Below are positions 1 through 64,000 of a DNA stretch of 64,000 nucleotides, piece by piece. The notes under the pieces were generated by a model that saw only the letters and a program-made list of their open reading frames with translations, did no database searches and was not told the DNA's origin. How positions within the stretch are numbered: position 1 is the first letter of the stretch; every line of letters begins with the position of its first letter. The translations under genes and the position numbers were made by a program. This DNA comes from Streptosporangium album (GTDB lineage: Bacteria > Actinomycetota > Actinomycetes > Streptosporangiales > Streptosporangiaceae). The stretch lies in NCBI RefSeq assembly GCF_014203795.1, contig NZ_JACHJU010000006.1, forward strand, positions 186,001-250,000, read 5' to 3'.

Positions 1-469
1 GGCGGATCAGGGTGGAATGGGCGACGACGAGGATCCGCCCGCCGGGATCGGCGGTGACGAGGTCGCCGAGCCCCGCCATGGCGCGGGTCACGGCGTCGGG
101 GGGAGCCTCCCCGCCCGGGAAGTGGTCCCCGGAGGGGTCGGCCACGAACCGGTCGGCGACGTCGGGACGGTCCGCGCGGACGTCGGCCAGGGTGCGCCCC
201 TCGGCGATGCCGAAGTCGAGCTCGCGCAGCCTCGGGTCGACGGCGGGGGGCTGCCCGAGCGCCGCCGCCACCGGTGCGAGGGTCGCGACCGCACGTGAGA
301 GGTGTGAGCTGGCCAGGCTCGTGAATCCCTGGGACGGCGCCCATGCGGCCAGTGCCCGCGCCTGGTCCGTCCCGACGTCGTCGAGCCCGATGTCGCTGCG
401 GCCCGTGTAGCGGTTGGGATGGTGCCAGGAGGTCCGGCCGTGGCGGGCGAGGACGACGGTCGTGGTCAC
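1..469 (-). CDS. histidine phosphatase family protein (C-terminus outside window)
   Basis: This is a phosphoglycerate-mutase-like phosphatase. The N-terminus reads VTTTVVLARHGRTSW, with the phosphohistidine RHG motif in the first strand. A downstream VVAHSTLIR segment supplies the second catalytic histidine, and an LRELDFG segment supplies the usual Glu region. About 156 residues are visible before the window edge; the family is usually near 200. The GTG start overlaps the stop of the upstream sugar kinase (GTGA), so the two are translationally coupled. A phosphatase coupled to an FGGY kinase suggests a sugar-phosphate substrate, but that is inference; the sequence does not identify the substrate. 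Confidence 0.88.
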   Translation of the reverse strand, partial: MTTTVVLARHGRTSWHHPNRYTGRSDIGLDDVGTDQARALAAWAPSQGFTSLASSHLSRAVATLAPVAAALGQPPAVDPRLRELDFGIAEGRTLADVRADRPDVADRFVADPSGDHFPGGEAPPDAVTRAMAGLGDLVTADPGGRILVVAHSTLIR

Positions 470-1941
470 GGTTGCTCCTTGGCGTAGCGGGCGAGTCCGG
501 GGTCGAGATGGCCGCGGGCGGCCAACTCGTCGACGAAACCACCGTAGGCGTCGGCGAACCGCTCGGCGGCTCCGGACCGGGGCTCGACGGTCTCGGCGAT
601 GCGGACGAAGCGCTGGGACGTCGCGTAGAGGCGGCCGTCTCCGGCGGCGGCGAGGACGGCCATGCCGAACGCCGGTTCGGGGTTCGCCGGGAGACGTATC
701 GGCCGGCCCAGGATGTCCGCGCGCAGCTGTGTCCAGTATCGGCTGCGGACGGCGCCGCCGGTCACCGACAGCGGCCCGTCCACGTCGGCGCCGAGATGGC
801 GCAGCGTGGCGTAGGCGAGCCGTTCGACGAACGCGACGCCCTGCAGGACGGCGGCATACCGGTCGGCCTCGTCCACCGGGGTGCCGAGCTCGAAGCCCTC
901 CGCGTCCGGAGCGACGAAAGGGAATCGCTCGCCGCGGCCGAGCAGGGGATAGGCGATGCCTCCTGAGGGCTCGTACCGGGCGGCGGCCCGGTCGAGGGCG
1001 TCGCGGTCGACACTCGGGAACCGGCGTTCGAGGATGCCGGCGCCGACACTGGAGGCACCGCCGGGCAGCCAGCCGCCGTCGGGATGGCGGTGTGAGTAGA
1101 TCACGTTGGCCGGATCGACGATGCGGGTGGCGGTGACCCCCTTGAGGACGAGGGTCGTGCCGAGCACGGAGTTCCAGCTACCGGGGGCGAGCGCCCCGGC
1201 GGCGATCTGGGCGGCGCAGCCGTCGCTCATGCCCGCGAGCACCGGGATGCCGGCGGGCAGCCCGGTATGGTCCGCCCCAGACGCGGACACCGTGCCGAGC
1301 GGAGTGCCGGGCCGCACCACCGCGGGCAGGACCGCCTGGGGCAGGCCGAGCCTGCCGAGCGCCTCGGTGGGCCAGTCGAGGCCGTCGAGGTCGTATCCCG
1401 TCTTGAGCGCGTGACTCCAGTCGGTGGCGACGGGCCCGCCGACCAGGCGTTCGGCGAGGTGATCGGGGCAGTGGACCAACCGGACGCGCCCGGACTCCAG
1501 GTCGGCGCGTAGCGGGGCGGGACCGGTGCGCAGCAGGTGCACGAGCTTCGGCAGGGCCCATGACGGCTGCGTCGCGTAGCCGAGGGCGGCCGTCACGTCA
1601 GGCGCCTCGGCGGAGGCCCGGGCGTCGTCGTACATCAGCGCGGGGGTGCGGGGTACGCCGTCCGAGGCGTCGGCGAGCAGGAAGGTGCCGGAGGTGCCGC
1701 AGATCGCCACCCCGAGGACCGCCCGGGGATCGACGTCTTTCAGGGCCTGGCGGAACGCGCTGCCGAGCACCGCCCACCACTGCGCCGGGTCCTGCTCGTG
1801 CACGGCACCCGTGCGGTGGCTGGTCAGGCTTCCCGCGCCACGTCCGGCAACACGGCCGGTGTCGTCGACGAGGACGACCCGCAGGCTCTGAGTGCCGACG
1901 TCGACACCCGCCCACACCTGGGCTGGTTGGTCTGTGCGCAT
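466..1941 (-). CDS. FGGY-family carbohydrate kinase
   Basis: This is an ATP-dependent kinase of the xylulokinase/ribulokinase/glycerokinase superfamily (actin fold), 491 residues from the chosen ATG. The first phosphate-binding loop AGVDVGTQSLR lies at the N-terminus. An AGMSDGCAAQIAAGA segment mid-protein and a late LSVTGGAVRSRYWTQL match the conserved second-domain nucleotide-binding motifs. In-frame ATGs at 1977 and 1998 would add up to 19 residues with no family counterpart, so the start at 1941 is preferred, although no strong ribosome-binding site is visible. The gene is coupled to the histidine phosphatase and divergent from the phosphate-transporter genes. The sugar substrate is not evident. 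Confidence 0.9.
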   Translation of the reverse strand: MRTDQPAQVWAGVDVGTQSLRVVLVDDTGRVAGRGAGSLTSHRTGAVHEQDPAQWWAVLGSAFRQALKDVDPRAVLGVAICGTSGTFLLADASDGVPRTPALMYDDARASAEAPDVTAALGYATQPSWALPKLVHLLRTGPAPLRADLESGRVRLVHCPDHLAERLVGGPVATDWSHALKTGYDLDGLDWPTEALGRLGLPQAVLPAVVRPGTPLGTVSASGADHTGLPAGIPVLAGMSDGCAAQIAAGALAPGSWNSVLGTTLVLKGVTATRIVDPANVIYSHRHPDGGWLPGGASSVGAGILERRFPSVDRDALDRAAARYEPSGGIAYPLLGRGERFPFVAPDAEGFELGTPVDEADRYAAVLQGVAFVERLAYATLRHLGADVDGPLSVTGGAVRSRYWTQLRADILGRPIRLPANPEPAFGMAVLAAAGDGRLYATSQRFVRIAETVEPRSGAAERFADAYGGFVDELAARGHLDPGLARYAKEQP

Positions 1942-1985
1942 GAGAAGTCGCGGCCCCCGCTCGGACGGAAGAGTCATTAAGCGAT

Positions 1986-2120
1986 GTGAACTTAACATTG
2001 TTTACGGTAGAACTCCAGGCGTCCCCGTGTCAGAGCAGGTAGCCGAGGCACCGAATCTATCGATATTTGCGCTCTGATTCCGCTTTGATGTTGATAAGTA
2101 CAGGCAAATTAATGTTAACT
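1986..2120. promoter_or_regulatory. AT-rich divergent promoter with two opposed TTAACATT motifs
   Basis: The gap between the kinase and the PiT-like gene is markedly AT-richer than its surroundings. TTAACATT occurs at about 1992-1999 inside an imperfect palindrome (GTGAAC...GTTTAC). Its reverse complement AATGTTAA occurs at about 2111-2118. Two oppositely oriented copies flanking a divergent promoter look like an operator pair, for example for a DeoR- or LacI-type sugar regulator. Assigning it to a regulator is inference. Confidence 0.45.
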
Positions 2121-2175
2121 TGCGGCCGATACAACACAGATGGATGGGAAGAAGGCATACCCGATGGAGGTGGGG

Positions 2176-2817
2176 ATGGTGGTGACAGCTGTCTTCGCCG
2201 TGTTCACCGGATTCAACGACGCCGGTGCCCAGGTCGGCCTGGGCACCCGTGCCCGCGGGCTGCCTCCCCTGGTGGCGCTCGTCGCGGGCGCCGCCTGCCG
2301 TCTGGTGCGCGGTCTGCCGCACGTCGGCACGGCCGGTGTCCGGCTGCGATGGCTGCACACCGCGGCCTTCTCCGCCGGATGCGTCGCCTACGGCGCCAAC
2401 GACGGGCAGAAGGTTCTCGCCGTGTACTTCGCCACCCGCGACGGCGCGTTCCACGGTGCGGCGGACCTCGCACCGGTGCTCGTGCTGCTCGGCGGCTGCT
2501 TTCTCGTCGGTGGGCTGGCCGGGCTCCCCAAGCTCGCGGCCGGTCTGGGAGGCACGCTCACGCCCACGCGCACCGACACCCTCGTCGCCACGGAGTTCAC
2601 CGGCGCGGGCGTCGTTCTCGGCACCGCCGCGCTCGGCGCCCCGGTGAGCATGACCCAGTCTCTCGCCGGGGCGCTCATCGGCACCGGTCTCGCTCGCGGC
2701 GCCCGCCGCGTGCGATGGCGCGGCGTCCTCGCCCTGGGCCGGGCCTGGCTGTTGACGCTACCGCTCGCCTACGGGCTCGCCGCGCTCACCCACGCCGCGA
2801 TCGGAGTGCTGAGATGA
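2176..2817 (+). CDS. PiT-family phosphate transporter-like protein with internal deletion
   Basis: This is a membrane protein of the inorganic phosphate transporter (PiT/PHO4) family, about 213 residues. It keeps the first signature (FTGFNDAGAQ), the second signature (AYGANDGQK) and the C-terminal GAPVSMTQSLAG helix. PiT proteins usually exceed 330 residues. The first repeat runs directly from LVALVAGAA into CRLVRGL, so roughly 100 residues covering the middle helices and the usual PSSSSH segment are missing in frame. The start at 2176 is preferred because GGAGG lies 5 bases upstream; ATGs at 2140 and 2164 are alternatives. It precedes a DUF47/PhoU-like gene, the usual partner of PiT transporters. 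Function is doubtful because of the deletion. Confidence 0.72.
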   Translation: MVVTAVFAVFTGFNDAGAQVGLGTRARGLPPLVALVAGAACRLVRGLPHVGTAGVRLRWLHTAAFSAGCVAYGANDGQKVLAVYFATRDGAFHGAADLAPVLVLLGGCFLVGGLAGLPKLAAGLGGTLTPTRTDTLVATEFTGAGVVLGTAALGAPVSMTQSLAGALIGTGLARGARRVRWRGVLALGRAWLLTLPLAYGLAALTHAAIGVLR

Positions 2818-2842
2818 CCCGGGCACGTGCGGGGGCGCGGCT

Positions 2843-3475
2843 GTGAGCCCCGGACGCGTACGCCGTGTCCTGCGCGACCTGTCCGGCCGTACCGACCGGA
2901 CGCTCGCGGGTCTCGTGGTCGCCCAGCTACGCGCCGCCGCCCGCGGTGTGGTGCTCGCCCGCGCCGCCGTCGACGGTGATCTGCGTCCCGCGGAGGCCCG
3001 CCGCCGCATGGCCCTCGTCGAGCACGAGGGCGATGCCGACCGGGCGCGGCTCATCACCCGGCTGCGCCGTAGCGTGACCTCCCCCGTCGACCGCGAGGAC
3101 CTGTTCCGGCTCTCCCGCAGCGTGGACGACATCCTCGACGCCCTGCGTGACTTCGTCCGCGAGGTGGATCTCTACGAGGCCTCGCCCGACCCTCTGCACG
3201 GACCGGTGCTGGCCGCTCTCGCCGACGGCGTCGGCCGGCTCACCGCCGCGGTCGAGCTTCTCGCCGACCGGCCACAGGCCGCCGCCGACGCGGCGCTGCA
3301 CGCGAAGAAAGGAGGTGTGCGTCCCGCGTACCAGCAGGCCGTCGCGGTCCTGCTCACCCGACCGGAACCGTCCCTCACCTCACTGCTCCTGCTCAACCGG
3401 CTCGATACCGCGGGGGCGCACCTCGCCGCCGCGGCCGACGCCCTCGCCGACGGCGTCGTCAAACGTTTCCAGTGA
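2843..3475 (+). CDS. DUF47/PhoU-like phosphate transport accessory protein
   Basis: This 210-residue, helix-rich protein resembles the DUF47 (PhoU-related) family, cytoplasmic partners and regulators of PiT transporters. The typical features are a charged helical pattern with ARRRMALVEHEGDADRAR, the SPVDREDLFRLSRSVDDILD segment (family pattern near PfDREDi..L....DDilD) and a C-terminal helix pair. It starts at GTG, 25 bases after the PiT-like gene on the same strand, so the two are probably cotranscribed. No metal-binding or catalytic role is visible. Confidence 0.82.
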   Translation: MSPGRVRRVLRDLSGRTDRTLAGLVVAQLRAAARGVVLARAAVDGDLRPAEARRRMALVEHEGDADRARLITRLRRSVTSPVDREDLFRLSRSVDDILDALRDFVREVDLYEASPDPLHGPVLAALADGVGRLTAAVELLADRPQAAADAALHAKKGGVRPAYQQAVAVLLTRPEPSLTSLLLLNRLDTAGAHLAAAADALADGVVKRFQ

Positions 3476-3488
3476 CGGAGATCCCCCC

Positions 3489-4469
3489 ATGCCGACACGA
3501 CGTACCTTCCTGATCGGCGGTGCCGTGACAGGCGCCGTGCTCCTCGCGGCTCGCCCCGCCGCCGCGGCCACCGTGCCGCGGGCCGCCCGTTTCGACTGTG
3601 CCGCACCAGGTGCGCGGCTGCTTGGAGATGTGCCCCTGCACGACGTGACCGTCATGCAGTCGTTCGCGTTCGACGACGTCAACGGTCACCTCTACGTCGT
3701 CCAGCTCATGGCCGGTGGCCTGCAGCTGCCCGGCGAGCCCGAGCCCGTCAGCGGCGCGGTGCGCGCCAAGAACGGCGACCTGTGCCTCACCCGGCTCGAC
3801 CGCGACGGCCGCGAGACCGGCCACATGTATCTGCTCGGTTTCGGACACGGAGTGCAGATCGGCGCGGAGCCCCAGGGGCGGGACACGTTCCTGTGGACCG
3901 AGGTCGACTCGGTCTCCGACGACGGTGTCAGCGGCTGGGGCTCCCGGCTGTGCCGGTTCCCGTTCGTCGACGGCTCCGTTCTCACCCCGGACTCTCCCGG
4001 CCTCGTACGGCACGTCCCCGTGCCCGGCGCGGACCGCACGACCTGTGGCATCGACCCCGTCAACCGCCGGCTGGTCATGCGGCACCGCGTCGACGGAGCG
4101 TTCCGCTACGCGCTGTACGACCTGAAGGACGTCCGGCGCCACCGGTACGACCCGCTCGCCGTGGTCGCCCAGCCGGAGCTGACGTACTCCTTCCAGGGAT
4201 ACGCGACCTACGGGTCGTACCTGTACCTCCTGGAGGGAACGTCCGGTGCGGCGCCCGGGAACACGTATCTGACCTGCGTCGACTGGCGGACGGGAGCGGT
4301 CGTCGACCGGCAGTTCGTGACAGACGGCGCGGAGGTCGAATTCCGTGAGCCGGAGGGCATGGCGATCCAGGTCGCCGGCCCGAAGGAGGTGCGGCTCTGC
4401 TTCGGATTCGCCTCGGGGGTCGCCGGCGCCCGGCGGGCCAACGTGTACTACAAGGACGCGCTGATCTGA
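3489..4469 (+). CDS. Tat-exported protein related to teichoic acid biosynthesis protein C
   Basis: This 326-residue protein begins with a twin-arginine signal (MPTRRTFLIGG, a hydrophobic stretch, then an AAAA cleavage region around residue 27). The mature part has repeated beta-strand blades such as MQSFAFDDVNGHLYVVQ, GDLCLTRLDRDG and SFQGYATYGSYLYLLEG. These resemble actinobacterial beta-propeller proteins annotated as teichoic acid biosynthesis protein C or phage baseplate-like; the biochemical role of that family is not firmly established. GGAG lies 8 bases before the ATG and the gene closely follows the DUF47 gene, so it probably belongs to the same phosphate-related operon. A 22-bp hairpin terminator follows. 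Confidence 0.72.
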   Translation: MPTRRTFLIGGAVTGAVLLAARPAAAATVPRAARFDCAAPGARLLGDVPLHDVTVMQSFAFDDVNGHLYVVQLMAGGLQLPGEPEPVSGAVRAKNGDLCLTRLDRDGRETGHMYLLGFGHGVQIGAEPQGRDTFLWTEVDSVSDDGVSGWGSRLCRFPFVDGSVLTPDSPGLVRHVPVPGADRTTCGIDPVNRRLVMRHRVDGAFRYALYDLKDVRRHRYDPLAVVAQPELTYSFQGYATYGSYLYLLEGTSGAAPGNTYLTCVDWRTGAVVDRQFVTDGAEVEFREPEGMAIQVAGPKEVRLCFGFASGVAGARRANVYYKDALI

Positions 4470-4475
4470 CCCCGC

Positions 4476-4526
4476 GTGCCGGGCGGCCGCGTCGCGGAAC
4501 ACCTCCGCGACGCGGCCGCCCGGCAC
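4476..4526. terminator. bidirectional hairpin terminator, 22-bp perfect stem
   Basis: Arms 4476-4497 and 4505-4526 are perfectly complementary around a 7-base loop. It lies 7 bases after the Tat-protein stop, between two convergent genes. There is no U-tract, as is common in high-GC actinomycetes. Confidence 0.85.
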
Positions 4527-4586
4527 GGCTCCCGCTCCGGCCCGGAGGTCCCGGGCGGGAGCGGGAGCGGGAGCCGGAACCGCGCC

Positions 4587-5945
4587 CTACCGGTCGGCTT
4601 TGGACCTGCGCCGCAACGATGCGAGAACCCCCGCCGTGTCGGCGACGCCGTAGCCGTAGTCGTAGTCGAATCCGACGTCGCTGCGGTCGTCGGCGGTGCG
4701 GCGGAGCAGGGCGCGCAGTTGGGCGGGGGAGAGACGGGAGGAGGGCCAGCGGGTGCGGATGGCCGCGACCAGGCCCGCGGCGACGGGGCAGGCGGCAGAG
4801 GTCCCCGAGTCGGGCTCGCCGTCGCCGAATGCCTTGGACCCGGAGAAGTGGGTGTAGAAGCAGATGTCCGGCTTGCGGAGGGTGAGGCGGCCGGGGCCCT
4901 GGGAGGAGTATCCGACCCGCTCGCCGCGGGTGTCCACGCCGCCGATGGACAGCACGCCCGTGTGGGAGTTGGCGCCCGTGATCGGGCGGTCCGGATACGC
5001 GCACCGGCCGTCCTTGCACTCGCGCCCGCAGTTTCCGGCGGCGAACAGCACGTCGGCGCCCGCCTGCTCCAGGCTGGCGACGATCAGGTTGAACGGGTGG
5101 GCCGGGTTGTCGGAGTAGTTGCCGGGGTGGCCGACGGGGAAGTCCCAGCGGGGCGAGAAGGAGCCCCAGCTGTTGCTGACCACCAGGGACCGTGACTCCA
5201 CGGGCTGGCCCGCAAGGACGGTGCGCAGGTGGGAGAACGCCGCGACCGCGTCCGAGAGCAGGCCGTCCAGGGCCGAGCCGCCGGGGCGCTGGGAGAGCAG
5301 CACGGGAACGTCGATCAGCGTCGCCCGCGGGGCGGCGATCAGCGTGTCGAACGCGCACATCGTGCCGTGGTTGACCGGGAACTCGCCCGGCCTGCCGGTG
5401 ACCCCGTCGGGGTTCCAGCTCCGCTCCTTGTCCAGGACCAGGTCCCGCCCGAGACGGCGGGTCACGTGGGCGGCGTTGATGCCGGTGTCCAGGATCGCCA
5501 GGGCGACGCCCGCCCCGTCCAGTCCCTCCGCGTGCAGTTCCGTGACGTGCAGCAGCCGCTCCACGTCGTGCCAGTCGCCCACCGGGGCGTCGCCGCCACA
5601 GGTGAGGTTCGACTCGATGACCGGGTCGGCGAACACGCCCACGACGTCGTTGCGGAGGGCGGGCAGCAGGGTGAGCCGGGTGGACACCTCGTCGTCGGAG
5701 ATCTCCCCCCGGACGATGACCGAGGCGTCGTCGGGGGCGAGGGAGAAGGTCAGCACCTGGTTCAGGGAGAGGGGGTCGCCTCCGGCCGCGGGCACCGGGC
5801 GGGGCACGGCGACCGGGGTGAAGGAGGCGTCCAGGACGACCCCGGGCAGGCCGTCGGCGACGTCGGCCGTCGTCGCGGTCACGTCGGGATCGGCGACCGC
5901 CGCGACGACGTCCGGAGAGGGGCGGAGCTGGATCAGGACCCGCAT
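4587..5945 (-). CDS. S8 (subtilisin) family serine peptidase, apparently not secreted
   Basis: This 452-residue subtilase carries the complete triad: Asp in AILDTGI (about residue 153), His in VNHGTMCAFD (about 193) and Ser in SGTSAACPVAAG (about 383), with the oxyanion Asn in LFAAGNCG (about 305). About 145 N-terminal residues precede the catalytic domain. No signal peptide or membrane segment is visible, unlike most actinomycete subtilases, so a cytoplasmic role is inferred. The start at 5945 is chosen because the protein then begins MRVLIQLRPSP; an ATG at 5993 would add a low-complexity tail. CxxxC-type cysteines occur near residue 305-315. It converges with the phosphate operon. Confidence 0.87.
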   Translation of the reverse strand: MRVLIQLRPSPDVVAAVADPDVTATTADVADGLPGVVLDASFTPVAVPRPVPAAGGDPLSLNQVLTFSLAPDDASVIVRGEISDDEVSTRLTLLPALRNDVVGVFADPVIESNLTCGGDAPVGDWHDVERLLHVTELHAEGLDGAGVALAILDTGINAAHVTRRLGRDLVLDKERSWNPDGVTGRPGEFPVNHGTMCAFDTLIAAPRATLIDVPVLLSQRPGGSALDGLLSDAVAAFSHLRTVLAGQPVESRSLVVSNSWGSFSPRWDFPVGHPGNYSDNPAHPFNLIVASLEQAGADVLFAAGNCGRECKDGRCAYPDRPITGANSHTGVLSIGGVDTRGERVGYSSQGPGRLTLRKPDICFYTHFSGSKAFGDGEPDSGTSAACPVAAGLVAAIRTRWPSSRLSPAQLRALLRRTADDRSDVGFDYDYGYGVADTAGVLASLRRRSKADR

Positions 5946-6116
5946 GGTGCACCACCAGGTTCGGGGGGAACGGACTCCACCACGTTCCTTCATTCACCCG
6001 GATCGCGTCCACCCATTCAAATCATCACGCATCGGCATTCACCTTCTTTGACCCGTGCAAATCGCTGACAGGTATTTCCTTCCCCGGCGGCGGGGCGATC
6101 ACTAGCGTTGAGTGGC

Positions 6117-8162
6117 ATGACCGCAGCGGCCAAGACGACGCCACATCCCCCTCCCGACGCCCCGTCCACGCACTGGCTGGGCACCCGGCCGAGGCTGATC
6201 GTGGCCAGCGCCTTCATGCTCTTCCTGGAGCTGGCGTTGATCCGGTGGACCGGATCGAACATCGTGCATTTGAGCTATTTCACAAACTTTGTCCTGCTCG
6301 GTTCGTTCCTCGGAATCGGGCTCGGCTTCCTGCGGGTGGGGCGCACGACGCGACCTCCGTACTATTCGCCGATCACGCTGGCCATCCTGGTGCTGGTCAT
6401 CCTGTTCTTCCCGGTCACCGTGGACCGGCAGACCGAAGGCGTTCTGTACTGGACCAGCCTGAACACCGACGGCCCGCCGCCGTGGCTGATCCTGCCGGTG
6501 ATCTTCGCGGCGGCGGCGATCGTGCTGATGGGCCCGGCCGAGCTGGTCGGGCGCTGCTTCCCCGAGCTGGACCGCCTGGAGGCCTACCGCTACGACCTGC
6601 TGGGCAGCCTCACCGGCATCGCGCTGTTCACCGGGCTGTCGTTCCTCAGCGCGCCCCCCGTCGTGTGGGGGACGGTCGCCGCGGCCGCCTACCTGGTGCT
6701 GCTGTGGCCGCGCACGGCCGTCGGGCGGATCGCGCTGGCCGTTCCCTCGCTGGTCGTCGTCGGGGCGCTCGCGGTGGAGACGCTGACGGCGGGGGCGCTG
6801 TGGTCGCCCTACTACAAGGTGACCTACAACCGGCAGGACTACGGCGGCGTCCCGGTGATGGACATCCAGGTCAACGGCATCCCGCACCAGCAGGCCATGC
6901 CGGCCGCCAACCGGCTGGAGTGGGAGCGGCAGTACGCGCTGCCGTACGAGCGGGCGGCGGCGCAGAAGCTGGACGACGTCCTGATCGTCGGCGCGGGCAG
7001 CGGGACCGATGTGGCGATCGCGCTGTCCAAGGGCGCCAAGCACGTCGACGCGGTGGAGATCGACCCCAAGCTCCACGAGCTCGGCGAGACCTACCATCCG
7101 GACCGGCCCTACGCGGACCCCCGCGTCACCACCGTGGTCACCGACGGCCGCGCGTTCCTGGAGGGCGCCTCCGGGAAGTACGACCTCATCCTCTTCGCGC
7201 TGCCCGACTCCCTCACCCTGGTCTCCGGGGCGAGCTCGCTGCGGCTGGAGAGCTACCTGTTCACCCAGCAGGCCATGGAGGCGGCCAGGGACCACCTCAA
7301 GCCCGGCGGCACCTTCTCGATGTACAACTACTACCGGGAGAGCTGGCTGGTGGACCGGCTCGCCGCCACCGTGCAGGCCGCCTTCGGGCACAAGCCGTGC
7401 GTGGACATCGTCAGCCAGACCGGCCAGCAGGCCGTGATCACCGCGGGTCTCACCCCCCAGACCCAGAGCTGCGGCGCCGAGTGGGCCGGCGCGACCGCCG
7501 GCACCCCGCCGCCGACCGGGGACGACCGGCCGTTCCTCTACCTGAAGGACCGGACGGTCCCGGCGATCTACGTCATCACCCTCGGCCTCATCCTGATCGT
7601 GAGCCTGCTCGCGGTCCGGCTGGTCGCCGGGCCGTACGCCCGGATGCGCCCCTACGCCGACCTGTTCCTGCTGGGCGTGGCGTTCCTGCTGCTGGAGACC
7701 AAGAGCGTGACCGGGTTCGCGCTGCTGTTCGGGACGACCTGGGTGGTGAACGCGATCGTGTTCGCCGGGGTGCTGGTCGCGGTGCTCGCCGCGGTGGAGG
7801 TGACGCGCCGCTTCAGGGTCCCGCCCCTGCCCGTCATGTACGGCGTGCTCCTCGGCGGCCTGGTCCTGGCCTGGCTGGTGCCCAACTCCTGGCTGCTGGG
7901 CCTGCCGCTGCCGCTGCGGGCGGTGGTCGCCGTGTCCGTGGCGTTCCTGCCGATCTTCGCGGCCAACGTGGTGTTCGCCAAGCGCTTCGCCGGCTCGGCC
8001 GACGGCACGACCGCCTTCGGCGCCAACCTGCTGGGCGCGATGGTCGGCGGCTGCCTGGAGTATCTGGCGCTGGTCATCGGTTACCAGGCGCTGCTGATCG
8101 TGGCGGGTCTGCTCTACCTGGGGGCCTTCGTGCTGCTTCCCCGGAGCGCCAGGGCCGCCTGA
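6117..8162 (+). CDS. membrane-embedded spermidine synthase-like protein
   Basis: This protein of about 681 residues has three parts: an N-terminal block of about six to seven hydrophobic helices, a central spermine/spermidine-synthase-like Rossmann domain, and a C-terminal block of about six helices. The SAM-type fold is clear: VLIVGAGSGTDVAIAL, then the acidic residue in VEIDPK, then VVTDGRAFL and LILFALPDS. The usual polyamine-binding residues are not clearly conserved, so polyamine synthesis should not be assumed. Fused membrane forms like this are widespread in bacteria with unclear substrates. The ATG at 6117 is preferred over the in-frame TTG at 6108. The gene is divergent from the S8 peptidase and ends at a strong terminator. 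Confidence 0.82.
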   Translation: MTAAAKTTPHPPPDAPSTHWLGTRPRLIVASAFMLFLELALIRWTGSNIVHLSYFTNFVLLGSFLGIGLGFLRVGRTTRPPYYSPITLAILVLVILFFPVTVDRQTEGVLYWTSLNTDGPPPWLILPVIFAAAAIVLMGPAELVGRCFPELDRLEAYRYDLLGSLTGIALFTGLSFLSAPPVVWGTVAAAAYLVLLWPRTAVGRIALAVPSLVVVGALAVETLTAGALWSPYYKVTYNRQDYGGVPVMDIQVNGIPHQQAMPAANRLEWERQYALPYERAAAQKLDDVLIVGAGSGTDVAIALSKGAKHVDAVEIDPKLHELGETYHPDRPYADPRVTTVVTDGRAFLEGASGKYDLILFALPDSLTLVSGASSLRLESYLFTQQAMEAARDHLKPGGTFSMYNYYRESWLVDRLAATVQAAFGHKPCVDIVSQTGQQAVITAGLTPQTQSCGAEWAGATAGTPPPTGDDRPFLYLKDRTVPAIYVITLGLILIVSLLAVRLVAGPYARMRPYADLFLLGVAFLLLETKSVTGFALLFGTTWVVNAIVFAGVLVAVLAAVEVTRRFRVPPLPVMYGVLLGGLVLAWLVPNSWLLGLPLPLRAVVAVSVAFLPIFAANVVFAKRFAGSADGTTAFGANLLGAMVGGCLEYLALVIGYQALLIVAGLLYLGAFVLLPRSARAA

Positions 8163-8195
8163 ACATGACCGAGGCCGGCTGAGGGCGGTCCGGAC

Positions 8196-8238
8196 AAGGC
8201 CGTGGCCCGGCTCCGCGAGGGAGCCGGGCCACGGCCTT
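8196..8238. terminator. bidirectional hairpin terminator, 19-bp perfect stem
   Basis: Arms 8196-8214 and 8220-8238 pair perfectly around a 5-base loop (GCGAG). The AA and TT at the stem ends make it work in both directions between two convergent genes. Confidence 0.9.
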
Positions 8239-8255
8239 CTGTCAGGCGGGGCGGG

Positions 8256-10106
8256 TCAGAACCCGCAGAGCTCGTCGAGGGACTTGGCGGCCTTGCCGTT
8301 CTGGGTGGGGGTCTGGCTCGGCCGGACCGTCGCGGTCCTCGTGGGCGCGGGGGTGGGGGTGCTGCCGCTCGCGCCGGGAGAGGCCGTCACCCCGGCGGCC
8401 AGGGCGCGGCGGCTGGGCTGGGTGGACTGGCGCAGCGCTTTGGCGGCCGCGGCGCGGATCTTCTGCCAGTCGGGGGAACCGGGCCAGAAGTCCGGCGGCA
8501 CGAACTGCAGGCTGGTGATCTTGGCGTCCTTCACCCGGACGGCGAGGTCGGTGATGTGCTCCAGCATCTCGCGGGGGATGTTGGTCTTGGCCATCTGCTT
8601 GGCGACGGTTGCGATCTTGGTGAAGTTGGTGAGCACGACCTGGGGGGTGGCCTGCTTGGCGAAGGCGCCGATGACGCACCGCTGGCGGGCCATGCGGGAG
8701 AAGTCGTCACTGTCGACGCGGGAACGGCCGTACCAGAGCGCCTCCTCGCCGGACAGGTTCTGGTAACCGGCCTTGATCGTGCCCGCGGTGCCGAAGTGGC
8801 CGCCCCACTTGACGTCGTTGTCCACCCGGATCTTCAACCCGCCGATGGCGTCCACCAGGTGGGCGAAGCCGAACATGTTCACCAGGGCGTAGTAGTCGAT
8901 CTTCAGGTTGAGCGTGTAGCCGATGGCGTCCATGAGCGCCCGGGGGCCCCGCGTCCCGTTCTTGCCCGGCACGACCTCGGGGTGCTCCTCGCCGTACTGC
9001 CAGACCTCGTTGAGCAGCCCGCCGTTGGGCAGCTCGCTCATGAAGCCGTTGGGGAAGTGTTTGCCGAGCGGTCCGGTGGGGTTGAAGCGGACGTGCTGCA
9101 GGTTGCGGGGCAGGCTGAACATGGCCGTGTTGCCGGTCGTGACATGCACGCTGGCCACGGTCATGCTGTCGGTCCGCACACCCTCCCGGTTGCCGGCCCC
9201 GTCGCCGCCGATGAGCAGGAAGTTCACCCGGTCGCGCCCGTTCCAGGGGTCCTCGGGCTTGTAGGTGGTCGTCGTCAGGTCGTCGTGGACGCTCGGGAAG
9301 AGGACGTTGACCGTCTCCTTGGCGGTCAGCACGGTGCTCGCGGTCAGCGCGAACGGCGCCATCACCGACACGCACAGCACGCCGGCCGCGACGCCCGAGA
9401 TGATCTGCCCCCTGCCGGTCAGCCGGTTGGGCCTCAGGGAGACGTAGGACGACAGCACCACCAGGAACCAGCAGAGCGCGCCGGCCCCGGCGAGGATCGC
9501 TCCGGCCAGGAGGAAGCCGTCCCGGGTGGCGAAGCCGGCGTTGCCGGCCAGGATGAGACCGCCGACCAGCGCGGTCACCAGCAGCACGCCGAAGGCGCCG
9601 AGCAGGATGTAGCCGGTACGGCGACGCCCGGCGCGCAGGTGCGCGGCGCCGGGCAGGATCGCTGACAGGAGGGTCCAGCCGATGATCGAGCCGGTCGTCA
9701 TCGGCTTGGCGAACCGCGGCCGGTCCGGGGAGGCGGGGGTGCCGGGCGGTGCGGGTTCGGCCCCGGGACCGCGCCCGGAACCCGTGGCCCTGCCGGATCC
9801 GCGGGTGGCGCGTCCGGGCTCCGTGGCCTGGCCGGAGACCTGGACGCGTCCGGTGTCCCGGGCCTGGCCGGATCCGTCCTGCCCGGTCTCCTTCGCGGGC
9901 TTCCTCACCTGCGTGGTGGCCTCCGCCGCCTGCTCGGGCCCTTCCGCGGGCCCGGCGCCCGGCGCTCCCGCGGCCGGCGTGTCAGGAGCGCCCTGTGCCT
10001 CGCCTGTACCGGGCTGTGCCTCACGGCCCGAGCCGCGCCGCCCGGTGCGCCGTTTCCCGCCGTCACCGGTGAGATCCCCCGAGTCCTGCCCAAGGTGCAT
10101 CGTCAC
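8256..10106 (-). CDS. LytR-CpsA-Psr (LCP) family wall glycopolymer ligase
   Basis: LCP proteins attach teichoic acids, arabinogalactan or other glycopolymers to peptidoglycan on the outer face of the membrane. The N-terminal ~150 residues are a low-complexity Gly/Ala/Gln/Pro/Thr cytoplasmic tail. About four hydrophobic helices follow (from about residue 165 to 270), then the LCP domain. That domain has the diagnostic NFLLIGGDGAGNREGVRTDSM, with catalytic Arg/Asp-type residues, then SLPRNLQHVRF, LNLKIDYYALVNMFGFAHLVDAIGG and the YGRSRVDSDDFSRMARQRCVIGA pattern. At 616 residues with four helices it is longer than single-span LCP proteins, but this form is known in actinomycetes. GTG start with AGGA 6 bases upstream. 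It converges with the preceding gene. Confidence 0.9.
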   Translation of the reverse strand: MTMHLGQDSGDLTGDGGKRRTGRRGSGREAQPGTGEAQGAPDTPAAGAPGAGPAEGPEQAAEATTQVRKPAKETGQDGSGQARDTGRVQVSGQATEPGRATRGSGRATGSGRGPGAEPAPPGTPASPDRPRFAKPMTTGSIIGWTLLSAILPGAAHLRAGRRRTGYILLGAFGVLLVTALVGGLILAGNAGFATRDGFLLAGAILAGAGALCWFLVVLSSYVSLRPNRLTGRGQIISGVAAGVLCVSVMAPFALTASTVLTAKETVNVLFPSVHDDLTTTTYKPEDPWNGRDRVNFLLIGGDGAGNREGVRTDSMTVASVHVTTGNTAMFSLPRNLQHVRFNPTGPLGKHFPNGFMSELPNGGLLNEVWQYGEEHPEVVPGKNGTRGPRALMDAIGYTLNLKIDYYALVNMFGFAHLVDAIGGLKIRVDNDVKWGGHFGTAGTIKAGYQNLSGEEALWYGRSRVDSDDFSRMARQRCVIGAFAKQATPQVVLTNFTKIATVAKQMAKTNIPREMLEHITDLAVRVKDAKITSLQFVPPDFWPGSPDWQKIRAAAAKALRQSTQPSRRALAAGVTASPGASGSTPTPAPTRTATVRPSQTPTQNGKAAKSLDELCGF

Positions 10107-10245
10107 ACCGCTTCCTACTATGGCTATCCCGGTCCACCTGGCAAAACGGCCGAGGTTCCCCGATTACACAGAATTGCCAGGATTCTAGCCCCCATATCTG
10201 GGAATGACAGACAGATGACCAATTCTCAGTTAACGGTCATCTAAG

Positions 10246-11490
10246 CTATGACGTCGATGAAGACGGGGCCAGCCATGTGTTGCACTGGAACACCTTGTTC
10301 TTCTCGTAGCCCTGCCGGAACCAGCGGTTGTTGTTCGCCGGGGAGCCGTGGTCGCGGGGATTGCCCGACCAGTCGCCGACCCGCGAGTAGAAGTAGTAGA
10401 GGGTGTTGCGCCGCGCCGGGGTGACCGGGTAGCTGGCCGCTACCGAGCGCATGAACATCCCGCCGAAACAGGTGGCCTGGAGTTCGAACCGGCGGCTCAA
10501 CGCCAGCTTGCCGCTCTGGCTGCTGGAACGGAGGGTCTGCCCCCACCACCCGTTGGACAGGCCCGACAACTGCTGGACGTGATGTCCGTACTCGTGGGCC
10601 ATCATGCTGATGACCCCGCCGTGCCAGTCGGTGAGCTGGCCGTACCCGCCGGAGTTGCCTGATCCCTTGACCATGGCCGTGGTCGAGGCGTAGATGGTCT
10701 CGTTGCGCGGGCAGTAGTAGGGCACGATGTTGCCGATCGAGGGGAAGTCCCCGCAGGCGCCGCGTCCCCGGGTGGACGTGATGGCGTAGTTCGGGCGCTG
10801 CCACGTCATGCCCTGGGCGCGCATGATCTGTGCCCAGCCCTTGTCCAGGCATCTGGACGTCTTGATGATCAGCGCCTTGAGCTGGCTGTGGCTGTAGATG
10901 CTGGCCGAGCCCGCCGGGCAGCTCACCCGGGGCAGGGACCCGGTCCGGTAGAGCGTGTTGTTCTTCAGGCTGGTGTTCAGGACCTGCTTGGCCGGGCGGG
11001 TGACCGTGGTGTCGGAGGAGCTCGTCCGGGTCTCGGTGGGACGCGACTCGGCGGTCTCGGAGGAGTCGGGCGTGCTCGTGGGCCGCTCGAAAGGGGTGAA
11101 GGTGGGGATCGCGACCGGCGAGACCGGATCCGCGTGGCGGCCCCCCCTGATCAGTGCCCCGATCACCGCGAGCCCGACGAACAGCAGCGCGACCACGCCG
11201 AAGATCCCGCCGATGATCGCTCCGGCGCCGCCGCCGGAGCGGGGACGCTGCGGCTGCCACTGGGGAGGCGGGTACGACGGCTGCCGGTGCTGGGGGTTCG
11301 GCGGCGGCGGGGGAGGCGCCTGGCCGTACGGCATCCTCCCCCGGGGCGGGGTCGGCGGGGGATACCCCTGGCCGGGGGGCGGCTGCGGCGGATAGCCCTG
11401 CGGTGCTCCCCGCGGCGGGGCGGGAGCCCACCCGGGTGGTTGCTGTGGGCCCCGGGGTGGAGGTGGGGGGTAGTGCCCGTTGCCTGTCAC
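10246..11490 (-). CDS. membrane-anchored neutral zinc metallopeptidase (YpfJ/KPN_02809 type)
   Basis: This 414-residue protein has a Pro/Gly/Gln-rich cytoplasmic N-terminus (residues 1-88) and one membrane helix (about 91-114). A Thr/Ser-rich linker leads to an extracellular zinc peptidase domain with the HEYGHH metal-binding motif at about 299-304. ELQATCFGG further on supplies the third ligand region. This matches the putative neutral zinc metallopeptidase family (Pfam Zn_peptidase), whose substrate is unknown. The GTG start at 11490 has GGGGAGA upstream. Several cysteines in the external domain may form disulfides. Confidence 0.88.
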   Translation of the reverse strand: MTGNGHYPPPPPRGPQQPPGWAPAPPRGAPQGYPPQPPPGQGYPPPTPPRGRMPYGQAPPPPPPNPQHRQPSYPPPQWQPQRPRSGGGAGAIIGGIFGVVALLFVGLAVIGALIRGGRHADPVSPVAIPTFTPFERPTSTPDSSETAESRPTETRTSSSDTTVTRPAKQVLNTSLKNNTLYRTGSLPRVSCPAGSASIYSHSQLKALIIKTSRCLDKGWAQIMRAQGMTWQRPNYAITSTRGRGACGDFPSIGNIVPYYCPRNETIYASTTAMVKGSGNSGGYGQLTDWHGGVISMMAHEYGHHVQQLSGLSNGWWGQTLRSSSQSGKLALSRRFELQATCFGGMFMRSVAASYPVTPARRNTLYYFYSRVGDWSGNPRDHGSPANNNRWFRQGYEKNKVFQCNTWLAPSSSTS

Positions 11491-11680
11491 GCTGTCTCCC
11501 CGTTAACCCGAGCGTCCGATTCAGCCTGAAGGCCCGGACTTTTGCCAAATTCGGGGCGTAAGCATACTGATTTCTCATCCGTCACGGATGTCGCCGCATT
11601 CGATTACATTCCGAAATCATCCGAGGTGATCTCCGCGATGTCCGGGACCGGGCAGGGCCCGGTGATTTAGCTTCAAAACC

Positions 11681-12547
11681 ATGAATCTGCAGCAGCTCCG
11701 CTATGTGGTCGCGACAGCGGAGCACCGCACCATGACAGACGCGGCCAGATCCCTGTACATCGCGCAACCTGCTCTTTCGCGCGCTATCAGGGATCTCGAA
11801 CGAGAGCTCGGGATGACGTTGTTCGCCCGTTCCGGGCGTGGCGTGGTCGTCACGGCGCAGGGGCGCCGTGTGGTCAAGCTCGCCCGGGAGGCACTCGACG
11901 CGGTCCGCGAGATCGAGGCTCTGTCCAGCAGCGGTCATTCGGAGGCGGAGCTCCGCATCGCCTCCACTCCCAGCCTTGAGCCGGGACTGGCCGGACGTCT
12001 CCTTCCCGCCTACAGCGCCGAGCATCCCGGAGTGCGCGTGCACATCGTCCGCTGTGACGGACGGGACGGCGTGGTGAACGCCATCAGGGACCAGCGGGCC
12101 GATCTCGGCCTGACGGACCTGCCCGTCCCCACCGATCTGATCAGCCATCCGCTGGAACGTCAGGAGATCGTGCTGATCTCACCGCCCGGCATGAACCTGC
12201 CCGACCCGGTGCCGATGAACAGGCTCAACGGCATGCCGCTGGTCCTGCCGATCCCCGGCAGCGCCCGGCGCAGGGAGTTCGACGCGCTGTTCGCCAAGTA
12301 CGGCGTCACCCCGGTGCCGACCGTGCAGCTGGACGAGCGGGGCAACTGGCTGAACACGGTCCGCTCGGGGACGGCCTCCCTGCTGTGGTACCGCGGGATG
12401 GCCGAGCAGGCGGTCCGGGCCGGGCTGGTGGTCCGTCCGCTCGCCCCCTCGGTCCGCCGGGTCATCGCCCTTGTCCACGCGCGACGGCGGCTGCCCGCCA
12501 TCGCCCAGGAGTTCCTGTCCGTGGCCGAAGGTGGGTCGGCCGCCTAG
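11681..12547 (+). CDS. LysR-family transcriptional regulator
   Basis: This 288-residue regulator has an N-terminal winged helix-turn-helix of classic LysR type (MNLQQLRYVVATAEHRTMTD, then IAQPALSRAIRDLERELG). A type 2 periplasmic-binding-like effector domain follows, with ADLGLTDLPVP as the usual hinge strand. LysR regulators normally control a divergent neighbour, but the nearest divergent gene is the zinc peptidase 190 bp away, and folP2 lies just downstream on the same strand. The target and inducer cannot be read from the sequence. Confidence 0.92.
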   Translation: MNLQQLRYVVATAEHRTMTDAARSLYIAQPALSRAIRDLERELGMTLFARSGRGVVVTAQGRRVVKLAREALDAVREIEALSSSGHSEAELRIASTPSLEPGLAGRLLPAYSAEHPGVRVHIVRCDGRDGVVNAIRDQRADLGLTDLPVPTDLISHPLERQEIVLISPPGMNLPDPVPMNRLNGMPLVLPIPGSARRREFDALFAKYGVTPVPTVQLDERGNWLNTVRSGTASLLWYRGMAEQAVRAGLVVRPLAPSVRRVIALVHARRRLPAIAQEFLSVAEGGSAA

Positions 12548-12637
12548 GGACCATCGTCCGTTCCACCCGAAAACTCACAGAGGCGGCGCAGGTGGGAGCG
12601 CCTGCCTCTCCGACACCGGGCGATAGGCTCGGTCTCG

Positions 12638-13495
12638 ATGACTATCTTGCGCCTGCGCGGCCGTGAGTTCCGGCCCGGCGAGTTCGCGATCATGGCGGTG
12701 GTCAACCGCACCCCTGACTCCTTCTTCGACAGGGGGAGGACCTACGGCTTCGCGGCCGCCCTGGAGGCGGTGGACGGGGCCGTCGACGGCGGCGCGGACA
12801 TCGTGGACATCGGCGGCGTCAAGGCGGGCCCCGGCGACGAGGTGGACCCCGCCGAGGAGATCCGCAGGGTGGCCGACCTGGTCGCGGCGGTCCGGGAGCG
12901 CCACCCCCAGTTGATCATCAGTGTCGACACCTGGCGCGCCGAGGTCGGCGAGGTCGTCGCCGAGGCGGGCGCCGACCTGCTCAACGACACCTGGGGCGGA
13001 GTCGACCCCGCCCTGGCGGAGGTCGCCGCCAAGCACGGCATCGGGCTGGTCTGCGCGCACGCCGGACGCGTCGCCCCCCGCACCCGCCCGCACCGCATCG
13101 CCTACGCCGACGTGGTCGCCGACGTCATCGGCTACACCACCGACCTCGCCGAGCGGGCGGTCGCCGCCGGGGTCCGCAGGGAGTCGATCCTGATCGACCC
13201 GGCGCACGACTTCGGCAAGAACACCTGGCACTCCCTGGAGGTCAGCCGCCGCCTGCACGAGATGGTGGCCACCGGCTGGCCGGTGCTCGTCGCCGTCTCC
13301 AACAAGGACTTCGTCGGCGAGACCCTCGGGGGCCTCGCCGTCGACGAGCGTCACGCCGGCACCATGGCGACCCTGGCCGTCTCCGCCTGGCAGGGAGCCC
13401 GGGTCTTCCGGGTGCACGACGCCGCCTCCGCCCGCACCGCGCTGGCCACCGTCGCCGGACTGCGAGGCCAGGGCGCGGCGCGGGATCAGGTATAG
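12638..13495 (+). CDS. folP2: dihydropteroate synthase homologue, FolP2 type
   Basis: This 285-residue TIM-barrel protein is of the dihydropteroate synthase family. It shows the pterin-binding motifs MAVVNRTPDSF (family MGVLNVTPDSF), ADIVDIGGVKAGPG, LINDT-like LLNDTWGG and ILIDPAHDFGKN. The canonical SxRP-type DIGGxSTRPG segment reads GGVKAGPG and the sulfa-loop region differs. The late SNKDFVGETLG segment matches the actinobacterial FolP2 paralogue group. In mycobacteria FolP2 is reported to lack normal dihydropteroate synthase activity and to influence intrinsic sulfone susceptibility, so a folate role here is uncertain. In many actinomycetes FolP2 sits beside gpgS; here gpgS is 23 kb away. 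Confidence 0.82.
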   Translation: MTILRLRGREFRPGEFAIMAVVNRTPDSFFDRGRTYGFAAALEAVDGAVDGGADIVDIGGVKAGPGDEVDPAEEIRRVADLVAAVRERHPQLIISVDTWRAEVGEVVAEAGADLLNDTWGGVDPALAEVAAKHGIGLVCAHAGRVAPRTRPHRIAYADVVADVIGYTTDLAERAVAAGVRRESILIDPAHDFGKNTWHSLEVSRRLHEMVATGWPVLVAVSNKDFVGETLGGLAVDERHAGTMATLAVSAWQGARVFRVHDAASARTALATVAGLRGQGAARDQV

Positions 13496-13534
13496 ATCAC
13501 CGGCAGGAAACGGACCAGGACGGCCATCCGGGCG

Positions 13535-13575
13535 GCTCCCCCGGCCGGCCGCGAGTCCCGCGCCGCCGGGGGAGC
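13535..13575. terminator. hairpin between convergent folP2 and TetR genes
   Basis: Arms 13535-13545 and 13565-13575 form an 11-bp perfect stem (GCTCCCCCGGC) around a 19-base GC-rich loop, 40 bases past folP2 and 10 bases before the convergent stop. Confidence 0.65.
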
Positions 13576-13584
13576 GCTCCGGTG

Positions 13585-14223
13585 TCAGGGAGGGGATCCG
13601 GGGAGGCCGGTGGCACGGTGGACGCTCCGGTGAAGGTGGGCGCGGAACCTGCGCAGGGCCTCGGGGTCGTCCATGCGCCTGCGCACGCCTTCCTTGTCGA
13701 GTACCCCGCCCTGGGCGAAGCCGTTCACGCACCAGAGCATCGACCACATGAGGTATTCCACGTCGAGGTCGGGGATGGTGTAGCCGGATGCCACCGAGGG
13801 GTCGATCGCGCCGCTGATGAGACTCATCAGCGGCTCGGTGTATCGCTGCTCCAGCTCGGTGACGTCGCTGGCGTCCGAGAGCCACCGGTGCATCCACAGC
13901 GCCGGAAGCTCGGGGTTGGCCACGCACAGGTCGAGATAGCAGTCGATGATCCGGTGCACGAGGCTCGCCGCCTGCTCGGGGTCCGACGCGGGGGCGCCCT
14001 TGACCGCCTCTCTCATGTCGGCCATCTCGATCTCGTGCAACCGTTCCATGACCGCGAGATACAGATCTCGTTTGCCTCCGACCTGCCGGAGGAGGTCGGA
14101 GGCGTCCATCCCGGTGGCCTCGGCGATCTGGCTGAGGGAGGTCGCGTCATAGCCCAGCGCGGCGAACAGCCGGGTCGCGACCTGCAGGATCAGCTCCCGC
14201 TGGCCGCCGTCAGCGGAAGTCAT
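13585..14223 (-). CDS. TetR/AcrR-family transcriptional regulator
   Basis: This 212-residue regulator has an N-terminal TetR helix-turn-helix (ILQVATRLFAALGYDATSLSQIAEATGMDASDLLRQVGGKRDLYLAV; the usual SxxxLYxHF recognition end is changed to SDLLRQVGGK). An all-helical ligand domain follows. The ATG at 14223 places the HTH at the usual distance from the N-terminus. The target is unknown; it ends head to tail 59 bases after the start of the downstream sensor-kinase transcript region and may simply be independent. Confidence 0.88.
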   Translation of the reverse strand: MTSADGGQRELILQVATRLFAALGYDATSLSQIAEATGMDASDLLRQVGGKRDLYLAVMERLHEIEMADMREAVKGAPASDPEQAASLVHRIIDCYLDLCVANPELPALWMHRWLSDASDVTELEQRYTEPLMSLISGAIDPSVASGYTIPDLDVEYLMWSMLWCVNGFAQGGVLDKEGVRRRMDDPEALRRFRAHLHRSVHRATGLPGSPP

Positions 14224-14281
14224 GAAAACGACGCTAGGTCCGAAAGCATCCCCGGCCAATCACTTGGCGGTCAAACCTCGC

Positions 14282-15724
14282 TCAAGATAGCGGAAGCCGG
14301 ACGACGGCCCGCAGTCCGGGAGAGGCGTCCTCCAGATGGACCGCGCCGCCGTGGGCGTTGACGGTCTCCCGGACGATGGCCAGCCCCAGTCCTGCTCCGC
14401 CCTCGTCCCGGCTGCGTGCGCTGTCCAGCCGGGTGAACCGGTCGAAGACCCGCTCCCGGTCGGGTTCGGGGACGCCGGGCCCGTCGTCGGTGACGCTGAG
14501 CACCGCGTCGGCGCCTTCGGCGCGCAACTCCACCGCCACCGGGCCGTTGGTGTGCCGCAGGGCGTTGTCCACCAGGTTGACCAGCACCCGCCCCAGATCC
14601 AGCGCGTCCCCGGTGATCACCATCGGACCGTCGCCGATCTTCACGGTGACGGTCTCGCCGTACCGCTCGACGGTCTGGGGGACCAGCTGGTCCAGCTCCA
14701 CCGGCTCCCTGCGGCCCGGCGCGCCGCCGCGCTCGTCCAGCCGGGCCAGGGCGAGCAGGTCCTCGGCCAGCCGGGCCAGGCGCATGGTGTCCTCCAGCAC
14801 ACCCTCGGCCGTCTCCCGCCAGTCCTGTCCGTGCGGATGGCCGAGCGCCACCTCCAGCTGGAGCCGGATGCTGGCCAGCGGGCTGCGCAGCTCGTGCGCC
14901 GCGTCGGAGACCAGGGACCGCTGGCGGGTGTCGGCCTTCTCCAGCCGGGCCAGCATGTCGTTGAGCGTGACGGCCAGACTGTGCACCTCGTCATGGGCCT
15001 CGGGCACCGGCAGGCGCCGCGAGCGAGCGGTGTCGGTGATCTCCTCGGCGCCCCGCCGTAGTGCGGTGATGGGCCGCAGGGTCCCGCCGATGATCACCCA
15101 GCTGGCCCCGGCGAGCAGCATCAGCAGCAGCGGCGTGCCGACGACCAGCACGTGCCCGGCTGTGGTGACGCTGGCCTGCACCTCGCTGAAGGGGCGCGCG
15201 GCGATCACCGTCAGGCCGTGGTCGGCGCTGAGCACCCGCGCGCGCAACGTGTGCGGGACGCCGTACGGCGCGCCGTTCAGGAACCGCGCCCGGTTCTCCC
15301 TGATCGCCGCCGTCCGCTCCCCGCGGTTCAGCAGGGGCACCAGCCGGTCGGTGCCGGTGGTGGCGTGGGTGATCCGCCCGGTGCCGTCGATCACCTGCAC
15401 GAGGATGCCGTCCGGCGAGGTCAGCTCGTCCGGCAGCCGCTCGGCGTCGGCCAGCGACACCACCTCGCGGGCACGCTGGTACGTCGACTCGTCGATGGTG
15501 GCCAGCAGCGAGTTTCCGAGCACGCCGATCATCACGTAGGCCGAGAGAGCCAGTGCCACCCCGAGCACGGCCGAGGCCACCGCGGTCAGCCGGAAACGCA
15601 GGCTCTTGCGCCGCCACCAGCCGGCCGTGCGCCGTCCTTTCCCGCCGGCCTCCCGCGTGTCCCCAGGGGTTCCCTCCGGGGGACTCTCCCGCGCGCTCTG
15701 CCGGGAGCGCGGATCAGCCCCCAT
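14282..15724 (-). CDS. two-component sensor histidine kinase
   Basis: This 480-residue membrane kinase has a transmembrane helix at about 45-67, an extracellular sensor of about 110 residues and a second helix near 180-200. A HAMP linker, the dimerization H-box (VSDAAHELRSPLASIRLQLE, phospho-acceptor His) and the HATPase domain with N-box (VNLVDNALRHTNG) and G-box (VTDDGPGVPE, GGAGLGLAIVRE) follow. Its start codon overlaps the end of the response-regulator gene by 11 bp, so the pair is translationally coupled. The extracellular loop has no recognisable ligand domain. The divergent LolA-like and ABC exporter genes suggest an envelope or membrane-stress signal. Confidence 0.93.
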   Translation of the reverse strand: MGADPRSRQSARESPPEGTPGDTREAGGKGRRTAGWWRRKSLRFRLTAVASAVLGVALALSAYVMIGVLGNSLLATIDESTYQRAREVVSLADAERLPDELTSPDGILVQVIDGTGRITHATTGTDRLVPLLNRGERTAAIRENRARFLNGAPYGVPHTLRARVLSADHGLTVIAARPFSEVQASVTTAGHVLVVGTPLLLMLLAGASWVIIGGTLRPITALRRGAEEITDTARSRRLPVPEAHDEVHSLAVTLNDMLARLEKADTRQRSLVSDAAHELRSPLASIRLQLEVALGHPHGQDWRETAEGVLEDTMRLARLAEDLLALARLDERGGAPGRREPVELDQLVPQTVERYGETVTVKIGDGPMVITGDALDLGRVLVNLVDNALRHTNGPVAVELRAEGADAVLSVTDDGPGVPEPDRERVFDRFTRLDSARSRDEGGAGLGLAIVRETVNAHGGAVHLEDASPGLRAVVRLPLS

Positions 15725-16388
15725 CGCCGGCCAGCCGGTATCCGGCCCCGCGCACCGTCTGCAGCGCGCTCCGGGAGAACGGCACGTCGATCTTGCGGCG
15801 CAGGTAGCCGACGTAGACCTCGACCACGTTGGGATCGGTGTCGAAGGTGTCCCAGACGTGCTCCAGGATCTCCGACTTGGAGACGACCTCGTCGTGGCGG
15901 CGCATCAGATACTCCAGGAGCGCGAACTCCCTGGGCGTCAGCTCCACCGCGGTCTCCCCCCGGGACACCCGCCGCCGCGCGGGGTCCAGTGCCAGATCCC
16001 CCGCCCGCAGCACGGCGGGACGCCGGCCCGCGCCGCGCCGCAGCAACGCCCGCAGCCTGGCCACCAGCACGACGTAGGAGAACGGCTTGGTCAGATAGTC
16101 GTCGGCGCCCAGATCGAGCCCGTCGGCCATGTCGTACTCGCCGTCCTTGGCCGACAGCATCAGGATCGGCACCCAGTTCTCCTCGGCCCGCAGCTGTTTG
16201 CAGACGTTGTAGCCGGAGATCCTGGGCAACATGATGTCCAGCACGACCACGTCGTAGTCGCCCTGTCTGGCCAGGTGCAGACCGTCCTCACCGTCATGCG
16301 CGAGATCGACCGCGAACCCTTCGGCCTGCAGCCCGCGCTGGAGCGCCGCGGCCATCCGCCGCTCGTCCTCCACGACGAGAACCCGCAT
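15714..16388 (-). CDS. OmpR/PhoB-family response regulator
   Basis: This 224-residue regulator has an N-terminal receiver with the acidic pocket (VVEDE), phospho-acceptor Asp in VVVLDIMLPRISG, and the conserved Lys in YLTKPFSYVVL. The C-terminal winged helix carries ELTPREFALLEYLMRRHDEVVSK and VYVGYLRRKID. It is the first gene of the regulator-kinase operon. Its promoter region, shared with the divergent LolA-like gene, holds paired CTGAGA repeats spaced one helical turn apart, the layout expected for this regulator family. Confidence 0.94.
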   Translation of the reverse strand: MRVLVVEDERRMAAALQRGLQAEGFAVDLAHDGEDGLHLARQGDYDVVVLDIMLPRISGYNVCKQLRAEENWVPILMLSAKDGEYDMADGLDLGADDYLTKPFSYVVLVARLRALLRRGAGRRPAVLRAGDLALDPARRRVSRGETAVELTPREFALLEYLMRRHDEVVSKSEILEHVWDTFDTDPNVVEVYVGYLRRKIDVPFSRSALQTVRGAGYRLAGDGG

Positions 16389-16431
16389 CCTGCACCTCCT
16401 CCGGTGTCCGTACCATCTTCGGGCAGCCGCC

Positions 16432-16477
16432 CTGAGAGACGGCTGAGAAGTCTGTGAGCACTCTCAGTCTGTCTCAG
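16432..16477. promoter_or_regulatory. candidate response-regulator operator: paired CTGAGA / TCTCAG repeats
   Basis: CTGAGA occurs at 16432-16437 and 16443-16448 (11 bp apart). Its reverse complement TCTCAG occurs at 16462-16467 and 16472-16477 (10 bp apart). The block lies between the divergent response regulator and LolA-like genes. Tandem hexamers about one turn apart are typical for OmpR-family regulators, so control of both directions is inferred. Confidence 0.6.
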
Positions 16478-16545
16478 CTCCGGCACAGGACCGTTCACGC
16501 AAGCTACAGATGTCAGGGATTGACGGCATACCGTGAGGGAGTGAA

Positions 16546-17691
16546 ATGTCGGAGCGGACGAGACGAGGCCATGCGATGAGATGGGGAGTGCCCATCGCGG
16601 TGATCGCCGTGGTCGCCGGGGCCATCGGCGCCGGACCGGTCATCGCGGCGGTCCAGGGAGAGCCGGTGCTGCCCGAGCGTACCGCCGAGCAACTGCTCGC
16701 CGACGCGGCCCAGGCCACCCAGTCCGGCCTGAAGCCCATGTCGGGCACCGTGATGCAGACCGCGTCCCTCGGCCTGCCGGGGTTGCCCGATGTCACGGGC
16801 ATGGGAGGTTCGTCGCCCGCGGCACTGCTGGCGGGCTCGCACGAACTCAAGGTCTGGTACGGCGGCGCGGACCGGTTCCGCTTCGCCCTGCCCGGGCGGA
16901 TGAGCGAGACCGACCTGATCGTCAACGGCGACCAGGCCTGGCTGTGGGAGAGCGAGGCCAACAAGGCCACCCGTATCAAGGGCGCCGCCCAGGCCGGACC
17001 GGACCAGCAGAAGGCCATGCCCACGGCGACCACCCCGCAGCAGCTCGCCGGCGAGCTGCTGAAGAGGACCGAGGCCGGAACCGTGGTCAGTGTGAGCAAC
17101 ACCGAGAAGGTCGCCGACCGCCCGGCCTACCAGCTCGTCCTGGCGCCCAAGGACGCCTCCTCCCTGGTCAAGGAGGTCAAGGTGGCGCTCGACGGGGAGA
17201 CCTTCGTCCCGTTGCGGGTCCAGGTCTACGCCAAGAGCGCGGCCGAACCGGCCTTCGAGGTCGGGTTCACCTCGGTGACGTTCACCCCGCCCGCCCCGGA
17301 CAACTTCGCCTTCACCCCGCCGGCCGGTACGAAGGTGGAGGAGAAGTCGCTCTCCGACCTGAGCGGCGGCCCGGAGGCCCAGCGGGAGAGGGCCGAGGAG
17401 CTGAAGGGAGAGGCCACGACCGTGGGCGAGGGATGGACCACGGTCATGGTGCTCCCCTCGAAGGACCTCATGGGCCAGGCGCAGCCGGAGAAGGGGGAGC
17501 GGCCCGGCGGGCAGGACCAGAACGCGATCGCCGACGCCCTGCTGAAGGCGGCCGAGCCGGTCAGCGGGACGTGGGGCAGCGGCAAGGTCATCCGGACCAA
17601 GCTGGTCTCCGCGCTGCTGACCGACGACGGCCGTCTGCTCGTCGGGGCGGTCACCCCCGACAAGCTGACCGAGGTGGCCGGCCAGAGGTGA
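16546..17691 (+). CDS. exported LolA/RseB-like lipoprotein-sorting fold protein
   Basis: This 381-residue protein has a short positive N-terminus, one hydrophobic export segment (about residues 13-35) and a large LolA/RseB-like half-barrel domain (GTVMQTASL, KVWYGGADRFRFALP, DLIVNGDQAWLWESE, then RPAYQLVLAPKD and VDFTSVTF-like strands). In Gram-positive actinobacteria without a Lol system such proteins are thought to bind lipids or act as envelope-stress sensors. There is no obvious lipobox cysteine. It starts at ATG with GGGAG upstream, divergent from the two-component system, and is followed by an ABC exporter on the same strand, suggesting one regulon. Confidence 0.78.
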   Translation: MSERTRRGHAMRWGVPIAVIAVVAGAIGAGPVIAAVQGEPVLPERTAEQLLADAAQATQSGLKPMSGTVMQTASLGLPGLPDVTGMGGSSPAALLAGSHELKVWYGGADRFRFALPGRMSETDLIVNGDQAWLWESEANKATRIKGAAQAGPDQQKAMPTATTPQQLAGELLKRTEAGTVVSVSNTEKVADRPAYQLVLAPKDASSLVKEVKVALDGETFVPLRVQVYAKSAAEPAFEVGFTSVTFTPPAPDNFAFTPPAGTKVEEKSLSDLSGGPEAQRERAEELKGEATTVGEGWTTVMVLPSKDLMGQAQPEKGERPGGQDQNAIADALLKAAEPVSGTWGSGKVIRTKLVSALLTDDGRLLVGAVTPDKLTEVAGQR

Positions 17692-17821
17692 GGAAGACGC
17701 CGGGAGACACACGACTCCTGGCGGGCGACGGTGGGGCTCGCCGCGGCGGGCCCCACCGGGCGGGGTTCGCCGAGAGCCCGGGGGCGCCCGCCGCCAGGGA
17801 CGCGAAACCAGGAGGAGAGCC

Positions 17822-18799
17822 ATGTTGACCGTCCAGGAGCCCTCGCCGTCCGCCACGGCCTCCACCGGAGAGTGCTCGATCGTCACGCGGGGGCTGACCA
17901 AGCGCTTCCGGGGCGGCCAGGTGGCCGTGAACGATCTCGACCTGGCCGTGCCGAGGGGCTCGGTCTTCGGCTTCCTCGGCCCGAACGGCTCGGGCAAGAC
18001 CACGACCATCCGCATGCTCCTCGGTCTGGCCGCGCCGACCTCGGGCACCTGGGAGCTGCTCGGCACGCCCATGCCGGGCGGGATGGGCACCGTACTGCCA
18101 CGGGTGGGCGCGCTGGTCGAGGGGCCGGCGTTCTACCCCTACCTGTCGGGGGAGGCGAACCTGCGCCGCTACGACGCCGCCGATCCGGCGGCCGACCCGC
18201 GCACCGCCGCGGCGAGGATCGGGCTCGCCCTGGAGCGGGTCGGGCTGGCCGCCGCGGCCCGCAAACGCTACCGGGCCTACTCGCTGGGCATGCGCCAGAG
18301 GCTGGCCATCGCCGGGGCACTGCTCGGGCCGAGGGAGCTGCTCGTCCTCGACGAGCCGACCAACGGCCTCGACCCGCAGGGCACCCGTGAGGTGCGGGGG
18401 CTGGTCAAGGAGATCGCCGCGGAGGGGACGACCGTGTTCGTCTCCTCCCACCTGCTGGCCGAGGTGGAGCACATGTGCTCCCACATCGCCGTCATGCGCG
18501 CCGGGCGGCTGGTCGCCCAGGGCCCCATCGCCGGGCTCCGGGCCGGTGAGGCGGTGCGGATCCGGGTGGAGACCCCGGACATCGCCGAGGCGGCGGCCGT
18601 ATTCGCCGCGCTCGGACTGGCGCAGGTCCGCGCCGGCGACGGGGAGGTCAGCGCCGAGCTGGGCACCGACGCTCCGGAGCGGATCTGCGCGGTACTGGTG
18701 GACGGCGGGGTGGCCGTGCGCGGCCTGGCCGTGCAGCGGCCGAGCCTTGAGGACGTGTTCGTGGGCCTTACCGGGGAGGGTTTCGATGTCGACGGTTAG
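17822..18799 (+). CDS. ABC transporter ATP-binding protein (ABC-2 exporter)
   Basis: This 325-residue ATPase has Walker A (GPNGSGKTTT), a Q-loop region (LPRVGALVEGPAFYPYLS), the signature YSLGMRQRLAIAGALLG, Walker B (LLVLDEPTNGLDP) and the switch His (VSSHLLAEVEHM). A C-terminal regulatory tail is typical of drug or bacitracin-type exporters. AGGAG precedes the ATG. The downstream permease gene starts 14 bp before this gene ends, so the two are coupled. Together with the LolA-like gene it forms the output of the adjacent two-component system (inferred). Confidence 0.93.
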   Translation: MLTVQEPSPSATASTGECSIVTRGLTKRFRGGQVAVNDLDLAVPRGSVFGFLGPNGSGKTTTIRMLLGLAAPTSGTWELLGTPMPGGMGTVLPRVGALVEGPAFYPYLSGEANLRRYDAADPAADPRTAAARIGLALERVGLAAAARKRYRAYSLGMRQRLAIAGALLGPRELLVLDEPTNGLDPQGTREVRGLVKEIAAEGTTVFVSSHLLAEVEHMCSHIAVMRAGRLVAQGPIAGLRAGEAVRIRVETPDIAEAAAVFAALGLAQVRAGDGEVSAELGTDAPERICAVLVDGGVAVRGLAVQRPSLEDVFVGLTGEGFDVDG

Positions 18800-19793
18800 C
18801 GGGGAAGAGGTCATGCCGGCCGATGTGGGGACGCCGCCGGTCCGTAAGGGCATGGAAGCGGCAGTCCGTGAAGGAGCGGAAGCGGCACCGGTCCGTGAAG
18901 GCACGGCGCAGGCCGTCGCCGGGCCGGTTCCGGGCGGGACGCCGGTCTCCCCGCCGCGCGCGATGGGCGCGCCCCGGGCGTGGCTGCGGCTGCTGGGCTC
19001 GGAGCTGGGACTGATCTTCCGGCGGCCGAGGAACATCTCCATGCTCGGCGTGCTCGCCCTGGTCCCGCTGCTGATCGGTGTCGCGCTGCGGGCGTTCGGC
19101 GGAGGAGACGCGGGCGACGGGGGGCCCGCGATCTTCGGACAGGTCACCGGGAACGGGCTGTTCCTCACCTTCGCCGCTCTCTCGGTCCTGGTGCAGCTGT
19201 TGCTGCCGGTCGCCGTCGTGGTGGTCGCCGGAGACGGGATCGCCGGAGAGGCCGGCATCGGCACGCTGCGCTACCTGCTGGCCGCCCCGGCCGGCCGGGG
19301 CCGGCTGCTGGGCGTCAAGTACGCGGGCGCCGTCGTCTTCTCCCTCGCGGCCGTGACCCTGGTGGCGCTGTCCGCGCTGCTCGTCGGCGTGCTGCTGTTC
19401 CCGGCCGGTCCGATCACCCTGCTGTCCGGGACGACGATCCCCCTGCTCGACGGCATCCTGCGGATCGGCGTCGTCGTGCTGTACGTCTCGGCGGGCATGG
19501 CGGCACTGGCCGCCGTCGCCCTGGCACTGTCGACGCTGACCGAGGTGGCCGTCGGCGCCATCGCCTCGGCCGTGGTGCTCGTGATCGTCGCCCAGGTGCT
19601 CGGCGTCATCCCGCAGCTCGCCGGGCTCCAGCCGTACCTGCTGACCCACTGGTGGAACGGATTCGACGGGGTGCTGCGCGATCCGGTGGCCACCGGCGAG
19701 ATGGGCCAGGGCCTGCTGGTCTTCGCCGCCTACATCGCCGTCTTCGGCTCGATCGCCTGGGCCCGCTTCACCAGCAAGGACATCACCTGCTGA
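18786..19793 (+). CDS. ABC-2 type transporter permease
   Basis: This 335-residue permease has a non-membrane N-terminal stretch of about 60 residues rich in Ala/Val/Pro/Glu, an amphipathic region with the LGLIFRRPRN motif, and about six hydrophobic helices, ending WARFTSKDITC. The gene overlaps the ATPase gene by 14 bp. The long charged N-terminal extension is unusual for the family and contains a short degenerate repeat of VRKGMEAAVREGAEAAPVRE type. The substrate is unknown; export of a membrane-active compound is the usual role for this architecture next to a sensor kinase. Confidence 0.88.
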   Translation: MSTVSGEEVMPADVGTPPVRKGMEAAVREGAEAAPVREGTAQAVAGPVPGGTPVSPPRAMGAPRAWLRLLGSELGLIFRRPRNISMLGVLALVPLLIGVALRAFGGGDAGDGGPAIFGQVTGNGLFLTFAALSVLVQLLLPVAVVVVAGDGIAGEAGIGTLRYLLAAPAGRGRLLGVKYAGAVVFSLAAVTLVALSALLVGVLLFPAGPITLLSGTTIPLLDGILRIGVVVLYVSAGMAALAAVALALSTLTEVAVGAIASAVVLVIVAQVLGVIPQLAGLQPYLLTHWWNGFDGVLRDPVATGEMGQGLLVFAAYIAVFGSIAWARFTSKDITC

Positions 19794-19844
19794 CATGCGA
19801 GCAGACGGCAAGGGGCTTGACTCCCCTCGCCGGCTCGCAGCGAG

Positions 19845-19883
19845 GAAAGCCCCCGGACAGGCGTTACGCCGTCGGGGGCTTTC
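19845..19883. terminator. hairpin terminator after ABC exporter
   Basis: GAAAGCCCCCG (19845-19855) pairs with CGGGGGCTTTC (19873-19883). The AAA/TTT flanks give it function in both directions. It abuts the broken end of the LRR remnant on the minus strand. Confidence 0.85.
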
Positions 19884-19886
19884 TGC

Positions 19887-20183
19887 CTGCCGGAGGCTGA
19901 GAGTCTCCAATGCGGTGAGCCCGGCGAGCGGTGTGAGGTCGGTGACGGCCGCGCAGCCGTCCAGCTCGAGTTCGGTACGCCCTTCATCGGCGAAGGCAGG
20001 GGCGAGAAGGTGCTCGGCGAAGCCGTCCGGGTCAGGGGCCTCCCACCAGAGCTTGAGCAGCTTGTCGGTGGACGGCTCGGCGATCTCGGCGAACTCGGCG
20101 GCCAGTGCGAGGGCATCGCCCCGGCCGTCGAGGACGAGCTCCCGGACGGATTTCCAAGCGCGCTCGGGGGACGCGGAAGACCC
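19887..20183 (-). pseudogene. leucine-rich-repeat protein remnant, no start codon
   Basis: On the minus strand an open frame with strong actinomycete codon bias reads ERAWKSVRELVLDG, AEPSTDKLLKLWWEAPDPDG and ends in LRR-type repeats (TELELDGCAAVTDLTPLAG, then LTALETLSLRQ). A TGA closes the frame upstream at 20184-20186 and no start codon or ribosome-binding site is present. The frame then runs into the exporter terminator. The repeat pattern identifies an LRR domain, but the full protein cannot be named. It is a fragment left by deletion on both sides. Confidence 0.6.
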
Positions 20184-20310
20184 TCACCGAAGCCCTCACC
20201 CGTATCGCCGCAGCCTGCTGAGAGGCCTCGAATACGGGCGTGCGAAGAGCGCCTCACCGTTCATTCCAGGCCGGCCGTACGCCGGGCGTTTCACGGTCGG
20301 CGTCCTGGCG

Positions 20311-20359
20311 GCGGGCCGGGGGATGGATCGGACCGGAGTCCGGTCGGTCCCCGGCCCGC
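20311..20359 (-). terminator. hairpin terminator after ycnI
   Basis: GCGGGCCGGGG (20311-20321) pairs with CCCCGGCCCGC (20349-20359). The 27-base loop contains an inner CCGGA/TCCGG stem. It lies 20 bases past the ycnI stop. Confidence 0.7.
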
Positions 20360-20378
20360 CTGGCGGGATGGGGAACGG

Positions 20379-21137
20379 TCAGGAGGTACGGCTGCCGCGG
20401 CGCATGCCCAGTACGCCGACCACGATGCCGATGAGGCCGACCAGCAGGCCGGCGCCGCCGAGCAGGCGGGCCGTGCCGTCGGAGGAGTCCGCGCCGGCGG
20501 TGGCCGAGACCGGGGCCACCGACGGCGCGGCGGCGGTGGCCGGAGCCGCCGGAGCCGCCGGGGCGGTGGAGGCCGTGCCGTGGCCGTCGCCGCCGGCGGC
20601 AGCGGGCGTGAGCTTCAGGACCGGGGCCGGGTGCTTGGGCTCGGAGCCGTCGGCGTTGGGCTCATCGGCCCATTTGACGACCTCGCCGCCGGTGTAGGTC
20701 TGGGTCACGGGGAAGAGGAGGTGGTCGGTGTCCTTGGGCAGCGCGCCCATCGACACCTCGAACTCCTGGAACTGGCCGGGACCGATCTTGCCGCCCGACC
20801 AGGTGACCTTCGTGACGGCCTCGGTGATCTCTCCGTACTCGGTGGTCACCGGCTTGGGCAGTTTGCCCTCGGTGACCTTGACCTCCCAGCCGGGCACCGG
20901 CTTGACCGAGACGAACGGCAGCGGGTGGTCGGTGGGGAAGGTCACCTCGATCTTGCTGGTCGAGGCGGTGTCACGCTCGTTCGGGACGCGGAAGGCGGCC
21001 TTGGTGAAACCGCCCTGTTCGGCGCTGCCGGGATTGATGCTCACGTGGGCGAGTGCGGGCAGCGCCAGGCCGAGGGTGAGGGCGGTGACACCGGCGGCCA
21101 CGGCCGCGGCACGGCGGCAGGCAGAGGAAAACGACAT
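20379..21137 (-). CDS. ycnI: YcnI-family copper-binding protein
   Basis: This 252-residue protein has a Sec signal peptide ending ...LPALAHVSINPG, so that after cleavage the mature protein begins with the His of the YcnI (DUF1775) domain, the residue used for copper binding in this family. The domain continues through KAAFRVPNERDTASTSKIEVTFP and the conserved Trp-containing VTWSGGKIGPGQFQEFEVSMG. An Ala/Pro/Thr-rich linker, one C-terminal membrane helix and a positive tail (MRRGSRTS) anchor it to the membrane. GGAG precedes the ATG. A copper role is supported by family knowledge; no other copper genes are intact nearby except a possible membrane partner upstream. Confidence 0.9.
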   Translation of the reverse strand: MSFSSACRRAAAVAAGVTALTLGLALPALAHVSINPGSAEQGGFTKAAFRVPNERDTASTSKIEVTFPTDHPLPFVSVKPVPGWEVKVTEGKLPKPVTTEYGEITEAVTKVTWSGGKIGPGQFQEFEVSMGALPKDTDHLLFPVTQTYTGGEVVKWADEPNADGSEPKHPAPVLKLTPAAAGGDGHGTASTAPAAPAAPATAAAPSVAPVSATAGADSSDGTARLLGGAGLLVGLIGIVVGVLGMRRGSRTS

Positions 21138-21289
21138 GGGGATTCTCCACTTGGAAACCTCGGGGCTTCGGACGTCGAGCACGCCGGGACGCCGGGCACA
21201 TCGGAATGCCGCATACGCCGGGGCGCACGGGTGACGACGTTGAGCACGTCGGGATGTCGGGGACGTGCGGGTGACGGGGTGAGAGCGGG

Positions 21290-21844
21290 TCAGGCGGCGG
21301 GAAGTGGAGGACCGCGCCGGCTGACGGTGTGACGGAGGACGCCCCGCGTCGGGACGGGCACGACGGCGGGGAAGGCCACCCGGGGGAGGGCGGCGGGCGT
21401 CGTGGGGAGGAAGAGCAGGAGGAGCACCGCGCCGAGGCGCCGTCCCGCCGCGCGGAGCAGCGTCCACAGGGCCGCCTCGCCGCGTGCCAGCCACCAGCCG
21501 GTGATCAGCGTGGCGGTGAGGTGCGCGACCAGCATGCCCAGGCCCTCGCCCAGCCCCTGGCCGTGCGGGTGCGCGGTCAGGGAGGTCCCCGAGGGGTCGC
21601 CGTAGGCGAACAGCTCGTGGAGGAACAGCTGCATGGCGGCCAGGCCCACGCTGATCGTCGTGGTGGACCGCTCGCGCCCGGCGAGCAGTGCGGCCAGGGC
21701 CGTGACCGCCGTGGTTCCGGCGACCATCGCCCACGGCGCGGGTCCCGACCCGCCCGCGGCCAGGTGGCCGAGGGCGGCGAGCATCACGCAGACAGCCGAG
21801 AAGGCGGCCGCGCGCGTCAACCGTAGGGGGAGCCTGGCATGCAT
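21290..21844 (-). CDS. small membrane protein upstream of ycnI
   Basis: This protein of about 184 residues has four to five hydrophobic helices and ends in a basic tail. Histidines are grouped between the second and third helices (FLHELFAYG, then TAHPHGQG) and before the fourth (VAHLTATL), which could bind metal. It is on the same strand as ycnI, 152 bp upstream, so a joint role in copper handling is plausible but not shown. The ATG at 21844 is chosen because the hydrophobic part follows directly; ATGs at 21874 and 21913 would add a polar extension. I do not recognise the family. Confidence 0.6.
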   Translation of the reverse strand: MHARLPLRLTRAAAFSAVCVMLAALGHLAAGGSGPAPWAMVAGTTAVTALAALLAGRERSTTTISVGLAAMQLFLHELFAYGDPSGTSLTAHPHGQGLGEGLGMLVAHLTATLITGWWLARGEAALWTLLRAAGRRLGAVLLLLFLPTTPAALPRVAFPAVVPVPTRGVLRHTVSRRGPPLPAA

Positions 21845-22007
21845 GGTGGGCCATATGTTCTCACGTGCCCGCATCGCCTGCCATTTCGAGGTATCGACCG
21901 CACGGTGCTCCATCCATTCCCGGGCGCCTGCAACGTCTGCCGTTTTATGTCATTTGTCGCTATGGTTGCCGCGACCGCGACAAGCGCTCCAGGCCTAGGT
22001 GGTGGTG

Positions 22008-22460
22008 ATGCGGCACTTCTTCGGGCTGCTCGTCGGACTGGTCATGACGGCTGTCCTGCTGGTCGGCGGGGGCTGGGCGGTACAGAAGGCCGGGGTGGGC
22101 GTGACCACGCTCCCGGTCGAGAGCGGTCCGGCGACGTGGACCGTGCTGGGCGTCATGGCCGGGATCGGCCTGTTCTTCGGCCTGGTGGCCGCCGGCCGGG
22201 TATCCCCGGTGGCCGCCTTCATCCCGTCGATGGTCCTGCTCTCCTGGAACGTGGTCTACGCCCTCGACGCCAAGCGGGCCGCCGGCATGCTCTCCGACCT
22301 CGTCTCCTTCCACGAGGGGCTCGGACCGGCGGGCCAGGGGATGGCCCTGCTGCTCGCCAACGGCGTCTACGCCCTCCTCGGTGTCGCGCTGTTCGTCCCC
22401 ATCCTCATGCCCTCCCGCTGGTCCGGCCGGGCACGGCACGAGGACGACGACTACGAATAG
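22008..22460 (+). CDS. four-helix membrane protein of unknown function
   Basis: This 150-residue protein has four predicted membrane helices (about residues 3-25, 43-62, 70-90 and 118-137) and an acidic tail (RHEDDDYE). AGGTGG lies just before the ATG; two in-frame GTGs slightly upstream are alternatives. It is divergent from the copper-related pair. The sequence resembles small actinobacterial hypothetical membrane proteins and contains no catalytic motif. It stands immediately upstream of the decayed region. Confidence 0.72.
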   Translation: MRHFFGLLVGLVMTAVLLVGGGWAVQKAGVGVTTLPVESGPATWTVLGVMAGIGLFFGLVAAGRVSPVAAFIPSMVLLSWNVVYALDAKRAAGMLSDLVSFHEGLGPAGQGMALLLANGVYALLGVALFVPILMPSRWSGRARHEDDDYE

Positions 22461-22559
22461 CCCCGCCCGCCGAGGGCGCCGGCGGGAGGGCCGTCGCGTG
22501 GTCCCCGGGCGGGCGGTGATCGCGCTGACGTCCAGTTCGCCGGTGCCGGGGGCGGTCCG

Positions 22560-23069
22560 GGAGCTGCGGCACTGGTACGGCCCGGCCAGACGGTTGTGAT
22601 CGATGTGGGGACCACCGCCGTCAACGTCGCGCGTGCCCTGCCACTGGACTTCTCCGGCACCGTGGCCACCTGCTCCCTGCTGGTCGCCGCGGAGCTCGCC
22701 GAGCGGTCCGGCGTCGAGGTCCTCGTCTGCGGAGGCAGGCTCCGCGGCGGAGACCTCGCCCTCTCGAACTCGATCGCCCAGGCGTTCTTCGCCGACCTGC
22801 ACGCGGATGTCGCCTTCCTCGGCTCCGGCGGGATCAACGCCGTGGCCGGACTGACCGACTACCACCTGGAGGAGGCGGCCGTGCGCAAGACGATCCTGCG
22901 GAACGCGGCCTGCTCGTACGCGCTCGCCGACTCCAGCAAGTTCGACCGGATCGCCCGTCACCGGGTCGCCGGTGTGGATGAACTCACCGGTGTCATCACC
23001 GAGGCACCACCGCCACCGAGCCTCTACCAGGCCATCACCCGTAAGGGCGGGGTGGTCGTCCTCCCCTGA
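22560..23069 (+). pseudogene. DeoR/GlpR-family regulator lacking its DNA-binding domain
   Basis: The frame encodes about 170 residues of the DeoR C-terminal sensor domain: LVRPGQTVVIDVGTTAVNVA (phosphate-sugar loop), VLVCGGRLRG, DVAFLGSGGI, EAAVRKTILRNA and LADSSKFDR. The N-terminal helix-turn-helix of about 75 residues and the linker HGGA segment are absent, and the frame upstream to 22461 contains no sensible start or homology. It is therefore a truncated gene. A DeoR regulator just before a GlpA-like oxidoreductase fits a former glycerol-3-phosphate or polyol locus. Confidence 0.75.
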
Positions 23070-23140
23070 GGGGTTCAGTGAGCCGGGCGACGCGGCAACG
23101 TCACCCGGCTCGAACCACCCACTGCTGCACCATCTGACAA

Positions 23141-23693
23141 TTGACCTGCTCCCTGCCCTGAGGGACGGGGATTCCCGTGCCGCCTACGCGGCAGCTCGCG
23201 GCACGCCGCGAGCTATGGAACGGGGTGCTTGACGCTTCACCGACCCGGGCAACCCCGAGTCTCCACGCCCTGAGACGACCGGCCCGGCCGCCTGTCCTCT
23301 GGCCTTGATGCATTTTGCGGCGTTCACGTCAGCGTGCTCGGTATACCCGCAGCTGGTGCAACGGAAGAGGGCTTGGCTCTCGCGACTCTTCGCGTCCACC
23401 TTCCCGCAGGCCGGAGCCGAGCACGTCTGGGACGTGTAGGCAGCAGGGACCTTACCGATGACGCTGCCGGTACAGCGCGCCTTGGACCGCAACGCGACTT
23501 CCAGCCCATACCAGCCCTTATCCAAGATCGCCTTATTGAGGCCAGACTTTTGAGCGACCCGCGAACCCGGCTCCTCGATCGTGCCGGACGCCGAGGCGGT
23601 CATGCCACGGACGCCCAGATCCTCCAAGACGATGTGCCCGTAGTCGCGGGTGAGCCGGTGCGCGCTCTGGGCGTTGAAGTCCGCCCGGCGCCA
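23141..23693 (-). mobile_element. IS200/IS605-family (TnpB-type) remnant with right end
   Basis: The minus strand carries the 3' part of a tnpB gene. After its stop comes a typical IS605-group right end: GGGAATCCCCGTCCC, then CAGGGCAGGGAGCAGGTCAA, with an imperfect hairpin, ending near 23141. No left end, tnpA gene or 5' part of tnpB is present, so the element is a dead remnant. The left junction at about 23693-23713 abuts the broken oxidoreductase gene. Confidence 0.75.
23184..23693 (-). pseudogene. tnpB: truncated TnpB (RNA-guided nuclease) C-terminal part
   Basis: About 170 residues remain of a protein that is normally about 370-450. Present are the RuvC-II glutamate region (HIVLEDLGVRGM), a zinc ribbon (TCSAPACGKV ... 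FRCTSCGYTE) and the RuvC-III aspartate (HADVNAAKCI). The RuvC-I aspartate and the whole guide-RNA-binding N-terminus are gone, so nuclease activity is not expected. Homology starts at RRADFNAQSAHRL and is fused upstream to unrelated antisense sequence of the oxidoreductase gene. Confidence 0.8.
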
Positions 23694-23712
23694 CCGAACC
23701 CGCCGCATGATC

Positions 23713-24942
23713 TCCCCCGCCTCACCGGCCACCACCCTGCGCCGGGCCGAGCCCTTCTTCGTAGACGAGGTGTACCGGCAGGTGCCCCACCTCGGAGAAG
23801 GGGCTCTGGGCGGTCTGACCGTCCCCGACGAGTCCATCATCTGTACCTGGACCACCAACCTCGCCCTGGCCACGGACGCCGTCCTACGCGGTGCGACGCT
23901 CCTGCTGGGCCGCTCGGTCGAGGCGGTCGAGGTCCACGGCGACTCCACCGTGCTGCGCACCTCCGCCGGCGAGGTGAACGCCCGCTGGGTCGTCAACGCG
24001 GCCGGACTCGGCGCCGACGTCATCGACCGGCTGTTCGGCTACGACCGTTTCACCGTCACCCCGCGACGCGGCGAGCTGCTGGTCTACGACAAGCTCGCCC
24101 GCCCGCTGGTCGACAGGATCGTCCTGCCCGTGCCCACCGCCCGCGGCAAGGGCGTCCTGATCAGCCCCACCATCTACGGCAACGTCATGCTCGGCCCCAC
24201 CGCGGAGGACCTCACCGACCGCACCGACACCGGGACCTCGGAGCGGGGCCTTGCGTTCCTCCTGGGCAAGGGGGAGAAACTGATGCCCGAGCTCCTGCGG
24301 GAGGAGGTCACGGCGACCTACGCCGGCCTCCGCGCGGCCAGCGACCACCCCGACTACCTCGTGGAAGCCGACGGGCGGCGACGTTACGTCCTGGCCGGCG
24401 GCATCCGCTCGACCGGTCTGACCTCGGGCATCGCCGTGGCCGAGCATGTCGCCGACCTCGCCCGCGACGCCGGCCTGGTGCTCGTGCCACGAGAGGACCT
24501 GCCCGAGCCGCCGCACATGCCCAACATCGGGGAGGCGTACCTCCGTCCCTACCGGGACGCCGCCAGGATCGCCGCCGACCCCGCCTACGGCACCGTGGTC
24601 TGCTTCTGCGAGCGGGTGACCGCCGGCGAGATCCGTGACACCTTCCGGTCGCCGATCCCGCCGGCAGGTCAGGTGCGCCTCGTCGCCGACGAGCCCTTCC
24701 GGTGGGTGTCGCCGGAGATCCTCCGCCCCGGCGATCCCGCTCCGGCCCGGCGCCGCCTGCTGCTGTGGAGCGACCGTTACATCCCGTTCCCGCGGATCGT
24801 CCTACGGCAGGACGGCAAGGTCGTCGGCCGCAGACGGCTGTGGTGGCCCGCCGCTCCCGGCCGGGTGTTCCGCATCCCGACGGGCATCCTCGCCGGGGTC
24901 GACCCCCAGGGCGGCACCGTGCACGTGGGCGTGGACGCCTGA
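23713..24942 (+). pseudogene. GlpA-like FAD oxidoreductase, N-terminus lost and C-terminus chimeric
   Basis: About 410 residues of a glycerol-3-phosphate dehydrogenase-like (DAO family) flavoprotein: VPDESIICTWTTNLALATDA, WVVNAAGLGADV, LISPTIYGNVMLGPTAED, VLAGGIRSTGLTSGIAVAEHV. The N-terminal FAD-binding GxGxxG and about 110 residues are missing at the IS remnant. The BFD-like [2Fe-2S] domain begins (VVCFCERVTAGEIRDTF) but stops after about 20 residues, lacking the second cysteine pair. It continues with an unrelated tail (LLLWSDRYIPFPRIVLRQDG ... AAPGRVFRIPTG) that looks like the C-terminus of another FAD oxidoreductase, so a second deletion fused two neighbours. Not expected to be functional. 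Confidence 0.72.
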
Positions 24943-24997
24943 CGCCCGGGAGTGCCCGCTCCGGCCGGGCCTGAACGGCACTCCCGGGCGTGCCCGC

Positions 24998-25565
24998 TCA
25001 GCCGGCATAGAGGCGGGCGACCACGTCCTCGATGGAGGTCTCGCCGGGGACCGTGGCGCGCAGCGCGTCCAGGGTGCCGTCGAAGGCCAGGGTGCCGTGG
25101 TCGGCGTTGAGACGGCGCAGGAACTCGCGCATGGCGGCCTTGCTGACCACGTCGAGGCCGATCGTGGGCTCGTCGAGGACCAGCACGGCGGGGGAGTGGA
25201 GGAGGGCGGCGGTGATCTCGCCGCGCATGCGCTGGCCGAGGCTGAGCCGACGGACCGGGGTGTTCATGAACTCGGCGAGGCCGAGCAGGCCGGTCAGGTC
25301 GTCCAGCCTGCGACGGAAGTCGTTTTGATCTACTTTGTAAAGGTGCCGGGTCGAGCCCGGCCACCCGGACGCTGCCCGAGGTGGGCGCGAGGATTCCGGT
25401 GAGCGTCTTGATCGTGGTGGACTTGCCCGCGCCGTTGGGGCCGAGGTGGCCGACGAACTCTCCGGCCGCGACGGTGAAGGACAGATCCCGTACGGCGTGC
25501 ACGGTCTTACGCGCGCGGCGGCGGCCCACGGTGAACGAGCGGCAGACCCGGTCGACTTCGATCAT
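24998..25565 (-). pseudogene. ABC transporter ATPase with two internal deletions and a frameshift
   Basis: The gene starts well: MIEVDRVCRSFTVGRRRARK, Walker A GPNGAGKSTTIKTLTG, then SVRVAGLDPA. About 60 codons, including the Q-loop region, are then missing and the frame changes near 25340. The second part has FRRRLDDL, the signature LSLGQRMRGEITAALL and Walker B VLVLDEPTIGLD. After LRRLNADHGT the segment with the switch histidine (family TTHD) is missing and the frame resumes at LAFDGTLDALRA. The family is the YhaQ/NatA-like type that pairs with DUF990 permeases, which is the upstream gene here. It is a clear pseudogene. Confidence 0.82.
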
Positions 25566-25569
25566 GCGG

Positions 25570-26145
25570 TCAACTCCCCGTCGAACGGTAGCGGCGGATG
25601 CCCGCCCGCCAGGCGAGCACGGCGAGGACGGCCAGGGCCAGGGCGGCGAGGGGGGCGGCGAAGCGCAGCCCGTACGGCAGGCCGAGGGGGCCGGGCCGGT
25701 CCAGCACGAACAGCCCGGGCTGCCAGTTCGCGAACGCCGGCGGGACGCCGAGCTGGGACAGGGCGATGCAGAGCACGATCAGGGCCTGGACGGTCTTGCC
25801 GAGACGGTGCACGCCGAAGCGGTCGGTGGCCACCTGGACGAACGCGCCGGCCGGGCGGATCAGCATGGTGCCGAAGGTGCCGGCCCTGATGTGCGGGCTG
25901 AGCCGGTCGACGTTGCCGAAGAGCATGTCGCTCAGCGCGAACGACAGGCTCGCGGTGCCGTACAGGAACATCACCTCGGCCAGGTCGAAACCGGCCGGCG
26001 ACCCGGTGTGCTGGAAGATCACCCAGATCGCCAGGACGTCCAGCGCGTTCACGGCGAGCGAGCCGGCGGCCATCATGGGTGTCTCCGGCGGCGGCAACGG
26101 GTTTATCTCTGACGGGTCGTGCCACAGGCGTGGTTTGGTCGACAT
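25570..26145 (-). pseudogene. ABC-2 permease (DUF990 type) with internal deletion
   Basis: The 191-codon frame is open, but the family is about 260 residues. Conserved parts are ALDVLAIWVIFQHTGSPAGF, EVMFLYGTASLSFALSDMLFGNVD, IRAGTFGTMLIRPAGAFVQV and the end WRAGIRRYRSTGS. The join at LSQLGVPPAF ... DRPGPLGLPYG skips roughly 60 residues with two helices, and the first helix is replaced by a polar leader. It lies directly before the broken ATPase gene, which starts 5 bases after its stop. A short functional permease cannot be excluded, but loss is more likely. Confidence 0.65.
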
Positions 26146-26223
26146 ATGGCCTCAATAGTGATAATGCAGGGACCTGCTGAATGGAAGGATGTTCTGCGGG
26201 AATCCTCTTTGGTGGAGGTCCGC

Positions 26224-27330
26224 ATGCGTTACGAGATCGACGTGGACGTTTGCCCGGGTTATCCGGTGAGCTGGCAGGCTGCTGCCCTCAACGCGGTGAT
26301 GCGGGGCACCCTCAAACCGATCTCCGGTCTGCTGCTGAGGGCCGATGTCGGTGTCGTGGCGGCCTCCCGCCTCTTCGGGCTGGCGGGGAGGATGCGCCTC
26401 CCCCTGCCCGACCACGTGAGCGTGGGGCAGGAACAGGTCGGGACGTGCTCGGGTGAGTGGGTCCGCGCGGGCCGGGGGCTCGACGGAGGCGCCGATCGGG
26501 AACTCGACGAGAGCCGGGTGCTGCTGTACTTCCACGGAGGCGGTTACTTCTTCTGTTCTCCGGCGACGCACCGGCCGATCACCTGGCGCCTGTCGGCCGC
26601 CGCCGGCTGCCCGGTGCTGGCCGTCGACTACCGCCAGTGCCCGGCCCACACGCTGGCCGAGTCCCTCGAGGACGCGATCGCCGCCTACCTGTTCCTGCTG
26701 GAACGCGGTTACGACCCGGCCCGCATCCTGTTCGCCGGCGACTCCGCCGGCGGCCATCTCACTCTGGTCACGCTGCTGGCGCTACGCGGCAGGGGGTTGC
26801 CGTTGCCCGCCGCCGCGGTGTGCCTGTCGCCGTGGACCGACCTCACCGATGTGTCCCGCCGGGCCAACCGCCTGGTCGACCCGCTGATCCCGGCGGGCCG
26901 TGTCGACTGGCTCGCCCGCCGCTGGACCGCCTGTCTCGATCCTCGTGATCCGCTGGTCTCTCCGGTCTTCGGTGACTACAGCGGCCTGCCGCCGCTGATG
27001 ATCGTCACCGGCTCCACCGAGGTCCTCCGCGACGAGGGGCGTCGTGTCGCGGAGCGGGCCCGCGCCGGCGGGGTCCCGGTGACCTACGAGGAGTGGCGCC
27101 GCATGCCCCACGTCTTCGCGATCCTCGCCGACCTCGTCCCCGAGGCCCGTCGGGTCTTCTGGCACATCGCCCGCTTTCTCGGCGCCGTGCGGGAGCTCTC
27201 CGCCGGGAACGCTCCGGCGCGGGAGCCCGCGGCGCCGGACCTCTCCGCGGAGAGCGTTCCGGAACGGTCCGACGCCGGTGCCGTCGCGGCAGGGAAACCG
27301 CCCGCGCGGTCCGGCTCCGCGGCGGCGTGA
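26224..27330 (+). CDS. alpha/beta hydrolase, hormone-sensitive-lipase family esterase
   Basis: This 368-residue esterase has the HSL oxyanion motif HGGGYF (about residue 104), nucleophile elbow GDSAGG (about 180), the acid region DPLVSPVFGDYSGLPPLMIVTGS, and the catalytic His in MPHVFAIL. A Pro/Ala/Ser-rich tail of about 50 residues follows the catalytic domain and has no recognised domain. The start at 26224 is chosen because GGAGG lies 7 bases upstream; longer in-frame starts back to 26119 lack a site. The natural substrate, probably a small acyl ester, is unknown. It starts beside the decayed permease, on the other strand. Confidence 0.88.
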   Translation: MRYEIDVDVCPGYPVSWQAAALNAVMRGTLKPISGLLLRADVGVVAASRLFGLAGRMRLPLPDHVSVGQEQVGTCSGEWVRAGRGLDGGADRELDESRVLLYFHGGGYFFCSPATHRPITWRLSAAAGCPVLAVDYRQCPAHTLAESLEDAIAAYLFLLERGYDPARILFAGDSAGGHLTLVTLLALRGRGLPLPAAAVCLSPWTDLTDVSRRANRLVDPLIPAGRVDWLARRWTACLDPRDPLVSPVFGDYSGLPPLMIVTGSTEVLRDEGRRVAERARAGGVPVTYEEWRRMPHVFAILADLVPEARRVFWHIARFLGAVRELSAGNAPAREPAAPDLSAESVPERSDAGAVAAGKPPARSGSAAA

Positions 27331-27518
27331 CAGGGCATGGCTCTCCGGTCACGCCGGCACATCCAGTATCACGACATGTCCTGGACATCACCGGTGGCTT
27401 ACCGCGAGGGATCATTCGCCTTACCTGTCATAACCCTTGTGACAGGTCGGAGGCGAAGCTCCCTTGGATACCGCCACAGTGTGCTTGCCGTAGCCGGTAC
27501 ACGAGAGGTTCATCCAGG

Positions 27519-29111
27519 ATGGCGCGTGGCGGAACTGGTCCCATAAGCGGCATGCCGCCCGGTGTGCGGCCGCTGACCGTCGGGGACCCGGTCATCATCG
27601 GCCGCTACCTTCTGCTGGGCCGTCTCGGCGCCGGCGGCATGGGCGTGGTCTACCTTGCCGAACACCCGCAAGGTGGGGTGGTAGCCCTGAAGACCCCGCA
27701 TCCGGTGCATCTCAACGATGCCACGCTCCGCGCTCGTTTCGCTGAGGAAGTGGAATTCTCCCGGCGAGTCATCCCTTTCTGCACCGCCGCCGTGGTCGAG
27801 GACGGCACCGACCGGGGCCGGCCCTACCTGGTCTCCGAATACATCCCCGGGCCGGCGCTGTCCCAGGTGGTGTCCGCCTGGGGGCCGCTGACCCCGGACC
27901 TCGCCTACGGCGTCGCACTCGGGGTGGCCGCCGCGCTGGTGGCCGTGCACGAGGCGGGGCTGGTCCACCGCGACCTCAAGCCCGGCAACGTTCTGCTGTC
28001 GGCCACCGGGCCCCGGGTGATCGACTTCGGCATCGCCAGGGACGTGGACGCCCTTGCCATGCACACGCAGGCGGGGCAGGTCATGGGGAGTCCCGGCTGG
28101 GTGGCTCCGGAACGGCTCACCGGTGGTGTCGCGCTGCCCGCCTCCGACGTCTTCGCCTGGGGATGCCTGATCGCCTATACGGCCACCGGCCACCATCCCT
28201 TCGGTGCCGGCGAGCCCGACGGGCTGGCCCGGCGCGTCATGGTCGAGCCGCCCCGTGTCGCCTCGGTGCCGGCCCTGCTGCGTCCGGCTGTCGAGGCCTG
28301 CCTGGCCAAGGACCCCGCGTACCGGCCCCGGGCCGCCGACCTGCTCGGCGCGCTGCTCGCGGCGGGTGGCGTGGGCGAGCCGTGGGATCTCCGCGTCGCG
28401 GTCGCCGAGGTGCTGGCCGAGATCTGGACACCGGTGCCCCATCCGCCCGGGGGCGGTCACGTGCGGCTCGTTCCCGCGGGACCGGTGCCGGAGCAGCCGC
28501 CGACGTCCGCGAAAACCTCCCGGCGGGCGGCGCCGCGCAAGGGTGCTCACCTGTCGCAGGCGAGTTTCGCGGCGCTGGCCACGGTGTCCATGGCGGCCGT
28601 CACGGTGGTCGCCGCGGGCAGCGGCGGCAGCGGCAGCGGCGGGGCCGGTGTCGACGGCGGCCCCGCCGCCCCCCAGCAGGTGCCGATGGTGGTTCCCGTC
28701 CAGGAGACGACCCTCGGTTCCACCTCCCGAGGTCCCCGCCTGCCGGGGGACAGGCCGCAGACCACGCCGCCGGTGACGCCCTCCACGGTCCGGGTCACCA
28801 CGACCCACACCGTCTCGGTGCCCCCGCTGGGCGACTATCACGGCAAGCCCCGGCCGGACCGTCCGCGGGGCGGTGACGACCCGTCGGAGGAAGGTGAGCC
28901 GCAGACCTGCGCGGATGGGATGGGGAAGGGCCGCGGCAAGGGCCGCGACAGGGACTGTCCCACGACGCCGGCCAGCCCGAGGCCCTCGCCCTCCTTCACC
29001 CAGATTCCGCAGACCGGAGAGGGGGAGAGCCCGGTCCCCTCGCCGGTGCCGTCCGCGACGGCAACCCCGCCCCCGCCGAGCATGAGTCCCTCGATGCAGA
29101 TCGGTGACTGA
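27519..29111 (+). CDS. membrane Ser/Thr protein kinase (PknB type)
   Basis: This 530-residue Hanks-type kinase has the glycine loop LGRLGAGGMGVVYLA, catalytic Lys in VALKTP, HRDLKPGN loop, DFG in VIDFGIARD, the activation segment MGSPGWVAPE and the SDVFAWG helix. The C-terminal half is a basic juxtamembrane region, one membrane helix (SFAALATVSMAAVTVVAAG, about residue 345-363) and a long Gly/Pro/Thr/Ser-rich extracellular tail without PASTA or other known sensor domains. The tail is low complexity and may interact with the cell wall. The ATG at 27519 is preferred; an ATG at 27552 is possible. About 190 bases of moderately AT-rich sequence precede it. Confidence 0.92.
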   Translation: MARGGTGPISGMPPGVRPLTVGDPVIIGRYLLLGRLGAGGMGVVYLAEHPQGGVVALKTPHPVHLNDATLRARFAEEVEFSRRVIPFCTAAVVEDGTDRGRPYLVSEYIPGPALSQVVSAWGPLTPDLAYGVALGVAAALVAVHEAGLVHRDLKPGNVLLSATGPRVIDFGIARDVDALAMHTQAGQVMGSPGWVAPERLTGGVALPASDVFAWGCLIAYTATGHHPFGAGEPDGLARRVMVEPPRVASVPALLRPAVEACLAKDPAYRPRAADLLGALLAAGGVGEPWDLRVAVAEVLAEIWTPVPHPPGGGHVRLVPAGPVPEQPPTSAKTSRRAAPRKGAHLSQASFAALATVSMAAVTVVAAGSGGSGSGGAGVDGGPAAPQQVPMVVPVQETTLGSTSRGPRLPGDRPQTTPPVTPSTVRVTTTHTVSVPPLGDYHGKPRPDRPRGGDDPSEEGEPQTCADGMGKGRGKGRDRDCPTTPASPRPSPSFTQIPQTGEGESPVPSPVPSATATPPPPSMSPSMQIGD

Positions 29112-29279
29112 GGGGGCCCGCCCGGCTCCGGCGGGCCGGTGATCGCCGTCTGTTCCCCGAGCCGCCGGCCGGTTCCGGAGTGATCATTTTTCCTTGATCG
29201 TCACCGCATGGACGGGCCACGGTGCAAACTGGTGCATCCGTTATGGTGGTCGGCGCATATCGAGTCAGGGGGAAGACCG

Positions 29280-30095
29280 ATGGACGGGTCCGTGTCCGGG
29301 GCGGTGGAGCTGAGCGGGGTCGGCGTGCGGGCGGTCGGGCGCACCCTGCTGGCCGATATCGACTGGCGGGTGGAGTATGGCCAGCACTGGGTGGTGCTCG
29401 GGCCCAACGGGGCGGGCAAGACCACCTTGCTGTCGCTGCTGGCCGCCGTACGGCATCCCACCGAGGGGGTCGCCACCGTGCTCGGCCAGCGGCTGGGCCG
29501 GGTCGACCTGAGGGAGTTGCGCCGCCACATCGGCCTGGTCGCGGCCAGCCAGCGGCTCGTCGACGAGGAGTTGCTGGAGGAGGAGGGGGCCACCGCGCAC
29601 ACCGTCGTGCTGACCGGTCACACCGGGACCAGCGCCCCCCTGTGGGACCGGTACGGCCCGGCGCAGCACGAGCGGGCCCACACGCTGCTGGCGGACCTGG
29701 GGTGCAAGGATCTCGCCGACCGGCTCTTCCGTGTCTGCTCCCAGGGCGAGCGGGCCCGGGTCCGGGTGGCCAGAGCACTGATGGCCGACCCGGTGGTCCT
29801 GCTGCTGGACGAGCCGTTCGCGGGGCTCGACCTGCCTGCCCGTGAGGATCTGATCACCGCCGTGGAGGATCTGGCGGCGACCCGTCCGGCGCTGACCACG
29901 GTCACCGTCACCCACCATCTGGAGGAGGTTCCGGCCACCACCACCCATGCCCTGCTGATGCGCGACACCCGCGTTCAGACGGCCGGCCCGGTGGCGGAGA
30001 TCCTGACGGGCGAGAACCTGTCGGAGTGTTTCGGCAGGCGGCTGCGGATCGACAACCTCGACGGCCGCTGGTACGCCCGGGCCGTCCGTCGCTGA
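29280..30095 (+). CDS. ABC-type ATPase, ModF/YlmA-like, no permease nearby
   Basis: This 271-residue ATPase has Walker A (GPNGAGKTTLLSLLA), a Q-loop (HIGLVAASQRL), a variant signature CSQGERARVRVARAL (normally LSxGE), Walker B (VVLLLDEPFAGLDLPA) and the switch His (TVTHHLEEV). The pattern fits stand-alone cytosolic ATPases annotated as iron or molybdenum ABC ATPases in actinomycetes (YlmA type). A GGGGGAAG site lies just before the ATG. No permease or binding protein is linked, so the transport role is uncertain. Confidence 0.88.
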   Translation: MDGSVSGAVELSGVGVRAVGRTLLADIDWRVEYGQHWVVLGPNGAGKTTLLSLLAAVRHPTEGVATVLGQRLGRVDLRELRRHIGLVAASQRLVDEELLEEEGATAHTVVLTGHTGTSAPLWDRYGPAQHERAHTLLADLGCKDLADRLFRVCSQGERARVRVARALMADPVVLLLDEPFAGLDLPAREDLITAVEDLAATRPALTTVTVTHHLEEVPATTTHALLMRDTRVQTAGPVAEILTGENLSECFGRRLRIDNLDGRWYARAVRR

Positions 30096-30147
30096 GCCGT
30101 CCGTTTCCCAGGGAGATCGGTGCGCCGGCGGCGGGGTCCGCCTGTGG

Positions 30148-30180
30148 CCCCTGCCCGTGGTCGTCGCCCGCGGGCAGGGG
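30148..30180. terminator. hairpin terminator between convergent genes
   Basis: CCCCTGCCCG (30148-30157) pairs with CGGGCAGGGG (30171-30180) around a 13-base loop. It lies between the convergent ABC ATPase and HU genes. Confidence 0.75.
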
Positions 30181-30187
30181 AGCGCGG

Positions 30188-30475
30188 TCAGTCCTTTTTG
30201 CGCTGGCGGATGAGGCCCATGAACCCGGGGCTCGGCTTGAACTTCGCCGTCCAGGTCTCGTCGATCTCCAGGGGCTCACCGGTCTGCGGGTTGCGCCCGG
30301 TCCGTGCCGGCTTGTGCACGATCTCGAACGACCCGAAACCGGGGATCGCCACCTTCTCCTCGGCCGCCACGGCCGTCTGGATGGTTCCCAGGATCGCGTC
30401 CAGGGCCGCGGCGGTCTGCCGCCTGCTGAGCCCCGCCTCGGCCGCGGCCTTCTCGATCAGCTCGCGCTTGTTCAT
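30188..30475 (-). CDS. HU-family nucleoid DNA-binding protein
   Basis: This 95-residue protein is a near-textbook HU: MNKRELIEKAAAEAGLSRRQ, the GFGSFEI beta hairpin, and the DNA-binding arm with ARTGRNPQTGEPLEI. Instead of the usual short end, the C-terminus reads FKPSPGFMGLIRQRKKD, a short basic extension, but the long Lys/Ala-rich tail of mycobacterial HupB is absent. The start at 30475 matches the family; no clear Shine-Dalgarno is visible before it. It bends and compacts DNA as a dimer. Confidence 0.95.
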   Translation of the reverse strand: MNKRELIEKAAAEAGLSRRQTAAALDAILGTIQTAVAAEEKVAIPGFGSFEIVHKPARTGRNPQTGEPLEIDETWTAKFKPSPGFMGLIRQRKKD

Positions 30476-30595
30476 GAGGACAGTTAACGCTATTCCGGCC
30501 GTGTCCATCGAGCCCCGTCCCGCCCCGCGGCGTCGCCGGCGCGCGCCGGACGATCTGGTCCGGGCCGGCCCGTCGCCGGCCGGCGGCTGGGTGAC

Positions 30596-30635
30596 GGAGG
30601 GTGCCCGCCGCCCGGCCGGACGACGGGCACCCTCC
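30596..30635. terminator. 12-bp hairpin terminator
   Basis: GGAGGGTGCCCG (30596-30607) pairs with CGGGCACCCTCC (30624-30635). It sits 6 bases past the minus-strand small ORF ending at 30641, which supports that ORF being a real transcript end. Confidence 0.75.
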
Positions 30636-30640
30636 GCTGT

Positions 30641-30802
30641 TCAGCGGTCGGACTGGGCGGCCAGTCGTTCCGCCTCCTCGTGCAGGGCCTCAACAAGGAG
30701 AAGCTCCAGGCGGAGGACTTCGTCAACGAGGCCGTCCAGAACTCCCATACGGGCCTCCCTGTCTACTCCGACGTCCCGGGGGCCGCAGAAGTTCACCTCC
30801 AT
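30641..30802 (-). CDS. small helical protein (about 53 aa), unknown
   Basis: The frame reads MEVNFCGPRDVGVDREARMG and continues as a strongly amphipathic helix (VDEVLRLELLLVEALHEEAERL), a likely coiled coil. It is followed at once by a perfect 12-bp terminator on the same strand. A TTG-started extension to 30871 would overlap the next ORF. I do not recognise a family. Support comes from the terminator, codon bias and helix pattern only. Confidence 0.45.
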   Translation of the reverse strand: MEVNFCGPRDVGVDREARMGVLDGLVDEVLRLELLLVEALHEEAERLAAQSDR

Positions 30803-30848
30803 ATCGGATGGGACTCGGCTGTAACTCCTGCCGCTCGAGGCCCGATCA

Positions 30849-31073
30849 CTACGCCGCGACGAGCTCTCCAAGGTCCACGAGCCGTCCGACGTCGCGCACG
30901 TCCATGCAGTAGGCCAGCACGACCCGCTGCCCTCCGATCCGCTGGGTCACGCGCAGGAACGGCAGGTCATTGAGCATGATCGCCTCGACTTCTATGCCGT
31001 CGGGCCCTTCCCAGATACCCATGAGGTTGAGGTTACGAAGAGTCAGGTAAGGCCGGGGTAACCATCCGGGCAT
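30849..31073 (-). CDS. small conserved-looking protein (74 aa), unknown
   Basis: The frame encodes MPGWLPRPYLTLRNLNLMGI, then WEGPDGIEVEAIMLNDLPF and LRVTQRIGGQRVVLAYC, then MDVRDVGRLVDLGELVAA. It looks like a compact beta-strand protein with coding-type composition. A shorter start is possible at 31022. No Shine-Dalgarno is visible. It lies upstream of, and in the same direction as, the coiled-coil ORF ending at 30641, so the two may form a small operon ending at the 30596-30635 terminator. Divergent from mihF. Confidence 0.5.
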   Translation of the reverse strand: MPGWLPRPYLTLRNLNLMGIWEGPDGIEVEAIMLNDLPFLRVTQRIGGQRVVLAYCMDVRDVGRLVDLGELVAA

Positions 31074-31183
31074 ATCGTGATGGTCTGTGTCAAATGTGCC
31101 GGTTTCCCCTGGTTCGGCGATGATTAGCCGAGTCGCTGTGGGTAACAGGACGTCCCAATCCGAGTATTTGAGGAGAAGTCAAC

Positions 31184-31492
31184 ATGGCTCTGCCCAAGCT
31201 AACCCCCGAACAGCGTCAGGCCGCTCTTGCCAAGGCCGCCGAGACCCGTACGGCCCGCGCCAAGCTTCTGGCCGAGGTCAAGTCCGGGTCTGTGAGCCTT
31301 GAACAGCTGCTCGGCCGGGACGACGACATCGCCAAGCGCATCAAGGTGTCGCAGGCCCTGCGCGCGCTGCCGGGCATTGGCAATGTGAAGGCCGCGCAGC
31401 TCATGGAGGAGGCCGACGTGGACGAGGCCCGTCGTCTCGGTGGACTCGGCGCGCAGCAGCGTCGCAAGCTGATCGAGGCCGTCACCGGCTGA
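31184..31492 (+). CDS. mihF: actinobacterial integration host factor
   Basis: This 102-residue protein matches mycobacterial/streptomycete IHF (mIHF/sIHF): MALPKLTPEQRQAALAKAAE, long helix with RAKLLAEVKSG, then VSQALRALPGIGNVKAAQLM (the helix-two-turn-helix DNA-binding part) and the C-terminal RRLGGLGAQQRRKLIEA. It is an abundant, usually essential nucleoid protein that binds and stiffens or bends DNA and affects topology and development; it is unrelated to proteobacterial IHF. A good GGAG site precedes the ATG. Two hairpins follow. Confidence 0.96.
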   Translation: MALPKLTPEQRQAALAKAAETRTARAKLLAEVKSGSVSLEQLLGRDDDIAKRIKVSQALRALPGIGNVKAAQLMEEADVDEARRLGGLGAQQRRKLIEAVTG

Positions 31493-31523
31493 GGCGGCCG
31501 GTGACGGCCGTCTCGCGGGCCCG

Positions 31524-31567
31524 CACCGTCTGAACCACTCAGGACCGGGCGGACCGTTCAGACGGTG
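31524..31567 (+). terminator. 12-bp stem, long-loop hairpin after mihF
   Basis: CACCGTCTGAAC (31524-31535) pairs perfectly with GTTCAGACGGTG (31556-31567) across a 20-base loop, 32 bases past mihF. Confidence 0.5.
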
Positions 31568-31621
31568 GTGGCCGCCCTCCGGAGCCGGGCGACCGTTCAA
31601 GGAGCCGGCTGACGGAAGCGG

Positions 31622-31668
31622 GAGGCCCCGCCGTACGGACGTGGGGGGAGTCCGTACGGCGGGGCCTC
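31622..31668. terminator. bidirectional hairpin terminator, 19-bp perfect stem
   Basis: Arms 31622-31640 and 31650-31668 (GAGGCCCCGCCGTACGGAC and its complement) enclose a 9-base loop. It separates mihF from the convergent aceA. Confidence 0.9.
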
Positions 31669-31746
31669 GGTCGACGACCTGGTCGTCACGTCCACCCGGG
31701 GGTTCCCATGCCCTGGAAGTCCCCGGGCGGACGTGGTCCGAAGGGA

Positions 31747-33039
<1,293 letters not shown>

Positions 33040-33278
33040 TTTTCACTCCTTGTCGTCCCCTGGGTGCCTTGCTCTGAGTGTGCGCTCGGGCGAAATGGGT
33101 CAACAAGGCCGACCTTCCCGAAAAAACCTATTATTTTCTTGTATCGCTAATACTGACCGGTATTGGAGAGAGAAGAAATTAAGAGTTTGCGATATGGACT
33201 AGACCAATCCGGGCGGTTGGGGGTCGCGGGGGAGGGGAGGGGTGAAATAATCCTCGAAATTTCGTTTAGCATCGTGCT
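33040..33278. promoter_or_regulatory. aceA-ramB divergent promoter region
   Basis: This 239-bp gap is AT-richer than its surroundings, with runs such as AAAAAACC, TTATTTTC and GAAATTTCG. AGTTTGCGAT at about 33184-33193 contains the TTTGC core seen in corynebacterial RamB sites, and TATTGGAGAGAG lies upstream of it. The exact binding sites are not proven. Confidence 0.45.
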
Positions 33279-34748
33279 ATGGCATCCCTGGTCGGTGAAG
33301 AACCGCTGTCCTTGACGCAGGAGCTCGACCTCATCGCGTTCGGTCAGCGCCTGAGACACCTGCGCAAGCAGCGCGGGCTCACCCTCTCCGACCTGGGCGA
33401 ACGGGTCAGCCGCGCGCCGAGTCAGCTCTCCCTGCTGGAGAACGGCAAGCGCGAGCCGAAGCTGTCCCTGCTGAAGTCCCTCGCCGCCGCGCTCAACGTG
33501 CCGGTCGAGGAGCTGCTCCGCCGCCAGGCGCCCAGCCGCCGGGCGCAGCTGGAGATGGCGCTGGAGGAGGCGCAGCGCGACCCGCTGTACGCCGGACTCG
33601 GCCTGGCCAGGCTGAAGGTCTCCGCGCGCGTCCCCAACGACGTGCTCGAACACATCCTCGGCCTCTACGGCGAGCTGCGCTCACGCCAGGCGAAGGGCAC
33701 CGCCACCCCCGAGGAGGCGCGTGTCGCCAACGCCGAGCTCCGCCGCATGCAGCGTGAGCGGGGCAACTACTTCGAGGAGATCGAGAAGGCGGCGGCCGAG
33801 GCGCTCTCCGCGGTCGGCTACCGCGCGGGCGCGTTGTCGCAGAGCACCGTCCAAGCCCTGGTCACCCATTTCGGCTACACCGTTCAGACGGTCCAGGACC
33901 TGCCCCGCACGGTCCGCTCCATCACCGACCTGCGCAACCGGCGGATCTACGTCAAGCACGAGCAGCTCGGCATGCACACCCCCCGCACAATCCTGCTGCA
34001 GACCCTCGGCCACCTCGCCCTGGGCCATCACAAGCCCCGCGACTTCGCCGACTTCCTCCGCCAGCGGACCGAGGCCAACTACTTCGCCGCCGCCGTGCTG
34101 GTGCCCGAGGCCACCGCCGTGCCGTACCTGAGAGAGGCCAAACAGGACCGGGCGCTGAGTGTTGAGGACCTGCGGGACGTGTTCGCCGTCTCCTACGAGA
34201 TGGCCGCGCACCGGTTCACCAACCTGGCCACCCACTTCCTCGACCTGAGCTGCCACTTCGTCCGCAACAACGCCGGCGGGATCATCTACAAGGCCTACGA
34301 GAACGACGGCATCGTCTTCCCCGCGGACGAGCAGGGCGCCATCGAGGGCCAGCGGATGTGCCTGCAGTGGTCGGGGAGGCAGGTCTTCCACTCCCCGGAC
34401 AGGTTCTCCGTCTTCTACCAGTATTCGGACTCGCCGACCGGCACCTACTTCTGCGTCGCCCACGTCGACCCCTCGCGGGAGCGGGACTTCGCCATCACCC
34501 TCGGCGTGCCGTACCGCGAGTCACGCTGGTTCCGTGGCAGGGAGACCACCCACCGCACCAAGTCGGAGTGCCCCACCGGTGACTGCTGCCGCCGCCCGCC
34601 CGCCGAGCTCACCCAGCGCTGGGAGGGCTACGCCTGGCCGTCGGCGCGCGGTAACTCCCACGTCCTCGCCGCGCTGCCCCCGGGATCCTTCCCCGGTGTG
34701 GACGAGGCGGACGTCTACACCTTCCTGGAGCGTCACGCCGCCGAGTGA
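33279..34748 (+). CDS. ramB: RamB/ScfR-type XRE regulator of acetate/short-chain fatty acyl metabolism
   Basis: This 489-residue regulator has an N-terminal XRE helix-turn-helix (FGQRLRHLRKQRGLTLSDLGERVSRAPSQLSLLENGKR), a middle peptidase-like IrrE/ImmA fold with a degenerate HxxxH-type motif (TLGHLALGHHKPRDF, DFLRQRTEANYFAAAVLVP), and a C-terminal DUF2083/ScfR domain with Cys-rich CPTGDCCRRPP. The same architecture is found in corynebacterial and mycobacterial RamB. Its position, divergent from aceA, supports direct control of the glyoxylate bypass. Whether acyl-CoA is the ligand here is inference. Confidence 0.9.
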   Translation: MASLVGEEPLSLTQELDLIAFGQRLRHLRKQRGLTLSDLGERVSRAPSQLSLLENGKREPKLSLLKSLAAALNVPVEELLRRQAPSRRAQLEMALEEAQRDPLYAGLGLARLKVSARVPNDVLEHILGLYGELRSRQAKGTATPEEARVANAELRRMQRERGNYFEEIEKAAAEALSAVGYRAGALSQSTVQALVTHFGYTVQTVQDLPRTVRSITDLRNRRIYVKHEQLGMHTPRTILLQTLGHLALGHHKPRDFADFLRQRTEANYFAAAVLVPEATAVPYLREAKQDRALSVEDLRDVFAVSYEMAAHRFTNLATHFLDLSCHFVRNNAGGIIYKAYENDGIVFPADEQGAIEGQRMCLQWSGRQVFHSPDRFSVFYQYSDSPTGTYFCVAHVDPSRERDFAITLGVPYRESRWFRGRETTHRTKSECPTGDCCRRPPAELTQRWEGYAWPSARGNSHVLAALPPGSFPGVDEADVYTFLERHAAE

Positions 34749-36424
34749 CCCCGCGACAGGATGAGCGACGGGTGGCCGAAGAACTGGTAGGCAGCCCCGG
34801 TGGCGGGGACCTGGCAGCGCAGGGAGCGCAATACCTCGGCGACGGGCTCCCCGCCCAGGCAGCGGCGGTAGAACTCCGGCGCCAGGCCGTCGGCGACCGG
34901 CCACAGCGGGGCGACGACCCCGCTCGCGCCCGCGAGCAGGAACGCCTGGCAGTCTCCCGGCTCCTCCAGGAAGACGAACGGCCCGCCGGCCATGCCCCGG
35001 CCCAGAGCCTCGGGCGCCGAGCTGCCGGACGCGAAATGGATCACGTCCGGCGGATCGCCGAGCATGGCCAGCACGTCGCCGAGCACGGGGGTGACCCGGG
35101 TGGCGCCGTAGGCGGTGATCAGCGGGTGGGCCTCCGCCCCGCCGTATACGACCGCCATGCTGTCGCCCCGTGCGCGCGTCGGCGGGGGCAGCTCCGGACG
35201 CCGTCCGCCGAGGGGCCAGCGGCCGGTCGCCGTCTGGCAGTTCAGCAGAGCGGGAACAGCCGGGTTGAGCGGCTGTTCCAACGTCGCCAGTTCCCAGGGG
35301 ATGTGCGGTTCCTGGGAGAGGATCAGCACGCTCGGGCGGCGCGGAGCCACGCGCCCGGCCACCGCGTGCAACAGCTCCCAGAACCCCCGGGGCATCTTCG
35401 CGGCGATCTGCCGGCCCATGTCCTCGACGCTCTGCGCCTGCTCCGCCACGTGCCGTCCGAACTCGGAGGTCCGCATTCCCAGGTCGCAGGTCTCGGCCTG
35501 GTCGGGCGTGGTGAAGTGCGGCGACTGGTAGGTCCACCACAGCCGTCCCGGCTGGTCGCCGTGGACGATGACCGCCGTGACGTCCGCCGGCCCGCCGGCG
35601 TCGGCGACCCGGACCCGGGTTCCGGCGACCGGCTGCGCGACGACCTCCCGGCCGAGCATGCCGGGGGAGTCGAGCACCGCGAGCGCGCGGACGCCGAATC
35701 CGGTCACCTGACCGCGGACGGCATGGACGGCCTGGATCTGCCGGGCGGTCACCGGCTGGTCCTGCGGGAGGGCGACCAGCCGGACCGTCGCCTTCGGGTA
35801 CGGCGAGGCTCCGTCGACGCGGAGCCGTACCCGCCACCCGCCGGGAGCCTCGAACCCCTCGGCGATGAGCTGGATGTCCAGATCGGCCGGCTCATGGGGG
35901 AAGGGAACCTGCCGCTCCCCGGAGCCGGGAGGTCCGCCGCTCTCCGGGGAAGGCGCGGGGCAGAGCCCCACCTCGACCTCGGCGCTCCAGCCCGTGACCA
36001 CTTCGCCGGGGGCCTCGATCAGTGGGAACGCCTCCCACTCCGGTCCGCCCGGATCCGGCTGCCCGCGCCTTCTCCGGAAGGCGCCGGTCAGCCGGTTGAG
36101 CAACGAGGGGCCGCGGTCCGGCTCGGGGGGCAAGGGCGCCTGCCCGGGGGGCAAGGGCGCCTGCCCGGGGGGAGCCGGGGCCGGCTGGTCCTCGGCCGCC
36201 GCCTGGCCGTTCAGGTGGCGCACCTGGGTGAACCGCTCCCAGGCGGGACCGTACTGGGCGATGAGCATCACCACGGCGTCGGCCAGCGGTCCCGGGTCCT
36301 GCTCGCCCTCCTCGGCCAGCAGCGGGTCGAGGCGCTCCCGTAGCTCCCCCGAGGCTCCGCCCAGCAGATGGTCCAGCTCGTCACGGACGGTATGGGCCGC
36401 CCTCATCACCACCACCGGGTCCAT
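34733..36424 (-). CDS. divergent CHAT (caspase-like)-domain protein
   Basis: This 563-residue protein has an N-terminal helical module of about 65 residues, a Pro/Gln-rich linker (80-105), a beta-rich middle and a C-terminal region resembling CHAT caspase-like peptidases: VLILSQEPHIPWELA (366-380), VIHFASG with candidate catalytic His463, and AGASGVVAPLWPVAD (498-512), ending with the family-typical YQFFGHPSLIL. The usual LSAC/NAC strand with the catalytic Cys reads FVFLEEPGDC (Cys492), and the His-to-Cys spacing is shorter than normal, so it may be inactive or shifted. CHAT proteins act in bacterial conflict and cell-death systems; the N-terminal module could be a recruiting domain. No partner gene with a matching module is adjacent. 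It converges with ramB with a 16-bp overlap. Confidence 0.65.
   Translation of the reverse strand: MDPVVVMRAAHTVRDELDHLLGGASGELRERLDPLLAEEGEQDPGPLADAVVMLIAQYGPAWERFTQVRHLNGQAAAEDQPAPAPPGQAPLPPGQAPLPPEPDRGPSLLNRLTGAFRRRRGQPDPGGPEWEAFPLIEAPGEVVTGWSAEVEVGLCPAPSPESGGPPGSGERQVPFPHEPADLDIQLIAEGFEAPGGWRVRLRVDGASPYPKATVRLVALPQDQPVTARQIQAVHAVRGQVTGFGVRALAVLDSPGMLGREVVAQPVAGTRVRVADAGGPADVTAVIVHGDQPGRLWWTYQSPHFTTPDQAETCDLGMRTSEFGRHVAEQAQSVEDMGRQIAAKMPRGFWELLHAVAGRVAPRRPSVLILSQEPHIPWELATLEQPLNPAVPALLNCQTATGRWPLGGRRPELPPPTRARGDSMAVVYGGAEAHPLITAYGATRVTPVLGDVLAMLGDPPDVIHFASGSSAPEALGRGMAGGPFVFLEEPGDCQAFLLAGASGVVAPLWPVADGLAPEFYRRCLGGEPVAEVLRSLRCQVPATGAAYQFFGHPSLILSRGHSAA
36125..36172. repeat. two tandem 21-bp units plus a partial third
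   Basis: Units at 36125-36145 and 36146-36166 (GGGGGGCAAGGGCGCCTGCCC) are identical, and a partial copy follows. They lie inside the CHAT-like gene and encode the repeated PPGQAPL linker, so copy number probably varies in frame. Confidence 0.85.
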
Positions 36425-36554
36425 GACGCCCCCCTCGCTCCGGTCTGAACCGATCCTCCCATCTACCGAGGGGGGCAGGGATCAGGTACCCGGTGACAAT
36501 CGGTGCCACATAGGGTGATAGCCGTGAGTTCCGAGGGGATGGGAAGGGTGAGCC

Positions 36555-37511
36555 GTGCTGCCTGAGGTGGAGGCATGGCTGCGTGGGCGCACTTCATCAT
36601 CGGACGACTGGCCGTTGCCGTGGTTGCTGGAGGCCAAGAGGGACACGACGGTCAGCGTGGTGCTGCCCGCCCGGGACGAGGGGGAGACGGTCGGGGAGAT
36701 CGTCGCCGCGATCCGGCATGACCTGATGGAGACGGTGCCGCTCGTCGACGAGTTGGTGGTCATCGACTCCCGCTCCACCGACGACACCGCCACGCGCGCC
36801 ACGCGGGCGGGGGCCAGGGTGGTCGCCCAGGACGAGATCCTGGGCGACCTGAAGCCGATGGACGGCAAGGGAGAGGCGCTCTGGAAGTCTCTCGCCGTGA
36901 CCTCCGGTGACCTGCTGGTCTTCATCGACGCGGACCTGCGCGAGTTCCGCACCTCGTTCGTGACCGGGCTGCTCGGCCCGCTGTTCGGCGATCCCGGCGT
37001 GGTCTACGTCAAGGGTTGCTACGACCGGCCGCTGCAGAACGTGCAGAACGGCGGCGGCCGGGTCACCGAACTCGTCGCGCGGCCCCTGCTCAACCTGCAC
37101 TGGCCGCCGCTGGCGGGATTCGTGCAGCCCCTCGCGGGGGAGTACGCCGGACGCCGGTCCGTGCTCGAACGGGTCCCGTTCGTCACCGGCTACGGTGTGG
37201 AGCTGGGCCTGCTGATCGATCTGCTCGAACTCGCGGGTCTCGACGCCCTCGCCCAGGTCGACCTGGGCGAGCGTGTCCACTCCCACCAGTCGACCGAGGC
37301 GCTCGGCGGCATGGCCTCCCAGATCCTGCAGACCGCCTGGTCCCGTCTCGAACGCCAGAACAAGATGATCTCCCTGCACACCCCGTCACGACGGCTGGCC
37401 CAGTTCCGCCGGGGCCCGAGCGGCCACCATCCGACGGTCCGTGACGTGGCCGTCGCCGAGCGGCCTCCGATGATCACCGTCCCCGGATATCACTCCCGCG
37501 CCACGGACTGA
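36555..37511 (+). CDS. gpgS: glucosyl-3-phosphoglycerate synthase
   Basis: This 318-residue GT-A glycosyltransferase (GT81 type) makes glucosyl-3-phosphoglycerate, the first step to methylglucose lipopolysaccharide and glucosylglycerate. It has VSVVLPARDEGETVGEIV, LVVIDSRSTDDTA, the acceptor-site GKGEALWKSL, the metal-binding FIDADLREF (DAD), and VTGYGVELGLLIDL, all closely matching the family. GTG start with GGTGAG upstream. The following phosphatase (gpgP) is not adjacent, and folP2, its common neighbour, is elsewhere. It is divergent from the CHAT-like gene. Confidence 0.94.
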   Translation: MLPEVEAWLRGRTSSSDDWPLPWLLEAKRDTTVSVVLPARDEGETVGEIVAAIRHDLMETVPLVDELVVIDSRSTDDTATRATRAGARVVAQDEILGDLKPMDGKGEALWKSLAVTSGDLLVFIDADLREFRTSFVTGLLGPLFGDPGVVYVKGCYDRPLQNVQNGGGRVTELVARPLLNLHWPPLAGFVQPLAGEYAGRRSVLERVPFVTGYGVELGLLIDLLELAGLDALAQVDLGERVHSHQSTEALGGMASQILQTAWSRLERQNKMISLHTPSRRLAQFRRGPSGHHPTVRDVAVAERPPMITVPGYHSRATD

Positions 37512-37594
37512 CCTTCCGGGGCTCTGGCCCACTCTCGACGAAAGGGTGGCCAGGGCCTGTTTCAAGGCCGGGCGAGTCATTCGTCGCCGAGTGA

Positions 37595-37827
37595 CCGTAC
37601 AGATGGCCAGGCCCAGCCGCCATCCGTCGATCTCCAGAACCTCTGGCTTCTCGCCAGGAGTGAAGCGGCGGACTTCCTCACCGTGAAGGTGCATCTTCCG
37701 ATATGCCACCGTCGTGCTCTCGCCCGTGATGGCGGGCGTCGCGATGTATTCACGCCCATCGTCTTCCCGTACCGGAGCGCCCACCAGCGCGATCGCGCCG
37801 GCGCCATCACATCGATCCGCCCCCCCG
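37595..37827 (-). pseudogene. carbon-nitrogen hydrolase (nitrilase) fragment
   Basis: A minus-strand frame encodes about 75 residues of a nitrilase-superfamily protein: IALVGAPVREDDGREYIATP, VAYRKMHLHGEEVRRFTPGEKP (with the catalytic Lys of the YRKMHL motif) and GWRLGLAIC. It breaks off exactly where the catalytic Cys region (normally AICYDxRFPE) continues, reading AICTVTRRR instead. Both ends are missing. It is a deletion remnant lying downstream of the RING-protein gene on the same strand. Confidence 0.7.
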
Positions 37828-37881
37828 TGACCGGTGCCGGCACGGGGGCGGTCACGCCCTGGATCCCCGATCGGTGGGCGG

Positions 37882-40470
37882 CTACGCCGTGCCGGACGGG
37901 GGCGTGGGAGAGAGCTGTCCCACCAGGTCGGTGGCGCCGAGCATATGGACCCGGGCCGGATCCAGGTCGCGGGGGTGCAGCGCATACACCTGCGCTCCGT
38001 CGGCGAGTTCGAGGTCGCCTTCGACGGCCCCGGCGAAGCCCGCTCCGCCGAGCGTCTCCCGGCTGTCATCGGGCACGGTGAGAGCCGTGAGGCGACCGGC
38101 GAAGTCGCCCATCCCCTCGGCCGGGCCGCGCAGGTAGCGGCTGGTCGTGCCGTCGCGGTGCCGTACGACCACCACGGGCGCCCGGGCGGCGGCGTGCCAG
38201 CAGGAGACCTCCCACAGGGTGACGCGGTCACCGAGCCCGAACGCGTCCTCCAGGGCGGCGCCCAGCCGGGCGAGCTGCTCGTGGTTGCCGTCCATGTTGT
38301 GGAAGGCCCCGGCGGCGGACAGGTTGAGGTCGGCCCAGCGCATCGTGCGCGACCACAGATCCGCCACGAGTGGGAGGAGGATCTTGGCCGGTCCGGCCAG
38401 ATCGAACCGCTGCCGTACGGCGAGCGGGTCGAACAGTCCGTCGGGCGCGTCCATGAACCCGGCGAAGCCACGGACGAGCTGGTCGAAGGGCACATCATTG
38501 AAGCTGAAGACGACCGGGACCGCGTAGCGGCCACCGAGCGCGCGCAGCGCGCGGACGTCCAGGTCGACGAACTCCGACGCGCCCAGCGGCTCGGGCGCGG
38601 AGGTCAGGTCACCCGAATGGACGGCGGCGGTGCCGCCCAGCCGCAGACTGGTGTAGTCACACAGGCCGGTGAACCGCCACCGTTCGTCGAAGAGCGCCAC
38701 CGACAGGTCCAGATCGACCCGCTGCTCCGCGGGCTCCGCCCAGTGCAGGAACAGCCGGATCCGTTCTCCCGCGGGGATCGGCTGGACGCTGCCGCGCGGC
38801 AGCCGCACCAGAGCCGAGGAGGCCGACCGCTCCGCGGTCGGCGCCAGGAGATCGGCCAGCGCCTCGTCGAGCACCGCCACCTCCACCGCGGGCAGGGCCG
38901 CGGCCCGGCGGAGCATCTCGGCGGTGAGGGCGGACGACACCGAGGCGACCGCGTCCGCGGGGATCGGCCGGCGGGTGTCGGGCTCGGCCCAGATCCGGGC
39001 CGAGCCGCCGCGGGGCAGGAACATGCGGGTGCCGCCGGGGGGCGTGCGGAGCTGGCCGAGCGCGGCGATCAGCACGCCGGGGGAGGCCTTCGGCGCGGCA
39101 CCGGCCACGGCCTCTGCGAGATGTCCGGCCGGGGTGTTCCGGGCCAGCTGAACGACCCGCCTGACCAGCTCGCCGGGGCGCCGGGTGAGCAGTTCCAGCG
39201 CCCGCGCGTGGTCGCCGTCGCGCAGAGCGGTCTCCACCGAGGCGGCGAAGGTGATGGGACGCAGCCGTACGCCGTCGAACCGCAGCACGCCGGGGTGCTC
39301 GGCCGCGCGCTCCAGCAGCGCCCGGGCGAAGGGTGTGCCGGTGTCCAGCCGGGTGCCGCGCAGCGCGGCGAAGGCCAGCGCCGCGTCCGGGTGGCGCCGG
39401 TACTGCTCGAACGGGTGCAGCACCTCGGCCATGTGCTTCCACGCCTCGGAGTGGCGGTGCAGGTCCTCGACCAGGTACGGCACGGCCATGCGGTCGAGCC
39501 GGGCCAGCAGCGCACGCCGTACCGGTCGCGACAGGGACGACCGGCGTGCCGGGCGCTCACGCAGGCCCGCGTCGCCGTCCATCAGCGCGTACAGCAGGCG
39601 CAGCACGTCGACGGCGCTGTCGGCGTGCCGGTCCAGCAGGTCCTCCGGCGCGCCGTGGCGGAGAGCCGCGGCGAGGACGGTGGCCCGGGTCTCGCGGACC
39701 GGGATGCGGTCGGGCAGCCAGCCGGCCGAGCGCGGCCAGAAGCCCTCGACCAGGGTGGCGACCGCCGCGCGGTCCTCCCGGCGCAGCGGCGTCTGCCGGG
39801 CCAGCAGCGTCTGCAGCAGGTCGCGGGCGCTTTCGGCGGGGTCGTCGCAGAGCCAGAGCAGGGTGGTGCGCTCCGGCCGCCACTCCCGGCCGGCCCCCGA
39901 TGCGGGGGCGTCGGAGGGGCGCAGGAACGGGTCGTCCGGATCGACGCGGCGGTGGCAGATCGGGCAGGCGCTGAAGTCCGCGCCGTCCCAGCAGGCGTCG
40001 CAGACCAGGTGCGCGCAGGGCGCCACCGGGTGGACGGTGCCGGTCTTCCCGCACAGCACGCACGGCTGCTCCGGCTGCTGCACCAGCAGCGTGAACACGC
40101 GCCGCACGTAGAACTCGAAGGTGTCGGCGGGAATGCTCGCCGGGAAGTTCCGGAACAGCGGCACGTGGTCCACATAGCCGCCGAGCTCGGCCAGGACCGC
40201 CTGGAGCAGGTGACGGCCGGCGTTGGCCAGCTCGGTGCCGGTCAGCTCGCCCAGGCGGCGGCGGAGCGGGGCGGACAGCAGGTAGCCGAGCACCAGGAGG
40301 TCGGCCTCCAGAGCCACCAGGCCATCGGAGACCTCCGGCGCGGTGGTGACCTTCCGTCTCCTCCACCCGCGCGGCTCCGGTCCGGCCGGCTCCGGTGCCG
40401 GCACCGTGGCCAGCAGCGATGGGGCGACGAGGCGGCGGTGCCGCAGCAACATCTCGGCCAGCCCGTCCAT
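37882..40470 (-). CDS. RING-finger protein with TerD-like domain (MXAN_6230/SCO0854 type)
   Basis: This 862-residue protein carries a C3HC4 RING-like finger: Cys137, 140, 152, His154, Cys157, 160, 169 and 172 (CVLC ... CAHLVCDAC ... CPIC). Before it is a helical ~130-residue region; after it a long Ala/Leu/Arg-rich helical region (about 200-560). At about 570-675 there is a domain resembling TerD/stress-response proteins (RLFLHWAE, RVDLDLSVALFDE, AVHSGD, SEFVDLDVRALRAL), and the C-terminus (680-862) is conserved-looking beta-rich sequence. RING proteins are rare in bacteria. The family occurs in Streptomyces and Myxococcus with unknown function. GAGAGGGGG precedes the ATG. No ubiquitin-like, E1 or E2 gene is in the window; tellurite-resistance operon partners are also absent. 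Confidence 0.82.
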   Translation of the reverse strand: MDGLAEMLLRHRRLVAPSLLATVPAPEPAGPEPRGWRRRKVTTAPEVSDGLVALEADLLVLGYLLSAPLRRRLGELTGTELANAGRHLLQAVLAELGGYVDHVPLFRNFPASIPADTFEFYVRRVFTLLVQQPEQPCVLCGKTGTVHPVAPCAHLVCDACWDGADFSACPICHRRVDPDDPFLRPSDAPASGAGREWRPERTTLLWLCDDPAESARDLLQTLLARQTPLRREDRAAVATLVEGFWPRSAGWLPDRIPVRETRATVLAAALRHGAPEDLLDRHADSAVDVLRLLYALMDGDAGLRERPARRSSLSRPVRRALLARLDRMAVPYLVEDLHRHSEAWKHMAEVLHPFEQYRRHPDAALAFAALRGTRLDTGTPFARALLERAAEHPGVLRFDGVRLRPITFAASVETALRDGDHARALELLTRRPGELVRRVVQLARNTPAGHLAEAVAGAAPKASPGVLIAALGQLRTPPGGTRMFLPRGGSARIWAEPDTRRPIPADAVASVSSALTAEMLRRAAALPAVEVAVLDEALADLLAPTAERSASSALVRLPRGSVQPIPAGERIRLFLHWAEPAEQRVDLDLSVALFDERWRFTGLCDYTSLRLGGTAAVHSGDLTSAPEPLGASEFVDLDVRALRALGGRYAVPVVFSFNDVPFDQLVRGFAGFMDAPDGLFDPLAVRQRFDLAGPAKILLPLVADLWSRTMRWADLNLSAAGAFHNMDGNHEQLARLGAALEDAFGLGDRVTLWEVSCWHAAARAPVVVVRHRDGTTSRYLRGPAEGMGDFAGRLTALTVPDDSRETLGGAGFAGAVEGDLELADGAQVYALHPRDLDPARVHMLGATDLVGQLSPTPPSGTA

Positions 40471-40838
40471 CGTGGTCCCCCTCTCGTGCCGGGAAGCAGG
40501 AAGGGGCGGAGAGCGGACGCGCTAGATCTTTTTGCAGAAGAAGAAGAAGGAAGCACGTCCAGGAGCCGCCCCTTGATCAGCGACTGTAACGGTGGATCGG
40601 GTGACTTGTCGTATGAATTCTTCCAACACGGCCTACCGGCCGGGCAGGGAAGGATTCTCCCGGTGTCCGGTACGGCGGCCCGCCGCGTGATCCGTTCACG
40701 GGCGCCCGGCACGTACGGGGGCTCCGCCCGCGGCAGCCGGTGAGACAGGGGCGCGGAGACCGGCGATTCGGGCTGTCGGTCGGCCGCCGTAGAGTGTGCG
40801 GGGCCGTACGGCCGTCTGTCGCAGAGAGGTCGATATCC
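40471..40838. other. 368-bp intergenic region between divergent genes
   Basis: It holds the promoters of the RING-protein gene and the PIG-L gene. An unusual purine run (GAAGAAGAAGAAGG) is preceded by CTTTTTGC near 40530-40550. No gene with coding-type composition is seen on either strand. Confidence 0.5.
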
Positions 40839-41669
40839 ATGGATGACGAGCTGACATTGATGGCCGTCCACGCGCATCCCGACGACGAGGTGATCGGGAC
40901 GGGCGGCATCTTCGCCAGGTTCGCGGACGAGGGCATCCGCACCGTCCTGGTCACCTGCACGAACGGCGAGCAGGGCGACGGTCCCGGCGGGGTGAAGCCG
41001 GGAGACGAAGGCCATGACGAGGCGGCGGTGAGCGCGCGGCGGCTGGACGAGCTGCGCGACTCCGTGACCCATCTGGGAATCGACCACCTGGAGCTGCTCG
41101 GTTACCGCGACTCCGGCATGGTCGGCTGGGCCACCAACGAGACGCCGGACGCCTTCACCAACATCCCCGTCGAGCAGGCCGCCGCGCGGCTGGCCGAGCT
41201 GATGGAGCGCTACCGCCCGCAGGTCGTCGTCACCTACGACGAGAACGGCGGCTACGGCCACCCCGACCACATCCAGGCCCACCGGATCACCGTGGCCGCG
41301 GTCGAGGCGAGCGGCATCCCCGCCAAGCTCTACTACACCGCCGTGCCGCGCGAGCGGATCACCGAGCTGTTCGACTATCTCCGCTCGACCGGTGCCGCCC
41401 CCGAGGATCTGGAGTTCCCCCCGGACTTCGGCACCCCGGACGAGCAGATCACCACCTGGGTCGACGTGGCCCCCTACGTGGAGCGCAAGCGCAAGGCGCT
41501 GGAGGCGCACGCCAGCCAGGGCGAGAACATCTTCCTGTTGCGCATGCCCGCCGAAGCGCAGCACCGGGCCTTCTCCCAGGAGGCGTTCGTCCGCCGGCTC
41601 AGCCGTGTCCCCGCTCCCGACCGTGAGAGCCACCTCTTCGACGGTCTGCGGCCGGACACCGCGCGATGA
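40839..41669 (+). CDS. PIG-L family deacetylase (mycothiol MshB/Mca-like)
   Basis: This 276-residue zinc deacetylase of the PIG-L/LmbE family has metal ligands in AVHAHPDDEVIGTGG (HPDDE) and GYGHPDHIQAH (HPDH), plus VLVTCTNGEQGD. Actinomycete members include MshB (GlcNAc-inositol deacetylase) and Mca (mycothiol conjugate amidase). The GTGG after HPDDE is closer to MshB-type than Mca-type sequence, but this could also be another sugar deacetylase. GAGAGG precedes the ATG. The trpF-like gene starts within its stop (ATGA overlap at 41666-41669), so they are coupled. Confidence 0.88.
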   Translation: MDDELTLMAVHAHPDDEVIGTGGIFARFADEGIRTVLVTCTNGEQGDGPGGVKPGDEGHDEAAVSARRLDELRDSVTHLGIDHLELLGYRDSGMVGWATNETPDAFTNIPVEQAAARLAELMERYRPQVVVTYDENGGYGHPDHIQAHRITVAAVEASGIPAKLYYTAVPRERITELFDYLRSTGAAPEDLEFPPDFGTPDEQITTWVDVAPYVERKRKALEAHASQGENIFLLRMPAEAQHRAFSQEAFVRRLSRVPAPDRESHLFDGLRPDTAR

Positions 41670-42337
41670 CGGGCGTGGCCTTCTCCGCGTCCGGCATGCG
41701 GCACATGTATGTGAAGATCTGCGGACTGCGCGAACCCGAGCACGTGGAAGCCGCCGTCGAGGCGGGTGCCGACGCGATCGGCTTCGTCCTCACCAGGAGC
41801 CCCCGGCGGATCACCCCCGCGCGGGCACGTGAGCTGGCCTCCGCGGTGCCGCCGCACGTGCTGACCGTGGCGGTGTTCGCCGGGGAGACTCCCGACGAGG
41901 TCCGGGCGGCCACGCTGGAGGCCGGCGTGCGCGCCGTCCAGCTGCACGGTGACCACCCGCATGACGACTTCACCGCGCTGAAGGACCTCGGCGTCACGCT
42001 GATCCGGGCCGGAGCCGCGGGCGCCGAGGACCGCGATCTGCGCTGCGGGGCCTTCGACGAGGACCTGCTCATCGTCGACGCGCCCCGGCCCGGTTCGGGC
42101 GAGCCGTGGGACTGGGCGGCGGTGCGCGGGCGTCCGGAGGGCCGCTGGATGCTGGCGGGCGGCCTGGACCCGTCGAACGTGGCCGAGGCCGTCGCCGCCG
42201 CCCGACCCTGGGGGGTCGACGTGTCGAGCGGTGTCGAGGTCGCGTCCGGGGTCAAGGACACCGCGCTCATCAGGAGCTTCGTCGCCGCCGCCCACGCACT
42301 GCCCGCCACCGCACCGGGACTGCCCGCCAACGGGTGA
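41666..42337 (+). CDS. trpF: phosphoribosylanthranilate isomerase
   Basis: This 223-residue TIM-barrel enzyme performs the third step of tryptophan synthesis, the Amadori rearrangement of phosphoribosylanthranilate. It has the catalytic Cys in MYVKICGLREPEHV, GFVLTRSPRRI, AVQLHGD, the general acid Asp in LIVDAP, and the phosphate loop AGGLDPSNV and VDVSSGVE. The start at 41666 gives an ATGA overlap with the deacetylase; an internal ATG at 41705 begins directly at the family N-terminus (MYVKICG). Most actinomycetes use the bifunctional PriA for this step, so a separate trpF is notable. Other trp genes are not in the window. Confidence 0.9.
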   Translation: MTGVAFSASGMRHMYVKICGLREPEHVEAAVEAGADAIGFVLTRSPRRITPARARELASAVPPHVLTVAVFAGETPDEVRAATLEAGVRAVQLHGDHPHDDFTALKDLGVTLIRAGAAGAEDRDLRCGAFDEDLLIVDAPRPGSGEPWDWAAVRGRPEGRWMLAGGLDPSNVAEAVAAARPWGVDVSSGVEVASGVKDTALIRSFVAAAHALPATAPGLPANG

Positions 42338-42516
42338 TCCCCTCGCCCGAGTACGGCGCGTGCCCGCCCGGCTCCGCACCGGCGTCTTCGGCGGGCGAGG
42401 TTCAGGCGGTGTCGTGGATCACCGCCGTCCCACCGCTGCGCAGGACGCGGTGAGCTCGTCGAGCAGCGACCGGGCGCAGCCCCGAGCGGGGCGGGAGGTC
42501 ACGCTCCACACACGTC

Positions 42517-42550
42517 GGCGCCCGTCTCCCCGGCGGGGGAGACGGGCGCC
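42517..42550. terminator. bidirectional hairpin terminator, 15-bp perfect stem
   Basis: GGCGCCCGTCTCCCC (42517-42531) pairs with its complement (42536-42550) around a 4-base GGCG loop, between convergent trpF and DoxX genes. Confidence 0.9.
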
Positions 42551-42568
42551 GGTGGCGTCATGGGACGC

Positions 42569-43135
42569 CTACTTGAGGATGGGGTAACGCCTGACCAGTG
42601 AGGTGCCGCCCCACCACCGGCCGATGCCGAACGTGTCACCGGCGCCCGCCAGGGCGAGACCCGCCAGCACGACGGCGTAGACGAGGTGCTCGTCCATGAA
42701 CGGGTTGGTGGCCAGCGGGAGTTCCGCCGCCCACATGAACAGCAGGAGCAGGCCGCCCGCGGCCGCGGCGATCCTCATCCCGGCGCCCAGGACGAGCGCG
42801 GTGCCGATGCCGAGCAGGCCGACCATGAACAGCCAGTCGAGCCAGGCATGGCCGGCCAGGCCGGCGAAGAACCCGCCGAGCGCGTTGTCGGCGGTGCCCA
42901 TGAGGAAACCCGTGGTCGGGCTGCCACCGTGGATCCAGGCGCGGTCGGCGGGGGTGGCGAACCCCCAGCCGAACGCCTTGTCGAGGAACGCCCAGAGGAA
43001 GATCCAGCCGAGGGCGATGCGGGCGACCGCCCAGACGCGGTCGACCGGGCGGGTCGATGTGCGGAGCGGGCCGGCCTGCACGGCGGGGGTGCGGGGATCG
43101 GCGTCAGTCCGGGGGCGGCTCTCGGTGCGTGCCAT
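42569..43135 (-). CDS. DoxX-like membrane protein
   Basis: This 188-residue protein has four membrane helices and the DoxX/SURF4-like pattern: ARIALGWIFLWAFLDKAFGWGF near the first helix, then LFMVGLLGIGTALVLGAGMRIAAAAGG and a final helix before a short basic tail (VRRYPILK). DoxX proteins associate with quinone- or thiosulfate-linked respiration and redox stress complexes; the actinomycete long form with an N-terminal polar leader has no assigned reaction. The start at 43135 is preferred; a start at 43186 would add a Lys/Thr leader. A motif resembling a hypoxia-type GGGACTTTCGG box lies 118 bp upstream. Confidence 0.85.
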   Translation of the reverse strand: MARTESRPRTDADPRTPAVQAGPLRTSTRPVDRVWAVARIALGWIFLWAFLDKAFGWGFATPADRAWIHGGSPTTGFLMGTADNALGGFFAGLAGHAWLDWLFMVGLLGIGTALVLGAGMRIAAAAGGLLLLFMWAAELPLATNPFMDEHLVYAVVLAGLALAGAGDTFGIGRWWGGTSLVRRYPILK

Positions 43136-43485
43136 GACGGGGCCCTTCAGCGCGGGGGTCACTGTTTTCTTCCGCCCCCAGCACATCGTCTGGGCGGGCT
43201 GGCGGACAGGGCCGTAGGACTGAGGCTCTGTGCCCTGATTTCCCGATAAATAGGGACTTTCGGCACTTGAGAGGTCGGCGCGACCGTCGGCTTCGACGGA
43301 CCGGGGATCACCTGACCGCTCGGAGAAGGCTGATCCGGTGATCTTGGAGGGCCGGTTTCTGGCGCCGTCATTTTCTTTTCGGTACCCTCGGCTTCTAGAT
43401 CGAGAGGCGCTGCAACGGGCTCAGGCCCGCCACGCTCGGTCTGAACCGTGTAGCAAGGGCGCCTCCCACAACGGGAGGTGGTCCG
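43136..43485. other. 350-bp intergenic region between divergent doxX and metH
   Basis: It contains GGGACTTTCGGCAC at 43253-43266 and an AT-richer stretch around 43365-43385. No gene is seen. I looked for cobalamin and SAM riboswitch consensus elements (common upstream of metH) and did not recognise one. Confidence 0.5.
43462..43478 (+). promoter_or_regulatory. hairpin that sequesters the metH Shine-Dalgarno
   Basis: CCTCCC (43462-43467) pairs with GGGAGG (43473-43478) around an ACAAC loop. The GGAGG it hides is the ribosome-binding site 7 bases before the GTG start of metH. Such an arrangement could make metH translation conditional. Confidence 0.5.
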
Positions 43486-47202
<3,717 letters not shown>

Positions 47203-47206
47203 TCCG

Positions 47207-47497
47207 TCATCGCGACCCCGGAGTCAGCCCGCGGAGCCGTCCGTCGAGTTCGCACTGGTAGAAGTCCATGAACCCGTCGGGGTCGGGACCGGCGTTCTGC
47301 GTCACCAGCCGGTCGAAGCCGGCGTCGACGTACTGCTGGGCGACCTCGACGAAGCGGGCCGGGTCCGGGCCGCAGGCGAACTGCGCGAGGACGTGCTCGT
47401 TGAGTCGCTCGCCGGAGCCGACGCCGAGGGTGAAACGGCCGCCGGACATCAGGGCGAGTGTCGCGGCGGCCTGGGCGATGATCGCCGGGAGAACGCG
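47207..47497 (-). pseudogene. F420-dependent LLM-class oxidoreductase with internal deletion
   Basis: A minus-strand frame of about 97 codons starts mid-domain (RVLPAIIAQAAATLALMSGGRFTLGVGSGERLNEHV, typical of F420-dependent luciferase-like oxidoreductases). It then jumps to the C-terminal part (PARFVEVAQQYVDAGFDRLVTQNAG, then FMDFYQCELDGRL). About 150 middle residues and the first ~85 are missing. The upstream end abuts the stop codon of the phospholipase gene at 47500, with no start codon of its own. The remnant also ends 4 bases from the metH stop. Confidence 0.78.
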
Positions 47498-47499
47498 CC

Positions 47500-48000
47500 T
47501 CAGGCGGCGTCGGCGCGGGTCCCGCCGAGGCCGCGCACCGCCGCGTAGTAGGTGTCGGCGGTCCGGCGGCAGATGACGCCCTTGTAGGACTCCAGGCCCG
47601 AGTACTTGCGGCAGACGTCGTACATGTCGTCCTTGAAGTTCTGGTCGATGTCCCCGCGGACGTCCTCGTTGAACCGGCCCTGTCTCTTGTAGTTGCGATA
47701 GCCGAAGTCATGGCGTTGGCAGGAGGGCAGGAAGTTGAATCCCTCCGGCTTGTCCGGCGCCCAGGAACAGCCGTCCGAGGACCAGTCGAGCTGGTCGGCG
47801 TACGGCTGCGCGGCCCGGTTGCTGAGGAAGGTCCCCATCGAGACATCGAACAGGAACTCGTCGGTCTTCTGCTGCAGCTCGACCTGGGTCAGGGATAAAA
47901 GGCGTGCGGAGTCGGCATGGGCCGGCATCGCGCCGATGAAACCCGCGGCCGCCACCGTCACAGCGGCGGCGACTCCCGCGACGCCATTTCGCATTCCCAT
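47500..48000 (-). CDS. secreted prokaryotic phospholipase A2
   Basis: This 166-residue protein has a signal peptide (cleavage about MPAHA-DS, residue 29) and a prokaryotic PLA2 domain (Pfam PF09056). The catalytic dyad is His97-Asp98 in SCQRHDFGYRNYKRQ, with the calcium region DGCSWAPDKPEGF and four mature cysteines (78, 94, 130, 144) able to form two disulfides. It hydrolyses the sn-2 acyl bond of phospholipids outside the cell. The ATG at 48000 has AAGGA upstream; one at 47994 is possible. The streptomycete PLA2 has the same plan. It is divergent from the AfsR-like regulator. Confidence 0.9.
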   Translation of the reverse strand: MGMRNGVAGVAAAVTVAAAGFIGAMPAHADSARLLSLTQVELQQKTDEFLFDVSMGTFLSNRAAQPYADQLDWSSDGCSWAPDKPEGFNFLPSCQRHDFGYRNYKRQGRFNEDVRGDIDQNFKDDMYDVCRKYSGLESYKGVICRRTADTYYAAVRGLGGTRADAA

Positions 48001-48279
48001 GGAGCGTCCTTTCCAAGGCACCTGATAATCGACATGCGTCATCACTTGCACCGGTATTGAAAATGGAACGGATTGGACGGTGTCCGTTGCCCGTTGATTG
48101 GACGGCTCCGGAGACACGCACCCTGGATCGATAGAGTGACTCTTCGTGGGCGTCGCGCCACACCGCGCTGTGATGGCTCGTGTCCGCAATCATTCAGGAA
48201 GTGTCTGGAGGAATTCTCAAAGAAACTTGAACCGCTCTGTCGTCTCTGGTGTAGTAACAGGTGACTGTCAGGAGCGGCG

Positions 48280-50166
48280 GTGTTTCAGCTATTCGGGCCG
48301 GTCAAGTTCACCGTGCAGGGCAGCAGGGTCGACCTGGGGCCGGCCAAGCAGCGGACGGTGCTCGCGGCACTGCTGACCGACGCCGGCCGGCTGGTGACCT
48401 GGTCGGCCCTGGTCGACCGGGTGTGGGACCAGGCGCCGACGACCGACGCCCGCAACGTCCTGTACACCTACGTCAACAGGATCCGGCGGCTGCTGGAGCG
48501 GGCACACGCGGCCGGCGGGCCGGAGGCGGCACTGGTCCGCCGGACGGGTGGCTACGTGCTGGAGGTCGAGCCCGACCGGGTGGATCTGCACAGGTTCCGC
48601 CGGTTGGTGAGCACCGCCCACGATCAGCGGTGCTCCGACGCCGACCGGTCAAGGCTGCTGCGAGAGGCGCTGGACCTGTGGGACGGGGCGGCCCTGGCCG
48701 ACCTGCCCGGGGCATGGGCGGCGCGGACACGCGAGACGTGGAACAGGCAGCGGCTGGACGCGGTCGCGTACTGGGCCCGGGCCGAGCTGCGGCTCGGCCG
48801 GCACGATGAGGTGATCGGGCCGGTGCGGGAGCTGGTGGCCGAGCATCCGTTCGCCGAGCCGCTGGTGGCGGTCCTGATGCGGGCGCTCGTGGCCGCGGGG
48901 TGGGACGCCGAGGCCCTGGACTGCTACGCCACCACCAGAGCCCGGCTGGTCGGCAGATTCGGGGCCGAGCCCGGGCCGGAGCTCCGCGAGGTGCACGAGA
49001 TGATCCTGCGCCGTGACCGTGATCGGGCCACTCGTGTGCGGCGTGCCCCCTCAGCGGCCCGGCCGGTGCCGGCGCAGCTACCCGCCGACGTGCCCACCTT
49101 CGTCGGCAGGGAGCACGAGCTGTCCCGGCTGTCCGACCACCTCGCCGGCACCGGCCGGACGACGATGGTGACCTACACGGTGTCCGGCACCGCCGGGGTG
49201 GGCAAGAGCGCCCTCGCCGTACGGTGGGCCCACCGGGTCCGGGACGCCTTCCCCGACGGGCAGCTCTACGTCAACCTGCGTGGCCATGACCTCGAGCAGC
49301 CGGTGGCGGCCGCCGCCGCGCTGGCCGGCTTCCTGTCCGCTCTGGGCGTGGCCGAGCAGGACGTCCCCCCGGAGGTGAACGAGCGGGCCGCCCGCTACCG
49401 CACCGAGATCAGCGGCCGGCGCATGCTGATCCTCCTGGACAACGCCCTGTCGGTCGAGCAGGTCCGTCCCCTGTTGCCCGGCACGCCGTCGTGCGTGGTG
49501 ATGGTGACCAGCCGGGACTCCCTGGCCGGGCTGGTGGCCCTGCACGGCGCCCACCGCCTGGAGCTGGACCTGCTCCCCGTCGCCGACGCGACCGCTCTGC
49601 TGTCGGCCCTCATCGGCGGGCCGGCCGAGGCCGATTCCGAGGCCACCTCCGTTCTCGCCGGACAGTGCGCGCGGCTGCCGCTGGCCCTGCGGGTCGTGGC
49701 CGAGCTGGCCACCGCCCGCCCGGCGATCTCCCTCACCGAGCTGGCCGGGAAGCTGGCCGACCGGCGGCGGCGTCTGGATCTGCTGGACGCCGGCGGGGAC
49801 CCGCGGGCGGCGGTGCGGGCGGTGTTCTCCCGGTCCTACGCCCGACTCCCCGCCGACGCCGCCCGGATGTTCCGGCTCCTGGGCCTGCATCCGGCCTCCG
49901 ACCTCGACCTCCCGGCGGCCGCCGCCCTCACCGGAGAGCCGCCGGAGCGGGCCCACCGGCTCCTCGACCTGCTCGCCCGCGCTCATCTGATCCAGCCGGC
50001 CTCCACCGGCCGGTACGGCATGCATGACCTGCTGCGCGCCTATGCCGCCGACCTCGCCCATGCCGAGGACAGCCGGCAGGAGCGCCATGAGGCCCTGACC
50101 CGTCTGCTCGACCACGATCTGACGACCTCCCCGGCCGAGCCGGACATCCTCCTCTCCCCGAAATAG
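48280..50166 (+). CDS. SARP/AfsR-type regulator (winged helix-BTAD-NB-ARC), short form
   Basis: This 628-residue regulator has an OmpR-like winged helix (FQLFGPVKFTVQGSRVDLGPAKQRTVLAALL), a bacterial transcriptional activation domain (about 90-240; VDLHRFRRLV, ALDLWDG, RFGAEPGPELREVHEMIL) and an NB-ARC ATPase (FVGREHELSRL, P-loop SGTAGVGKSALAV, LLDNA, MVTSRD, LPLALRVV). AfsR-type proteins are usually over 900 residues with C-terminal TPRs. Here the frame ends shortly after the winged-helix part (GMHDLLRAYAAD, RLLDHDL), so the TPR region is missing, probably by truncation. GTG start with CAGGAG upstream. It is divergent from the secreted phospholipase and may control it. Confidence 0.88.
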   Translation: MFQLFGPVKFTVQGSRVDLGPAKQRTVLAALLTDAGRLVTWSALVDRVWDQAPTTDARNVLYTYVNRIRRLLERAHAAGGPEAALVRRTGGYVLEVEPDRVDLHRFRRLVSTAHDQRCSDADRSRLLREALDLWDGAALADLPGAWAARTRETWNRQRLDAVAYWARAELRLGRHDEVIGPVRELVAEHPFAEPLVAVLMRALVAAGWDAEALDCYATTRARLVGRFGAEPGPELREVHEMILRRDRDRATRVRRAPSAARPVPAQLPADVPTFVGREHELSRLSDHLAGTGRTTMVTYTVSGTAGVGKSALAVRWAHRVRDAFPDGQLYVNLRGHDLEQPVAAAAALAGFLSALGVAEQDVPPEVNERAARYRTEISGRRMLILLDNALSVEQVRPLLPGTPSCVVMVTSRDSLAGLVALHGAHRLELDLLPVADATALLSALIGGPAEADSEATSVLAGQCARLPLALRVVAELATARPAISLTELAGKLADRRRRLDLLDAGGDPRAAVRAVFSRSYARLPADAARMFRLLGLHPASDLDLPAAAALTGEPPERAHRLLDLLARAHLIQPASTGRYGMHDLLRAYAADLAHAEDSRQERHEALTRLLDHDLTTSPAEPDILLSPK

Positions 50167-50311
50167 CCGGGCGAAAGCCGATGGATAGCGCGGTCGGGCA
50201 ATCTGGGCGCACGCGAGGCCGATCGGCACATGATGGACGCGGATCACGGCTATCGCGGCATTGACGACTGGTCCGTCCCGGCGGGCTCGGGCAGATTGGT
50301 GTGTCCTGGAA

Positions 50312-50650
50312 ATGAGCATTACCGCACTGGCGCTGGACAGCGTATACGGCCGGAAGGCGGCCGGCGTACGGGCTCGTCTGGAGCGGGTGGTGAACGGGAC
50401 CTGGGAGGACATCGCCGAGGTTGAGACCGATTATGAGGGGTGCATCAAGCAGTGGGACGGCGCCAGCCTGGAACGCGGCCTTTACCGCATCGTCTTCGAC
50501 AGCGACCAGTATTTCGTCGCTCTGGGCCTGAGCGCCGCCTATCCCGAGATATCGGTCATGTTCCGTATCCAGGACGAGGTTGACTCGTACCAGATCCAGG
50601 TGACCCTCTCCCCCTATTTCTATTCCACCTATTTCGGCTCCAACAATTGA
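50312..50650 (+). CDS. transthyretin-like protein lacking hydroxyisourate hydrolase active site
   Basis: This 112-residue protein clearly follows the HIU hydrolase/transthyretin fold: SITALALDSVYGRKAAGVRARLERV (family STHVLDTxxGxPAxGV), TDYEGCIKQWDG, LERGLYRIVFDSDQYFVALG, YPEISVMFRI and the C-terminal LSPYFYSTYFGS (family LSPxxYSTYRGS). The three catalytic features are gone: the N-terminal His is Leu/Ala, the HYH before the last strand is SYQ, and the YRGS Arg is Phe. A structural or ligand-binding role is therefore more likely than uricolysis. There is no signal peptide. It lies 146 bp after the AfsR-like gene, on the same strand. Confidence 0.78.
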   Translation: MSITALALDSVYGRKAAGVRARLERVVNGTWEDIAEVETDYEGCIKQWDGASLERGLYRIVFDSDQYFVALGLSAAYPEISVMFRIQDEVDSYQIQVTLSPYFYSTYFGSNN

Positions 50651-50828
50651 TGGGATGCTCCGGCCGCGGCGGAAAAGGGTGAGAAAGAACGGCGGGGGAG
50701 CCGGCCGCTTTCCGTCCCCGCCGGCCCTGCGCGCGGGCGACGGTCCGTAAAGCGCGACAGGTTGGGTTTTCACCAATCCCGGTATCACCGTCCGGAGTGA
50801 CGTCGGCGGTGTCGGGCACATCCCTCAC

Positions 50829-51488
50829 ATGCCCGACACCGCCATCCTCGACATCGACGGCACCCTGGTCGACACCAACTACCAGCACGCGCTCGCGTGG
50901 TTCCGGGCGTTCGGCCGCTACGACGTGTGGCTGCCGCTGTGGCGCATCCACCGGCACATCGGCATGGGCGGTGACCAGCTGGTGGCGGCCCTCGCCGGTG
51001 ACGAGGCCGAGCAGCGGCACGGCGACGCGCTCCGTGACGCGTGGGTGGAGGAGTTCGACCCGTTCATCGACGAGGTGAGGCCCTTCGACGGCGCCACCGA
51101 GCTCCTGGACGAGCTCGGCGGTCGCGGTTTCACCGTCGTCCTGGCCTCATCGGGCAAGCCCCAGCACGTCGAGCACTTCCTCGACCTCATCGACGGCTGG
51201 TCACGTTGCCGGGCATGGACCACCTCCGAGGACGTCGAGGCGACCAAACCCGCCCTCGACCTGCTCCAGGTGGCGCTGGACAAGGTGGGAGGCGGCTCCG
51301 GTGTCGCGGTGGGCGATTCCACCTGGGACTTCCTCGCCGCGGGCAGGGCCGGGATGCCCGGCGTCGCGGTCCGCACCGGCGGCTTCTCACCCGAAGAGCT
51401 GCGCGAGGCCGGCGCCGCCCACGTCTTCGACTCCCTCACCGAGCTGATCGCCGGTCTTGACCGCACCCCGCTGCGGGCACCCCCCTGA
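50829..51488 (+). CDS. HAD-superfamily hydrolase (phosphatase)
   Basis: This 219-residue HAD protein has motif I LDIDGTLVDTN (nucleophile Asp), motif II VVLASSG, motif III Lys in TKPALDL and motif IV GVAVGDSTWDFLAAGRAGM. The helical cap between motifs I and II fits subfamily I, as in phosphoglycolate phosphatase or beta-phosphoglucomutase-like proteins. The substrate is unknown. There is no clear ribosome-binding site, so translation may be leaderless or from a weak site. It is independent of neighbours by spacing. Confidence 0.9.
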   Translation: MPDTAILDIDGTLVDTNYQHALAWFRAFGRYDVWLPLWRIHRHIGMGGDQLVAALAGDEAEQRHGDALRDAWVEEFDPFIDEVRPFDGATELLDELGGRGFTVVLASSGKPQHVEHFLDLIDGWSRCRAWTTSEDVEATKPALDLLQVALDKVGGGSGVAVGDSTWDFLAAGRAGMPGVAVRTGGFSPEELREAGAAHVFDSLTELIAGLDRTPLRAPP

Positions 51489-51584
51489 GCCCGGCTATGC
51501 CGCCCGCTCGCGCAGGCCTCTGCCGGGAGATCGCTACGCGGCTGATTCGAGCTCGTCGATCAGAGGAGACGACTCCAGTCCTGA

Positions 51585-53669
51585 TCAGATGAACGGGCCG
51601 ATGAGGCCGGCGAACTCCTCCGGGCCGACGACTCGCACGCCCAGGCTCTCGGCCTTGGCCCGCTTGGAGCCCGCCTTCTCCCCGGCCACCAGCAGCGACG
51701 TCTTCGCCGAGACGCTGGAGGACGCCCTGCCTCCGGCGCGTTCGATGAGCTCGTTCATCTGGTTGCGGGTGAGCGCCTCCAGCGCCCCGCTCATCGCGCC
51801 GGTGACCACGACGGACATCCCGGCCAGCGGCAGCTCGGGCATGTCGCCCGCCTCCACGTCGGCGCCGGCGTCAGGATCGGCGGGTGGCGTCCATCCCGGT
51901 TCGGTCATGGTGACCCCGGCCTTGATCAGCTTGTCGATGAGGTCGGCGAGTTCGACCAGCTCGGCCACCACCACCGGCGACTTCTCCGGGCCGATGCCCT
52001 CCACCGCCTGGATCGCCTCGGCGTCGGCCGTACGGACGGCGTCCATGCTGCCGAAGTGCCGGGCGATGCGGCGGCTCATGGATCGGCCGGTGCCGCGCAC
52101 GCCCAGCGCGCAGAAGACCCTGCTGAGCGGCTGCGTCTTGGCCCGCTCGATGGCGGCCAGCAGGTTGTCGGTGCTGGTCTCGCCCATCCGTTCCAGGCCC
52201 AGCACCTGCTCGCGGGTCAGGGAGAACAGGTCGGCGAAGTCGGCGATCAGCCCGGCGTCCAGCATCTGCTGGATGCGGCTTTCGGCCAGACCTTCGATGT
52301 CGAGCTGGTCGCGGCCGGCGGCGTAGCCGATGGAGGCGATGGCCCGGCAGGCGCGGCCTCGTACGCACCGCCACCGCTCCTGGGAGCTGTCGATGGCGTC
52401 GCCGCAGTTCGGGCAGACCTGCGGGATCGGGATCGGCCGCTCGTCGCCGGTGCGCAGGTGCACGACCGGCGCCTCGACCCGCGGGATCACGTCGCCGGCC
52501 TTGTAGACGGTCACGCTGTCGCCGAGCATCAAGCCACGACGCGCTATGTCGGAGGCGTTGTGCAAGGTGGCGTAGGTGACGGTGCTGCCGTCGAGCTCGA
52601 CCGGCTCCAGCACGGCGCGCGGGGCGATGATGCCGGTGCGGCCGGTGTTCCACTCGACGCCGATCAGTTTGGTGATCTTTTCGGTGGCGGGCAGCTTGTA
52701 GGCGATCGCCCACCGGGGCGCGCGCGAGCTGAAGCCGGCTTGCGCCTGGTCGGCGGCGAGATCGCACTTGATCACGATGCCGTCGATGCCGAAGGCCAGA
52801 TCGGCCCGTTTGGCGGCGATCTGTTCGACCCGCTCCTGGACCTGCTCCAGGGTGGTGGCGACGATCCCGCCGACGTCGGTGACCGCGGGAGTCTGCGCGC
52901 CCTGGCCGGCGACCCACGCCATGACCTCGCTGTGTGGCAGCTCGCGCAGCCGCGCAGCCGGCTCGGAAGCGTCGTCGGGGTGCGACAGCGCGCCGTAGCC
53001 GAAGAACGTCAGCTCGCACACGTACGGCCGGTCCTGGGCACGCAGCGTTCCGGCGGCGGCGCTGCGCGGGTTGGCGAACGTGGTGCCGTCGTGCGCCTGC
53101 CGCTTGGCGCACGCGTCTTCGAACTGCGACGCGGTCATCATCACCTCACCGCGCAACTCCACCGTGACGGGCTCGGCCAGCCTGGCGGGCAGCCCCACGA
53201 TGGTGCCGATCGCGTGGCTCACGTCCTCACCCGCGGTCCCGTCACCCCGGGTGACCAGCTGCACCAGCCGCCCGCCGCGGTAACGCGCGGAGATCGCCAG
53301 CCCATCGAGCTTCGGCTCCACGCTCCACGCCGTCACCGGCCGGCCCAGCCGGCGCTCCAGCGACGCGGCCCAGTCGACCAGCTGCTCGGCGCCGAAGACG
53401 TTGTCCAGGCTCAGCATCGGCACCGTGTGCGGCACATCGCCGACCACCGCGCCACCGGCCACCTTGCCCGTCGGCGAGGACGGCAGCACCTCATCGGGAT
53501 GCTCGGTCTCATACGCCTGGATGCCCCGGACCAGCCGGTCGTAGGCGTCGTCGTCCAGCGCGGACGTGCCGTCGCGGTAGTAGGCCTCGGCGGCGTCCAG
53601 GGCGAGCTGAACGGCTTCGGCGTAGGCGATCTGATCGGCGAGGAGGGTGCTGGGGGGCGCGTCGGTCAT
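51585..53669 (-). CDS. ligA: NAD-dependent DNA ligase
   Basis: This 694-residue ligase is complete: Ia domain ([10 protein letters not shown]), adenylation domain with the active-site Lys120 in [27 protein letters not shown], the OB domain ([17 protein letters not shown]), a four-Cys zinc finger ([17 protein letters not shown] ... C), helix-hairpin-helix repeats ([24 protein letters not shown]) and a BRCT domain ([16 protein letters not shown]). It seals nicks with NAD. Whether it is the primary or a second ligA copy cannot be told here; the usual neighbours gatC/gatA of the primary actinomycete ligA are absent, which hints at a second copy. Confidence 0.95.
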
Positions 53670-53807
53670 GATCCCATCATGCTGCCCGGCACCGACAGTT
53701 TCGGCTTGCGGAACGTGACCCCGAGCTGGAGCGTCCTTCCCGGGCGCGGCGACAATCGATCACTCATCGTCGGTCCAGGCACGCCTCTGCGGGGACCCGC
53801 GGCCTGA

Positions 53808-54014
53808 TCAGGACGGTGCGGGTTCCGTGCCCTGGTGCTCGATGTGGGCGTCCGGTCCTGGGAAGACCAAGGCCTCGTGTTCCTGGTCAAGCCAGCGGAC
53901 CTCGTACGGCGGTGAACCGTCGGCATGGTGCAACGCGGTGATGACGCCGATGCGTCGTGGCTCGCCCAGATGGGCACTTTCAACGACTAGCCGGTCCCCG
54001 ATATCTGCCTTCAT
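53808..54014 (-). CDS. DUF1918 small protein
   Basis: This 68-residue SH3-like small protein matches the DUF1918 pattern: MKADIGDRLVVES, RRIGVITALHHADGSPPYEVRWLDQEHEALVFPGPDA. It occurs often in actinomycetes near hypoxia- and stress-related genes and universal stress proteins, with no known reaction. AGGAAAGGGG precedes the ATG. It lies upstream of and in the same direction as ligA. Confidence 0.88.
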   Translation of the reverse strand: MKADIGDRLVVESAHLGEPRRIGVITALHHADGSPPYEVRWLDQEHEALVFPGPDAHIEHQGTEPAPS

Positions 54015-54498
54015 GGCTGGCCCCTTTCCTCTCTCTTCCATTCCAGCTCTACCCGGGCGTGAACGCCGGCCATGCGCCGGGCGGCCCGGAAGGGCTTTCA
54101 TCATGACGTGGGCCCGGTGAGCTGATCGATGTCCTCCGAGGTGACGGCGCTCAGGGTGATCACGATGATCGCCTCCCGTCAGTCCGTCAGTCCGTCATTC
54201 CAATCTGGTCTGATGGCTTCCGCCGGGATAGGGCAGGAGGTCCCGAGGGTGGGTGACTTCCGTACCGCCTGACGTGGGCCCGATCCACTGGCGCGTGCAA
54301 GTGATCGGAGAGTCCGCCGTTGTGGCAGCAGGCGCGCTGCACAAGGCGACTTTCCAGGCCCACCGAGCCGGGTGAGCCTCCTCCGCTTCCGAGATATCAG
54401 CATCAAGGACCGAGAAACGGTAGAGAGAGGCCAAAAGTCTCTCCGGGCAAGGTCCATGGGCCCTGAGGCGACGGACGGAGCGGGTTCATGATGGGACC
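54015..54498. other. 484-bp region without a convincing full gene
   Basis: It contains the 20-aa candidate above and a 40-codon plus-strand frame at 54253-54375 (HWRVQVIGESAVVAAGALHK). A minus-strand frame at 54195-54434 has no homology I can recognise. A short palindromic GGTCCATGGGCCC lies at 54451-54463, about 36 bp before the formate dehydrogenase operon. Most of this looks like promoter DNA and gene debris. Confidence 0.4.
54101..54163 (-). CDS. candidate 20-aa peptide ORF
   Basis: A GTG with GGGAGG 8 bases upstream opens a 20-codon frame, MITLSAVTSEDIDQLTGPTS, ending in TCATGATG, where another ATG overlaps. It has normal codon bias but is too short to judge. It might be a leader peptide or a truncated gene end upstream of DUF1918. 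Confidence 0.25.
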   Translation of the reverse strand: MITLSAVTSEDIDQLTGPTS

Positions 54499-56175
54499 AT
54501 GAGTTCGGCTGGTTGGTTGGACGCCTTTCGAGCACTGGCCGACCTACGCGGACGGCCCGGCACCCGGCTGATGGAGTCTCTGGCCAGGGCCGCCGCCGGT
54601 TCAGCGGAAGGCCCGCGGGCATGGGCGCCCGCGGTAGCCGGGCGGTTGGGCCTGCCGGCGGCCGCCGGGCTGGGACCGGCCACCTTCTACGCCGACCTCG
54701 CCGCCCGGCACGGCCGCCGCCACGTGCGGGTCTGCACCGCCGCGGCCTGCTTCGCCGCCTGCGCGGGCCGGCACCTCGCCGAGGTCGAGAACGTGCTCGG
54801 CACCCCTGTGAACAGCGCCGATCCGCAGGCCGGGGCCTCGCTGCAGGGTGTCCGCTGCCTCGGTTACTGCTACGCGGGCCCGGCCTGCCTCGACGGCGAC
54901 CTACCCTGCACCGGCCCGGCCGTCGCCGATCAGCTCGCCGGCCGCGCCCTGCCACGGGCACCCTCGATTCCGGTCGCCGATGCCACCGGTGACCCGGTTG
55001 TGCTCGCCGGCATCGTCGCGGGGGAGTCCTCCTGGCAGGTGTGGCCCGAAACCGTGGACACGCGCAGGCCGGAACAGGTCCACGCCGAGGTGGCGGTCTC
55101 CGGGCTGCGGGGGCGTGGTGGCGCCGGCTTCCCGGTGGCCGCCAAGTGGGCCGCCGCGGGCGGCTCGCCTGACACGGTGGTGGTCGCCAACGGGGATGAG
55201 GGCGATCCCGGCTCCTACGCCGACCGGTTGCTGATGGAAGCCGATCCGGCGCGGGTGCTGGAGGGGTTGGCGCTGGCCTGTTTCGCCTGCGGAGCCCGCC
55301 GCGGCGTGGTGCTGGTGCGTTCGGAGTACCCGCGGGCGCTGGTGAGGATGCGGGCCGCGGTGGAGCGGGCCTACGCCGGCGGGCACCTGGGACGGATGAT
55401 CCACGGCAGCGGCGTCGAGCTTGACGTCGAGGTGGTCGAGGGCGCCGGTTCCTACGTGGCAGGCGAGGAGACCGCCCTGATCGCCGGGCTGGAGGGTGCT
55501 CGTGGATGCGCGCGGGCCCGCCCGCCCTACCCGACGCAGCGGGGCCTGTGGAACGCGCCGACCGTGGTCAACAACGTCGAGACGCTGGCCGCCGTCCCGT
55601 GGATCCTGCGGCATGGCGGGACCGCGTACGCCCGCCGCGGTACGGGGGCCGAGACCGGCACGAAGCTGGTCTGCCTGTCCGAGCGGTTCGCCCGGCCCGG
55701 CTGCTACGAGGTCGAACTCGGCACATCGGTGCTCCGCATCGTCACCGAGCTGGGCGGCGGCCTGCGCGAGGGGGCGGAGCTGAGCGTTCTGCAGGTGGGC
55801 GGGCCGCTGGGCGGCTTCCTCGCCCCCAACCGGCTGGACGTGCCGCTGACCGATGCCGCCCTGACGAGCCAGGGCGCCACGCTCGGGCACGCCGGCCTCG
55901 TCGCCTTCGACCAGCAGGTGGAACCCGAGGAGGTGCTGCGGCATGTGTGGGAGTTCGCCGCCGCCGAGAGCTGCGGGGCCTGCTCACCCTGCAGGGTCGG
56001 TTCCCGCCGCGGTCTGGAGATCGCCGAGGCCGGTGTGCCGCCGGGGGAGGAGTACGCGCGGCTGCTCCGGGTGATGGGCCAGGCCAGCCTGTGCGCCTTC
56101 GGGCGGCGGGTGCCCGCCGCGGTGCGCAGTCTTGTCCGTGCCTACGGGGACAGGCTGGCGGGGTGGGACCGATGA
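54499..56175 (+). CDS. NuoE/NuoF-fused NAD(P)-linked formate dehydrogenase beta subunit
   Basis: This 558-residue diaphorase subunit begins with a NuoE-like thioredoxin-fold [2Fe-2S] domain (about 1-155; CTAAACFAAC, CLGYCYAGPAC). It continues with the NuoF FMN/NAD domain (GLRGRGGAGFPVAAKW, VVANGDEGDPGSYADR, GAGSYVAGEETALI, NNVETLAAVPWI) and the C-terminal [4Fe-4S] site (ESCGACSPCRVGSRRG ... SLCAFG). Such fusions pair with a formate dehydrogenase alpha subunit, which starts inside its stop codon here (ATGA at 56172). It transfers electrons from formate to NAD. The beta subunit looks intact, but its partner is broken. Confidence 0.9.
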   Translation: MSSAGWLDAFRALADLRGRPGTRLMESLARAAAGSAEGPRAWAPAVAGRLGLPAAAGLGPATFYADLAARHGRRHVRVCTAAACFAACAGRHLAEVENVLGTPVNSADPQAGASLQGVRCLGYCYAGPACLDGDLPCTGPAVADQLAGRALPRAPSIPVADATGDPVVLAGIVAGESSWQVWPETVDTRRPEQVHAEVAVSGLRGRGGAGFPVAAKWAAAGGSPDTVVVANGDEGDPGSYADRLLMEADPARVLEGLALACFACGARRGVVLVRSEYPRALVRMRAAVERAYAGGHLGRMIHGSGVELDVEVVEGAGSYVAGEETALIAGLEGARGCARARPPYPTQRGLWNAPTVVNNVETLAAVPWILRHGGTAYARRGTGAETGTKLVCLSERFARPGCYEVELGTSVLRIVTELGGGLREGAELSVLQVGGPLGGFLAPNRLDVPLTDAALTSQGATLGHAGLVAFDQQVEPEEVLRHVWEFAAAESCGACSPCRVGSRRGLEIAEAGVPPGEEYARLLRVMGQASLCAFGRRVPAAVRSLVRAYGDRLAGWDR

Positions 56176-58476
56176 GGGTCGACGTCGACGGTGTCACCGT
56201 CTGGCCGGCCGACGGTGCCTCGCTGCTCACCGCGGTGCGCTCGGCCGGCGTCGAGCTGCCCACCCTGTGCCACGACGACCGTCTGACTCCGATGGGCTCC
56301 TGCCGTACCTGCCTGGTGAGATCCGGTGGGAATGTGGTGGCCGCCTGCGTGACCCCGGCCGCCGACGGCGCGGTGGTCGAGGTCGTCTCCGACGATCTGC
56401 GAGCGCTGCGCCGCGAGGCGGTGGAGCTGATCGTCTCCGTCCTGCCGCCCTACGCTCTGGGCGACGGCGTGGGCAGCGGCGAGCTGGCCCGGATCTGTCA
56501 CTCGCTGGGGATCGCGCCGGAGACCGCCCAAGGCCGCGGTGGCCGGGGCCGCGACGACACCCACCCTTACGTCCGCCTCGATCGGGATCTGTGCATCGCC
56601 TGCGGCCGGTGCGTGCGGATGTGCTCCGAGGTCCAGGGCACGTTCGCCCTCACCCTGGTCGGTCGGGGCTCCGATACGGTGGTCGCTCCCGGTACGGGCG
56701 GGGCGTGGGCCGACTCCGACTGCGTCGCCTGCGGTGGCTGTGTCGACACCTGTCCCACCGGGGCGCTCACCGAGCCTGGACTGCCGTTCGGCGCTGATGC
56801 GGCGGTTCCCGCACGTACCCGTACCACGTGTGGCTACTGCGGCGTCGGCTGTTCCCTGGAGGTGCTCACCCGTGACGGCCAGGTGACAGCCGTCCTGCCG
56901 GACCACGACGGCGCGGTCAACCACGGGCACGCCTGCGTCAAGGGCCGCTTCGCCCATGGCTTCCTCCGTTCACCGGAACGGCTCACCCGGCCGCTGCTGC
57001 GCCGCGACGGCCGCCTGGAACCGGTGAGCTGGGCCGAGGCGCTCGGCCACGTCGCCTCTGGCCTGCGGGCCGCCGTCGCCGAGGGCGGTCCCGACGCGGT
57101 GGCGGCGATCTCCTCGTCGAGGGCCACCAACGAGGAGAACTACCTGATCCAGAAGTTCATGCGGGTCGCCATCGGCACCAACAACATCGATAACTGCTCC
57201 CGGCTCTGCCACGCCCCCTCGGCCGCCGGGCTGACCGCCGCATTCGGCCTGTCCGGAGGTACGGACACCTTCGACGACGTCGAGAGGGCCGACTGCCTGC
57301 TACTGGTGGGTGCCAACCCGATCGAGGCCCATCCCGTGGTCGGCGCGCGACTGCTCCAGCGCGTCCTGCGCGGGGCGCGGTTGATCGTTGCCGACCCGCG
57401 GGCCGTCGGGCTGGCCCGTTACGCCGACGTGCACCTGCGGCCCCGCCCCGGCACGAACGTCGCCCTGTTCCACGGGCTGGCGCATGTGCTGCTCGCCGAG
57501 GGGCTGATCGACGAGGAGTTCCTGCGCCGCCGCGCGGCCCGGAATGCGCATCCCGGAGATGTTCGCAGCCGCACGCGCGAAAGAGCTGCGGGCGCTGTGG
57601 ATCGTGGGAGAAGACGTGTGCGCCACCGATCCGGACGCCACCCGGGTCGCCGAAGCCCTGGATGCCTGTCCGCTCGTCGTCTGCCAGGAGCTGTTCCTGT
57701 CCGAGACGGCGCGCCGCGCCGACGTCGTGCTGCCGGTCGCGTCCTGGCTGGAGAAAGACGGCACCTTCGTCAATTTCGACCGCCGCTTCCAACGGGTGCG
57801 TTCCGCGCTGGACCCGCCGGGAGAGGCCATGACCGACTTCGCGGCCGTCCACGCCATTGCCTCGGCGCTCGACGTGGACCTGGGCTGCCGGACGCCGGCC
57901 GAGGCGCTGGCCGAATGCGGCCGGGTGGCACCCCTGTTCGCGGGACTGTCCCATGAGCGCCTGGACCGGGAGGGCGCCATCCCATGGCCGTGCCCGGACC
58001 CTGACCGCCCCGGAGAGGCCAAGCTCTACCGGGAGCGGTTCGCGACACCTGACGGTCTGGCTCACCTGGCCGCCTGCCCTTACCTCCCGCCAGGCGAGAA
58101 GCCGGACGACCGCTACCCCCTGATCTTGGTCACCGGGCGGCGCTGGGCGCACTACAACTCCGGCAGCATGACCCGCCGCACGCCCAACATCCGGCTGGCC
58201 GCTACCGACTGGCTCGACCTCCATCCCGCCGACGCCGCCCGGTACGGCCTCGGCGACGGCGACCCGGTCACGGTGGAGAGCCGCCACGGCCGGGCCGGCC
58301 TGACCGCCCGGCTCAGCCGCGACATGGCGCCTGGGCAGGTCTTCTGCGCCTTCCACTTCCCTTCCAGCGGGGTCAACACCCTCACCTCCGATCACGCGGA
58401 CACCGCGACGTCGTGCCCTGAGTACAAGGTCACCGCGGTGCGGCTGGTGCCGAGCCATGACACGTCGACGCGCTGA
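56172..58476 (+). pseudogene. formate dehydrogenase alpha subunit with internal deletion and frameshift
   Basis: The first part has a ferredoxin-like [2Fe-2S] domain (CHDDRLTPMGSCRTC), two [4Fe-4S] sites (CIACGRCVRMC, CVACGGCVDTC) and the molybdopterin N-terminus (CGYCGVGC, GHACVKGRF). It also has the SRLCHAPSAAGL motif with the Mo-binding Cys346 and VGANPIEAHPV. At about 57540 (EEFLRRRAA) homology jumps to another frame starting near 57544 (MRIPEMFAAA, IVGEDVCATDPD, ELFLSETARRADVVLP ... TGRRWAHYNSGSMTRR, MAPGQVF). About 200 residues, including the NNVQG-type core, are missing. The product would lack part of the cofactor site. Dead gene, unless the assembly is wrong. Confidence 0.85.
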
Positions 58477-58561
58477 GGTGGGTTTCTTCCGCGCGAAAGG
58501 GCGAAGGCCTCTCCGCGCCGGGACGATCCTCCCTGGGAAAACCACCGGTGCTGCGATCAGA

Positions 58562-58798
58562 TGGGAGCGGGTGAGAGACAGGTTCGCCGCCTGGCCGGAG
58601 AAGTTCCCCGAGGTGGAAGTGGTGGAGGACGTTCAGGGCGCTCACCCCGTCCAAGCTCTCACCGACGCGTCCACCAGGGCCGATCTGGTTGTGGTGGGCT
58701 CGCGGGGCAGGAGCGTGGTCGGTTCGGTGGTGCTGGGCTCCGTCAGCCGCGGCGTGCTGCACCATGCCCACTGCCCGGTGGCGGTGATCCGGTCCTGA
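58562..58798 (+). pseudogene. universal stress protein (UspA) C-terminal fragment
   Basis: The frame encodes the second half of a UspA domain: WERVRDRFAAWPEKFPEVEV, ADLVVVGSRGRSVVGSVVLGSVSRGVLHHAHCPVAVIR, with the ATP-binding GxxG(x9)GS(V/T)S pattern. The first half of the domain is absent; upstream in-frame sequence from 58457 has no homology. It lies 85 bp after the formate dehydrogenase remnant, and a terminator follows directly, so the 3' end of a former operon is preserved. Confidence 0.75.
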
Positions 58799-58800
58799 AC

Positions 58801-58824
58801 GCCGGGCTCACGCGCGAGCCCGGC
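58801..58824 (+). terminator. 9-bp hairpin terminator after the UspA fragment
   Basis: GCCGGGCTC (58801-58809) pairs with GAGCCCGGC (58816-58824) around ACGCGC, 2 bases after the stop. Confidence 0.7.
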
Positions 58825-58971
58825 GAGTCGCCTCGTGAGTCGCCGACCGCCCGCCCAGAGCTTCATCCGACCGCGCCGGCCGGGTCTCGCCATGAGCCCG
58901 GCCGACTGTGGGTCTGGCATGCCGGGGTCCGTCGCTGATATACACCCGTGGGAACTCGGAGGGGGAACGGC

Positions 58972-60576
58972 ATGCGCAGGCGGTGGCTTCTCGCGGTGAT
59001 CACCTCGGTGGTCGCGATCATCGCCACCGGCGTGTACGCGCTGGTGGTCACCCCGGACGACGTGGTGGCCTCCTCTCCGGAGCGGTCCGGTCTCTCCGGA
59101 GAGCCGGTCGGGGAACCGCCGCCCGCCCCGGCGCCCATGCTCACCCTCCTCCCGGAGCCCACTCCCACACCGACCCCTCCGGCCGATCCGGGGCAGACCG
59201 CGGCGGGTTACCTCGCCGCCTGGCAGGCCGGTGACCTCTCCTCAATGGCCGGCCTGGTCGCCGATCCGCCGGCCGACTTCGCCGAGCGGCACCGGCGGTT
59301 CGACACCGAACTGCGGGTCTCGTCGCTGTCCCTCACCCCCGGTGAGCCGCTCCGCCAGGGGGAGGAGGCCGAAGTGCCCTTCCAGGGGGCGCGAGAGGTG
59401 GCGGGGCTGGGGCGGTGGCCGTTCTCCTCGGCCCTGCGGCTGACGCTGCGGGCCGGCACCTGGAAGGTGCTCTGGACCCCGGAGACGCTGCACCCCTCGC
59501 TCAAGGACGGCGGGAGCCTCCGGCTCAAGGAGACCCGGGTCCGCCGTCCGGCCACGCTCACCCGCGAGGGCGTGCCCTTCCCCCGCGACAGCAGGGCGGG
59601 CGCCTACGTCACCGGGCTGGACGACACGGCGGACGAGCTGGCGCTGGAGGAAACCCCCTCCGGCCGGACGCTGCTCACCTCCCCGGCCCCGCCGCTCCCG
59701 GGGACGCGCAGCACGATCTCCCAGCCCGTGCAGGCCGCGGCCGCCCGTGCCCTGGACGGCGTCGAACGGCCCGCCGCGATCGTGGCCGTGGACGTCCCGA
59801 CCGGCCAGGTGCGCGCGGTGGCGGACACGCTGGGCGGCAAGCTGGCGTTCAACGGCCTCTACCCGCCCGGCTCGACGTTCAAGGTGGTGACCGCCGCCGC
59901 GCTGCTCCGCACCGGCCTGACCCCGGAGTCACCGGTCGCGTGCCCGGCCGCCTACACCATCCCGAACGCCCGGAGCTTCACCAACGACGGCGGTGCCGAT
60001 CACGGCACCGTGACCCTCACCATGGCCTTCGCGTTCTCCTGCAACACCACCTTCGTCCAGCAGGCCTACGAGCGGCTGCGCGACGACCGGCTGCGCGCCG
60101 AGGCCGCCGACCGGTTCGGCTTCCGGGAGAAGCCGGGCCTGAGCTCCTGCCGGATCCGGCCGCAGGCGGACCTGAACGAGCTGGGCTCCGACGCCATCGG
60201 CCAGAACTCGGTGCAGGCCAGCCCGCTCTGCATGGCCGAGGTCGCCGCCGCGGTCGCGGGCGGCGTCTGGAGACCCGCGATCATGACCGACGAGCCTCCG
60301 GCCGGCTCGCCGGCCCCGGTGCCGCTGGACGAGGGCGTGGCCGCCGGCCTGCGCGCGATGATGGGCGCCGTGGTGGCCCAGGGCACGGCCGCCCAGGCCG
60401 GACTGCCGCCGGGCACCGCCGGCAAGACCGGGACCGCCGAGATCGCCGACGGCGGGTCCCACGCCTGGTTCATCGGCTACCGCGACACGCTGGCCTTCGC
60501 GGTGTTCGTCCAGAACGGTGGCAACGGCGGCAAGGCGGCGGCGCCGCTCGCCGCGAGGTTCCTCAAAGCCCTCTGA
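58972..60576 (+). CDS. class B penicillin-binding protein (transpeptidase)
   Basis: This 534-residue cell-wall transpeptidase has one N-terminal membrane helix (about 6-26), a Pro/Thr-rich stretch and an NTF2-like MecA_N-type domain (about 73-170). A short dimerization region follows, then the transpeptidase domain with all three motifs: STFK (Ser301), SCN (357-359) and KTG (485-487). The domain organisation resembles low-affinity PBPs of the PBP2a/PbpA class. GGAGGGGG lies before the ATG at 58972. It is flanked on one side by debris and on the other by an APH gene, and stands alone. Confidence 0.93.
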   Translation: MRRRWLLAVITSVVAIIATGVYALVVTPDDVVASSPERSGLSGEPVGEPPPAPAPMLTLLPEPTPTPTPPADPGQTAAGYLAAWQAGDLSSMAGLVADPPADFAERHRRFDTELRVSSLSLTPGEPLRQGEEAEVPFQGAREVAGLGRWPFSSALRLTLRAGTWKVLWTPETLHPSLKDGGSLRLKETRVRRPATLTREGVPFPRDSRAGAYVTGLDDTADELALEETPSGRTLLTSPAPPLPGTRSTISQPVQAAAARALDGVERPAAIVAVDVPTGQVRAVADTLGGKLAFNGLYPPGSTFKVVTAAALLRTGLTPESPVACPAAYTIPNARSFTNDGGADHGTVTLTMAFAFSCNTTFVQQAYERLRDDRLRAEAADRFGFREKPGLSSCRIRPQADLNELGSDAIGQNSVQASPLCMAEVAAAVAGGVWRPAIMTDEPPAGSPAPVPLDEGVAAGLRAMMGAVVAQGTAAQAGLPPGTAGKTGTAEIADGGSHAWFIGYRDTLAFAVFVQNGGNGGKAAAPLAARFLKAL

Positions 60577-60896
60577 GACGAAAGCTGCGTTCAGGGACCC
60601 GCCGAAGAGAACACCGCCCTCCCCTTGGGATAGAGGAGGATCGGCCGGCTCCACGAGCAGTTTCAGCGGATCCGCAGCTCGACCACTGCCGCCACGTCCG
60701 CGAGAGCGGCGTCTCGGGGGTGAAGGCGATCCTGCTCGACCTGGCCACCCGGCGGCGCTTCCCGGCCGTCCTGCCGCTGCCACGCCTGGCATCGGCGCTG
60801 TTCAGGCCATCCGGCTGGCTGGCGGGCCTGCCGATGCGGGAGGTCTCGGTACGTCGGTCGCGAGTGCTCCCGCCCGGGCGGGCACGGGGGCGACCG
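60577..60896. other. 320-bp region with a possible gene fragment
   Basis: From 60720 a plus-strand frame reads VKAILLDLATRRRFPAVLPL, then PRLASALFRPSGWLAGLPMR, with coding-type composition. It then runs into the antisense of the APH gene. It may be the beginning of a lost gene, since a start-like GTG precedes it. I cannot name the family. Nothing else is seen. Confidence 0.35.
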
Positions 60897-61709
60897 TCAC
60901 GCCATGTCCCAGAGCAGCCGGTAGTAGGCGATGCGCTCCGGGTCCGGGGCGATCCCGTACGCGTCGTACACGACACCGTCGTAGCCCGGGCCGTAGTTCC
61001 ACTCCGTGCTCCACGCCGCGACCGCGAGATCGGCCCACCGGTCGGCCACCCCGAGCGAGCCGAGGTCGACGTGCGCGGCGAACGTGCCGTCGTCGTGCAA
61101 CAGGGTGTTGGGGACGCACGCGTCCCCGTGGCAGACCACCAGGCGGTCGATCGCGGGCGGCTCGCCGATGCGCGCCCGGGCCTCCGCGAGGTCGAGATGG
61201 CGGTGCTCGGGGAACCAGTCGGCCGGTCCCTCGCCGTCGGCGATGCGCTCGTCGGCGCGGGCGAGCCGCCGATCGACGCTCCAGTCGAACGGGCATCCCT
61301 CCACGGGCAGGGCGTCGTGGAGCAGGCGCAGCCCTCGGCCGATCGCGGCCGCCGCGGTCGCCGGGTCGGCGATCCAGCGAGGGTCCACCGCCGAGCGGCC
61401 GGGGACCGCCGCCGTGACCAGCCACGCACCGTCGGCGTCCGTACCGTGCTCGATGACGCGCGGAACGGTCGCCCACCGCTGCGCCCAGGCCAGGCGCTCC
61501 GCTTCGGCGGGGAGGTCGATCTCCGGGGTGCCGGCGGCGACCCACTTGGCGTACCTGGTGCCCTCGCGCCCGTTCTCGAGGCGGAACGTCAGGCCGCCGA
61601 GCTCGTTGCGCCACACCGGAGTGACGGTGTCGCCGCCGGCGAGCGCCGCGACGACGGCGGGGACGGCCACGGGGCCGGTCGGGATCTCGGAGATGACGGG
61701 GCGGCTCAT
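60897..61709 (-). CDS. APH(3')-type aminoglycoside O-phosphotransferase
   Basis: This 270-residue kinase of the APH(3') family has the catalytic loop VVCHGDACVPNTLLHDDGTF (HGDxxxxN) and the metal-binding VDLGSLGVADRWADLAVA. The C-terminal STEWNYGPGYDG and YYRLLWDMA are near-diagnostic for APH(3')/APH(3') -like enzymes. Such enzymes phosphorylate kanamycin/neomycin-class drugs at the 3'-OH. In a soil actinomycete this is an intrinsic gene; activity on a given drug must be measured. No transposon or integron is near it, and codon use matches the neighbours. Confidence 0.88.
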   Translation of the reverse strand: MSRPVISEIPTGPVAVPAVVAALAGGDTVTPVWRNELGGLTFRLENGREGTRYAKWVAAGTPEIDLPAEAERLAWAQRWATVPRVIEHGTDADGAWLVTAAVPGRSAVDPRWIADPATAAAAIGRGLRLLHDALPVEGCPFDWSVDRRLARADERIADGEGPADWFPEHRHLDLAEARARIGEPPAIDRLVVCHGDACVPNTLLHDDGTFAAHVDLGSLGVADRWADLAVAAWSTEWNYGPGYDGVVYDAYGIAPDPERIAYYRLLWDMA

Positions 61710-61870
61710 AGAGACGCGATCCTCCCAGTGAGCGGCACCGGTGACAAACGGTTTTTCGAGGGAGAGGCGGTCTGCCGGTGAGGCTCGAGTACGGGAACCT
61801 CACGGTTTTCAGCGCTGTTCAGCGAGGAACCCGGGCCGCTCGGCAGGCTGCCCCCCTGCCTATTTGCTGT

Positions 61871-61890
61871 TTTTACGTAGTTACGTAAAA
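61871..61890. promoter_or_regulatory. perfect 9-bp-arm palindrome, likely autoregulatory operator
   Basis: TTTTACGTA (61871-61879) and TACGTAAAA (61882-61890) flank a 2-base centre. It lies 7 bases before the ATG of the HTH regulator, in an AT-rich island. The regulator is the obvious candidate to bind it; the leader must be very short. Confidence 0.75.
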
Positions 61891-61897
61891 TAAAACC

Positions 61898-62407
61898 ATG
61901 GACCTAGAGGATCGCGTCGCAGAGTTGGAACGCCGACTCGCGGCGCTTGAGGGAGCCGACCGCGGTGGAGGCCGCGCCGCCCATCCGGAGGACTCCGATT
62001 TCTGGGCCCTGGAGGGCCTGAAGGCGAAGTTCGCCGAGGGTGAGGTCGCCCATGGCGGAGTGCTGTTCACCGGAGCGGTCCGGTTGCCGACGGGCGAGCG
62101 GTACGAATGGCAGCAGTCCCTGCCCACCGACGCGCTCCTCGGCGAGGACTGGTCGGATGTCGCGGAGTCCTTCGCGGCACTGGGGCATTCCGTGCGGATG
62201 CGCCTGCTCCGCGAGATCCTCGACGGCCGTCGCACCGTCGCCGAGCTGGCCGCGCTCGACGGCCTCGGCACAACCGGTCAGGTCTACCACCACCTGCGGC
62301 AACTGACCTCCGCGGGCTGGCTGCACGTCGCGGGCCGGGGCCGCTACCAGGTCCCTCCGGGACGGATGGTCCCGTTGCTGGTGGTGCTGGCCGCCTCCCG
62401 GCCCTGA
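61898..62407 (+). CDS. ArsR-like winged-helix regulator with coiled-coil N-terminus
   Basis: This 169-residue regulator starts with a short coiled coil (MDLEDRVAELERRLAALEG) and a 60-residue linker domain. It ends with an HTH of ArsR/HTH_20 type (FAALGHSVRMRLLREILDGRRTVAELAALDGLGTTGQVYHHLRQLTSAGWL). No metal-binding cysteines are present. A perfect palindrome sits just before its ATG, pointing to autoregulation. The M23 peptidase gene follows 33 bases downstream on the same strand and is probably cotranscribed, so the pair looks like a regulated cell-wall unit. Confidence 0.85.
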   Translation: MDLEDRVAELERRLAALEGADRGGGRAAHPEDSDFWALEGLKAKFAEGEVAHGGVLFTGAVRLPTGERYEWQQSLPTDALLGEDWSDVAESFAALGHSVRMRLLREILDGRRTVAELAALDGLGTTGQVYHHLRQLTSAGWLHVAGRGRYQVPPGRMVPLLVVLAASRP

Positions 62408-62440
62408 ACCCGTCCGACACCCGATCCCTGGAAGGGCGTC

Positions 62441-63241
62441 ATGCGCAAAACATTCATGATCCTTGGCCGCTTCTGCTGGGTGGTGTTCTTCGCACAACTC
62501 GTGGCGGGGTTCTTCCTCGACTTCTCCTGGATGTGGGGCTGGATCCCGCTGGGGTTGGCGATCGTCCTGCAGTCCGCGGTGAACCGGCAGCTTGTCCTGC
62601 CCGGCCCCCCGCGGGCCGTCGAGGTCGGCCTGCCGGTCACCGGCCGCTGGTCCGCCCTCAACAGCCCGGCCGACAAGGTCCCCAGTCACGGCACCCACGG
62701 CTACGGCCAGTCATACGCCATCGACATCGTGGCGGAGCCGGAGGATCAGGCCCGTCCCCGCTTCGGCTGGTGGCCCGTCGTCCGCCGCAACCGCGACTTC
62801 CCGGCCTTCGGCGCCCCGCTCCTGGCCGTCGCCGACGCCACCGTCGTGCGTGCCACCGACCGCCACCGCGACCATCTCAGCCGCAACTCGTTCCCCGCCC
62901 TGCTCTACCTCGTCTTCGAGGGGATGTTCCGCGACATGGGCGGTCCGGGCCGGGTCGTCGGCAACCACATCGTCCTCGACCTCGGCGACGGCACGTATGC
63001 CATGTACGCCCACCTTCAGCGTGGCTCGCTGGCCGTCCGTGAGGGTGACCGGGTCCGCGCGGGCCGGCCGCTGGCCCGCTGCGGAAACTCCGGTAACTCC
63101 ACCGAGCCGCATGTGCACTTCCAGCTGATGGACGGCCCCGACCTGGATGTGGCCCACGGAGTCCCCTTCTCCTGGCGCGGAGTCGGCGTGCCCGGTAACG
63201 GCGAAGTTTTCTCGGCCGACGAGGAACCCGCGATGCCGTGA
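62441..63241 (+). CDS. M23-family metallopeptidase, membrane-anchored
   Basis: This 266-residue protein has two N-terminal hydrophobic segments (about 5-27 and 29-50) and a LytM/M23 peptidase domain. The zinc ligands are visible: HGTHGYGQSYAIDIV (His...Asp; family HxxxxAxD) and HVHFQLMDG (HxH), with YAMYAHLQRGSL and GDRVRAGRPLARCGNSG in between. Some M23 domains are inactive, but the metal ligands here are intact. It probably cleaves peptidoglycan cross-links from the outer membrane face. It is coupled to the HTH regulator. Confidence 0.9.
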   Translation: MRKTFMILGRFCWVVFFAQLVAGFFLDFSWMWGWIPLGLAIVLQSAVNRQLVLPGPPRAVEVGLPVTGRWSALNSPADKVPSHGTHGYGQSYAIDIVAEPEDQARPRFGWWPVVRRNRDFPAFGAPLLAVADATVVRATDRHRDHLSRNSFPALLYLVFEGMFRDMGGPGRVVGNHIVLDLGDGTYAMYAHLQRGSLAVREGDRVRAGRPLARCGNSGNSTEPHVHFQLMDGPDLDVAHGVPFSWRGVGVPGNGEVFSADEEPAMP

Positions 63242-63477
63242 ACCTGGCACGCCGACTCCGCGCACCGGCTGCAGAGCGGACGGGGAGAGGGAGCGCTGCC
63301 GGCCTGAGGACGCCGACGGCAGGGGACGCCTCGGCGCAGGTCGGCTCGTCAAGGTCATTCTCGTTGTACAAAAGCGCAAAACGGGATGAAAATTGCTAAC
63401 TGGTGTATATGATGTTCGGGTTTTGCGATGATCATTTCTTGATAATGTGTCGTTACATACCGTAACTGAAGGACGCC

Positions 63478-64000
63478 ATGCGATCTCGCTTAAGTGCGAT
63501 GGCTCTGTCGGTGGTGACTCTGGCCGCTACCACCGGCCTGATGGCCGTGACCACCCCCGCCTCCGCGACCGCCCCCACCAGCCAGACGGTGACCGTCGAA
63601 GCGGTCGAGGACACCTATGTCAGCCAAGCCGGCCCCACGGCGCCGCATGGCAGCCACGCCTGGCTCTCGGCCAACGCGGCCACATCCGACGGCGCGACCG
63701 ACACCGAGCGCCGCGCCTATGTCCGTTTCACCCTCAAGGGCCTGCCCGACAACGCTTCCGATGTCAAGCTGACGCTGGAGCTGCAACCGGTCAGGACGAC
63801 CGATACCGTCCTCGAGGTGCGTCCGGTCACCGGAACGTGGTCCGAGTCCACTCTGAACTGGAACAGCCGGCCGGCCACCGGTGCGGTGCTGGCCACCGCC
63901 AAGGGCCTGACCAGTGGACAAACGGTCAAACTGGACGTCTCTTCTGCTTTCACTGGCAACGGTACCTATTCGTTCGCCATCACCTCGCCCTCGAACGTCC
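63478..64000 (+). CDS. secreted DNRLRE-domain protein (C-terminus outside window)
   Basis: The ATG at 63478 (AAGGA upstream) opens a signal peptide (MRSRLSAMALSVVTLAATTG, cleavage about ASA-TA) and then a DNRLRE/CBM96-type beta-sandwich: VEAVEDTYVSQAGPTAPHGS, RRAYVRFTLKGLPDNASDVKLTLEL, GTWSESTLNWNSRPATG and VKLDVSSAF. About 174 residues are seen. DNRLRE modules are often the carbohydrate-binding or surface part of large secreted glycoside hydrolases or adhesins, but the catalytic part is not in this window. The 236-bp upstream region is AT-rich and contains ATAATGTG-like promoter sequence, but no gene. Confidence 0.88.
   Translation, partial: MRSRLSAMALSVVTLAATTGLMAVTTPASATAPTSQTVTVEAVEDTYVSQAGPTAPHGSHAWLSANAATSDGATDTERRAYVRFTLKGLPDNASDVKLTLELQPVRTTDTVLEVRPVTGTWSESTLNWNSRPATGAVLATAKGLTSGQTVKLDVSSAFTGNGTYSFAITSPSNV

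Follow-up and report, generated by a model that had tools for sequence, protein, structure and literature searches.

A family of prokaryotic RING proteins is already catalogued in two places. NCBIfam holds it as NF041916 (MXAN_6230/SCO0854 family RING domain-containing protein), a name that cites the RING and omits the TerD part, and Pfam models the RING itself as PF14447 (Prok-RING_4). In the Pfam text, Prok-RING_4 is reportedly fused to TerD and to Trove-like repeats and may act in RNA processing; if this is right, both the architecture and the guess at RNA have been in print for more than 10 years. Prokaryotic RINGs were also, reportedly, the subject of a computational study by Burroughs, Iyer and Aravind in 2011. 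The literature searched contained no paper naming SCO0854 or MXAN_6230, and the NF041916 family is apparently uncharacterised experimentally. As for TerD, passages in two papers consider that it may bind a signal or nucleotide derivatives, and mention that it occurs as a stand-alone protein in phages of actinobacteria (PMC7159879, PMC7824862), while passages in a third discuss RtcR-like regulators near defence systems (PMC11090510).

Here we analyse a gene for an 862-aa protein in the window, by which we mean the whole 64,000-nucleotide stretch of DNA under study. An earlier note on this DNA had read the gene as a RING joined to TerD and as a strong candidate for undescribed biology. The joining of the two domains stood; the object itself proved to be described, since NF041916 names the family and Pfam has a model for its RING. 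What we add is a confirmed TerD fold, a series of relatives with a full RING, half a RING or none, and the proximity of phage relatives to tRNA genes, along with a mechanism that we infer.

Domain architecture of the 862-aa protein

NF041916 matched residues 4-850 at 1158.7 bits (cut-off 600), with the profile covered from end to end (1-842 of 842), and Prok-RING_4 matched as a whole model over residues 137-182 (75.2 bits, E 3.7e-21, cut-off 27). Judged by these profiles, the protein is a new member of a family already catalogued by NCBIfam and Pfam, and nothing decisive sets it apart from NF041916. Its parts are listed in Table 1; the full AlphaFold2 (AF2) model behind several of them was built from 45 sequences and has a mean pLDDT of 80.1 and a pTM of 0.78.

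Table 1. The gene for the 862-aa protein and its parts, in window coordinates
Feature	Position	Strand	Evidence
Complete gene (862 aa; RING-TerD protein of the NF041916 family)	37882..40470	minus	ORF (ATG at 40470, stop at 37882); NCBIfam
Candidate ribosome-binding stretch GAGAGGGGG, immediately 5' of the ATG	40477..40485	minus	Read from sequence
N-terminal part, residues 1-130, mostly helical	40081..40470	minus	AF2 model, block pLDDT 46-91
RING finger, residues 134-182	39925..40071	minus	Prok-RING_4; ligand pattern in members; PDB RINGs by sequence, and by fold from a model of low confidence
Long alpha-helical domain, residues 200-540	38851..39873	minus	AF2 model, block pLDDT mostly >90
TerD-like beta-sandwich, residues ~560-718	38317..38793	minus	AF2 model; hhalign; Foldseek; overlap of NF041916 with PF02342 matches
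C-terminal extension (residues 720-862), of low confidence in part	37885..38313	minus	AF2 model and alignment with relatives

A scan for promoters and terminators around the gene found none, and PADLOC gave no defence-family match for the protein. The phage family phrog_33734, of unknown function, matches residues 407-734 (E 2.2e-40), and its member from phage Weasels2 has no RING match. In the alignment, the C-terminal extension is far shorter in RING-less relatives than in the 862-aa protein. No solved structure could be assigned to the long helical domain by Foldseek, where five rows fell below E 0.01, each spanning about 170-200 columns, and the next row stood at E 0.39. The Pfam text reportedly ties Prok-RING_4 to Trove-like repeats; the 862-aa protein has no TROVE match. 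Such repeats in the helical domain were rejected, with neither a profile nor a listed fold match in their favour: Pfam TROVE gave nothing for the 862-aa protein at E ≤ 1 or for nine relatives at E ≤ 10, and none of the 50 Foldseek rows listed of 423 was titled Ro60.

The eight C3HC4 ligands of the RING are C137, C140, C152, H154, C157, C160, C169 and C172. Every one of the 21 high-scoring, full-length members examined has this pattern, a count that includes the window copy and leaves out a split copy in genome G384. The earlier note had placed a complete set of ligands between Cys137 and Cys172, which both this conservation and the Prok-RING_4 score confirm. Modelling of the region is of low confidence, with block pLDDT of 38-63 in the full model and of 53-63 over residues 131-180 in a second AlphaFold2 model of residues 1-215 (11 sequences, pLDDT 50.8). 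With this weak second model, Foldseek ranked the RINGs of XIAP and BIRC7 best, then those of c-CBL and IDOL, at probabilities of up to 0.99 and E values of 0.03-0.04 at best (top 0.031), none below 0.001; a PDB search by sequence returned CBL-B (E 0.00043, the best), CBL and RNF146 as the nearest solved RINGs. A cross-brace RING fold is probable for this predicted zinc finger. Leu139, Trp161 and Pro170 are also invariant in 21 of 21 RING forms, own copy included, and these are presumably the positions that contact E2 in CBL-type RINGs. Ligand order and these presumed contact positions are common to the 862-aa protein and the eukaryotic RING E3s CBL-B, XIAP and BIRC7; the bacterial family differs in that its last Cys is followed by His, then Arg, in 20 of 21 members.

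The earlier note suggested profile searches for both domains. That for the RING found Prok-RING_4, but TerD (PF02342) was absent from the match list of the protein at E ≤ 1, hence its gathering score was not reached. The TerD-like part that the note had nevertheless seen near the C-terminal third, and that this default Pfam scan missed, was recovered by hhalign and Foldseek. Residues 545-740 (22 rows), aligned by hhalign with 20 PF02342 domains, scored a probability of 93.8% (E 1.7e-7, 135 columns), versus 0.7% and 0.4% for controls from the helical part and 0.2% for reversed rows; a wider set with phage rows scored 92.0% and the 13 RING-form rows by themselves 53.8% (E 1.3e-4). Weak NF041916 matches overlapped PF02342 domains in 4/4 genomes searched with both, in the family taken as Streptomycetaceae. 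By fold, the top four Foldseek rows were 9a6r_B, 2QNG and two 2QZ7 chains, all at probability 1.00, among them SAV2460 (2QNG, E 3.1e-4, TM 0.69 over the target) and the TerD homologue SCO6318 (2QZ7_A, E 5.7e-4, TM 0.70 over the target); the fifth was the radial-spoke entry 7jtk_A (probability 1.00, E 0.0033), TerD is absent from the titles of 9a6r_B and 7jtk_A, and the rows come without aligned ranges. A PDB sequence profile search reached the tellurite resistance protein 2KXT at E 0.49 only, ranked after SarA entries.

With the TerD superfamily (SCO6318, SAV2460) the protein shares the sandwich fold and the DLD.S and H(S/T)GD blocks, and it departs from that superfamily in that Pfam TerD fails to reach it and in that its TerD-like part is a piece of a large protein. 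At the acidic positions D586, D588, D621 and E633, our two alignments (A1 and A2) show conservation of 90% or more, or invariance. The canonical acidic GDDE stretch of TerD reads GASE here in the hhalign alignment, so the metal site of the domain may be altered. On the strength of alignments and model, we regard the TerD-like domain as real but divergent. The outcome opposed to the earlier reading, namely a finger lacking the cross-brace fold together with a C-terminal domain lacking TerD similarity, did not occur, as both RING and TerD were found.

Full, half and missing RINGs in the wider family

Across the wider family, the RING is optional. Proteins of about 700-790 aa that lack it align over the same core as the 862-aa protein (nine rows), and the helical-TerD core without RING is present in actinobacteria, on plasmids and in large phages; none of 13 RING-less actinobacterial proteins has a CxxC at the RING place. 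In a maximum-likelihood tree of 42 rows, for which the tool warned of long branches and uneven composition, the RING forms make up a single clade (100/100) and the phage rows are scattered. Among the 15 tree rows labelled RING, 13 were checked by motif, L085 by Pfam and L089 by annotation alone.

Another set of relatives carries a half-RING, consisting of the second zinc site only. These were found in Variovorax (L086), in Deinococcus KNUC1210 (L087), on two Vibrio plasmids (L172, L173) and in six phage proteins (L177, L178, L179, L185, L214, L251), all outside the RING clade; the pattern was not seen in Deinococcus QL22 or Niallia. Ligands 3, 4, 7 and 8 persist in half-RINGs as Cys-x-His (Cys-x-Cys in Vibrio) and Cys-Pro-x-Cys; ligands 1, 2 and 6 are lacking, as is ligand 5 save in L179, which has a Cys at that place. 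Ligands 3 and 7 are 17 residues apart in the 862-aa protein and in every half-RING read other than that of Deinococcus, where the spacing is 15. In the phage half-RINGs, Phe occupies the place of Trp161 of the RING form (6/6), and no CxxC lies in the 45 residues upstream (0/6). Relatives in which site 1 has gone and site 2 remains are what a cross-brace predicts. Two of the six phage half-RINGs, L177 and L179, came up already in a first viral set, being the half-RINGs among its 43 members. A second viral scan, in which a protein was obtained from 79 of 80 loci, comprised 64 distinct proteins, of which six were half-RING by pattern, one had a full RING and 57 had neither. The full-RING protein (L254) is 45% identical to the 862-aa protein and its locus has 68% GC; it is therefore probably actinobacterial.

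Surveys with NF041916, which also pick up some plain TerD proteins, gave any match in 107 of 200 genomes of the order (20/200 above cut-off), in 136 of 150 genomes of the family of G107 (33/150 above cut-off) and in 14 of 296 across the phylum (3/296 above cut-off). The core was found in 28 plasmid records, or 31 with a phage query, and in 11 phage records, or 13 with a phage query, besides 53 IMG/VR loci.

Gene neighbourhood in bacteria

The earlier note had proposed looking through the genome for TerD and E2-like partners. For TerD the result was empty: PF02342 has no match in the own genome, nor in 6/6 other searched genomes of the order, and the eight neighbouring ORFs scanned against Pfam and NCBIfam include no ter gene and no ubiquitin-like, E1 or E2 family. 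For E2-like proteins, UQ_con had no match in the own genome, in a search whose controls were silent too.

No neighbour cluster was common to more than five of 33 loci, window included, among the first 60 clusters listed, own shadow ORFs aside. The widest cross-genus neighbour among the clusters listed is a GH15/trehalase-like glycosidase at five of the 33 loci (L030, L031, L065, L066, L074), Pfam-checked in four of these five, whose distance and side vary, being upstream or downstream. A conserved operon partner was rejected, as the glycosidase, GNAT, MFS and SDR clusters were checked and none was judged a partner. Among the matches listed in a survey of the genus, only one (G378) of 15 other genomes had the RING gene set between the left and right blocks as it is here; G421 and G372 carry the RING gene at another place, and the copy in G384 looks broken, being split across two frames. 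Such variation in gene order across the genus fits a mobile accessory gene.

Individual loci farther afield have neighbours of varied kinds. In Deinococcus KNUC1210, a TerB gene lies about 1.8 kb from the family gene, and MoxR/vWA-type pairs are found in Deinococcus QL22, at a distance of about 1 kb, and in Streptomyces NBC_00239, at about 4.3 kb. The NBC_00239 locus, which is of the RING form, also has a ribonuclease with an RNB domain some 1 kb off on the opposite strand; at the RING-form locus of Kitasatospora, no gene is annotated for RNA repair. Variovorax has rtcR about 1.3 kb upstream on the opposite strand, with three small genes in between, and two Vibrio plasmids have an RNA ligase about 3.2 kb off.

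Phage relatives and tRNA genes

The RING-poor phage relatives often lie close to tRNA genes. ARAGORN made at least five calls in the fetched stretch for 16 of 35 phage records and 0-2 calls for 19 of 35. For a test of position we used the 19 of 35 records shorter than 150 kb (17 IMG/VR, 2 INPHARED) minus four without tRNA, that is, 15 records, with the 16 longer records left out; four of the tRNA matches used score below Rfam gathering. In these 15 records, we counted 144 tRNAs at up to 6 kb from the gene versus 42.2 expected under random placement (P ~1e-4), and 84 at up to 3 kb versus 24.3 expected (P 0.002). At least three tRNAs within 6 kb were counted in 12 of the 15 records (3.2 expected), two records had none in that range and one had a single tRNA. 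The nearest tRNA is 22, 25 and 35 nt from the gene in three records, and the Fisher P for the nearest distance is 1e-11 with all 15 records and 2.9e-8 with 12, after thinning of three relatives. tRNA arrays may merely be hot spots for accessory phage genes. Outside phages, ARAGORN made one call each at 3 of 23 RING-form loci, with no tRNA array, and just one call at each of two of five RING-less actinobacterial loci; the 64-kb window has no tRNA.

A further scan covered the 199 phage neighbour ORFs that reach 190 aa, from a set of 519 picked at 100 aa or more. Among the families listed (the first 25 of 50 and 25 of 64) are three poly(A)-polymerase/CCA-type heads, one Thg1, one PheRS core and one PNKP phosphatase, and most are not RNA-repair families (helicases, portal, metallophosphatases and others). 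Phage Weasels2 has RtcB about 3.2 kb from the family gene. This RtcB and the rtcR and RNA ligase neighbours in bacteria are anecdotes that point towards an RNA role.

Other observations on the phage stretches concern the make-up of their RNA genes. L102, L120 and L133 carry runs of 20, 16 and 35 tRNA genes, respectively, with tRNA-Arg(cct) last, about 20-105 nt before the core gene and on the same strand, and ARAGORN called a tmRNA in L119 (2495-2818) and in L176 (3230-3652).

Possible functions

We tentatively favour a stand-alone member of the TerD superfamily with an accessory role in the stress response; its likeliest target would be RNA or the translation machinery under damage. The TerD sandwich would most likely sense a metal or a small signal, binding of the target would fall to the long helical domain, and the RING would offer a zinc-stabilised docking site for another protein. 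RNA or damaged translation machinery is put forward as the target because the RING-poor phage relatives cluster next to tRNA arrays. Against this reading stand the RING-form loci, which have no such arrays, the phage records with few or no tRNAs near the gene, the majority of listed phage neighbour families, which are not for RNA repair, and the empty TROVE searches. The homology to TerD by hhalign and Foldseek, the TerB gene and MoxR/vWA-type pairs in Deinococcus and Streptomyces, and a patchy distribution that includes plasmids would also suit an orphan branch of the Ter stress/anti-phage system, acting at the membrane or on metal stress without a role in RNA. However, PF02342 is absent from the own genome and from every other genome of the order that was searched, and the eight scanned neighbours include no ter gene, and we consider such a branch doubtful.

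The RING itself admits further readings. It could be a structural zinc clip that merely steadies the N-terminal part and has no partner: site 1 is missing and site 2 kept in several lineages, which would suit a weakly constrained element of the fold, and the entire module is missing in many relatives. We think this unlikely, since the invariance of eight ligands and of Leu139, Trp161 and Pro170 in all 21 RING forms seemingly goes beyond the needs of a clip. The same three residues, presumed E2 contacts, and the nearest solved RINGs (CBL-B, CBL and RNF146 by sequence; XIAP, BIRC7 and c-CBL by the fold of the weak model) would suit a bacterial E3-type ligase, in which an E2-like enzyme is recruited through the RING, with substrates picked by the TerD and helical parts. 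Against it, though weakly given that the controls of both searches were equally silent, UQ_con has no match in the own genome and Prok-E2_B none in 22 gene-bearing genomes; ubiquitin-like, E1 and E2 families are missing from the eight scanned neighbours; and relatives with half a RING or none retain the remainder of the protein. A ligase of this kind appears improbable. SP-RING domains keep the second zinc site only and still act as E3s, so the half-RINGs alone do not argue decisively against a ligase-type function.

The accessory stress-response protein that we favour can be extended, speculatively and at some risk of being wrong, to the family as a whole. The helical-TerD core would then be a guard against tRNA or translation damage in large phages and bacteria, which phages carry together with their tRNA arrays so that tRNAs stay usable under host attack. 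In some lineages a RING or half-RING would be plugged into it and bring in a host factor, and RNA quality control would then include a RING in prokaryotes. If the core does guard tRNA or RNA, this would provide a concrete target for TerD, a widespread domain that is poorly understood, and would explain why the gene stands beside tRNA arrays in some large phages. The presence of full RING, half-RING and no RING within one family is a natural experiment on the role of the RING in cells without a demonstrated ubiquitin system.

Other genes of the window

Between the RING gene and a glucosyl-3-phosphoglycerate synthase gene, the window holds a nitrilase-like gene fragment (37599-37811), a label that is the reading of a translation. 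The fragment is 95% identical to a stretch in G379, and in G378 a gap of 176 bases leaves no room for it. Farther off, a 563-aa protein (34733-36424, minus strand) has a sub-threshold match to CHAT (caspase-like) at E 0.00077 and no match in PADLOC. A further gene (33279-34748, plus strand) encodes a regulator with an HTH and an IrrE-type M78 peptidase, with weak PADLOC matches to RmrA and capH/capP.
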